Shown here: in pieces, positions 1 through 39,132 of the stretch
Numbering within the stretch: the stretch's first letter is position 1
How the letters are laid out: every line of letters starts with the position of its first letter
NCBI GenBank assembly: GCA_021201315.1
Contig: JAJQFG010000132.1
Coordinates: 1 to 39,132 of the forward strand
Source of the DNA: Erysipelotrichaceae bacterium
Lineage (GTDB): Bacteria; Bacillota_I; Bacilli_A; Erysipelotrichales; Coprobacillaceae
DNA: 39,132 bases
Direction: 5' to 3'
The notes under the pieces: generated by a model
The model's database searches: none
What the model was told of the DNA's origin: nothing
Seen by the model: the letters and a program-made list of their open reading frames with translations, nothing else
Position numbers and translations under genes: made by a program

Positions 1-108
1 CACCCACGCAATTCTTTAAAGGGTACCCCTTACCACGCTAAAATTTAATTTGCCTCTTTTTTTCATAAAATAAATATTAAAGCATAAATTATATCAGGAG
101 GTATAATA

Positions 109-753
109 ATGCAAAAAATTTATTTAAAAAAACTTGTCAATTTAGATCATCAATTAAAGGAATTAATTTCCATATCTGTAGATGAATCAATCCATTATAA
201 AGTTGAAGAAGAAGGTATGCGAGCTGTGGGTGCCATTATCATTAATGGTGAATATAAAGATGGTGAAACAAAAAAAGAGTTTCAGGAATCTATTGATTTA
301 GATATTTTAGCAACTTTTGATAAGATTCTTGATAAAAGAGAATTCCATGTAAAAGTAGAAGATTTTGATTACAATATTAATGATGGTGATTTAGCTATGA
401 TGATTCAAGCAAACATATATGGTGTTAAAGATGATAACGATCGTATGATTGAAACGCATGAAGAGAATGATGATGAAGTTGTTAAGGAAATAGAAAGTCT
501 CTTAAATAATGAAGAACTTTTAGATCAGTCAATTAATCAAAATAATTACAAAGAAAATATTATTGAAACAAAAGAAGTTGATGATAATGAAGATGAAGAT
601 ATTGGTGCGTATTATTTATATGTCATTGGTGATAATGATACTTATTCAACTATTGCTCAACATTATCAAATATCTGAAGAAATATTAAAGAATTACAATC
701 ATCAAAAATCTTTAGTTGCAGGACAAATTATTATTATTCCTTATGTAGCATGA
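109..753 (+). CDS. SpoVID-like spore coat protein with C-terminal LysM domain
   Basis: 214 aa. The C-terminal 45 or so residues (about 168-212) form a LysM module, with a YLYVIGDNDTYSTIAQHY start, an ILKNYN segment and a closing IIIIPY. The first 110 residues resemble the beta-rich N-terminal domain of SpoVID/DUF3794-type spore coat proteins, and the middle is an acidic, probably disordered linker. Bacillus SpoVID has the same order (N-terminal domain, acidic middle, LysM) but is more than twice as long, and it anchors the coat on the forespore surface. The next gene is YsxE-like and valS follows, which is the Bacillus order spoVID-ysxE-valS, so the assignment rests on architecture plus synteny. 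A strong Shine-Dalgarno (AGGAGG, 96-101) sits 7 bases before the ATG. A plain LysM protein of other function remains possible. Confidence 0.65.
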   Translation: MQKIYLKKLVNLDHQLKELISISVDESIHYKVEEEGMRAVGAIIINGEYKDGETKKEFQESIDLDILATFDKILDKREFHVKVEDFDYNINDGDLAMMIQANIYGVKDDNDRMIETHEENDDEVVKEIESLLNNEELLDQSINQNNYKENIIETKEVDDNEDEDIGAYYLYVIGDNDTYSTIAQHYQISEEILKNYNHQKSLVAGQIIIIPYVA

Positions 754-1652
754 AAGATACGCTTAATGATTATTATCATATTAAAGTTATTGGTATCATT
801 CATATAACTCGTAAAGTATTTAAAATAAAAACTAATAAAGAATTTTATATCGTTAAGATTGTTAATAATAATCAATTAGAAAATATATTTCATAATATAT
901 ATTCATTAAATATACCACATACAATTAAAATCATACCTAATCAAAATAACCAGTATCTAACCCCATATCAAAACCAATATATCTATTTAATGCCATATTT
1001 AAATAATGATGAATATTTACCTATAGAAATAAAAATAAAATACTATTTAAATTATATTGCAACCATTCATAATCAAACATCATATACTATAAAAACATCC
1101 CAACAATATTTTAATCAATTAACAAATCAAATAAAAAATAATATAGATAAAATATATCAATACTATCAACAACTCATAAACAATTATGAAAAAATTCAAT
1201 GGCGTTCACCAACTCAATGGTATTATATAATGAATTATTATCAATTAGAAAAAACAATGAATAATGCTTATATGTATTTAAAACAATACCAAGCATTAAC
1301 ACAAAATTATAAAAATATTCGCGTTACTTATAATTATCAAAATTTTGATATAAATCATATTTTAATTAAAGATAAATGTCTTATATCTATTGACCATATA
1401 AATGTTAATATACCAGTTTTTGATTTATATTATCTATATCAAAATGATTTTACATTATTCGATAGTCAATGCTTAATAGATAATTATTTAAATATTGTTA
1501 AACTCAATCAAGATGAAGTTGTATTACTCAAATGTTTATTAGAAATATCACCTTTGATCCACTTTAATTTACAGGAAATAGATAATATTACTTTATTATT
1601 CCAATTATTACATTATATTGAATCAGTAGAATATTTTATTCGTCAATTATGA
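750..1652 (+). CDS. YsxE/CotS-like degenerate kinase, spore coat associated
   Basis: 300 aa, very rich in Asn, Tyr, Ile and Gln. The start overlaps the previous stop (ATGA), so translation is coupled. The fold looks like the CotS/YsxE branch of aminoglycoside-phosphotransferase-like proteins: an N-terminal lobe with a FYIVKIV strand carrying a Lys, a central hinge YIYLMPYLNN, a catalytic-loop equivalent around YNYQNFDINHILI, and a metal-loop equivalent SIDHINVNIPVFDLYYLY. The usual HGD catalytic triplet is replaced by YNYQNFD, so activity is doubtful. In Bacillus ysxE encodes a spore coat protein next to spoVID, and its placement here between a SpoVID-like gene and valS supports the same role. 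Family assignment is by pattern and position; divergence is extreme. Confidence 0.6.
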   Translation: MKDTLNDYYHIKVIGIIHITRKVFKIKTNKEFYIVKIVNNNQLENIFHNIYSLNIPHTIKIIPNQNNQYLTPYQNQYIYLMPYLNNDEYLPIEIKIKYYLNYIATIHNQTSYTIKTSQQYFNQLTNQIKNNIDKIYQYYQQLINNYEKIQWRSPTQWYYIMNYYQLEKTMNNAYMYLKQYQALTQNYKNIRVTYNYQNFDINHILIKDKCLISIDHINVNIPVFDLYYLYQNDFTLFDSQCLIDNYLNIVKLNQDEVVLLKCLLEISPLIHFNLQEIDNITLLFQLLHYIESVEYFIRQL

Positions 1653-1669
1653 TTGACTTTATTATTGAG

Positions 1670-1899
1670 CTTTGTTAAAATAATGTTACGTTGATGAGGA
1701 GGAGTACATTTAATAGTCCTATAGAGAGTCTTATGTTGCTGGAAATAAGATGGATGAATAAATTGGAAGGTAGCCTCGGAGTATGTTGACTGAAACAAAG
1801 TAAGTAAACACGTATAGCTGCGTTAAAGCTTAGAGGTATGCTTATGCATATAAATTAAGGTGGTACCACGAACATTCGTCCTTAAACGAATGTTTTTTT
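1670..1899 (+). promoter_or_regulatory. T-box riboswitch (valine-type expected) with terminator
   Basis: Leader of the operon that contains valS. The hallmark T-box sequence AAGGTGGTACCACG is at 1857-1870. It is followed by an intrinsic terminator, AACATTCG (1871-1878) pairing with CGAATGTT (1887-1894), then a T tract. Stem I elements are visible: base helix CTTTGTT (1670-1676) with AACAAAG (1794-1800), AGTA of the specifier loop at 1703-1706, AGAGAG at 1723-1728 and a GCTGGAA apical segment near 1737. A GTT at 1785-1787 is in the right area for a valine specifier codon, but I did not fold the loop rigorously. Uncharged tRNA-Val is expected to stabilise the antiterminator and allow expression of the two downstream genes. 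Confidence 0.93.
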
Positions 1900-1916
1900 A
1901 ATGAAAGGAGAAAAAA

Positions 1917-2621
1917 ATGACTACATCAAATATAATTGTTTGGGTTTTAGCAATTATCATGTTTTTGTTTCTTGGTTATTTTCTTGTAAGAAGATTAAGA
2001 TCTAATAGAGCTGATGAAAAAGAAGAAGCCATGCAATTAGCTATTAAACAAGAAGATTACAAATATTTAAAACCAGGAATTTTGGATGAAATTTCTAGGG
2101 GAGACATTTTAACTGCAGTTATATTTCACTGCATGCGTAAAGAAGATGAGGATTTTGATAATGAAACTGATACTTTCAATCATAGTGAAACGGTTGTCTA
2201 TAGTATTTATCAACTCTCTCAGACAGTATCTGGAAAAAGCGGAAGTATTCATAGTTTTTTCATTAGTCCTTCAACCAAAAAATACATTGATGATATTGTA
2301 GGTGCTTTTGAAGAAGTTGGAGCAATTGATTTAGCTGAGCTAATGACTGCTGCAAAGTATTTTTCTAAGATAATTGAAGATGAAAATTATGTAGAAGATG
2401 CTCAAAAAGAAGAGGAAATTATGGGTATTTATGCAAATTATAATTATTCAGATTATACAAATGAATTTGCAACTTTAGTATCAACAACGAATTTGCAAGA
2501 TAAAATTATTGATTTTATTCTAGATCATAAAGAAGATTTTTATGATTATGATCATGATTTTTCAGCAGATGAAATAATTGAAACAGAATCTGAAGAAGAA
2601 TTAGAAGAAACTGATGCATAA
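1917..2621 (+). CDS. Membrane-anchored DUF4375 (DMP19)-like protein
   Basis: 234 aa. An N-terminal transmembrane helix (about residues 5-25, ending in VRRLR) is followed by a cytoplasmic domain and an acidic tail. The central segment (about residues 95-145: [12 protein letters not shown], then [19 protein letters not shown]) resembles DUF4375/DMP19, where a glycine/aromatic turn is followed by helices with an E-x-x-GA motif. I infer that family with moderate confidence; molecular function is not established. The gene lies between the T-box terminator and valS, 23 bases upstream of valS, so it should be induced together with valyl-tRNA synthetase when charged tRNA-Val is low. The start is supported by GAAAGGAG 8 bases upstream. 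Confidence 0.85.
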
Positions 2622-2644
2622 AATATGAAAGTGAGGGAGAATTA

Positions 2645-5263
2645 ATGAAAGAATTAGCTAGTAAGTATGATCATACTTTGGTTGAAGAAGGTAAATACAA
2701 AACATGGATTGATAAAAAATATTTTGAAGCAGGCGATATTTCAAAAAAACCATATTGTATTGTTATACCTCCTCCAAATGTTACTGGTAAACTTCATTTA
2801 GGACATGCATGGGATACAACTTTACAAGATATGATTATTCGTTATAAACGTATGCAAGGTTACGATGTTTTATGGCTTCCTGGAATGGACCATGCAGGCA
2901 TTGCAACTCAGGCTAAAGTAGAAGCAAGATTAAGAGAAGATGGCATTTCTCGTTATGATTTAGGTAGAGAAAAGTTCTTGGAAAAAGCATGGAGCTGGAA
3001 AGAAGAATATGCTTCTATTATTCGTAGTCAATGGGAAAAATTAGGTTTATCTTTAGATTATTCAAAAGAAAGATTTACATTAGATGAAGGCTTAAGTGAT
3101 GCTGTAAAAACAGTATTTGTAACATTATATGAAAAAGGACTTATTTATCAAGGCGAACGCATTATAAACTGGGATCCAGTTCAACGTACAGCATTGTCTA
3201 ATATTGAAGTTATACATAAGGAAATTGAAGGTCATATGTATTATTTCAAATATCAAGTTGTAGAAACTAATGAAACTTTAATTATTGCAACTACTAGACC
3301 AGAAACAATGTTTGCAGATAAAGCCATATTTGTTCATCCTGATGATTCTCGTTATACTCACTTAGTAGGTAAACATGCTATTAATCCAGCAAATGATGAA
3401 GTTTTACCTATTATGGCTGATAGTTATATTGATATGAGCTTTGGTACAGCTGTTATGAAATGTACACCAGCACATGATCCAAATGACTTTGCATTAGCTA
3501 AAAAATATCATTTAGAAATGCCTATTTGTATGAATGATGATGGAACAATGAATAGCTTATGTGGAAAATATGAAGGAATGGATCGATTTGCATGTCGTGA
3601 AGCCTTGGTTAATGATTTTAAAGAACGTGGGGTTGTAGATCATATCGAAGTTCATAAGCATATGGTTGGTCATAGCGAAAGAAGTGGTGCTATTGTTGAA
3701 CCATATCTTTCAAAACAATGGTTTGTGAAAATGAAACCTTTAGCTGAAGCAGCATTAGCTAATCAAGATACTGATACAAAAGTTAACTTTGTGCCACCTC
3801 GCTTTGAAAAAACATTTAAAAACTGGATGGAAAATATTGAAGATTGGTGTATTTCTAGACAATTATGGTGGGGACATCAAATACCTGCCTGGTATCATAA
3901 AGAAACAGGCGAAGTATATGTAGGTAAAGAACCTCCAGCTGATGTGGAAAACTGGAAACGGGATGAAGATGTATTGGATACATGGTTTTCAAGCGCTTTA
4001 TGGCCATTTTCTACATTAGACTGGCCTAATACTGATAGCGAATTATTCAAACGTTATTTTCCAACAGATACATTAGTAACAGGCTATGATATTATTTTCT
4101 TCTGGGTATCACGTATGATTTTCCAATCTTTGGAATTTACAGAACAAAGACCTTTTAAAGATGTTTTAATTCATGGATTGATTCGTGATGAACAAGGTAG
4201 AAAGATGTCTAAATCACTTGGTAATGGTGTAGATCCTATGGATGTTATTGATGAGTATGGTGCTGATGCTTTACGTTTTTTCCTTACAACAAACTCAGCT
4301 CCAGGAATGGATTTGCGTTATAGTCCAGAAAAATTAGATGCTGCTTGGAATTTTATTAATAAGATTTGGAATTCAGCACGATTTGTTTTAATGAATATTG
4401 ATGAAGATATGAAATATGAGGATTTATCTTTTGAATATTTAAATCTTTCTGATAAATGGATTTTAAATCGATTAAATAATGTTATTTTAAGTGTTGATGA
4501 AAACATGGATAAATATGAATTTGTTAATGTTGGTAGTGAATTATATAGTTTTATTTGGGATGATTTTTGTTCATGGTATATTGAATTATCAAAAGTTCAT
4601 TTAAATAGCGATAATTTACAAGAAAAACAAGCAACACAAAATACTTTAGTTTATGTATTAAATGCAATTGTTCGTTTATTACATCCATTTATGCCTTTTG
4701 TAACTGAGGAAATTTATCAATCAATTCCACATTTATGTGAATCTATTTGTATTTCTTCATGGCCACAAGTAAATGATGATTTCAATAATGATACGATTAA
4801 TGATCAATTCCAATATTTAATCGATATTATCAAAGGAATTAGAAATTTGCGTGCACAATATGTTATTAAAAATGCAATTGAAATGACTTATAGTATTCAA
4901 ACTCATGATTTAGCTTTAGAAAACTTATTAAATGATTTAGCACCTTATATTTATAAATTATGTCATTCTCGTTGTATTGGTTATAATGTTGAAACAAGTG
5001 AAAATGTAGCTGTCGAAACGATTAAAGGTGGTAATTCTTTAATTATTGAACTTGGTGACTATATTGATATGGAAGCTGAAAAGAAGAAGCTTGAAGCTGA
5101 ATTAAAGAAACTTGAAAGTGAAATCAAACGTTGTGAAGGTATGCTTTCTAACCCTAATTTTGTAAGCAAAGCACCTCAAGCTAAGGTTCAAGCAGAAAGA
5201 GATAAATTAGAAGATTATAAATCAAAATATGAAACAGTATCTCTAAAACTTAAGAATATGTAA
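2645..5263 (+). CDS. valS: Valyl-tRNA synthetase
   Basis: 872 aa, full length for bacterial ValRS. It charges tRNA-Val with valine in the cytoplasm. Class I signatures are clear: HLGH at residues 51-54 within [15 protein letters not shown] and KMSKS at 520-524. The editing (CP1) domain includes [10 protein letters not shown] and [16 protein letters not shown]. The anticodon-binding helical domain follows, and the last 65 residues form the ValRS-specific coiled-coil arm, rich in Lys and Glu, that contacts the tRNA elbow. The Shine-Dalgarno is GAGGGAG. Expression is expected to be under the T-box leader upstream of the preceding gene. A terminator follows directly. Confidence 0.98.
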
Positions 5264-5264
5264 C

Positions 5265-5291
5265 AAAAGTTCTCAAATTGAGAACTTTTTT
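5265..5291 (+). terminator. Intrinsic terminator after valS
   Basis: AAAAGTTCTC (5265-5274), loop AAATT, GAGAACTTTT (5280-5289), continuing into a T run. It starts two bases after the valS stop codon. Confidence 0.9.
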
Positions 5292-5353
5292 AGTTCTAAT
5301 TAAAAAAAATAAATTTTTTTTAAAGAAAAAAAGAAAAATCGAAATTTTTAGCG

Positions 5354-5412
5354 TATATATAATAGTAGAGGGTATTGTTATGGAAGTAAAAAATGAATAT
5401 TAATTTTTTATA
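5354..5412 (+). promoter_or_regulatory. AT-rich leader with TATAAT and ATAGTAGAGGG element; possible remnant copy
   Basis: The stretch 5292-5507 between valS and the first peptide gene holds no convincing gene. It contains TATAAT (5358-5363) running into ATAGTAGAGGG (5362-5372). The identical 11-mer recurs at 5866-5876, just before the third peptide gene. After the 11-mer both copies continue with a related pattern, ATGGA-x-G-x-AA and then an ATGAA start-like triplet. In this first copy the reading frame stops after six codons (MNINFL). This could be a shared promoter/leader element, or the front end of a lost fourth peptide gene. No good -35 is visible, so promoter activity is uncertain. Confidence 0.4.
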
Positions 5413-5507
5413 GTTTTTTATTTTTTAGAATTTTATTTATTTATACGGGGTTTATAAATATTTCTAATTAATAACTTATGATTTATTTTTATGAAGGAGG
5501 ATGTTCA

Positions 5508-5669
5508 ATGAAAGAATTGTCATTACAAGAAGAATATGAACTTGTTGGTGGAAGTGCTATTGGAACGATTATAATTTATTTACTGTTGGGAGCTGGTATT
5601 TATAAAATTATTAAGAGTAGTTCAGGTAAGATATCTATTCCAAAGCTTGTGAGTACAGAATGGAAGTAA
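5508..5669 (+). CDS. Double-glycine-leader peptide, copy 1 (bacteriocin-like)
   Basis: 53 aa. I start at 5508 because AAGGAGG (5494-5500) sits 7 bases before it; the in-frame upstream ATG at 5478 lacks such a site. The first 15 residues, MKELSLQEEYELVGG, form a typical Gly-Gly leader with hydrophobic residues at positions -4, -7 and -12. Such leaders are cut by C39 peptidase-containing ABC transporters. The predicted mature peptide is 38 aa: a hydrophobic stretch (GTIIIYLLLGAGIYKII), then a basic segment, then ISIPK and a terminal EWK. Two paralogs follow in tandem. Bacteriocin or signalling peptide is inferred from the leader; I do not recognise the mature family. No transporter or immunity gene is in the window. 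Confidence 0.82.
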   Translation: MKELSLQEEYELVGGSAIGTIIIYLLLGAGIYKIIKSSSGKISIPKLVSTEWK

Positions 5670-5684
5670 TTTTGGTGAAATAAG

Positions 5685-5846
5685 ATGAAAAAATTAACAT
5701 TACAAGAGCAATATAATCTTATAGGTGGTACCTGTATACGTTCTGCTATTATTTATGCTTTTTTCAAAAAAAGCTTATATCAAATTATTAAAAGTACATC
5801 AGGTAAAATATTAATTCCTAAAATTATAAGTGCTGAATGGAAGTAA
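5685..5846 (+). CDS. Double-glycine-leader peptide, copy 2 (divergent, with Cys)
   Basis: 53 aa, starting at the ATG of AAGATGAAA, 15 bases after copy 1 stops. The leader is MKKLTLQEQYNLIGG. The predicted mature part begins TCIRSAIIYAFFKKSLYQII and ends in LIPKIISAEWK. By eye it shares 30 of 53 residues with copy 1. The leader and C-terminal SGK-x-x-IPK and EWK are kept, while the centre loses the GAG turn and gains a Cys and two Lys. The Shine-Dalgarno is weak (TTTTGGTGA), so its level may depend on read-through from copy 1. Conservation of the frame and of all landmark residues argues against a pseudogene. It could be the partner of a two-peptide system. Confidence 0.75.
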   Translation: MKKLTLQEQYNLIGGTCIRSAIIYAFFKKSLYQIIKSTSGKILIPKIISAEWK

Positions 5847-5861
5847 AATTATTTTTTAAAG

Positions 5862-5892
5862 TCATATAGTAGAGGGCGCTACATGATGGAGG
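5862..5892 (+). promoter_or_regulatory. Second ATAGTAGAGGG element before peptide copy 3
   Basis: TATAGT (5865-5870) runs into AGAGGG, giving the same 11-mer (5866-5876) as at 5362-5372. A Shine-Dalgarno, GGAGG (5888-5892), follows for copy 3. Either a regulatory or promoter element duplicated with the gene, or simply ancestral leader sequence. Confidence 0.4.
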
Positions 5893-5899
5893 AAATAAA

Positions 5900-6067
5900 A
5901 TGAAAGAATTAACTTTAAATGAACAATATCAACTCACTGGTGGTAGTGCAGTTGCAACAATTATTATTTATGTATTATTAGGTGCTGGAATTTACAAGAT
6001 TATTAAAAGTAAATCAGGAAGAATTTCAATTCCTAAAATCGTAAGTATTGAATGGAAATCTAATTAA
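5900..6067 (+). CDS. Double-glycine-leader peptide, copy 3
   Basis: 55 aa. The start has GGAGG 7 bases upstream. The leader is MKELTLNEQYQLTGG, and the predicted mature peptide of 40 aa begins SAVATIIIYVLLGAGIYKII and ends in EWKSN. It matches copy 1 at 41 of 53 positions by eye, while many codons differ at third positions, which points to an old duplication kept under protein-level selection. The mature part is one hydrophobic helix-like segment followed by a basic region and the invariant ISIPK-x-VS-x-EWK, a layout common to membrane-active peptides. A terminator follows immediately, closing the cluster. Confidence 0.82.
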   Translation: MKELTLNEQYQLTGGSAVATIIIYVLLGAGIYKIIKSKSGRISIPKIVSIEWKSN

Positions 6068-6068
6068 A

Positions 6069-6100
6069 ATGTGAAAGGCTTTATGCCTTTCATATTTTTT
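6069..6100 (+). terminator. Terminator closing the peptide cluster
   Basis: ATGTGAAAGGC (6069-6079), loop TTTAT, GCCTTTCATAT (6085-6095) with one G-T pair, then a T run. It separates the peptide genes from the sporulation/division operon. Confidence 0.88.
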
Positions 6101-6134
6101 ATTATTTGAACATATGATAATTGAGGTGATATTT

Positions 6135-6494
6135 TTGAAATTTACATTAAAAATTATGATATTTAGTTTATTGTTTTCATTGTTTTGTATGGTAAGTTTT
6201 CATTTTGTATGTCAATTGCTGACAAAAAATATTTATGTTTGTCAAGTAGGTATATATGAGATTGAAGAAAATAAGGAAATTAAAATGACGCAATTAAAAC
6301 AAGATGGATATGATACTTATGTTTATTTTAAAAATAATCAATATTATGTTTTATCAATGATAAGTGAGAATTTATCTGAAATTACATTACATGCTGATAA
6401 TGTAAATGGTCTTGTTAAAACTTATCAAGTTGATAATAATACGACTTATGAAGAATTATTAAATCAATTGGAGGAGGGTGAGATAAGTGATTAA
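6135..6494 (+). CDS. SpoIIB-like protein: membrane anchor plus SPOR domain
   Basis: 119 aa from a TTG start. I choose 6135 because GAGGTGA (6123-6129) lies 5 bases before it; the ATG at 6114 has no such site. The N-terminus has one membrane helix (MKFTLKIMIFSLLFSLFCMV). The remainder reads as a SPOR domain: a VCQVGIYEIEENKE strand-helix, GYDTYVYFKNNQYYVLS, and a further helix/strand. SPOR domains bind denuded septal peptidoglycan. In Bacillus, spoIIB (SPOR domain, engulfment and septal localisation) precedes maf-radC-mreBCD-minCD-spoIVFAB, the same neighbourhood as here. The gene overlaps radC by 8 bases. The SpoIIB equivalence is inferred from domain and position. Confidence 0.72.
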   Translation: MKFTLKIMIFSLLFSLFCMVSFHFVCQLLTKNIYVCQVGIYEIEENKEIKMTQLKQDGYDTYVYFKNNQYYVLSMISENLSEITLHADNVNGLVKTYQVDNNTTYEELLNQLEEGEISD

Positions 6495-7170
6495 AAATTT
6501 ACCAATTGAGGAAAATCCACGAGAAAAAGCTTTAGCTCTAGGTATTGATTCATTAAGTAATGTAGAATTACTAGCTTTAATTTTAAGAACAGGTAGTCGT
6601 GACGAATCAGTATTACAATTATCTTCAAGATTATTAAATGAGATTGGCGGTTTTCAACAATTAAGACAAATTACATATGCTAAACTCATTTCTTTAAAAG
6701 GAATTAGTAAAGCTAAAGCTATTGCAGTATTAAGTATATTAGAAATAGCAAAGAGATTAAAAGATATACCTCAATGTGAAAGTATATTACAAACACCGAT
6801 GGATATTTATCTCTATATTAAAAATGAACTCATGTTTTTACCTCAAGAGAATTTTGTTGTTTTATGTTTGGATTGTCGCAATCATGTTATTAAGAAAAAA
6901 ACCATATTCGTCGGTTCGGTTGATATGAGTTTTGTAACGCCAAGAGAAGTTTTTAAAGAAGCTATTGAAATGAATAGTTCTAAAATTGTCTTGGTTCATA
7001 ATCATCCTAGTGGAGATGCCCATCCGAGTCATGATGATTTAGATCTTACAAAACAATTTGTTGAATTAGGGAAAATGTTAAGTATTGAGGTTATTGATCA
7101 TATAATTATTGGATGGAATCAGTATTTTAGTGTTGCTGCAATGAAATTTGTTTTATGTGAAAATGATTGA
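6487..7170 (+). CDS. radC: RadC/YsgA family JAB-MPN protein
   Basis: 227 aa, usual length for the family. It starts with GTG inside the previous gene, preceded by GGAGGAGGGTGAG. A UPF0758 N-terminal segment with PREKAL and a helix-hairpin-helix (about residues 68-90, LKGISKAKA) precedes a JAB/MPN metalloprotease-like domain. That domain's metal-binding motif is H171-x-H173 in VHNHPSGDAHPSHDD. The historical link to DNA repair is weak and the biochemical role is unresolved. Position next to mreC is conserved in Firmicutes, although maf and mreB, usual companions, are missing here. Confidence 0.93.
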   Translation: MIKNLPIEENPREKALALGIDSLSNVELLALILRTGSRDESVLQLSSRLLNEIGGFQQLRQITYAKLISLKGISKAKAIAVLSILEIAKRLKDIPQCESILQTPMDIYLYIKNELMFLPQENFVVLCLDCRNHVIKKKTIFVGSVDMSFVTPREVFKEAIEMNSSKIVLVHNHPSGDAHPSHDDLDLTKQFVELGKMLSIEVIDHIIIGWNQYFSVAAMKFVLCEND

Positions 7171-7196
7171 AACTTATACAAATTATCAAACTCGAA

Positions 7197-7225
7197 TTGC
7201 ATTTTTTCATTATAGATATTATAAT
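7197..7225 (+). promoter_or_regulatory. Sigma-A type promoter for mreC
   Basis: TTGCAT (7197-7202), 17-base spacer, TATAAT (7220-7225), about 24 bases before the mreC TTG start. It would give mreCD-minCD-spoIVFAB vegetative expression independent of the upstream SpoIIB-like/radC pair. Confidence 0.75.
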
Positions 7226-7248
7226 GTAAGGCGACAAGGGGTGATATT

Positions 7249-8106
7249 TTGTTTAATAATAACAATAAATCTAATAAGCAGAGAAGAAGAATCATTATTA
7301 TAACTATTGTTTTGGTTTTATTTTCTGTATTTACGCTCATAACAAATCGCTCACCATCAACATTTGAAACTATGTGTAAAGATGTTGTTGCAAATATAGA
7401 ATATTATGTTATTAAAGCACCTATTCAATATGTAACTAATCTTTTAGACGAGTATACATCTTTAAAAGATGTTTTTGAAGAAAATGCAGAGTTAAAGGAA
7501 CGCTTTGATGATTTAGCAAGAGAAGCAGCAATGAATGAAGTCTTACAATCAGAATTGGACGACTTAAAAGAATTAACAGAAATTGATTATTTACCTACAG
7601 ATTATCAGGTTAAATATACTTATATTATTTCCCGTGATGCCGATAATTGGAATAGTGAAGTTACTATTAATTTGGGTAGTTTGGGTGGTGTTGAAACAGG
7701 TATGGCTGTTATCAGTTCTGATGGTATGATTGGTACTGTCACAAGCGTTAATGATATTTCAGCAACTGTTACATTATTATCTAGTGAATCCTCTTCTACA
7801 CAATTACCAGTAATGATATTAAGTGGCGATGATACTTATTATGGATTATTAAATCGCTATGATTTGACTACACAAAGCTATTATGTAACACTTTTAAGCG
7901 ATGTGGAAACAATCGAAGACGGTGCTAAAGTTGTTACAAGTGGATTGGGTGGTGCTGGTAAAAGCCCTAAAGGTATTTTAGTTGGCACAGTTGATAGTTA
8001 TTCTGCTGGAAATGAAACAACTGAATCAAGTTGTAATGTTACACCTAGTGCTGATTTTGATTCATTGAATTATGTTGCAGTTGTACAAAGGGTGAATGAA
8101 GAATGA
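7249..8106 (+). CDS. mreC: Rod shape-determining protein MreC
   Basis: 285 aa. It starts with TTG, preceded by AAGGGGTGAT. A short basic cytoplasmic tail (KQRRR) leads into one membrane helix (about 14-31), a coiled coil (about 65-110, with VFEENAELKERFDDL) and the extracellular beta-rich MreC domain with the typical GLGG in VVTSGLGGAG and a PKGILVGTV ending. It scaffolds the elongation machinery (PBPs, MreD, RodA). The downstream mreD overlaps by ATGA. No mreB gene is adjacent, so MreB must be encoded elsewhere. Confidence 0.95.
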   Translation: MFNNNNKSNKQRRRIIIITIVLVLFSVFTLITNRSPSTFETMCKDVVANIEYYVIKAPIQYVTNLLDEYTSLKDVFEENAELKERFDDLAREAAMNEVLQSELDDLKELTEIDYLPTDYQVKYTYIISRDADNWNSEVTINLGSLGGVETGMAVISSDGMIGTVTSVNDISATVTLLSSESSSTQLPVMILSGDDTYYGLLNRYDLTTQSYYVTLLSDVETIEDGAKVVTSGLGGAGKSPKGILVGTVDSYSAGNETTESSCNVTPSADFDSLNYVAVVQRVNEE

Positions 8107-8621
8107 AATCTAGATTAAGAGATAATTATCTTTTTAAATGTTTTATAGTTGTCATCATATGTTTCATAATTGATAGTACCATATCATTTTTCTTACCATA
8201 TAATTACACTAAGACTGGTATTTTTATTGTTCCATGTATTGGCTTAATGATGTTTGCTTTATTAGTTAAGACAATAGAAGGTGAAGAGAAATATTTATTT
8301 GCTTCAATATGTGGTCTTTATTATAGTGTTGTTTATTCTAATTCATTAGCAATTTATATACTTGTTTATTTAATGATGGCCTTTATAAGAACTTTATTCA
8401 AATTTGAAAAATTAACCCTTATTGAGGCTATTGTATTCTGTGGTTCGACAGTTTTATTACAAGAAGTTATGTTATACTGGATTATGTGGATTACCAATAT
8501 AACCAGATATCCTGTTATGTCATTTCTTATTATGAGGCTTTTACCAACTCTTTGTTTTAACATGATTTTATCTGTTGGCGTTTATTGGGTCTACAATAAA
8601 GTTAAAATAGAGGAGGAATAA
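8103..8621 (+). CDS. mreD: Rod shape-determining protein MreD
   Basis: 172 aa, five or so membrane helices, ATGA overlap with mreC. MreD is poorly conserved in sequence; the call rests on size, hydropathy and its fixed place after mreC. A polar loop TIEGEEKY and a conserved-looking MRLLPT-x-x-FN segment near the end fit the family. It acts with MreC in the elongasome at the membrane. Confidence 0.88.
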   Translation: MKSRLRDNYLFKCFIVVIICFIIDSTISFFLPYNYTKTGIFIVPCIGLMMFALLVKTIEGEEKYLFASICGLYYSVVYSNSLAIYILVYLMMAFIRTLFKFEKLTLIEAIVFCGSTVLLQEVMLYWIMWITNITRYPVMSFLIMRLLPTLCFNMILSVGVYWVYNKVKIEEE

Positions 8622-8622
8622 T

Positions 8623-9210
8623 GTGTTTATTGAAGTTAAAGGTATTAATGATGCCTTATTAATCAAAGTAAATGAAGCAGCTACATTTGATCAAATTATT
8701 GATGAACTAAATATGCTTTTGGATCAACCTATTTTTAAAAATGATAGGTATTATCCAAAAGCATATTTTGATTTTGGAAGTCGTATTTTAAAAGAAAATG
8801 AGTTATATTGTTTACTACAATTATTGCGTCAAAAAAAATGTCTCTTATTTCAAGGACTTTCTCTACCTTTAAAAAACGATTCTATCCAAGTTATTTCTTC
8901 GCCTATTTTTAATGGTGAAATCAAACATGTCTATGAAGATACTCTATTTTTATCACCCATCCATTCGGGAAGCTATATTTACTTTGAAAGGACTGTATTC
9001 TTTTTAAATATGGTTCAAGGACATATTATATCAAGCAATACAAAAGCAAGAATATATGGACAACAATTTCAAAATGCAGTTATTATGATAAATCAATCAA
9101 TTATTCACAATTTGACAACTTCTGCACTTACAAGCATATATTATAAAGATGGTCGTATTGTTTTAAAGGAGGATGAATATGAGCAGAATTATCGTTATTA
9201 CTTCAGGTAA
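8623..9210 (+). CDS. minC: Septum site-determining protein MinC
   Basis: 195 aa, GTG start with GAGGAGG upstream; an ATG at 8621 is in another frame and dead-ends quickly. The N-terminal domain begins MFIEVKGINDALLIKV. The C-terminal beta-helix domain (about 105-190) follows the MinC pattern (VYEDTLFLSPIHSGSYIYFE, then VFFLNMVQGHI), although it has fewer glycines than Bacillus or E. coli MinC. It inhibits FtsZ assembly when recruited by MinD. The end of minC overlaps the start of minD by 32 bases, which supports coupled expression. Confidence 0.85.
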   Translation: MFIEVKGINDALLIKVNEAATFDQIIDELNMLLDQPIFKNDRYYPKAYFDFGSRILKENELYCLLQLLRQKKCLLFQGLSLPLKNDSIQVISSPIFNGEIKHVYEDTLFLSPIHSGSYIYFERTVFFLNMVQGHIISSNTKARIYGQQFQNAVIMINQSIIHNLTTSALTSIYYKDGRIVLKEDEYEQNYRYYFR

Positions 9211-9955
9211 AGGAGGTGTTGGTAAAAGTTCTACAACCATTAATTTAGGTTATGCACTTGCTAATGCTAAAAATAGAGTTTGCCTTATTGATGCTGATTT
9301 TGGATTAAAAAATTTAGATGTTATGTTAGGATTAGAAAATCGTGTTATTTATGATTTAAATGATGTTATTAGTAATAAATGCAGTCTTTCGCAAATTTTA
9401 GTAAAAGATAAACGTTTTGATTCCTTATATCTTTTACCAGCATGTAAATCATTATCTTTTGAAAATATGAATATTGAATATATGACAAAAATGATTGAAC
9501 ATTTGAAAAACAAATTTGATTATATTTTAATCGATAGTCCAGCAGGTATTGAAAAAGGATTTCAGTATGCAACTGGTTTATCACATGAAGCAATTGTTGT
9601 AATTACGCTAGATGTTACTTCACTTAGAGATGCTGATCGTGTTATTGGTTTATTAATGAAACAAGGAATTACACAAATGCATATGCTTATTAATAAATAT
9701 AATGATGATGATGTATTAAAACATCGTTGTTTATCATTAAAAGATGCTTCTGATATATTATCCATACCTTTAATAGGTCTTGTTTATGATGATCGTAAAA
9801 TGATTGAAACAATTAATAGGGGAATGCCTCTTTATTTGGATAACTCTTCAACAAGTCATTGTTTTGATAGAATTGCTAAAAGATTAGATGGACAAGAAAT
9901 ACCTTTTCAAAAAAGCCAAAGAAAACCTTTATTTGAAAGAATTTTTGGATTATAA
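9179..9955 (+). CDS. minD: Septum site-determining ATPase MinD
   Basis: 258 aa. I start at 9179 (MSRIIVITSGKGG) because AAAGGAGG (9165-9172) lies 6 bases before it, whereas the ATG at 9173 abuts the site. Deviant Walker A GKGGVGKS at residues 10-17 with signature Lys11, switch I region LIDADFGLKNLDV, Walker B YILIDSPAG. The C-terminus PLFERIFGL is the amphipathic membrane-targeting helix typical of MinD. It recruits MinC to the membrane. No minE is adjacent, as in Bacillus-type systems that use DivIVA/MinJ. Confidence 0.96.
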   Translation: MSRIIVITSGKGGVGKSSTTINLGYALANAKNRVCLIDADFGLKNLDVMLGLENRVIYDLNDVISNKCSLSQILVKDKRFDSLYLLPACKSLSFENMNIEYMTKMIEHLKNKFDYILIDSPAGIEKGFQYATGLSHEAIVVITLDVTSLRDADRVIGLLMKQGITQMHMLINKYNDDDVLKHRCLSLKDASDILSIPLIGLVYDDRKMIETINRGMPLYLDNSSTSHCFDRIAKRLDGQEIPFQKSQRKPLFERIFGL

Positions 9956-9982
9956 AAGCATATAATGCTTTGAGGTGAGAGT

Positions 9983-10549
9983 ATGAATGATTTAGATGAA
10001 ATAAGAAGGCGTATTAATCATCGTCGCGAGAAGAAACTAACTAATGATCATTTTACCAAACTTTATAATGCAATGACTAAATTAATGGTAGTGATGCTTG
10101 TTGGATTGGCTGTTTCATCTTATATAAAAATTAGTCCAAATGGCACATATATTAAAGATTATATTCTTAATAGTTCTTATTATGAAACAATAACATCATG
10201 GATTTCTCAACATTTATCTAGTAATAATGATATGACAGTGTCTTCTAACGTATCATATACACATATTCAAGATAATTATTATACAAGTACTTCTAATGAA
10301 GTTTTAAGCTTCGCTAAAGGACGTGTTATTTATGTGGGTAATCAAGATATTCTTGGAAATTATATAACTGTTTTATTAGAAAATGGCATAGAGGTTACTT
10401 ATGGACAAGTGAATGATATATTTGTAAGTGTTTATGATACTATAGATGAAGCTACTATTTTAGGAACTTATAGTGATGAATTAATCATTATTTTTAATCA
10501 AGATGGTAATGAAATTGATTATTCAACATTTATTGAACTTCTTTCATAA
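9983..10549 (+). CDS. spoIVFA: SpoIVFA-like regulator of the SpoIVFB protease
   Basis: 188 aa. A basic cytoplasmic N-terminus (EIRRRINHRREKK) is followed by one membrane helix (about 33-50) and an extracytoplasmic region ending in a degenerate M23/LytM-like fold: GRVIYVGNQDILGNYITVLL, then EVTYGQVNDIFV. This is the layout of Bacillus SpoIVFA, which holds SpoIVFB inactive in the outer forespore membrane until a forespore signal arrives. LytM zinc ligands are not evident, as in SpoIVFA. It lies between minD and a SpoIVFB-type protease, which is the Bacillus order. Shine-Dalgarno GAGGTGAGAG. Confidence 0.85.
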   Translation: MNDLDEIRRRINHRREKKLTNDHFTKLYNAMTKLMVVMLVGLAVSSYIKISPNGTYIKDYILNSSYYETITSWISQHLSSNNDMTVSSNVSYTHIQDNYYTSTSNEVLSFAKGRVIYVGNQDILGNYITVLLENGIEVTYGQVNDIFVSVYDTIDEATILGTYSDELIIIFNQDGNEIDYSTFIELLS

Positions 10550-11258
10550 AATTCATATTCACTATACAACGATTATCTATATATTTATATCATTAATTAT
10601 CAAGCAGTTTGTATTTTATCTTTTAGCTTTATTTCTTGTTTTAATTCATGAATTAGCTCATTACTTAATGGCTTGTTATCTTAATTATGCCATTGATAAA
10701 ATAGAAATTCTGCCTTTTGGTGCTTTTTTAAGCTTAAATGATATATATGAACATTCAATGATTGAAGAAGCATGTGTTATTATGGCAGGACCATGTACAC
10801 ATTTATTCATTTATCTTATTATTCAATGGTTTCCATTATCAATTTATCATAATTATTTGTTGATGATGAATAAGTTAATATTATTATTTAATTTATTACC
10901 TATTTATCCATTGGATGGTGGTCGTTTAGTGGGTATTATTTTAGAATTATTTATTGATTTAAAAACAGCATTTTATTTTCATTTAAAATTATCAATTTTA
11001 TCATTATGTATCCTATCTGTATTTTATTTACGCTATCAAACTTTTATCATAATCATTTATTTATTGATTCAACAAATGATTTACTATCACTATATTCCTA
11101 TATATTTAAGATTATTTTATACTTATATGAATCAACATTCACAAACAATCATTCATACGAAACTAAAATTTCGTCGTGATTATATTAATTATTATTATTT
11201 AAATGGACATTTATATACACAACAACAAGTACTTATAAACCTTATGGAAAAAATATAA
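10503..11258 (+). CDS. spoIVFB: SpoIVFB-type site-2 protease (pro-sigma-K processing)
   Basis: 251 aa multi-pass membrane zinc protease. HELAH at residues 49-53 supplies zinc ligands, and LPIYPLDGGRL holds the third (Asp138). NFFHKIHIH near the N-terminus and KIEILPFGAFLSL match the SpoIVFB pattern. In Bacillus it cleaves pro-sigma-K in the mother cell. The upstream SpoIVFA-like gene overlaps it by 47 bases. The start is uncertain: ATG 10503 and ATG 10509 are both in frame and neither has a strong ribosome site, so translational coupling is likely. No CBS domain follows, unlike the Bacillus enzyme, which ends in a C-terminal CBS domain. Confidence 0.88.
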   Translation: MVMKLIIQHLLNFFHKIHIHYTTIIYIFISLIIKQFVFYLLALFLVLIHELAHYLMACYLNYAIDKIEILPFGAFLSLNDIYEHSMIEEACVIMAGPCTHLFIYLIIQWFPLSIYHNYLLMMNKLILLFNLLPIYPLDGGRLVGIILELFIDLKTAFYFHLKLSILSLCILSVFYLRYQTFIIIIYLLIQQMIYYHYIPIYLRLFYTYMNQHSQTIIHTKLKFRRDYINYYYLNGHLYTQQQVLINLMEKI

Positions 11259-11274
11259 ATAATTAGAAATAGGC

Positions 11275-11303
11275 TTGTTTTTTTGTAACACTTATGCTAT
11301 TAT
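11275..11303 (+). promoter_or_regulatory. Promoter of the rpsB operon
   Basis: TTGTTT (11275-11280), 17-base spacer, TATTAT (11298-11303), leaving a leader of roughly 100 bases before rpsB. Confidence 0.6.
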
Positions 11304-11340
11304 ACACAAGGTATGAAAAAAAATACACACATTGTGAATT

Positions 11341-11370
11341 CATAAATCGTGTGCCAATGGGTGATTTGTG
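11341..11370 (+). promoter_or_regulatory. Stem-loop in the rpsB leader (candidate S2 autoregulatory site)
   Basis: CATAAATC (11341-11348) pairs with GATTTGTG (11363-11370) over 8 positions with one wobble, enclosing a 14-base loop GTGTGCCAATGGGT. It lies in the 5' leader of rpsB, where ribosomal-protein autoregulation is common in bacteria. No match to a named leader family is claimed. Confidence 0.35.
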
Positions 11371-11410
11371 TTAGAAGCAATGGAGGAAAAAACAAAAGGA
11401 GGAAGTTACA

Positions 11411-12277
11411 ATGGCAGTAATTTCAATGAAAAAATTATTAGAAGTTGGGGTTCATTTTGGTCATCAAACAAAACGTTGGAATCCAAAAATGGCACCTTAC
11501 ATTTTTACTGCAAGAAATGGTATTTACATCATTGATTTGAAAAAGTCTTCAGATAAAATTGATGAAGCTTATGCCGCAATGATGGATATCGCAGCTAAAG
11601 GTGGAAAAGTATTATTTGTTGGAACTAAGAAACAAGCTCAAGAAGCTGTTCAAAGTGAAGCAGAAAGATCTGGAAGTTTTTATGTGAACTCTCGTTGGTT
11701 AGGTGGTACACTTACAAACTTTAAGACAATCCAAAAGAGAATTTTAAGATTAAAAGAATTAGAAAAAATGGAAGAAGATGGTTCTTTAGAGAACTATACA
11801 AAAAAAGAAGCTATTCTTTTAATGAAAGAAAAAGCAAAGCTTGAAAAGAACTTAGGTGGTATTAAGGAAATGAAGAGATTACCTAATGCTATCTTTGTAG
11901 TAGATCCTAAAGTTGAACACAATGCTGTTGCTGAAGCAAGAAAATTAGGAATTCCTATCTTTGGTATTGTTGATACAAACTGTGATCCTGATGAAGTTGA
12001 TTATGTTATTCCAGCAAATGATGATGCTATTAGAGCTGTTAAGATTATTGTTGCAGCAATGGCAGATGCTATTTGTGAAGCAAAAGGTGAACCAGTGACT
12101 GTAGCTTATGTCAAAGACGATGATGATAAGGAAGTCTCAATGAATGATGCTGTTGCTTCTGTAGAAGAAAGCAAACAAAGAGGACCTAGATATAAAAATG
12201 CTGGTCGTCCAAGAAATAACAGAAACGCTGATGTAAGCAAACCAGCTGAAGTTAAAACAACAAAAACGGAAGCATAA
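11411..12277 (+). CDS. rpsB: 30S ribosomal protein S2
   Basis: 288 aa. It begins [20 protein letters not shown] and contains [10 protein letters not shown] and the [14 protein letters not shown]-x-EA core of S2. The last 50 or so residues (from VKDDDDKE) form a charged, low-complexity tail that is longer than in many Bacillus S2 proteins. S2 sits at the solvent side of the 30S subunit, bridging head and body. First gene of the classic rpsB-tsf-pyrH-frr order; Shine-Dalgarno AAAGGAGG. Confidence 0.98.
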
Positions 12278-12283
12278 AATAAT

Positions 12284-12311
12284 GGGTAAGGCTTATGTCT
12301 TATCCTTTTTT
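12284..12311 (+). terminator. Hairpin with T tract between rpsB and tsf
   Basis: GGGTAAG (12284-12290) pairs with CTTATCC (12299-12305, one G-T pair), followed by TTTTTT. It looks like an attenuating terminator that would lower tsf relative to rpsB; no separate tsf promoter is obvious. Confidence 0.7.
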
Positions 12312-12333
12312 ATAAAATAAGGAGGAAAATAAA

Positions 12334-13221
12334 ATGGCAATTAGTGCAAAATTAGTAAAAGAATTACGTGATAAGACTGGTGCAGGCATGATGGATTGCA
12401 AGAAAGCATTAGAAGCTACTGATGGCAATATGGAAGCTGCATTTGACTGGTTAAGAGAAAAAGGTATCGCAAAGGCAGCAAAAAAAGCAGATAGAATTGC
12501 TGCTGAAGGTTTATCTGCATTTGTTATTGATGGTAATAATGCAGCTATTGTTGAAGTTAATTCAGAAACAGATTTCGTTGCTAAAAATGCAGAATTTAAA
12601 GAATTGGTAGCTGATATTGCAAAGGCTGTTGTAGCTAATAATCCTGCTGATTTAGAAGCTGCTAATGCAATTGAAGTTGATGGTAAAGATATTGCAACAA
12701 TTATTGCAGAAAAAACTGGTAAAATTGGAGAAAAATTAAGCTTTAGAAGATTTGTTGTCATGACAAAAGAAGATGACGAAGTATTTGGTGCTTATTCACA
12801 TATGGGTGGTAAAATTACTGCTTTAGTTAAATTAGCTAATGCTGATGAAGAAAAAGCTAAAGATATCGCTATGCAAGTTGCAGCTATTAATCCAAAATAT
12901 ATTGATAGAACAGCTATTCCTCAAGAAGTATTAGATCGTGAATTAGCAGTATTAAAGAATCAAGCTTTAGAAGAAAATGCAAAAGCTGCTAAACCTAAAC
13001 CAGAAAATATTATTGAAAAGATGGTACAAGGACGTTTAAATAAAAATTTAAAAGAAATGTGCTTAGTTGATCAATCATTCATTAAAGATTCTAATGCAAC
13101 TGTTAAACAATATTTAGGTAAAGGTGAAGTAAAAGAAATCGCACGTTATGAAGTTGGCGAAGGTATGCAAAAAAGAGAAGAAAACTTTGCTGAAGAAGTC
13201 GCTGCTCAAATGAATGGATAA
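12334..13221 (+). CDS. tsf: Translation elongation factor Ts
   Basis: 295 aa. The N-terminal UBA-like module begins MAISAKLVKELRDKTGAGMM, with the DCKKAL signature, and the core includes the EVNSETDFVAKN motif whose TDFV segment contacts EF-Tu. It promotes GDP/GTP exchange on EF-Tu. Full length for Firmicute EF-Ts. Shine-Dalgarno AAGGAGG; follows rpsB across an attenuator-like hairpin. Confidence 0.98.
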   Translation: MAISAKLVKELRDKTGAGMMDCKKALEATDGNMEAAFDWLREKGIAKAAKKADRIAAEGLSAFVIDGNNAAIVEVNSETDFVAKNAEFKELVADIAKAVVANNPADLEAANAIEVDGKDIATIIAEKTGKIGEKLSFRRFVVMTKEDDEVFGAYSHMGGKITALVKLANADEEKAKDIAMQVAAINPKYIDRTAIPQEVLDRELAVLKNQALEENAKAAKPKPENIIEKMVQGRLNKNLKEMCLVDQSFIKDSNATVKQYLGKGEVKEIARYEVGEGMQKREENFAEEVAAQMNG

Positions 13222-13227
13222 AAATGG

Positions 13228-13255
13228 GGGACACTTTTTGTGCCCTCTTCTTTGT
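13228..13255 (+). terminator. Weak hairpin between tsf and pyrH
   Basis: A GGGaCAC / GTGCCC hairpin with a bulged A and a five-T loop, then a CT-rich tail (TCTTCTTT). It may attenuate rather than end transcription, since pyrH starts 15 bases later with no clear promoter. Confidence 0.45.
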
Positions 13256-13269
13256 AAAGGGAGATTTAT

Positions 13270-13992
13270 ATGAAGAAGTATAATAGAGTTTTATTGAAAA
13301 TTAGTGGTGAAGCTTTAGCAGGCGAAAAAGGTTTTGGTATTGATCCTATTACAGTTGCTGATATTGCTAGACAAATTAAAGATGCTAAATTATTAGGTGT
13401 GCAAATTGCTATTGTATGTGGTGGTGGTAATATTTGGCGTGGCAAAACTGGTAGTGAATTAGGTATGGAAAGGGCAAATGCTGATTATATGGGTATGCTT
13501 GCTACGGTTATGAATGGTATGGCATTACAAAATGCTTTAGAAGATATTGGTGTTGAGACAAGATTACAGACAGCTATTGAGATGAAAGAAGTTGCTGAAA
13601 TCTATATTCGCCGTCGTGCTATTCGCCATTTAGAAAAAGATCGTATTGTTATTTTTGGAGCTGGACTTGGTAGTCCGTTCTTTACAACTGATACAACTGC
13701 TGCCTTACGTGCTGCTGAAATTAATGCTGATGTTATTTTAATGGCTAAAAACGGAGTTGATGGAGTTTATTCTGATGATCCTAAAGTTAATCCAAAAGCT
13801 AAAAAATATGATCATATATCTTATTTAGATGTCATAAATGAAGATTTACATATTATGGATCAAACTGCTGTGACATTATGCAAAGATAATGATATTGATT
13901 TATGTGTCTTCAATATGCAGGAAGATGGTAATATTGCTCGTGCCTGCAATGGAGAATCCATTGGGACTACAATATCCAAAGGAGGAAGATAA
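13270..13992 (+). CDS. pyrH: UMP kinase
   Basis: 240 aa, amino-acid-kinase fold. It begins [20 protein letters not shown] and has the CGGGNIWRG phosphate-binding loop, [20 protein letters not shown], and [13 protein letters not shown]. It converts UMP to UDP with ATP in the cytoplasm and is normally a hexamer regulated by GTP/UTP. Start with AAAGGGAG upstream; frr follows 3 bases after its stop. Confidence 0.98.
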
Positions 13993-13995
13993 TAT

Positions 13996-14541
13996 ATGTT
14001 AGATTTGATATTGGAGGATACGAGAGAAAGAATGGATAAGTCTATTGATGCTCTCAAAAATGATTTGTCGACTGTAAGAACTGGTCGTGCAAATCCTACT
14101 ATGCTTAATAGTGTTCAGGTAAATTACTGGGGTAGTATGACACCACTTAATCAAGTTGCTGGTATTTCAGTTTCTGAAGGTAGACAATTAGTTGTAAAAC
14201 CTTATGACAAAAATAGTTTAAAAGATATTGAAAGAGCTATTTTTGAAGCTAATTTAGGTTTAACACCACAAAATGATGGTACACTTATTAGAATTAATGT
14301 TCCCGCTTTAACAGAAGAAACTAGAAGAAATTATGTAAAACAAGCTAAAAAATTTGCTGAAGATAGTAAAGTAGCTATGCGTAATATTCGTAGAAGTGCC
14401 AATAATGAACTTGAAAAAGCAGGTCTTACTGAAGATGAGGTAAAAATTGGCAAAGAAGATATTCAAGATCTTACAAATGATTATATTAAAAAAATTGATG
14501 CTCTTTTAAAAGAAAAAGAAAATGATTTAATGACAGTTTAA
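13996..14541 (+). CDS. frr: Ribosome recycling factor
   Basis: 181 aa, close to the usual 185. The two-domain RRF pattern is complete: helical domain I with LKNDLSTVRTGRANP, beta domain II (VNYWGSMTPLNQVAGISV), and the return helix with ARNIRR-like MRNIRRSANNELEK. With EF-G it splits post-termination ribosomes. The ribosome site AAAGGAGGAAG lies at the end of pyrH. Confidence 0.98.
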   Translation: MLDLILEDTRERMDKSIDALKNDLSTVRTGRANPTMLNSVQVNYWGSMTPLNQVAGISVSEGRQLVVKPYDKNSLKDIERAIFEANLGLTPQNDGTLIRINVPALTEETRRNYVKQAKKFAEDSKVAMRNIRRSANNELEKAGLTEDEVKIGKEDIQDLTNDYIKKIDALLKEKENDLMTV

Positions 14542-14554
14542 TATTCTTATCTAA

Positions 14555-14588
14555 GCAGTACTTAATACGTACTGCATTTCTTTTTTTG
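14555..14588 (+). terminator. Terminator after frr
   Basis: GCAGTAC (14555-14561), loop TTAATAC, GTACTGC (14569-14575), then ATTTCTTTTTTT. Ends the rpsB-tsf-pyrH-frr operon. Confidence 0.88.
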
Positions 14589-14617
14589 TTTTCATTAAAC
14601 TATTATTATGATATAAT
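14589..14617 (+). promoter_or_regulatory. Promoter upstream of uppS
   Basis: TTTTCA (14589-14594), 17-base spacer, TATAAT (14612-14617), about 30 bases before uppS. The -35 is weak and sits in the tail of the frr terminator. Confidence 0.5.
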
Positions 14618-14647
14618 ACAATTTGATTACGAGGTGAATATATATTT

Positions 14648-15385
14648 ATGAATAAGAAAATTGATGTTGATTTAGATATGAATAATATTCCTGCTCATAT
14701 AGCTTTTATCATGGATGGTAATGGACGTTGGGCAAAGAAAAGAATGATGCCCCGTACTTATGGTCATCATGAGGGCACTAAAACAATACGTACTTTAGCT
14801 TTAGAAGCTAATCGTTTAGGTGTTAAGGCTATGACAGTTTATGCGTTTTCAACAGAAAATTTTAAACGTGAAGCAAGTGAAGTTGAGTATATCTTTAAAC
14901 TTCCAAAAGAGTTTTTTGATTTATATTTAAAAGAATTGATTGAAAACAATGTTAAAATTGGATATATTGGTCACTTAGAAATGGCTCCTGTAGAAACACA
15001 AAATATAATCAAAGCTGCTATTGAAAAAACTGCAATAAATACAGGACTTATATTAGCTTTTGCTTTTATTTATGGTGGTAGAGACGAAATTGTTCAAACA
15101 ACAAAATTGATTTGTGAAAAATATAAAAATGATGAAATAACCTTAGAAGATATTACTGAAGATTATTTTGAAAAAAATTTAATGACTCAAGATTTACCAC
15201 CTGTCGATCTTATGATTAGAAGTAGTGGTGAATATCGTTTATCTAATTTTTTACCATGGCAATTAGCTTATGCAGAATTTATATTTGTAGATACATTATG
15301 GCCTGATTTTGATGAAGAAGAACTACATCGCTGTATTCGTATTTATCAAGGCAAAGAACGTCGCTTTGGAGGCGTATTAAAATGA
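14648..15385 (+). CDS. uppS: Isoprenyl (undecaprenyl) diphosphate synthase
   Basis: 245 aa, cis-prenyltransferase. FIMDGNGRWAKKR (catalytic Asp23), the YAFSTENFKR segment, YGGRDEIV and LMIRSSGEYRLSNFLPWQ are diagnostic. It condenses IPP units onto FPP to make the C55 carrier lipid for peptidoglycan and teichoic acid synthesis. The family usually reads AFNYGGRDEI; here it is AFAFIYGGRDEI, a minor variant. Shine-Dalgarno GAGGTGA; overlaps cdsA by ATGA. Confidence 0.97.
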   Translation: MNKKIDVDLDMNNIPAHIAFIMDGNGRWAKKRMMPRTYGHHEGTKTIRTLALEANRLGVKAMTVYAFSTENFKREASEVEYIFKLPKEFFDLYLKELIENNVKIGYIGHLEMAPVETQNIIKAAIEKTAINTGLILAFAFIYGGRDEIVQTTKLICEKYKNDEITLEDITEDYFEKNLMTQDLPPVDLMIRSSGEYRLSNFLPWQLAYAEFIFVDTLWPDFDEEELHRCIRIYQGKERRFGGVLK

Positions 15386-16167
15386 AAACACGTATATTAA
15401 CTGCTATTGTATTAATTATTATTATCTTACCATGCGCTATATTTGGTGGAATTCCTTTTCAAATATTAATTGCTTTTTTAGCTGCGAGTGCAGTGTTTGA
15501 AATATTATCCATATGTACTCGTCCAAAAACACCAATTTATATATATCCAATTGTTGGTATTTATGCTTTTTATTTGATTTTTTTAGAAAAAAATATGATA
15601 ATATCATCAACTATGATATCTTTATATTTAATTGTTTTATTTACATGTAGTATTTTAGATGAAAGTATTAGTCTTAATCGTTTGTGTTATTATTTTACGA
15701 GTGCATCTTTAATATCTATGGGTTTTCATAATTTGTATATTATTCGTAATGATTTTGGTTTCGCTTATGTTTTCTTATTAGCTTTGGTGACATTTGGATG
15801 TGATAGTGGTGCTTATTTTGCAGGCATGAAATTTGGAAAACATAAACTTATTCCACGTTTATCTCCTAAAAAGACAATTGAAGGATCTATTGGTGGAATT
15901 ATTCTTGGTACGTTTTTAGGTAGTGTTTATGCATTAATTATTAGTATTGATATTCCTTTAATTGTTTTAGTGCTTTTTAATATTATTTTAACTGTGACGA
16001 GTCAAATTGGTGATTTAACTTTTAGTAGTATTAAAAGAACTTTTGAAGTTAAGGATTATTCAAATATATTGCCTGGTCATGGAGGTATATTAGATCGTTT
16101 TGATTCATTGCTTTTTAATTCTTTAGTTTTCGGTTTATTACTAAATTTTTTAATGGGGGTGTTATAA
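15382..16167 (+). CDS. cdsA: Phosphatidate cytidylyltransferase
   Basis: 261 aa, about seven to eight membrane helices. The CDP-alcohol/cytidylyltransferase signature is complete near the C-terminus: SQIGDLTFSSIKRTFEVKD, then LPGHGGILDRFDS. FGCDSGAYFAG and PRLSPKKTIEGS also match. It makes CDP-diacylglycerol for phospholipid synthesis. Order uppS-cdsA-dxr-rseP is the conserved Firmicute arrangement. Confidence 0.97.
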   Translation: MKTRILTAIVLIIIILPCAIFGGIPFQILIAFLAASAVFEILSICTRPKTPIYIYPIVGIYAFYLIFLEKNMIISSTMISLYLIVLFTCSILDESISLNRLCYYFTSASLISMGFHNLYIIRNDFGFAYVFLLALVTFGCDSGAYFAGMKFGKHKLIPRLSPKKTIEGSIGGIILGTFLGSVYALIISIDIPLIVLVLFNIILTVTSQIGDLTFSSIKRTFEVKDYSNILPGHGGILDRFDSLLFNSLVFGLLLNFLMGVL

Positions 16168-16168
16168 T

Positions 16169-17320
16169 ATGAAAAAAATAACAATTTTAGGAGTTACTGG
16201 TTCTATTGGAACTCAAAGTGTTGATGTTATTAGACATCATAATGATGAATTTGAGATTGTGGCGATGTCTGCTGGAAAAAATATTGATGCTTTAGAAAAA
16301 ATTATGCGATATATTCATGCACCTTATATTTGTGTTTCACAAAAGGAAGATCAAGAATATTTACAAAGAAAACATAAGGATCGTACTTTTTATTATGGTG
16401 AAGAGGGTTTGGTTAAAATTGCTACTTTAGAAGATGTTGATATTGTTTTAAATGGTATTGTTGGTTTTGCTGGATTAGTTCCAACGATTGAAGCTATTAA
16501 ACATCATAAAGATATTGCTTTAGCGAATAAAGAAACATTAGTTGTAGCTGGTCATATTATTATTCCTTTAGTTAAAGAAAATAATGTTCAATTATTACCT
16601 GTTGATAGTGAACATTCTGCTATTTTTCAATCTTTAAATGGTGAAAATCATGGTGATATCGAAAAGATTATTTTAACTTGTAGTGGTGGTAGTTTTAGAG
16701 ATAAATCAAGATATGAACTTAAAAATGTTACTGTTGATCAAGCATTAAAGCATCCTAATTGGTCAATGGGTGCTAAAATAACCATTGATAGTGCTACTTT
16801 ATTTAATAAAGGTTTAGAAGTTATGGAAGCACATTGGCTTTTTGATGTGAATTATGATGATATTGAAGTTTTAATTCATCCTGAAAGTATTATCCATTCC
16901 ATGGTTGAATATAAAGATACAGCTATTATTGCTCAACTTGGTACACCTGATATGCGTTTACCAATTCAATATGCTTTATCATATCCTCGTCGTTTACCTT
17001 TGATGGGTGGTAAACGTTTAAGTCTTGCAGATATTGGCTCATTGCATTTTTCTAAACCCGATTTGAAGAGATTTCATGCTCTTGCTTTATCTTATGAAGC
17101 TGGTAAAAAAGGTGGTTCTATGCCTTGTGTTTTAAACGGTGCCAATGAAGAGGCTAATTTATTGTTTAGAAATAGAAAAATAGCTTTCTTAGATATTGAA
17201 AAACTTGTTGAGGAAGCCATGTATGCTCATGAATGGGTCAATAATCCTTCATTAGAACAGCTCTTAGAAATTGATCAATGGGCTAGAGATTTTGTAAAAA
17301 AGAAAGTAGGAGCTGATTAA
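16169..17320 (+). CDS. dxr: 1-deoxy-D-xylulose 5-phosphate reductoisomerase
   Basis: 383 aa. NADPH-binding GVTGSIGTQ at residues 8-16, LANKETLVVAG, metal-binding DSEHSAIFQ, and the NWSMGAKITIDSATLFNKGLE block (shown in part) identify the enzyme. It catalyses the committed step of the MEP isoprenoid pathway, so the organism makes IPP by MEP and feeds the adjacent UppS. The stop codon abuts the rseP start. Confidence 0.98.
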   Translation: MKKITILGVTGSIGTQSVDVIRHHNDEFEIVAMSAGKNIDALEKIMRYIHAPYICVSQKEDQEYLQRKHKDRTFYYGEEGLVKIATLEDVDIVLNGIVGFAGLVPTIEAIKHHKDIALANKETLVVAGHIIIPLVKENNVQLLPVDSEHSAIFQSLNGENHGDIEKIILTCSGGSFRDKSRYELKNVTVDQALKHPNWSMGAKITIDSATLFNKGLEVMEAHWLFDVNYDDIEVLIHPESIIHSMVEYKDTAIIAQLGTPDMRLPIQYALSYPRRLPLMGGKRLSLADIGSLHFSKPDLKRFHALALSYEAGKKGGSMPCVLNGANEEANLLFRNRKIAFLDIEKLVEEAMYAHEWVNNPSLEQLLEIDQWARDFVKKKVGAD

Positions 17321-18406
17321 ATGCAAACAATTATTAGTATTATTGTTTTTATTCTTATTTTAGGTTCAATTATTATTATTCATGAATTTGGACACTTTAT
17401 GGCTGCTAAATATTTTAATGTATATTGCAGTCAGTTTTCTATTGGTTTTGGACCTAAAATATGGTCAAAACAAGGAAAGGAAACAGAATATGAGATTCGT
17501 TGTATTCCCTTTGGTGGTTTTGTGGCTATGGCAGGTGAAGATGACCAAGTAGATAATGAAGCAATGAAAGATGTTCCACTTGAACGTACTTTGAAGGGTA
17601 TTAAAACTTATCAAAAAATAATTATTTTTGCTGCTGGTGTCTTTATGAATTTTGTTTTGGCCATTGTTGTAACTTTAGGAGTTAATTTATTTGCTGGTCA
17701 AATGCCTGTAGATCAATGTGTTGTTGGCGGTATTCCTGAAGATTCCCCGGCTATTGATTATGGACTTGAAGTAGGGGATATTATTCAACAAGTAAATGTT
17801 AAAGAAACTGGTGAAAGTATTTTAATTTCTAGTTATGATGATTTATCTTTGACTCAAGAGAATCTTAATTTATCAAGTGATACAATTAATGTGACTATTA
17901 CAGTATTAAGAGATGACGAAGATATAAGTTTAGATATGCAAATGTATTACAATGAGTCTGATGGAACTTATAAAGTTGGATTTACACAGGCAACACGTTC
18001 TATGAGTATTAGCGAAGCAGTAAGTTATACTTTTACATCTCTTGGTGAAATGAGCGTTGTTATTATTGAAGCATTAGGTCAATTAGTTGTTAATTTTACT
18101 GGTACAGTTTCTCAATTATCTGGACCTGCTGGTATATATCAGATTACTTCTGAAGTTACTGCTACAGGCCAAATTGAATATGTTTTTAGTTTATTAGCCA
18201 TGCTATCTGTTAATGTGGGTATTTTTAATTTGATGCCTATTCCTGGTCTTGATGGTTGCCAAATATTATATGCTATTGTAGAAAAAATTATTGGAAGAGA
18301 GTTACCTCAAAACTTTAAAGTAGTTTTACAACTGGTAGGTTTAGGTTTGGTTTTATTATTGATGGTTATTGTGACTTATCAGGATATTGTACGTATGCTG
18401 GGGTGA
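17321..18406 (+). CDS. rseP: RseP/RasP site-2 membrane metalloprotease
   Basis: 361 aa. HEFGH at residues 21-25 in the first membrane helix, a conserved FSIGFGPKIW after it, one PDZ domain (about 125-200), and the third zinc ligand in LMPIPGLDGCQ (Asp311). The family usually has LDGG(R/H) here; Cys-Gln is an oddity but the Asp is kept. It cleaves membrane segments of anti-sigma factors and remnant signal peptides. Located directly between dxr and polC, with no proS between as in Bacillus. Confidence 0.96.
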   Translation: MQTIISIIVFILILGSIIIIHEFGHFMAAKYFNVYCSQFSIGFGPKIWSKQGKETEYEIRCIPFGGFVAMAGEDDQVDNEAMKDVPLERTLKGIKTYQKIIIFAAGVFMNFVLAIVVTLGVNLFAGQMPVDQCVVGGIPEDSPAIDYGLEVGDIIQQVNVKETGESILISSYDDLSLTQENLNLSSDTINVTITVLRDDEDISLDMQMYYNESDGTYKVGFTQATRSMSISEAVSYTFTSLGEMSVVIIEALGQLVVNFTGTVSQLSGPAGIYQITSEVTATGQIEYVFSLLAMLSVNVGIFNLMPIPGLDGCQILYAIVEKIIGRELPQNFKVVLQLVGLGLVLLLMVIVTYQDIVRMLG

Positions 18407-18409
18407 AGT

Positions 18410-21400
18410 ATGAATAAAACACTTATTTTATTAAAACAATTACAAATAGAAGATAAGGTTAATGAACTTCAAAAACTTCATATGGATAAAGTTTATGTTT
18501 ATAATGATAATTCTTATGAATTTGTATTTACTGGTTCTACTTTAATACCAGTTGAAGAAATGAAAATATTATATCATAGTAAAGATCGTTTTCCTTATCC
18601 ATGTGAATTTGTATTTCAATGGCTAAATCAAGACAATACTTATATCATTGATTATGCATTATTTATCTTTGATAGCTTAAAATCACGATATCCACAACTA
18701 CAAAATATGACTGCTAATTTATTAAGTTATGAAAATAATACTTTAAAAATAGAAGTTGTTAATGAAATACAACTTAAATCAATGGAAAGTTTATGTTTAT
18801 TATTTCCTAGATATTTTCAAAAATTTGGAATTGATATTAATTTTGAAGTATTTATTAATCAAGAAAATGAAGTCTATCAATCTATTCAACAAGAAATGGA
18901 TGGGTTAGAAGAAATTGAAGTAGATGCCAGTGCTTTTATTGATAATGTAAAACAAGCATCTAAGAATAAAACAAAGAGTTATAAAAAAGACTATTTCCGT
19001 TTATCCATTGATGAGATAGATAATACTATGCAGGATGTTTTAATACAAGGTTATGTTTTTAAAGAAGATTCTATTAAAACTAAAGCTGGTAAAACAATTC
19101 AATCATTATATGTAACTGATTATACTAATAGTATTATTGTTAAAAGATTTGAAGATAAAAACAGAAATACATTGGAAGAAATCAATAAGCTCAAAAAAGG
19201 TGGAAAATGGATAAGGGTTAAAGGAAGAGTAGAATATGATTCATTTGCGAAAGATTTAGTTATTCGCACATCTGATATTGAAATCATTCCTTCTCCTAAA
19301 ATTAGAGAAGATAATGCACCAAAAAAACGTGTAGAATTGCATGTACACTCTAAAATGTCATCCATGGATGGCATTGGCAGTATTACAGATTATGTAACAC
19401 GTGCTGCTTATTGGGGACATCAAGCTATTGCAGTTACAGATCATGGAAATGTGCAATCGTTTCCAGAAGCTCAGAGTGCTTCTGTAAAGAATCATATTAA
19501 GATGATTTATGGTGTGGAAATGTATATGATTGATCCGGATTTTACAGTTGTTTATAATGAAAAGGATGTAAGTCTTAAAGATCTTACTTTTGTTTCTTTT
19601 GACTTGGAAACAACAGGTTTATCAGTTATGGATGACGATATTACTGAATTTGGTGCGATTAAAATGAAAAATGGACAGATTATTGATCGTATTCAAAGCT
19701 TGATTAAACCTAATAAGGAGATTTCTCAAAAAATTACAAATTTAACCCATATTACCAATGAAGATGTCAAAGATGCTCCAACAATTATGGAATTTTTACC
19801 AAAAATATTAGAATTTTTTGGTGATGATGTTATAGTTGCACATAATGCTACTTTTGATGTTGGTTTTTTAAATGAGATATTGTTAAGAAATGGATTTGAG
19901 AAACTTAAAAATCCTGCTGTTGATTCATTAGCTTTAGCGTGGAAATTATTGCCTGATTTAAAAGCTTATCGCTTAGGCAATGTTTGTCGTCATTATCATA
20001 TTATGTATGATGGTGATGCTGCCCATCGTGCAGATTATGACGCCGAAGTACTTGCTTCCGCATTTCATTTAATGCTTCATGATATGATGCAATTAAAATA
20101 TTATAATCTTAAAGATATGAATACATTTCCATGTGAAAATGCTTATAAGAAAGTTAGACCTAAACATATGTGTGTTTTAGCAAAAAATAAAACTGGTTTG
20201 AAAAACTTATTTAAACTTGTTTCTGAGGCTAATACAACCTATTATGAAAAAACATCACGAATACCTCGTGAACGTTTAGAATATTATAGAGAAGGCCTGC
20301 TTTTTGGTAGTGGTTGCTATAATTCGGAAATATTTGATTTGGCTATGACAAGAGGTATTGATGAATTAAAAAAAGCTATGGCATTTTATGATTATATCGA
20401 AATATTACCTTTAGATATATGTGAATATTTTATAGAAAGAGGTAATATTGATACTAAAGAAGAACTTATAAAAATTCTTAGACGTATTGTAGATACTGCT
20501 AAATCTATGAATAAGCTTATTGTCGCAACAGGTGATGTTCATTATTTAGATCATGAGGATAAAATATATAGAGACGTTTTCACTTGTAATCCAAAAATTG
20601 GTTTAGGTGGTGCTTTGCATCCTTTAACAGATCGACATAATCCAGCTGCTTGGACACCTGATGAATATTTTAGAAATACTCAGGAAATGAAGGATAGCTT
20701 ATCTTATTTAAGTGATGAAGAAAAGGAAGAATACGTAGTAACTAATTCTAATAAGATAGCTGATATGATTGATGGCGATTTTCATGTCGTTCATGATCAA
20801 TTATTTACACCACATATTGATAATGCTGATGAAAATTTACGTCAATTATGTTTTGATAATGCTCATAAGCAATATGGTGATGTTTTGCCTGAAATTGTTG
20901 AAAAACGTTTAACTAAGGAATTGGATAATATTATTAAACATGGTTTTGGGGTTATTTATTATATTGCTCATAAACTTGTTAAAAAGTCTAATGAAGCTGG
21001 TTATTTGGTAGGAAGTAGAGGTTCTGTTGGCTCATCTTTTGTGGCAACAATGGCCAATATATCTGAAGTTAATCCATTACCACCACATTATTATTGTCCT
21101 AATTGTCAATATAGTGAATTTTTACCCGAAGGAACAATTGCTAATGGTTATGATCTACCTCCAAAGGTTTGCCCTGTATGTGGAAAACCGTTAAAAGGGG
21201 ATGGACATAATATTCCATTTGAAACATTCCTTGGATTTAACGCTGATAAAGTTCCTGACATTGATTTAAATTTCTCAGGTGATTATCAACCAACGGCTCA
21301 TGCTTATACCAAAGAAATATTTGGTGAAGATCATGTATTTCGTGCTGGAACTATTTCCACTGTTGCTGAAAAAACAGCTCATGGTTATGCTAAAGGCTAT

Positions 21401-22720
21401 GCTGAATTAATGGGTAAAGAAGATACAATACGCTCTGCAGAACTTGAAAGAATAGCTAAAGGATGTACAGGGGTTAAAAGAACAACTGGACAGCATCCTG
21501 GAGGAATTATTGTCATACCTGAAAATATGGATGTCTTTGATTTTACGCCATATCAATATCCTGCTGATGATTTAACAACTGAATGGAAAACGACACATTT
21601 TGATTTCCATGCCATTCATGATAATGTCTTAAAATTTGATATTTTAGGACATGTTGATCCAACTGTTATTAGAATGTTACAGGATTTAACAGGTGTTAAT
21701 CCTAGCGATATTCCTACAAATGATCCTTATGTTATGAGTCTCTTTAATTCAACCGAGGCTATGGGGATAGATTTAAGCTTCTTAGATTGTAAAACAGGAG
21801 CTTTAGGTTTACCAGAATTTGGTACTAAATTTGTTAGAAGTATCCTTGAACAAACACATCCAACATCTTTTAGTGATTTAGTTATTATTTCAGGATTATC
21901 TCATGGTACTGATGTTTATTTAGGCAATGCAGAGACATTAATTAGTTCTGGTACTTGTACTTTAAAAGAAGTTATAGGTTGTCGTGATGATATTATGGTT
22001 TACTTAATTGAAAAAGGATTACCAAATAAAGATGCATTTGATATTATGGAATGTGTTCGTAAAGGAAAATCTCCTGCAGTTTTTCCAGAAAAGCATTATG
22101 AAGAATTGATGCGCCAATATGATGTTCCTACATGGTATATTGAATCATGTAAGAAAATTAAATACATGTTCCCAAAAGCTCATGCAGCTGCTTATGTTTT
22201 AAGTGCTATCCGTGTAGCTTGGTGGAAGCTTTATTATCCAAGAGAATATTATGCTGTTTACTTTACTACAAGATGCGATGCTTATGATATTGAAACAATG
22301 ATTCAAGGTAGAGAAGCAGTCCTTACGAAATATCATCAAATTCTGGATGATAAGAAAAATGGCATAAAGATTTCAAATAAAGATGAAGCTTTAATATCTG
22401 TTTTTGAAATCTGTTTAGAAATGTTTGAAAGGGGATTCCATTTTTCAAATATTTCATTGGAATATTCTGCTTCACAAAATTTTATTATTGATCCAAATGA
22501 TACCAGTGCCATTATTCCACCATTTACTTCTATTGATGGTTTAGGTGCATCAGTTGGTGATAGTGTTATTGAAGCCAGAAATGAAAATGAGTTCTTATCA
22601 AAAGAGGATGTCACAAAACGAACACGATTAACCAATACTCAATTGGACTTCTTAACAAAAATTGGAGTCTTTGACCATCTATCTGATAAAAATCAATTAT
22701 CTTTATTTGACTTATTATAA
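18410..22720 (+). CDS. polC: DNA polymerase III alpha subunit, PolC type
   Basis: 1436 aa, full length for Gram-positive PolC. Order of domains: N-terminal and OB region; PHP domain starting about 310 (HVHSKMSSMDG) split by a DEDDh 3'-5' exonuclease from about 396 (FDLETTGLS) to 560; PHP resumes; zinc module with CPNC (about 894) and CPVC (about 922); polymerase palm with PDIDLNFSGDY (about 949); and MFPKAHAAAYV-x-SAIR further on. It is the leading-strand replicative polymerase with built-in proofreading. Starts 4 bases after rseP with GGGGTGAAG. Confidence 0.99.
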   Translation: MNKTLILLKQLQIEDKVNELQKLHMDKVYVYNDNSYEFVFTGSTLIPVEEMKILYHSKDRFPYPCEFVFQWLNQDNTYIIDYALFIFDSLKSRYPQLQNMTANLLSYENNTLKIEVVNEIQLKSMESLCLLFPRYFQKFGIDINFEVFINQENEVYQSIQQEMDGLEEIEVDASAFIDNVKQASKNKTKSYKKDYFRLSIDEIDNTMQDVLIQGYVFKEDSIKTKAGKTIQSLYVTDYTNSIIVKRFEDKNRNTLEEINKLKKGGKWIRVKGRVEYDSFAKDLVIRTSDIEIIPSPKIREDNAPKKRVELHVHSKMSSMDGIGSITDYVTRAAYWGHQAIAVTDHGNVQSFPEAQSASVKNHIKMIYGVEMYMIDPDFTVVYNEKDVSLKDLTFVSFDLETTGLSVMDDDITEFGAIKMKNGQIIDRIQSLIKPNKEISQKITNLTHITNEDVKDAPTIMEFLPKILEFFGDDVIVAHNATFDVGFLNEILLRNGFEKLKNPAVDSLALAWKLLPDLKAYRLGNVCRHYHIMYDGDAAHRADYDAEVLASAFHLMLHDMMQLKYYNLKDMNTFPCENAYKKVRPKHMCVLAKNKTGLKNLFKLVSEANTTYYEKTSRIPRERLEYYREGLLFGSGCYNSEIFDLAMTRGIDELKKAMAFYDYIEILPLDICEYFIERGNIDTKEELIKILRRIVDTAKSMNKLIVATGDVHYLDHEDKIYRDVFTCNPKIGLGGALHPLTDRHNPAAWTPDEYFRNTQEMKDSLSYLSDEEKEEYVVTNSNKIADMIDGDFHVVHDQLFTPHIDNADENLRQLCFDNAHKQYGDVLPEIVEKRLTKELDNIIKHGFGVIYYIAHKLVKKSNEAGYLVGSRGSVGSSFVATMANISEVNPLPPHYYCPNCQYSEFLPEGTIANGYDLPPKVCPVCGKPLKGDGHNIPFETFLGFNADKVPDIDLNFSGDYQPTAHAYTKEIFGEDHVFRAGTISTVAEKTAHGYAKGYAELMGKEDTIRSAELERIAKGCTGVKRTTGQHPGGIIVIPENMDVFDFTPYQYPADDLTTEWKTTHFDFHAIHDNVLKFDILGHVDPTVIRMLQDLTGVNPSDIPTNDPYVMSLFNSTEAMGIDLSFLDCKTGALGLPEFGTKFVRSILEQTHPTSFSDLVIISGLSHGTDVYLGNAETLISSGTCTLKEVIGCRDDIMVYLIEKGLPNKDAFDIMECVRKGKSPAVFPEKHYEELMRQYDVPTWYIESCKKIKYMFPKAHAAAYVLSAIRVAWWKLYYPREYYAVYFTTRCDAYDIETMIQGREAVLTKYHQILDDKKNGIKISNKDEALISVFEICLEMFERGFHFSNISLEYSASQNFIIDPNDTSAIIPPFTSIDGLGASVGDSVIEARNENEFLSKEDVTKRTRLTNTQLDFLTKIGVFDHLSDKNQLSLFDLL

Positions 22721-22736
22721 AAATAACGATGAATAC

Positions 22737-22765
22737 TTGTATTTTGCAATTAAGTGTGTTATATT
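22737..22765 (+). promoter_or_regulatory. Promoter of the rimP-nusA-infB operon
   Basis: TTGTAT (22737-22742), 17-base spacer, TATATT (22760-22765), placed between the polC stop and the leader hairpin. Confidence 0.55.
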
Positions 22766-22786
22766 ATGAATTGTAATCAGTGATTT

Positions 22787-22808
22787 ACGAGAGGGGCAAC
22801 CCTCTCGT
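22787..22808 (+). promoter_or_regulatory. GNRA-capped hairpin in the rimP leader
   Basis: ACGAGAGGG (22787-22795) pairs perfectly with CCCTCTCGT (22800-22808) around a GCAA tetraloop. The tail TTTCAATTTG has too few consecutive T residues for a strong terminator, so this is more likely a structured leader (attenuator, stability or processing element) of the nus operon. Confidence 0.6.
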
Positions 22809-22832
22809 TTCAATTTGTTAATGGAGGAATAT

Positions 22833-23294
22833 ATGTTAGAAAAGATTACAGAAATTATCCAACCAATACTCAAACAGCATGATTGTTATTTAGATGATAT
22901 TGAATATGTTAAAGAAAAAAATGAATGGTATTTACGTATATATATAGATAAAAATCATGGTTCTTTAGATATGGATACATGTGTAGCTGTTAGTGAAGCT
23001 ATTTCTGAATTATTAGATGAGGTTGATTTAATTCAAAATGAATATTATTTAGAAGTTTCTTCACCAGGAGCTGAAAAGCCTTTAAAAACTTTTGAAAAAG
23101 TTAAAGAATCTATAGGTGAATATGTTTATATTAAGTTAAGAAATCCTAAAAATGGAATGAATGATGTTTATGGAACTATTCTAGATGTTGTTGATAATAA
23201 TATTGAACTACAATATTTAGCTAAGAATATTAAGAAAAAATGTAGCATTTCTTATGACAATGTTGCATTTATCAGATTAGCCGTCAAATTTTAA
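22833..23294 (+). CDS. rimP: Ribosome maturation factor RimP
   Basis: 153 aa from the ATG at 22833, chosen because TGGAGG (22822-22827) precedes it; the frame is open further upstream from a TTG at 22815. Two-domain RimP pattern: LRIYIDKNHGSLDMDTCVAV, then YYLEVSSPGAEKPL. It assists 30S subunit assembly. First gene of rimP-nusA-ylxR-ylxQ-infB-rbfA. Confidence 0.95.
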   Translation: MLEKITEIIQPILKQHDCYLDDIEYVKEKNEWYLRIYIDKNHGSLDMDTCVAVSEAISELLDEVDLIQNEYYLEVSSPGAEKPLKTFEKVKESIGEYVYIKLRNPKNGMNDVYGTILDVVDNNIELQYLAKNIKKKCSISYDNVAFIRLAVKF

Positions 23295-23312
23295 AGGAGG
23301 AAAAGAAATAAA

Positions 23313-24683
23313 ATGGCTAGTAAAAAATTTATCCAAGCGTTGGAATTATTGGAAGAAGAAAAAGGAATTAAAAAAGAAGTTGTTTTAGATGCTTTAAAAG
23401 AAGCAATGGAAAAAGCATATAAAAGAAATTATGCTGGCACTGAATCAAAAGTGGATGTAGAAATTAATCCTACATCTGGAAAAATTCGTATTTTTGAAAC
23501 AAAAGATGTTGTTGATGATGTCATGGATGAAGATTATCAACTATCTTTAGAAGAAGCTCAAGCAATCAATCCTAAATATAAAGTAGGAGATCAAGTTGTT
23601 AGTGAAGTTGATCCAGAGATTTTTGGACGATTAGCAGCTATTCAAACAAAACAATTATTACGTCAAAAGATTAGAGAATCAGAAAAAGATGCCTTATTTA
23701 ATGAATATATCGATAAAAAGGATGATATCATTAATGGTATTGTTGATCGTGTTGAACCTAATTTCGTTATTGTAAATATTGGTAGAACAGGTGCATTACT
23801 ACCTAAAAATCAACAAATTCCTGGAGAAAAACTTGTTGATGGACAACAAATAAAAGTTTATGTTAGTGATGTAGTTAAGGAAACGAAAGATACACGTATC
23901 AAAGTTTCAAGAACTGAACCTGGTTTAGTGAGAAGATTATTTGAACAAGAAGTTCCTGAAGTATTTGATGGAACTGTAGAAATTGTTTCTGTTTCTAGAG
24001 AAGCTGGTGAACGTAGTAAAATTGCTGTTACATCAAGAAACGAAAATATTGATCCTATTGGTTCTTGTGTTGGTAAAAGTGGTGTTCGCGTTAATAATGT
24101 TGTTAAAGAATTAAATGGTGAGAAAATTGATATTGTAGAATGGGATGAAGATCCAGTTGTTTATATTTCTCATGCATTATCACCATCAGAGGTTAAGCAT
24201 GTTAGTATTAATGAAGAAGAAAAGAGTGCATTAGTTATTGTACCAGATAATCAATTATCTTTAGCTATTGGTAAACGTGGACAAAATGCCAGATTAGCTG
24301 TTCGTTTAACAGGATGGAAGATTGATATTAAATCAGTTAGTGAAGCTATGGCAGAAGGATTAGCTTATGATGATGATTCAGAATTTAATAAATCATTTGA
24401 AGAAGAAATGACAAAAGTTGAAGAACCAATTGCTGAACCAATTATCCAAAAGATTGTCGAACCTGTTAAAGAACATATTGTTATTGAAGATTTTGATGAA
24501 AATGAAACTCAAGTTAACGATATTAATGACACAGATACACAAGAAATGTATGATGATGAAGAAACATTTGATAATGATGAAGATTATGATGATTATGATG
24601 ATAATGACTATGATGACTACGATGATGATTATGAAGAAGAATATGATCCATATGAAGAATATGATGCATATTATGATGATTAG
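23313..24683 (+). CDS. nusA: Transcription factor NusA with a long acidic tail
   Basis: 456 aa. N-terminal RNA polymerase-binding domain (to about 125), S1 domain (about 136-200, with GRTGALLPK), KH1 and KH2 (IGKRGQNARLAVRLTGWKID). NusA modulates pausing, termination and antitermination. Beyond the KH domains (about residue 355) it carries an extension of about 100 residues, whose last 60 or so are almost entirely Asp, Glu, Tyr and Asn (repeated DYDDYDD-like units). Firmicute NusA usually ends soon after KH2, so this acidic tail is a lineage-specific addition. Shine-Dalgarno AAAGGAGG. Confidence 0.97.
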   Translation: MASKKFIQALELLEEEKGIKKEVVLDALKEAMEKAYKRNYAGTESKVDVEINPTSGKIRIFETKDVVDDVMDEDYQLSLEEAQAINPKYKVGDQVVSEVDPEIFGRLAAIQTKQLLRQKIRESEKDALFNEYIDKKDDIINGIVDRVEPNFVIVNIGRTGALLPKNQQIPGEKLVDGQQIKVYVSDVVKETKDTRIKVSRTEPGLVRRLFEQEVPEVFDGTVEIVSVSREAGERSKIAVTSRNENIDPIGSCVGKSGVRVNNVVKELNGEKIDIVEWDEDPVVYISHALSPSEVKHVSINEEEKSALVIVPDNQLSLAIGKRGQNARLAVRLTGWKIDIKSVSEAMAEGLAYDDDSEFNKSFEEEMTKVEEPIAEPIIQKIVEPVKEHIVIEDFDENETQVNDINDTDTQEMYDDEETFDNDEDYDDYDDNDYDDYDDDYEEEYDPYEEYDAYYDD

Positions 24684-24692
24684 GAGAGTTTT

Positions 24693-24953
24693 ATGGCAAG
24701 AAAAATACCTTTAAGAAGATGTGTTGCCACTGGTGAACAATTACCAAAAAAACAACTTATCCGTGTTGTTAAAAACAAAGAAGGTCTTGTTTTTGTTGAT
24801 CCAACAGGTAAAATGAATGGTAGAGGTGCTTATTTAAAAAGAAGCGAAGAAGCTATTAATTTAGCTAGAAAAAAAGGTGTACTAGATAAATCATTAGAAA
24901 TTGAAGTACCTGATAGTATTTATGAGGAGTTATTAAAATATGTTGAAGAATGA
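24693..24953 (+). CDS. rnpM: YlxR (DUF448) RNA-binding protein, RnpM
   Basis: 86 aa. The YlxR pattern is complete: PLRRCVATGEQLPKKQLIRV, GLVFVDPTGKMNGRGAYL, and a C-terminal helix. In Bacillus the YlxR protein has been described as an RNase P modulator (RnpM). Normal position between nusA and ylxQ. Overlaps ylxQ by 14 bases. Confidence 0.94.
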   Translation: MARKIPLRRCVATGEQLPKKQLIRVVKNKEGLVFVDPTGKMNGRGAYLKRSEEAINLARKKGVLDKSLEIEVPDSIYEELLKYVEE

Positions 24954-25242
24954 TGTTTTATCAATGTTGGGCTTAGCCATGCGTGCTAGAAAAATTAGTC
25001 AAGGCGAGGTCTTATACAATGATATTCGTCATAGACGTGTTTTTTTGGTGATTATTAGTAGTGAAGCCAGTGATAATACCAAAAAGAAATTAAGTGATAA
25101 ATGTACATATTATCATATCGATTATCATATAATAGGTAGTATTGAAGAAATATCAAAAGCTATTGGCAAAGAAAATCGTGTTGCAGTAGGCATAAAGGAT
25201 CGTGGTTTTGCAGATAGTATAAAATCAAAGTTAGGAGGTTAA
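24940..25242 (+). CDS. ylxQ: YlxQ, L7Ae-family ribosomal protein homologue
   Basis: 100 aa, L7Ae/L30e/Gadd45 fold: a helix with [33 protein letters not shown], and [19 protein letters not shown]. Members bind kink-turn RNA; Bacillus YlxQ itself has no firmly assigned role. A Shine-Dalgarno (GAGGAG) lies inside ylxR. Confidence 0.93.
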
Positions 25243-25247
25243 TGGTT

Positions 25248-27101
25248 ATGGCAAAAAAGAAAAATCAAGGAAAAAAGAAAGGAAATCAATATAAAAAAAA
25301 GAAAATGATTTCTAATATTCCAAATAAGAAAGATACACCAAAAATAGGAGATGGCATAGTAGAATATGAGGAAGGCATCACTGTAGGTGAATTAGCTGAA
25401 AAAATTGGTCAAACTCCTGCCAATGTGATTAAAGTATTATTTATGCTTGGTATTATGGTCACAATTAATTCTTCTTTAGATGATGAACAAATAGAGCTCA
25501 TTTGCATGGAATATGGCTATGAACCTAAGAAAAAAGTTGTAGTTAATGAAGTTAATTTTGAAGATATTGAAATTATTGATAATGAAGAAGATTTAGAAAG
25601 TCGTCCACCAGTTGTTACTATCATGGGACATGTTGATCATGGTAAAACTACATTATTGGATTATATCCGTAAATCACGCATTGTTGAAGGAGAATTTGGT
25701 GGTATTACACAACACATTGGTGCTTATCAAGTCAAAGTCAATGGTAAAAAAGTAACATTTTTAGATACACCTGGTCATGAAGCTTTTACTGCTATGCGTG
25801 CACGTGGTGCACAAGTAACGGATATTGTAATTATTGTAGTGGCTGCTGATGATGGTGTTATGCCTCAAACCAAAGAAGCAGTTGATCATGCTTTAGCTGC
25901 AAATGTTCCGATTGTAGTCGCAGTAAATAAAATTGATAAAGAAGGCGCTGATCCTGAAAGAATTAAGGTTGAAATGAGTGAACTTGGACTTATGCCAGAA
26001 GAATGGGGTGGCGATACAGTATATTGCAATATTTCCGCCAAAAAAGGTATTGGTGTGGATGAATTATTAGAAACACTTACTGTTGTTGCTGAGTTATCTG
26101 ATTTAAAAGCTAATCCAAAACGTTATGCTTATGGTAGTGTTATTGAAGGCCGTTTAGATAGGGGTAGAGGTCCAGTAGCAACTTTATTGGTTCAAAATGG
26201 AACATTACATGTTGGTGATCCTATTGTGGTTGGAACAGCTTTTGGGCGTGTTAGAAAAATGCTTAGCGATAATGGTCGAGAAATGCGTGAAGCTACACCT
26301 TCAACGCCAGTAGAAATTACAGGATTAAATGAAGTGCCTGTAGCTGGTGATAAATTTATGGTATTTGAATCTGAAAAGAAAGCTAGACATATTGGTGAAG
26401 AACGCCAAAAAGCGCGTCAAATTCAAGAACGTGGAACATCATCTGCAATGAGTTTGGATGATTTATTTAATCAACTAAAAGAAGGTGAAATTGTTGATTT
26501 AAATATCATTGTTAAAGCTGATGTTAATGGTACAGCAGAAGCTGTTAAAAGTTCTTTAGAAAAGATTAATATTGAAGGTGCACGTGTTAATGTTATTCGT
26601 TCTACTGTTGGTGCTATAAGTGAATCTGATATTTTATTAGCAAGTGCTTCTAAAGCTATTATTTATGGATTTAATGTTAGACCTGATGCGAATGTTAGAC
26701 GTAAAGCTGATGAAGAAGGTGTTGAAATTCGTCTTCATAATGTTATTTATAAAATGGTTGAAGAAATTGAAGCTGCTATGAAAGGTATGCTAGCTCCTGA
26801 ATTAGAAGAAGTTATTAGCGGTCAAGCAGAAATCAGACAAATTTATAAGGTTTCAAAAATTGGTAATATAGCTGGATGTATGGTAACAGATGGTTATATG
26901 CGTCGAGATAGTGGCATTCGTCTTATTCGCGATGGTGTTGTTATTTATGAAGGTAAAATGGCTTCATTAAGACGTTTTAAAGATGATGTTAAAGAAGTTT
27001 CTTCAGGTTATGAATGTGGTATTACGATTGAAAATTATAATGATATCAAAGAAGGAGATATTATTGAAGGCTATATCATGGAAGAAGTAGAAAGATCATA
27101 A
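25248..27101 (+). CDS. infB: Translation initiation factor IF-2
   Basis: 617 aa from the ATG at 25248; an ATG at 25242 gives two more residues. I prefer 25248 because AGGAGG (25233-25238) is 9 bases away rather than 3. A basic Lys-rich N-terminus and a single IF2-N domain (about 40-85, [20 protein letters not shown]) precede the GTPase domain ([12 protein letters not shown] near 124-135, [22 protein letters not shown]), domain II, domain III and C-terminal domain IV that binds fMet-tRNA. It is shorter than Bacillus IF-2, mainly at the N-terminus. Followed directly by rbfA. Confidence 0.98.
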
Positions 27102-27111
27102 GGAGGCAACG

Positions 27112-27450
27112 ATGACAGTAAAAAAAGATAAGTTGAATGCTACAATTATGCGTGAACTATCAGATATTATACAAAATGAAGTTAAAAATAAGGAAATAGG
27201 ATTTTGTACAATTACAGGTGTTGAAATTACCAGAGATAATTCTTATGCAAAAGTTTATGTTTCATTCTTATCATCTAATCCACAAAAAAAATTAGATGCC
27301 TTAGAAAGGTCAAAAGGATTTATCCGATCTGCTCTTTCTAAACGTTTGAGCATTCGTAGATGTCCAGAATTAATATTTGTGTTAGATACATCTATTGAAT
27401 ATGGTAATAAAATAGATTCTATTTTAAATAAACTTAATGAAGAGAAGTGA
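27112..27450 (+). CDS. rbfA: Ribosome-binding factor A
   Basis: 112 aa KH-like protein: N-terminal helix, CTITGVEITRDNSYAKVYVSF, LSIRRCPELIFVLD. It acts in late 30S maturation. Shine-Dalgarno AAGGAGG. It is the last gene of the operon: the terminator overlaps its stop codon, so truB and ribF, which follow in Bacillus, are not here. Confidence 0.96.
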   Translation: MTVKKDKLNATIMRELSDIIQNEVKNKEIGFCTITGVEITRDNSYAKVYVSFLSSNPQKKLDALERSKGFIRSALSKRLSIRRCPELIFVLDTSIEYGNKIDSILNKLNEEK

Positions 27451-27470
27451 GGTTAAAAACCTCATTTTTT
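27448..27470 (+). terminator. Terminator overlapping the rbfA stop codon
   Basis: TGAGGTT (27448-27454), loop AAA, AACCTCA (27458-27464), six T residues. The stop codon TGA is part of the stem. Confidence 0.88.
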
Positions 27471-27484
27471 ATATAAAGATATTA

Positions 27485-27513
27485 TTTTAAACTTTTAGAT
27501 GAAGTGCTATAAT
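27485..27513 (+). promoter_or_regulatory. Promoter upstream of nagA
   Basis: TTTTAA (27485-27490), 17-base spacer, TATAAT (27508-27513), 20 bases before nagA. The -35 is poor. Confidence 0.45.
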
Positions 27514-27533
27514 AAATTTAGGAGGATTTAAAA

Positions 27534-28664
27534 ATGGAAAAATGTATTGTGAACGGGAAGATTATATTAAAAGATGAAATTATTGACGCTAACGTTTTTA
27601 TCAAAGATAATATTATTAGTGAAATAAGTCAAAGAAATCCTACTAATGAAGAAATTATTGATGCACAAAATCTTTATGTAAGTCCTGGATTTATTGATGT
27701 TCATACGCACGGTCGTGGTGGCAGTGATGCTATGTATCCAACTTTTGATGATATCAATACTATCTCAAAAGCCACATTAAAAACTGGTGTTACGAGCTTT
27801 TTACCAACCACTATGACTATGCCAGTTGAAGATATCGCTAAAGCTATAGAAAATATTGATAATAGCAAGGATAAAGTAGAAGGTGCACAAATTTTAGGGA
27901 TTCATTTAGAAGGACCATTCTTCAATAAAAAATATAAAGGTGCACAAAGTGAAGAATGCATGATTTTACCTACAGTTGAAAACTATTTATCATTCGTTGG
28001 TAATCATCAAAACATCATCAGGAAAATATCTATTGCTCCTGAATTGGAACACTCAATAGAGTTAATAGAATATCTAAAAGACAAAAATACTATTGTTTCT
28101 ATTGGACATACCAATGCTACTTTTGAAGAAGCTCAAGCTGCTATTGATGCTGGGGCTACGAGTGGTACTCATACCTATAATGCCATGACACCTTTAACGC
28201 ATCGTCTACCTGGTGTTGTAGGAGCTATTATGCTTAATGATAGCGTTTATGCAGAATTAATATTAGATGGTATACATGTAAGTTTTCCAGCTGCTAAAAT
28301 ATTATTAAAAATGAAAGGCAAAGATAAATTAACATTAATAACTGATTCATTAGAAGCAGCAGGATTAGAAAATGGTACTTATCGTTTAGGAACCTATGAT
28401 GTTTATGTCAAAGATGGTGAAGCAAGATTAAAAGATGGTACTTTAGCTGGTAGCGTTTTAGCTTTAAATAAAGGGGTTAAAAATGCTTATGAGAATCTTG
28501 GTATAACTTTAAATGAAGCTGTTAATTTAGCAAGTTATAATCCTGCTCAAAGTCTTCATGAAGATAAATTAGGTGAAATTAAAGTAGGAAATTATGCTGA
28601 TATTATTTTCTTTGACGAAGAAATAGATATTCAAAAAGTCATGATAAAGGGACAAATTAAATAA
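27534..28664 (+). CDS. nagA: N-acetylglucosamine-6-phosphate deacetylase
   Basis: 376 aa amidohydrolase. PGFIDVHTHGRGGSDAM holds the first metal motif, HLEGPFF the substrate-binding Glu, SIGHTNATFEEA and SGTHTYNAMTP further ligands, and LITDSLEAAGL the catalytic Asp region. It deacetylates GlcNAc-6-P to GlcN-6-P in amino-sugar catabolism and cell-wall recycling. nagB is not in the window. Shine-Dalgarno AGGAGG. Confidence 0.97.
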   Translation: MEKCIVNGKIILKDEIIDANVFIKDNIISEISQRNPTNEEIIDAQNLYVSPGFIDVHTHGRGGSDAMYPTFDDINTISKATLKTGVTSFLPTTMTMPVEDIAKAIENIDNSKDKVEGAQILGIHLEGPFFNKKYKGAQSEECMILPTVENYLSFVGNHQNIIRKISIAPELEHSIELIEYLKDKNTIVSIGHTNATFEEAQAAIDAGATSGTHTYNAMTPLTHRLPGVVGAIMLNDSVYAELILDGIHVSFPAAKILLKMKGKDKLTLITDSLEAAGLENGTYRLGTYDVYVKDGEARLKDGTLAGSVLALNKGVKNAYENLGITLNEAVNLASYNPAQSLHEDKLGEIKVGNYADIIFFDEEIDIQKVMIKGQIK

Positions 28665-28675
28665 GGAGAAGAAAA

Positions 28676-29554
28676 ATGACAATATTAAAAAATGAATTTT
28701 TAGAAGTTGAATTAAATCCAAAAGGTGCTGAAATTATTAAAATTATTGGTATGCAAGATAACATCAACTATATGTGGAAAAGAGATGCCTCTCTATGGGC
28801 TAATAGTGCGCCTATTCTTTTTCCAATTGTAGGTGCATTACAAAATAATGAATGTAGAATTGATGGTAAAACATATACAATGACACAACATGGTTTTTCT
28901 CGTCATAATGTTTATGAAACACATCAACAATCTGATACTTGTGTAGAATTTGAATTAACACCAAATGAAGAAATTTTAAAACAATATCCATACTTATTTG
29001 ATTTAAAAATTATTTATACACTGAAAGATAATCAATTAGAATGTCGTAATATCGTAACTAATACAGATAATCGAACAATCTATTTCCAAATCGGAGGACA
29101 TCCTGCTTTTGCATGTCCATTTATGGAAAATGAATCAAGTAATGATTATTATGTAGAATTTGAACAAAACGAATCTTTATATCAAAAAATCATTGATGTT
29201 GAAAGAAAAGGTATGTCTCATAATACAAGATTATTATTTGACAATGAAAAACGTTTCTTTGTACGTCAGGAATTATTTAATAATGATGCAATTGTTGTTA
29301 AAGATTTTAAATCATCATATGTTACATTGAAATCTTTAAATCATAATAAATCATTAAGATTTTATATGGAAAACTATGATCATCTTGGTATTTGGGCTAG
29401 TAAGCATGTAGGTGGTTTATTAGCTATTGAACCATGGGTTGGACATAGTGATTATGTTGATTTTGCTGGTGAATTCAAAGAAAAAGAAAGTGTTGTTGCT
29501 TTAGATAAAGGTGCTACATTTGAATGTAAATTTGTGGTAGAAATCAACCAATAA
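28676..29554 (+). CDS. Aldose 1-epimerase family protein, LacX-like
   Basis: 292 aa, galactose-mutarotase-like beta-sandwich. YMWKRDASLWANSAPILFPI, then a TMTQHGFSRHN segment, FQIGGHPAF, and a late LLAIEPWVGHSD block match the LacX branch. It would speed anomer interconversion of a hexose or hexose phosphate; the natural sugar cannot be read from the sequence. It starts 12 bases after nagA with AAGGAGAAG, so the two are probably co-transcribed. Confidence 0.9.
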   Translation: MTILKNEFLEVELNPKGAEIIKIIGMQDNINYMWKRDASLWANSAPILFPIVGALQNNECRIDGKTYTMTQHGFSRHNVYETHQQSDTCVEFELTPNEEILKQYPYLFDLKIIYTLKDNQLECRNIVTNTDNRTIYFQIGGHPAFACPFMENESSNDYYVEFEQNESLYQKIIDVERKGMSHNTRLLFDNEKRFFVRQELFNNDAIVVKDFKSSYVTLKSLNHNKSLRFYMENYDHLGIWASKHVGGLLAIEPWVGHSDYVDFAGEFKEKESVVALDKGATFECKFVVEINQ

Positions 29555-29592
29555 TGACAAATTACTCATAATATATGATTTATCATATCATT

Positions 29593-29763
29593 ATGAAAAT
29601 CAAAATTATAGAAAAAACACATGAATTAGATTTACAAGATGCTTTAAATGATTTTATAGAAGAAACTAATCCCCATATATTATCTTTACATTATGGTGTG
29701 GCTCTTACAAGTCATTTAGGAGAATTAGAATATAGTTTTAGTTGTTTAATTGTATATTCATAA
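29593..29763 (+). CDS. Cse60-like small sporulation protein
   Basis: 56 aa from the ATG at 29593 (MKIKIIEKTHELDLQDALND). An in-frame ATG at 29575 would add six residues; neither has a good ribosome site. A beta strand, a helix (DLQDALNDFIEE), and two strands ending FSCLIVYS match the pattern of Bacillus Cse60, a sigma-E-controlled protein of about 60 aa of unknown biochemical role. The match is by eye over a short sequence. It follows the epimerase by 38 bases. Confidence 0.6.
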   Translation: MKIKIIEKTHELDLQDALNDFIEETNPHILSLHYGVALTSHLGELEYSFSCLIVYS

Positions 29764-29798
29764 AATTTTTGTCCATCATAATGATGGAGGTGATCATC

Positions 29799-29951
29799 AT
29801 GGCTAAGGATGTGAAATGTAGCGTAGATTCATGTCAGTATTATTGTGATGGTTTATGTGAAGCAAGTTGTATTAAAGTAGGTACTTGTCACTGTAAAGAA
29901 GCACATGATATCGATCAAACATCTTGTGATACATTTAAGTGTAAATCTTAA
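29799..29951 (+). CDS. DUF1540 cysteine-rich small protein
   Basis: 50 aa from the ATG at 29799, which has GATGGAGGTGAT upstream. Eight cysteines: CSVDSCQYYCDGLCEASC, then GTCHC and SCDTFKC. The CSVDSC spacing and the closing DQTSCDTFK are typical of DUF1540, which is probably a metal-binding module with unknown function; many spore formers carry it. Confidence 0.85.
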   Translation: MAKDVKCSVDSCQYYCDGLCEASCIKVGTCHCKEAHDIDQTSCDTFKCKS

Positions 29952-29956
29952 CGATT

Positions 29957-29979
29957 AAGGCTTTTAAAGCCTTTTTCTT
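29957..29979 (+). terminator. Terminator after the DUF1540 gene
   Basis: The palindrome AAGGCTTTTAAAGCCTT (29957-29973) runs into a T-rich tail. Confidence 0.8.
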
Positions 29980-29991
29980 TACTTTTAAAAA

Positions 29992-30000
29992 TGTTATAAT
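29992..30000 (+). promoter_or_regulatory. Extended -10 promoter for the lipoprotein operon
   Basis: TGTTATAAT (29992-30000) is an extended -10 with TG one base before TATAAT, 15 bases before the lipoprotein gene. No clear -35. Confidence 0.45.
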
Positions 30001-30015
30001 AACTTCGGTGATGAT

Positions 30016-30477
30016 ATGAAAAAAATAATATTAATACTATCTGTATTGTTTTTAACAGCTTGTAGTACTTCTAATGATATATCTTATGATTCATATTATG
30101 AAATAAAAGATAGACTTGCTAGTCAAAGTGAATTCTCTCAAGATTATCCATTTAATGTTGATGTTATCTATAATGAAATAGATGATTATTATCGATATGA
30201 TGTCGTTATTGATGAACCACAAGAAAACATGTATAGTATTATAGCCATGGCCTATTGTAATGAAGACAATGCAACATGCCCTGTAATAGGTTTATTTGAT
30301 GATGAACCTTATCATTTAATTGTTGATGTCATTGATAAAGAAAATAACTACTATAAAGGTATTCAATTATCAGGGACAACATCTCAAAAAACAACTATAA
30401 AAATTTATATCAGTTATTATTTAGATGAAAATAATACTGAGTTTCAAGAATATTATATTGAGGTAAACAATTCATGA
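30016..30477 (+). CDS. Small lipoprotein of unknown function
   Basis: 153 aa. A lipoprotein signal peptide with lipobox LTAC (lipidated Cys16) follows a short basic n-region. The mature part is Tyr- and Asp-rich with alternating strands, and two further cysteines (in YCNEDNATC) could form a disulfide. I do not recognise the family. It overlaps the following pseudouridine synthase gene by ATGA, a coupling with no obvious functional meaning. Confidence 0.88.
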   Translation: MKKIILILSVLFLTACSTSNDISYDSYYEIKDRLASQSEFSQDYPFNVDVIYNEIDDYYRYDVVIDEPQENMYSIIAMAYCNEDNATCPVIGLFDDEPYHLIVDVIDKENNYYKGIQLSGTTSQKTTIKIYISYYLDENNTEFQEYYIEVNNS

Positions 30478-31193
30478 GATTAGATAAATTATTAGCACAT
30501 AGTGGTTATGGAACTCGTAAAGAAGTCAAAAGCTACATACGTCAAGGGTTAGTTAGTGTCAATGGAAATATTATCAAAAAAGATGATTATCATGTTGATC
30601 AGCATCTAGATAAAATCATGATAGATGGGGAATATGTTAACTATGAAGAATATGTTTATTATATGCTAAATAAACCTGCTGGCTATGTAAGTGCGACGAC
30701 AGATAATCGTTATCCTACAGTTGTTGAACTTATCGATGATTATTATCGAGATGATTTGTTTCCAATTGGACGTTTAGATATAGACACAGAAGGATTATTA
30801 ATTTTAAGCAATGATGGCAAACTATCGCATGAATTATTATCACCAAAAAAACATTGTCCAAAAATCTATTATGCTAGAGTTAAAGGGATTGTAGATGAAA
30901 ATGATATTGAATTATTTATGAAAGGTATTCAATTAGAAGATTTTACTTGTCAAAGTTCAATTTTAAAAATTATAAATATTAATAATGGTATAAGCGAAGT
31001 CACTGTTGAGATATATGAAGGAAAATTTCATCAGATAAAACGAATGTTTCTTTCCCTTGGTAAAGAAGTTCTTTATTTAAAACGTCTGCAAATGAATAAC
31101 CTTAAATTAGATGAAAATTTAAAAATAGGGCAATATCGCCGATTAACTGATGAAGAATTAAATAGATTAAAGAATCAATCTGTGATACAATAA
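30474..31193 (+). CDS. RsuA/RluB-family rRNA pseudouridine synthase
   Basis: 239 aa. An N-terminal S4 RNA-binding domain (MRLDKLLAHSGYGTRKEVK) is followed by the catalytic domain, with YYMLNKPAGYVS and GRLDIDTEGLL, where Asp102 is the catalytic residue. The size fits RsuA (16S rRNA U516) better than RluB, but the target cannot be read from sequence alone. Confidence 0.93.
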   Translation: MRLDKLLAHSGYGTRKEVKSYIRQGLVSVNGNIIKKDDYHVDQHLDKIMIDGEYVNYEEYVYYMLNKPAGYVSATTDNRYPTVVELIDDYYRDDLFPIGRLDIDTEGLLILSNDGKLSHELLSPKKHCPKIYYARVKGIVDENDIELFMKGIQLEDFTCQSSILKIININNGISEVTVEIYEGKFHQIKRMFLSLGKEVLYLKRLQMNNLKLDENLKIGQYRRLTDEELNRLKNQSVIQ

Positions 31194-31208
31194 TACTATG
31201 GAGGAAAT

Positions 31209-31853
31209 ATGAGACTAAGAAATAATCCTAATGCTTATGAAATATTAGAGCAATATAAAGATTATTATATTAATAATAATACTCAATATATTGGAAAATG
31301 GTCAAAATTATTTGATAATGATCATCCAATATATATTGAAATAGGTATGGGAAAAGGTGATTTTATTATTGAAAATGCTTTACGTTATCCAGAAATTAAT
31401 TTTATAGGAATTGAGAAATATCCAAGTGTACTAGTAAAAGCAGTTAAAAAATTAGATGAAGTGAAACTGGATAATTTAAAAATAATCAATGTTGATGCCA
31501 ATAATTTAAATGATATTTTTGCTGAAAATGAGGTAGATCGTATTTATTTAAATTTTTCTGATCCTTGGCCAAAACGTAAACATGCTAAAAGACGTTTAAC
31601 TGCAAAGAGTTTTTTAGAAATATATAAACATATATTAAAAAATAATGGTGAAATTATTTTAAAAACAGATAATCGTATTTTATTTGAATATACTTTATTA
31701 TCTATGAATCAATTTGGTATGAATTTTATTGATGTATGTCTTGATTTACATCATGCTGAAGGCTATGAAGATAATATTCAAAGTGAATATGAAAGAAAAT
31801 TTTCACCATATGGTCCTATATATCGTATTGAAACCACATTTAAAGGAGAGTAG
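31209..31853 (+). CDS. trmB: tRNA (guanine-N7-)-methyltransferase
   Basis: 214 aa, class I SAM-dependent fold. EIGMGKGDFI is the SAM-binding glycine motif, FIGIEKYPSVL the acidic ribose-binding strand, and NFSDPWPKRKHAKRRL the TrmB signature. It makes m7G46 in the tRNA variable loop. Shine-Dalgarno GGAGG. Confidence 0.97.
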   Translation: MRLRNNPNAYEILEQYKDYYINNNTQYIGKWSKLFDNDHPIYIEIGMGKGDFIIENALRYPEINFIGIEKYPSVLVKAVKKLDEVKLDNLKIINVDANNLNDIFAENEVDRIYLNFSDPWPKRKHAKRRLTAKSFLEIYKHILKNNGEIILKTDNRILFEYTLLSMNQFGMNFIDVCLDLHHAEGYEDNIQSEYERKFSPYGPIYRIETTFKGE

Positions 31854-31856
31854 AAT

Positions 31857-32177
31857 ATGGATAATTTAATTAAAATTACTAATTTAGAAGATTATAACAA
31901 AGCTATTTTAGGTCAATCAATGATTGTTTTTTCAACAACATGGTGCCCAGATTGTCATTTTTTAAAAACCTTTATCAATGAATTAGTTGATGAAAACAAA
32001 GAGTGGACATTCTATTATATAGATAGGGATGAAATGGTTGATTTATGTATTGATTTAGAAATTCTTGGTATTCCATCTTTTATTGCATATAAAGATGGAA
32101 TAGAAGTTTCAAGATTAGTGAATAAGTTAAGAAAAACCAAGAGTGAGATTCAGTATTTTATTGATAGTATTGAATAA
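31857..32177 (+). CDS. Thioredoxin-like protein
   Basis: 106 aa thioredoxin fold with active site WCPDC (Cys30, Cys33) and a cis-Pro loop LGIPSFIAYKDG. No signal peptide, so cytoplasmic. The CPDC centre differs from the CGPC of housekeeping thioredoxin, so it may be a dedicated reductase or chaperone-like variant. Starts 3 bases after trmB. Confidence 0.9.
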   Translation: MDNLIKITNLEDYNKAILGQSMIVFSTTWCPDCHFLKTFINELVDENKEWTFYYIDRDEMVDLCIDLEILGIPSFIAYKDGIEVSRLVNKLRKTKSEIQYFIDSIE

Positions 32178-32224
32178 AAAAAGTACTAAAGTTTAATTAA
32201 TGGCTTTTTAAGGAGGAATAAGAA

Positions 32225-32872
32225 ATGTTTAAAAATTTTTTTGCTCATGATGAAGAAGATGATATTTATGAAACAGTTGATACGATGGCTGAACAACGTC
32301 GTAAGGAGAAGTTTAGTGAACCTTTAATTTATCCAAGTCATGAAGATAAAGAAGAAAAAACTGATGAAAAAGTAGAAGTCAAGAAAGAAAAAATTAAAAG
32401 TAAACCAATTGTAGAAACAGAATCCACATATGAAATGACTGAAATCATTTCGCCAATGACAGGAATCAAAAAAGATCCTAATGCTAAAGTTAAGGCTGTA
32501 AAAGTAGAAAAACCAAAAAAGCCTAAAAAACAGGATGACCAACTTATTCCTATTATAAGTCCATATTATGGTATCTATGAAAAAGAAGAACCAAAAGAAA
32601 AAGAATATGAACAAAAAATCAAAAAAGTAGAAACGATTAAAGAAGAAACTCATGATGAACATTCAATTAAAGAAAGTGTTGATAGCAACCTAAGAAATAT
32701 TGCAGAGATAGTTGAGGATCAACAAGATGAACTTAAAATCATTGAAGAAAGAACAGGTGAATTTAAGTTAGATTTTAAAAAAGATGATCAAGATTCTTTT
32801 ATAGATGAAATTGATGATTCTATGAGTTTGGATGAACTTATGAGTCTTTATGAAAAGAAATTTAAAGACTAA
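32225..32872 (+). CDS. Disordered charged protein with twin ISP-x-x-GI motifs
   Basis: 215 aa, unknown. The N-terminus (MFKNFFAHDEEDDIYE) is a short aromatic helix followed by acids, like the membrane-binding start of SepF but without the SepF core. The middle is Lys/Glu-rich and probably unstructured. It holds two copies of a short motif: EIISPMTGIKK (about residues 73-83) and PIISPYYGIYEK (about 107-118). The C-terminus SMSLDELMSLYEKKF looks like an interaction helix. Two peptide motifs on a flexible chain suggest a scaffold or adaptor, which is inference only. Shine-Dalgarno AAGGAGG; the stop overlaps the acpS start. Confidence 0.85.
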   Translation: MFKNFFAHDEEDDIYETVDTMAEQRRKEKFSEPLIYPSHEDKEEKTDEKVEVKKEKIKSKPIVETESTYEMTEIISPMTGIKKDPNAKVKAVKVEKPKKPKKQDDQLIPIISPYYGIYEKEEPKEKEYEQKIKKVETIKEETHDEHSIKESVDSNLRNIAEIVEDQQDELKIIEERTGEFKLDFKKDDQDSFIDEIDDSMSLDELMSLYEKKFKD

Positions 32873-33198
32873 TGCAAGGGATTGGTGTTGATATTATAGA
32901 ACTTGATCGTTTGAATTTATCTCATGAAAGTTTTATACATAAGGTTTTAACTGATAAGGAATTTCAGGTTTATAGCTCACTTAAAAGTGATCAACGAAAA
33001 AAAGAATATTTAGGCGGACGCTTTGCTGCAAAGGAAGCTTATTTAAAAGCTAAAAGAAAAGGATTAGGAGAAATAAGTTTTCAACAAATTGAAATATTGA
33101 ATGATGATACAGGTTGTCCTTATCTTAATGACAAACAAGCTCTAATTTCAATATCTCATGAAAAAAATTATGCAATTGCATTTGTTATTATAAAATAA
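32872..33198 (+). CDS. acpS: Holo-[acyl-carrier-protein] synthase
   Basis: 108 aa, short form. GIGVDIIELDRL carries the metal-binding Asp7, and GGRFAAKEAYLKA carries Glu55. It transfers 4'-phosphopantetheine from CoA to ACP. The start overlaps the previous stop by one base (TAATG), so it is translationally coupled. Confidence 0.95.
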   Translation: MQGIGVDIIELDRLNLSHESFIHKVLTDKEFQVYSSLKSDQRKKEYLGGRFAAKEAYLKAKRKGLGEISFQQIEILNDDTGCPYLNDKQALISISHEKNYAIAFVIIK

Positions 33199-33223
33199 AA
33201 AATAGATGAAATCATCTATTTTT
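33198..33223. terminator. Bidirectional terminator between acpS and the minus-strand gene
   Basis: AAAAATAGATG (33198-33208), loop AAAT, CATCTATTTTT (33213-33223). Flanking T runs on both strands suit convergent genes; it overlaps both stop codons. Confidence 0.85.
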
Positions 33224-33410
33224 CTTTACGTTCAATAATACGATCAATACCATATCCTATAGTTCTAAAAAGAAATATAATAACTACCCCAGCTACAGTA
33301 TATAAATCATTAAAACCCATAATAAGATTAACAATGATAAGACCAAATCCAATAAATAAACCTATTGATGTCATCATATTCATATATTTTGTATTCTTTA
33401 ATTCGTTCAT
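33216..33410 (-). CDS. Small two-helix membrane protein
   Basis: 64 aa, minus strand. Two hydrophobic segments (TSIGLFIGFGLIIVNLIMGF and TVAGVVIIFLF) with a charged tail IDRIIERKEK. The start has GAGGTGA 5 bases upstream, and a full promoter precedes it, so the gene is real despite being the only minus-strand one. Unknown function; I do not recognise a family. Confidence 0.8.
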   Translation of the reverse strand: MNELKNTKYMNMMTSIGLFIGFGLIIVNLIMGFNDLYTVAGVVIIFLFRTIGYGIDRIIERKEK

Positions 33411-33438
33411 TATTTCACCTCATTTTTAATTAATTTTT

Positions 33439-33466
33439 ATTATAACATCTTTTCTTATTTTTGCAA
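33439..33466 (-). promoter_or_regulatory. Promoter for the minus-strand membrane protein
   Basis: On the minus strand: TTGCAA (33466-33461), 16-base spacer, TATAAT (33444-33439) with an upstream TG (extended -10). Confidence 0.7.
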
Positions 33467-33469
33467 TAC

Positions 33470-33478
33470 TGTTATAAT
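33470..33478 (+). promoter_or_regulatory. Divergent extended -10 promoter for the HAD gene
   Basis: TGTTATAAT (33470-33478), 21 bases before the HAD start. Its upstream region overlaps the minus-strand promoter, whose TTGCAA is itself a palindrome. Confidence 0.55.
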
Positions 33479-33499
33479 TCCAAAGTAAGGAGTGGTATT

Positions 33500-34153
33500 A
33501 TGATTAAAGGCTGTATTTTTGATTTAGATGGTACTTTAGCTAATACATTAATAGATTTAGCAAATACAACTAATTTAGTTTTAAAATCGCATCATTTACC
33601 CATACATGATGTGTCACAATATAATTTTTTTGTAGGAAATGGTGTTAAAAAATTAATGATGAGAGCACTTGGGGAAAATCATGTTGATCTATTAGATGAA
33701 TGTTTAGATGAATTTTATCAATTATATGATCAACATTTATTGGATAATACAAAAGCTTATCCTGGTATTGATGATCTTATTAATAAATTATATGATGATG
33801 GTATTTTATTATCAGTAGTTACTAACAAACCTCATCACAATGCAGTTGCATTAACTGAATACTTGTTTCCTGGAAAATTTGTTTCTATATATGGCAATCA
33901 AGATTTATATCCTGTTAAACCATCACCACAATCACTTGAACTTGCTTTAAAAGATATGCATTTAAAAAATGAGGAATGTATATTTATTGGTGATAGTAAT
34001 GTAGATGTAAACACTGCTAAAAATGGACATATGCCTTGTATTGGTGTGGCATGGGGATCTAGAGGAAGAAAGGAGTTAGAAGCAGCAGGGGCTGATTATG
34101 TTGTTGATGAGGCCAATGAAATTGCTTTGATTATTAATGAATATAGGCATTAG
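33500..34153 (+). CDS. HAD hydrolase, phosphoglycolate phosphatase-like
   Basis: 217 aa from the ATG at 33500, chosen for the AAGGAG at 33487-33492; the frame runs back to 33461 but that part overlaps the promoter. HAD motif I FDLDGTLANT (Asp8, Asp10), helical cap, motif II VVTNKP, motif III Lys in YPVKPSPQSLEL, motif IV IGDSNVDVNTAKN. It is most like Gph, which removes phosphate from 2-phosphoglycolate; HAD specificity is hard to read from sequence. Confidence 0.88.
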   Translation: MIKGCIFDLDGTLANTLIDLANTTNLVLKSHHLPIHDVSQYNFFVGNGVKKLMMRALGENHVDLLDECLDEFYQLYDQHLLDNTKAYPGIDDLINKLYDDGILLSVVTNKPHHNAVALTEYLFPGKFVSIYGNQDLYPVKPSPQSLELALKDMHLKNEECIFIGDSNVDVNTAKNGHMPCIGVAWGSRGRKELEAAGADYVVDEANEIALIINEYRH

Positions 34154-34595
34154 TGCATGTTTGTTAGGAGAATGTTGTACATATAAAGGTGATAATCATT
34201 TAATAAGTGAATTATTAGTTATGGATGATTTTCATTTCATTAGTGTTTGTCCAGAAGTTATGGGAGGTTTAACAATTCCTCGTGATCCTTGTGAAATCAT
34301 ATCTTATAATCCTTTAAAAATTATATCAATAAAAGGTGAAGATAAAACAAAAGCTTATCTACAAGGCTCATACAAAGCATTAGAATTATTTAAAGAAAAT
34401 CATGTAGAAATAGCACTTCTAAAATATAAAAGTCCAAGTTGTAGTTGTGATAAAATATATGATGGTACCTTTACTGGTAAATTAGTAGATGGTCAAGGAA
34501 TTTTTGCAGCTATTTGTCAAAAAAATCAAATCACGGTTTTTCATGAAAAACAATTAGATGAATTTATAGCTTATATAAAAAAGAGACGTTATTGA
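34137..34595 (+). CDS. DUF523 protein, TudS-like
   Basis: 152 aa. Conserved cysteines in ISACLLGECCTYKG (Cys8, Cys13, Cys14), VCPEVMGGL (Cys38) and KSPSCSC (Cys102, Cys104), plus PRDPCEI, define DUF523. A characterised member, TudS, is an iron-sulfur thiouracil desulfidase, so sulfur removal from a thiolated base is a reasonable inference. The gene overlaps the HAD gene by 17 bases and has no clear ribosome site, suggesting coupling. Confidence 0.87.
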   Translation: MNIGISACLLGECCTYKGDNHLISELLVMDDFHFISVCPEVMGGLTIPRDPCEIISYNPLKIISIKGEDKTKAYLQGSYKALELFKENHVEIALLKYKSPSCSCDKIYDGTFTGKLVDGQGIFAAICQKNQITVFHEKQLDEFIAYIKKRRY

Positions 34596-34608
34596 CGTTT
34601 CTTTTGTT
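34579..34608 (+). terminator. Terminator after the DUF523 gene
   Basis: AAAAGAGACGT (34579-34589), loop TATTG, ACGTTTCTTTT (34595-34605) with one G-T pair. Overlaps the end of the gene. Confidence 0.75.
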
Positions 34609-34632
34609 CATTTATCGTTCATATCTAATATC

Positions 34633-34638
34633 TATAAT
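34633..34638 (+). promoter_or_regulatory. Probable -10 element for the DUF5685/J/Hsp70 operon
   Basis: TATAAT at 34633-34638, 23 bases before the first gene. No convincing -35 and no CIRCE-type inverted repeat is visible, so heat-shock control by HrcA is not supported. Confidence 0.4.
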
Positions 34639-34661
34639 GGTGAAGACAAAGGGATGATAAT

Positions 34662-35495
34662 ATGTTTGGATATGTCGTAATAAATAAACAAGAATTAAAA
34701 TTTAAAGAATATGATATCTATCAATCATACTACTGTGGACTTTGTCAGACGCTTAAGGAGCATTATGGTATCAGTGGTCAAATATCACTTAATTTTGATA
34801 TGACTTTTCTATCATTATTGCTTTCTTCTTTATATGAGCCTGATAGTCGAATAGTTAATGATCGCTGTTTTTTACATCCTATTAAAAAACGTCAAAAATG
34901 TTTTAATGAATATATCGATTATGCTGCCATGATGACTATATTATTGAGTTATTATAAATGTGATGATGATTGGCGAGATGATAAGGCTATTAATAAATTA
35001 GCATATGCAAAATTATTAAATAAGGGTTTTAACAAAATCAAAAACCAATATCCTAATAAAGTTGAAATTATGGAAAAGGAACTTAATCAAATTCATATTT
35101 ATGAAAATAATGGAGAAGCAAGTATTGATGAATTAGCAGGTTGTTTTGGAAGAATATTTGGAAATATATTTGCGATGAAAGATGATATATGGCATGATGA
35201 TCTTTATGAAATAGGATTTTATTTAGGTAAATATATCTATATAATGGATGCTTATGATGACATAGAAAGAGATATAAAAAAACATACATTTAATCCCTTG
35301 ATTAAAAATATGAATGATAATGATTTTGAAGATAAATCATATATATTATTAGAAATGATGATTTCTAAGGCAACAAATGCATTTGAATGTTTGCCAATTA
35401 TTGAAAATATAGAAATATTAAGAAATATTTTATATAGTGGAATATGGAGTCGTTATAATTTGAGGAGAAATAAAAGAATGGAGGCCGAAGATTAA
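34662..35495 (+). CDS. DUF5685 family protein
   Basis: 277 aa, mostly helical, no signal peptide. It begins with MFGYV, followed by YCGLC (Cys25, Cys28), and has further cysteines at 69, 80 and 100. Acidic patches [11 protein letters not shown] (about 98-108) and [10 protein letters not shown] (195-204) resemble metal-binding Asp clusters of helical prenyltransferase-type proteins, though that is only a pattern. Ends with HTFNPL-x-K and basic NLRRNKRM. I recognise it as DUF5685, a family of unknown function often found next to J-domain and Hsp70 genes in Clostridia-type genomes. Its stop overlaps the J-protein start by one base. Confidence 0.85.
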
Positions 35496-36100
35496 TGGAT
35501 CCTTATCAAGTTTTGGGGGTTTCACCTAATGCATCTGATGATGAAGTGAAACAAGCTTATCGAAAATTAAGTAAAAAATATCATCCTGACGCTAATATTA
35601 ATAGTGAACATCAGGAAGAATATACAGAAAAATTCAAACAAGTACAGAATGCTTATAAGACAATTATGGATAATCGTAAAAATGGTTTTACTAATCAAAA
35701 TTATTCAAATCAACAATCTTATCAGCAATCTCAATATCAATATAACGGCAACGATCAAAGTACATTTAATGATGTAGCTGCTTTTATCAATGCTAGACGT
35801 TATCAAGATGCGATGAATGTTTTAGATCAAATTCGAAATCGTAATGGTATGTGGTTTTATTATGCTGCGATGGCACAAAACGGAATGGGCAATAATGCAA
35901 CAGCTGTTGAATATGCACAAACGGCTGTGCAAATGGAACCGAATAATTTTCAATATATAATGTTACTACAACAATTACAGCAGGGTTCTCAGCAATATCG
36001 TCAAACCCAAAGGACATATTCTTCACCTTATGGAAATATGATGAACTGTTGTTATACTTATTTATTAATGCAACTTTTTTGCGGTTGCTGTTGTCGTTAA
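35495..36100 (+). CDS. Short J-domain protein with TPR-like helices and Cys-rich tail
   Basis: 201 aa. J domain at 1-63 ([23 protein letters not shown] at 30-32). A Gln/Asn/Tyr-rich linker (about 68-85) is followed by helices of TPR type ([30 protein letters not shown]). The last 19 residues are hydrophobic with six cysteines (185, 186, 196, 198, 199, 200). It lacks the G/F and zinc domains of DnaJ, so it is a class III co-chaperone, presumably of the Hsp70 encoded next. The tail could bind metal or associate with membrane; this is inference. Confidence 0.93.
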
Positions 36101-36118
36101 TGAAAGGAGATTTAATTT

Positions 36119-37885
36119 ATGAGTAAAATAATTGGTATTGATTTAGGAACAACAAATAGCTGTATGGCTTTTATAGAAAATGGCAAAACAACTATTATAC
36201 CAAATAGCGAAGGTATGAAAACGACACCTAGTGTTGTTGCTTTTACAAAAGATGGTCATAGACTTGTAGGTGAAGCAGCTAAAAGACAAGCTGTCACAAA
36301 TCCTAACGGAACGATTAGTTCAATTAAACGTGAAATGGGAACAAATCATACGAAACGTATTAATAATAAAAATTATACACCTCAAGAAATATCAGCAATG
36401 ATTTTACAAAAATTAAAAATTGATGCCGAGTCTTATTTAGGTGAATCAGTAAATCAAGCTGTTATAACTGTTCCTGCATATTTTAATGATGCACAAAGAC
36501 AAGCTACAAAAGACGCTGGAAAAATAGCTGGATTAGAGGTTTTACGTATTATTAATGAACCTACTGCAGCGGCATTAGCTTATGGTCTAGAAAATAGTAC
36601 TGGTCAAAAAGTAATGGTTTTTGATTTAGGTGGTGGTACATTTGATGTTTCTGTTATTGAAATCGGTAATGGTGTAATTGAAGTTCTTTCTACCTCTGGT
36701 GATAATCATCTAGGTGGTGATGATTTTAATGAAATTATTGCTCAATATATTCTATCAGAATTTAAAAAATCAACAGGTATCAATCTATCTAAAGATATGA
36801 TGGCTGTACAAAGAATCAATGAAGCAGCTGAAAAAGCTAAAATTGAATTATCAACCACGACATCAACCGTTATTTCATTACCATTTATTACAACGACCTC
36901 TAAAGGACCACAAAATCTTGAAATGACACTTACTAGAGATGTTTTTAATCGTCTTACTAAACCATTAGTAGAAAGAACCGTATTACCAATGCAAAATGCA
37001 TTAAACGATGCCAGACTATTACCTGCACAATTAAATAAAATCATTTTAGTAGGTGGTTCTTCACGTATTCCCGCTGTTCAAGATAAAATCAAAGAAATTA
37101 CTGGTATTACACCTAGTAAATCATTGAATCCTGATGAATGTGTTGCGATGGGTGCTGGTATTCAAGGTGGAAAACTATCTGGTGATTTAAAAGCAATGGG
37201 AAATTATGATGTACTTTTATTAGATGTAACACCTCTTACATTATCAATTGAAACTTTAGGTGGTGTTGCAACACCATTAATAGATAGAAATACACCGATA
37301 CCTACAAGTCATAGTCAAGTATTTACAACAAGTGCTAATTTTCAGACACAAGTAGAAATTAATGTATTACAAGGGGAAAGACCACTTGCAAAAGATAATA
37401 AAAGTTTAGGAAAATTTAAACTAAAGAAAATTAAACGTGCTATGCGTGGCGTACCACAAATTGAAGTTACTTTTGATATTGATGTTAATGGTATTGTTAG
37501 TGTTTCAGCCAAAGATTTAGCTAGTGGTAATATGCAAAGTATTACCATTGAAAATGGTTCACATATGGCTGATGCAGATATAGAAAGAGCTATTCATGAA
37601 GCAGAGCAATTTGCTAGAGATGATGCCATTTTAAAAGAAAGATTAGTAGCTAAAAACGAAATAGAAGTACTTATTAACTCTGTCGATTATGCTTTATCTA
37701 AAAATGGAAAAGTATTAGATAAAACTGTTAAATCACAAATCAAAAATGATTTATCATCATTAAAGAAATTAACCAAAAAAGTCAATTATGAAACATGTAA
37801 TGAAAATGAATTTAATCAAATCCTTGCAGCTAAACAAACTTTAGAAAATTCATCTGCTTACTTATTATCTATAACCAATGAATAA
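36119..37885 (+). CDS. Accessory Hsp70 (DnaK-like) chaperone
   Basis: 588 aa. ATPase domain signatures [31 protein letters not shown] and [13 protein letters not shown]; interdomain linker [10 protein letters not shown]; substrate-binding domain with [12 protein letters not shown] and [19 protein letters not shown]. The substrate domain carries [11 protein letters not shown] where DnaK usually has an IPPAPRG-like turn, and the helical lid is short, with no EEVD-like or Gly-rich tail. No grpE, hrcA or dnaJ is nearby, so I judge this a paralog and not the housekeeping dnaK. It should work with the J protein upstream. Shine-Dalgarno AAAGGAG. Confidence 0.93.
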
Positions 37886-38372
37886 TATCATCATTCGTCA
37901 AGCTACATATGAAGATATTTTAACTATATCTAAAATTGAAAATATCTGTTTTAATGAACTAGAAGCTGCAACTTATCAAGAATTTGAAGAGCGATTTAAG
38001 ACATTTAGTGAATGGTTTTTAGTAGCTGAATATCAACATCAAGTTATTGGATTTATCAATGGTGGTTCTACTAATGATGATATTTTGAAGGATGAATTAT
38101 ATCATGATACTTCGTTACATATTAAAAATGGTATTCATCAATGTGTTTTTGGTTTAGATGTTTTGCCACAATATCGTCATAATGGTGTTGGTGGATTACT
38201 TTTAAACGAATATATTAATCTAGCAAAGAAACATCAAAAACAAGCAGTTATATTAACCTGTAAAGATCATTTGATTCATTATTATCAATCATTTGGTTTT
38301 AAACATCTAGGTCCTTCATTATCGACTCATGGCAATGCATCATGGAATGATATGATATTATATTTTAGATGA
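37878..38372 (+). CDS. GNAT family N-acetyltransferase
   Basis: 164 aa. GNAT fold: [18 protein letters not shown], a central strand [15 protein letters not shown], and the acetyl-CoA loop [16 protein letters not shown] (R/Q-x-x-G-x-G type), ending [11 protein letters not shown]. Overlaps the Hsp70 gene by 8 bases, so it is in the same transcript. The substrate is unknown; nothing shows that it acts on the chaperones. Confidence 0.9.
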
Positions 38373-38379
38373 ATATAAT

Positions 38380-38408
38380 TTGATAAATATTAAAAAATAT
38401 TATATAAT
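38380..38408 (+). promoter_or_regulatory. Sigma-A promoter for the 88-aa protein gene
   Basis: TTGATA (38380-38385), 17-base spacer, TATAAT (38403-38408), leaving a leader of about 50 bases. Confidence 0.75.
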
Positions 38409-38463
38409 AATTTTGAAAGAGAAAAGGTAATATTGTATCCTCAAAAAAAATGGAGGATTAAAT

Positions 38464-38730
38464 ATGCAGAAAAAAGAAACTATTATTCGTCAAATTTATG
38501 ATTCAGATGTTATTTTACCAGACGGTGAAAATGCACTATTAGAAATTATTAATGATGGTATTTTTGATTTATTAGAAGATTATTTTAATCGTATACAATC
38601 AGGAAAACTTACCATCACTGAAGAAGAATTCCATGAACTGGAAAAAAGATTTAATACTTTTTACTATGAATATGCTTATTTTCAATTCAAAAGAGGGCTT
38701 GAATTAGGATTAAGCATGATTAATCTATGA
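38464..38730 (+). CDS. Small helical protein, unknown (possibly DUF6809-like)
   Basis: 88 aa, mostly helical and acidic in the middle (ITEEEFHELEKRF), ending FKRGLELGLSMINL. The general layout (IYDSDVILP start, helix pair, F-x-x-G-x-x-LG end) recalls DUF6809-type small proteins, but I am not certain. It has its own promoter and terminator, so it is a monocistronic gene. Shine-Dalgarno TGGAGG. Confidence 0.8.
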   Translation: MQKKETIIRQIYDSDVILPDGENALLEIINDGIFDLLEDYFNRIQSGKLTITEEEFHELEKRFNTFYYEYAYFQFKRGLELGLSMINL

Positions 38731-38737
38731 TGGAATT

Positions 38738-38768
38738 AAAGAGAATGTTAACATTCTCTTTTCTTTAC
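38738..38768 (+). terminator. Terminator after the 88-aa gene
   Basis: AAAGAGAATGTTAACATTCTCTTT (38738-38761) is a perfect palindrome followed by a T-rich tail. Confidence 0.85.
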
Positions 38769-38817
38769 AAAATTATTTTTCATGGATGGGTGAAACATAT
38801 ATTAGAAAGGAATAAAT

Positions 38818-39132
38818 ATGTTTTACTTAGTAATTATAGTTATTGGCATGTGTTTTGCTAGTTTTGCGAATGTTGTTGTTTATCGTTTACCTAAAAATGA
38901 AGATTTTATATTCGGACGTAGCTATTGTCCAAACTGCCATCATGAATTATGTTTTTTAGACATGATTCCTGTTGTTAGTTATGTTTTATTAAGAGGAAAA
39001 TGTCGTTATTGTAAAACAAATATATCCATTAGAGACACTTTAATAGAAATATTTGGTGGAATTGTTACATTAATATGTTATATGCTAGACCATCTGATTC
39101 ACTTGACGCATAATGATCATATTTATATTTCA
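38818..39132 (+). CDS. Prepilin peptidase (A24A), N-terminal part, cut by window end
   Basis: The reading frame is open from the ATG at 38818 to the window edge (105 codons), with AGAAAGGA upstream. It begins MFYLVIIVIGMCFASFANVV and continues with VYRLP, then two CxxC zinc motifs, CPNC and CRYC, separated by the IPVVSYVLLRGK segment. This is the N-terminal methyltransferase-like domain of type IV prepilin peptidases (PilD/ComC). It would process pilins or ComG pseudopilins. The aspartyl protease domain lies beyond the window. Confidence 0.92.
   Translation, partial: MFYLVIIVIGMCFASFANVVVYRLPKNEDFIFGRSYCPNCHHELCFLDMIPVVSYVLLRGKCRYCKTNISIRDTLIEIFGGIVTLICYMLDHLIHLTHNDHIYIS

Follow-up and report, generated by a model that had tools for sequence, protein, structure and literature searches.

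What are three short tandem genes, each encoding a peptide with a double-glycine (GG) leader, doing next to valS in a member of the Erysipelotrichaceae? Double-glycine peptides are generally taken for bacteriocins or pheromones, and the first-pass annotation of the window (here, the whole 39,132-nucleotide stretch of DNA analysed) leaned toward these roles; in our analysis, the family has the character of a core gene across an entire class. The features on which the argument draws are the following.

2645-5263, + strand: valS, upstream neighbour of the peptide gene, conserved across the class
5265-5289, + strand: terminator-like hairpin 3′ of valS, bounding the peptide unit upstream
5494-5500, + strand: Shine-Dalgarno sequence AAGGAGG of copy 1, read directly from the sequence
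5508-5669, + strand: GG-leader peptide copy 1, 53 aa; leader MKELSLQEEYELVGG at 5508-5552; predicted mature part of 38 aa
5685-5846, + strand: GG-leader peptide copy 2, 53 aa; leader at 5685-5729; the most divergent copy
5888-5892, + strand: Shine-Dalgarno sequence GGAGG of copy 3, read directly from the sequence
5900-6067, + strand: GG-leader peptide copy 3, 55 aa; leader at 5900-5944
6066-6098, + strand: terminator-like hairpin 3′ of copy 3, bounding the peptide unit downstream
6114-6494, + strand: small membrane protein encoded between the peptide array and radC
6487-7170, + strand: radC, downstream neighbour, conserved

The three peptides are real and under purifying selection. All three open reading frames are present where the first-pass annotation had placed them, and its count by eye of 41 matching positions in 53 between copies 1 and 3 is exactly what we computed. 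Changes are mostly synonymous, and dN/dS is low: approximately 0.05 for copy 1 vs. copy 3 (with dS near saturation), 0.27-0.33 for comparisons with copy 2, and 0.11-0.29 when orthologues from three further genomes of the genus are compared; the selection on the peptide that had been suspected from third codon positions is thus borne out. The short GG leader, with spaced hydrophobic and acidic positions, is present in all three copies and in nearly all family members. The mature part comprises a hydrophobic helix (maximum KD19 of ~2.0-2.1 in copies 1 and 3) and has a net charge of +4 to +6. AlphaFold models the copy 3 precursor as a single helix (residues 6-36), with a mean pLDDT of 67 and an uncertain tail, so that the model is too weak for a fold search. 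No Pfam or NCBIfam model matched the three window peptides at E<=1, and a PDB sequence search with the peptide profile gave only noise (E 0.08-0.19). The peptides belong to an unannotated family without a Pfam or NCBIfam model, as the earlier description of an unrecognised mature family had it.

The peptide array is enclosed by two terminator-like hairpins, and so looks like a separate transcription unit; three terminator-like sites were found in the region (two of them being both strands of one hairpin) vs. 0.1 expected in shuffled sequences. A promoter scan of the region was uninformative (13 found vs. 11.1 expected). The small membrane protein at 6114-6494 is conserved between the peptide and radC in the window's family (f1) and its sister family (f2), and itself has no Pfam match; a homologue in G011 carries a SPOR domain above the gathering score. 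Its place recalls that of spoIIB in B. subtilis.

Conservation within f1 is nearly complete. With copy 3 as the query, 40 of 43 genomes were matched (E down to 2.6e-28 in other genomes), and in all 39 f1 loci fetched, which include the window and one locus from Faecalibacillus faecis, the peptide gene adjoins valS and/or radC; the homologues in related genomes that the first-pass annotation had proposed to look for thus exist, and in the same gene neighbourhood. The commonest f1 order is valS-peptide-orf126-radC-mreC-mreD. Among these neighbours (valS, orf126, radC, mreC, and mreD), there are no immunity or export genes, and neither is there a kinase or regulator beside the peptide gene in the conserved neighbourhood, in f1 or in the loci of other families. 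In two of the three f1 genomes without a peptide match (G012 and G026) valS was not found, leaving G011, with a valS-orf124-radC stretch lacking the peptide, as the sole such case. The window's genus carries an array of three to four copies vs. one copy in most other f1 genomes, and of the three, copy 3 most resembles the single-copy orthologues found in other genera. The gene has been amplified at the level of this genus, most relatives having just one.

Beyond f1, a profile built from 25 peptides (A1) was run on 395 genomes of the class (E<=0.01) and matched 74 of them, with about four expected by chance; many of these genomes are MAGs, relatives are mutually dependent, and, as for the other profiles used here, the members come from the groups searched, so that the counts include some by-construction matches. 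The matches fall in f1, f2, f8, f19, f24, and f25, and weakly in f16 and f6. Among 40 loci from other families, 39 have the peptide beside radC and/or valS. In f8/f19 the order is valS-peptide-radC-rplU, or valS-peptide-rplU in six loci without radC. The C-terminal motif takes forms such as SSSGSTTLPGGFKFEWE in f8/f19, and SKSGRISIPKIVSIEWK in f1. In many f8/f19 genomes (L111-L138) the peptide frame overlaps the radC start by a few bases, which suggests that the two genes may be translationally coupled. In genus g4 (L059, L063, L064, L067, L069, L072, and L076), a second GG-leader paralogue adjoins the first; it has no S-x-x-G...W tail, ending instead in a short basic C-terminus (e.g., HYSITRNR).

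The family also reaches mycoplasma-type genomes. With a wider profile (A2), a code-4 genome (G296) was matched at E 1.2e-7 and others more weakly; when TGA is read as Trp, GG-leader reading frames with a tail such as SSKGEIKTKDGFSAKW emerge. Most f16 matches contain one in-frame TGA, which encodes the conserved Trp and is one reason that these reading frames were overlooked. A profile of 22 mycoplasma-type peptides (A3), run on 54 genomes of f5/f16/f23, matched 51 at E<=4e-7 (22 in the profile by construction, 29 independent). Of the other three, G459 has a candidate peptide; G225 probably has no match because 29 kb of the likely region reads N; and within this genome set no peptide was found in G391. 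The peptide gene, often a neighbour of rplU in mycoplasma-type genomes, lies beside it in f16 genus g103, 3′ of an LspA-like gene in g89, and between an RsmI-like gene and rplU in f5 (the LspA and RsmI names coming from sequence reading). For mature parts alone, hhalign probabilities were 96% (f1-f8), 98% (f2-f8), 91% (f8-f16), and 94% (f16-f5); the direct f1 vs. f5 comparison was not significant (0.7%), and the link runs through f16. The rplU bridge in f8 supports common descent with the mycoplasma-type peptides.

A GG leader calls for a C39 peptidase. As first annotated, the window has no C39 gene: its genome has exactly one C39 domain (E 5e-31), which lies on G000:C17, outside the window's contig, so that the exporter proposed for a search elsewhere in the genome was found. 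The gene encodes a 677-aa C39-ABC protein (Pfam bit scores: C39, 104.9; ABC_tran, 75.4; ABC_membrane, 57) with the Cys/His/Asp triad, Walker A motif GITGSGKS, and signature LSIGQ, i.e., a full C39 + TMD + NBD architecture, and its best PDB matches are PCAT1 (4ry2) and ComA (8hf4). It is followed by ybeY-cdd-era-recO-hydrolase-glyS-dnaG-rpoD. In 11 mycoplasma-type genomes, the C39 gene is likewise followed by ybeY, then by era or cdd, with recO and glyS-dnaG in several, so that the window's genome and the mycoplasmas share the order C39-ybeY-[cdd]-era-recO-glyS-dnaG; an extra reading frame of 118-141 residues often lies between C39 and ybeY in the mycoplasma-type loci L176-L182. The best NCBIfam match of the window genome's own C39 protein is the Mbov_0121 family (NF045998; E 2.1e-83, below the cut-off). 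A tree of 40 C39-ABC proteins, which has some long branches and leaves out the f5 proteins without an NBD, separates the ybeY-linked f1 and mycoplasma proteins (18) from those of f12 and other exporters (22), with split support of 100/99. In f12 (L165-L171; G294:C26:6602-6907 and others), a C39-ABC gene is accompanied by GG peptides whose mature part is of another kind (..GxxDGYxRPxxC), and in L166 and L170 these genes are a few genes away from ybeY; this looks like a change of substrate at the same C39 locus.

In the minimal cell syn3A, gene 0401 encodes a homologue of C39 transporters, and no double-glycine peptide was identified for it, a lack shared by other mycoplasmas (PMC6609329, citing Dirix et al. 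2004); a lipoyl-peptide role was proposed, as a tentative assumption (PMC6609329). The table of that study gives 0405 as glycyl-tRNA synthetase (PMC6609329), so that 0401-0405 fits the C39-ybeY-era-recO-glyS order, and 0401 would be the orthologue of the ybeY-linked C39 protein. A literature search with syn3A locus tags returned nothing.

Leader and protease are inherited together. In f2, the C39 gene lies immediately 5′ of ybeY, its product reduced to 111-127 residues that still include Cys, His, and Asp. A ybeY-linked C39 gene is present in all seven f2 genomes with leadered peptides (G063, G068, G069, G076, G096, G100, and G110) vs. none of the seven with leaderless ones (G052, G059, G073, G075, G077, G088, and G098), for a one-sided p = 2.9e-4 over the 14 genomes; counted by genus, with only ~5 leadered vs. 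3 leaderless genera, the correlation is weaker (1/56, ~0.018, worked out by hand). The leaderless members (MTTSSLLLYVAIVAGIAAIYKLLTSGRGRVSIPGIEMTWGK), of 40-41 aa, match the mature part in length and have their first residue at the GG position. A C39 domain was found in 42 of the 43 peptide-bearing genomes of f8/f19/f24/f25. Counting against the pairing, G011 has kept its C39 protein, yet lacks the peptide at valS-radC. Taken together, it is well supported, and we hold it to be highly probable on comparative genomic grounds, that the ybeY-linked C39 protein is the cognate protease of the peptide family.

Some candidate cases of joint decay were set aside or are given with caution. Co-loss of peptide and C39 in G012 was rejected, as that genome does have the C39 gene, at the start of a contig, and its valS was not found. 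In G272 (L267, 1779-2171, - strand), the peptide leader reads EV instead of GG and the C39 domain gives only a weak double match. Decay of both is possible; decay of the C39 gene, suspected from that weak match, is not claimed, as the gene is absent from the 60 kb fetched. Three f2 leadered peptides (L078, L106, and L142) have GR, GK, or GS at the cleavage site, and are paired with solo C39 proteins without the N-terminal Gln.

What is kept of the C39 protein across lineages is the peptidase rather than the ATPase. The ybeY-linked C39 proteins of f8/f19 (14 examined) have ~390 residues and no Walker A or signature motif, and four f5 proteins (genera g70, g142, and g190) have the C39 domain without an ABC_tran match; in f1 and f16, the NBD is intact. 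The ATPase has thus been lost repeatedly, with the Cys/His/Asp triad retained each time: in the f8/f19 proteins, the f2 solo C39 proteins, and three f5 genera. The N-terminal Gln, which forms the oxyanion hole of C39 enzymes, is missing from the solo C39 proteins, so that their activity is uncertain. Where the motor is missing, the C39 protein might rely on an ATPase from another locus, and in f1 and f16 the intact motor makes export outside the cell plausible.

From these observations we infer how the system may work. The leader of 15 residues (M-K-E-L-x-L-x-E-Q-x-x-L-x-G-G) would recruit the precursor to the cell's single ybeY-linked C39 peptidase, which would cut after the GG and free a mature peptide of ~38-40 residues, consisting of a hydrophobic helix followed by a basic S-x-x-G-[RKES]...[P]...[EKT]-W tail. 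The mature peptide would sit in or across the cytoplasmic membrane and serve the producing cell as a housekeeping factor, the conserved tail being its presumed working end. In the window's lineage, the full ABC motor of the C39 protein may drive the peptide across the membrane; in motorless lineages, cleavage alone would remain. Leaderless members, together with the repeated loss of the export ATPase, make action in the producer's own membrane likelier than a role as a signal.

A pheromone would be cut and exported by the C39-ABC protein and then sensed by a membrane kinase or re-imported, with the tail as the receptor-binding part. The typical GG leader is consistent with this, as are the intact Walker A and signature motifs of the window genome's own C39-ABC protein and its closest solved relatives, PCAT1 and the competence exporter ComA. 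However, the conserved neighbourhood contains no kinase or regulator, the ABC motor has been lost repeatedly, leaderless forms occur, and a mature tail with a class-wide conserved core is unlike known pheromones, which vary between species; nor did the window peptides match the ComC/BlpC-type models PF03047 and NF033214. We regard a pheromone as unlikely, at something like one chance in four. The bacteriocin reading, in which secreted hydrophobic, basic peptides kill relatives, can appeal to the GG leader, hydrophobic helix, net positive charge, and three tandem variants; yet the gene is neither sporadic nor mobile but occupies the same core-gene site throughout, no immunity gene lies beside it, the window peptides match no bacteriocin HMM, and the C-terminal motif of the mature part is conserved rather than diversified. 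Core synteny and the missing immunity gene lead us to reject it as the main explanation, and we give it very little probability. The earlier suggestion of a bacteriocin or a signal is thus not supported in its first part, given a near-universal gene at one chromosomal place with a conserved tail and no immunity gene; its second part survives as the less likely course.

An exported surface or matrix microprotein, resembling the GG microproteins of Synechococcus biofilm, has a precedent in non-antibiotic GG microproteins (PMC4997328), and near-universal presence would fit a structural part. The occurrence of members in reduced genomes of the wall-less mycoplasma type, and in lineages lacking the export ATPase, speaks against it, and we consider it improbable, more so than a pheromone. 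We instead lean, by the narrowest of leads over doubt, toward the whole reading of a housekeeping, C39-matured, membrane-associated microprotein that would be vertically inherited across the class; its housekeeping role in the producing cell, taken singly, we hold to be evenly balanced. With slightly greater assurance, we favour a hitherto unrecognised, ancestral C39-matured membrane microprotein whose gene would belong to the core set in lineages ranging from Erysipelotrichales-type bacteria to mycoplasmas. It would be the substrate so far missing for the minimal cell's orphan C39 protein, which would in essence be a maturation protease that has shed its ABC motor repeatedly. The peptides are, on the genomic comparisons, likely the missing targets of an ancient C39 enzyme without a known mycoplasma substrate. 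The family thereby offers a concrete candidate substrate, at a predictable place near rplU/rsmI, for the C39 protein left unassigned in the syn3A model (PMC6609329), and points to in situ peptide maturation by C39 proteases that have no ABC motor.

Among known systems, the Mbov_0121 family (NF045998) and syn3A 0401 are comparable on the protease side, through the best NCBIfam match and the ybeY-era-recO-glyS order; they differ in having no reported double-glycine substrate, the lipoyl-peptide role being proposed instead (PMC6609329). The class IIb lactobin A/cerein 7B family (TIGR03949) shares the leader type, and one f12 peptide, beside its C39-ABC gene, is just over the cut-off; the window peptides are unmatched, and are distinguished by the conserved S-x-x-G...W mature tail and core-gene location. 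The biofilm GG microproteins of Synechococcus elongatus are likewise short proteins with a GG leader whose role is not killing, but are known as secreted proteins acting outside the cell (PMC4997328). As in the PCAT/C39-ABC exporters (PCAT1 and ComA), the window genome's own protein is a full C39-TMD-NBD protein and the peptides have a typical GG leader; unlike in those systems, peptide and exporter here occupy two separate core loci, vertically inherited across the class, and several lineages no longer have the NBD or have dispensed with the entire transporter part.
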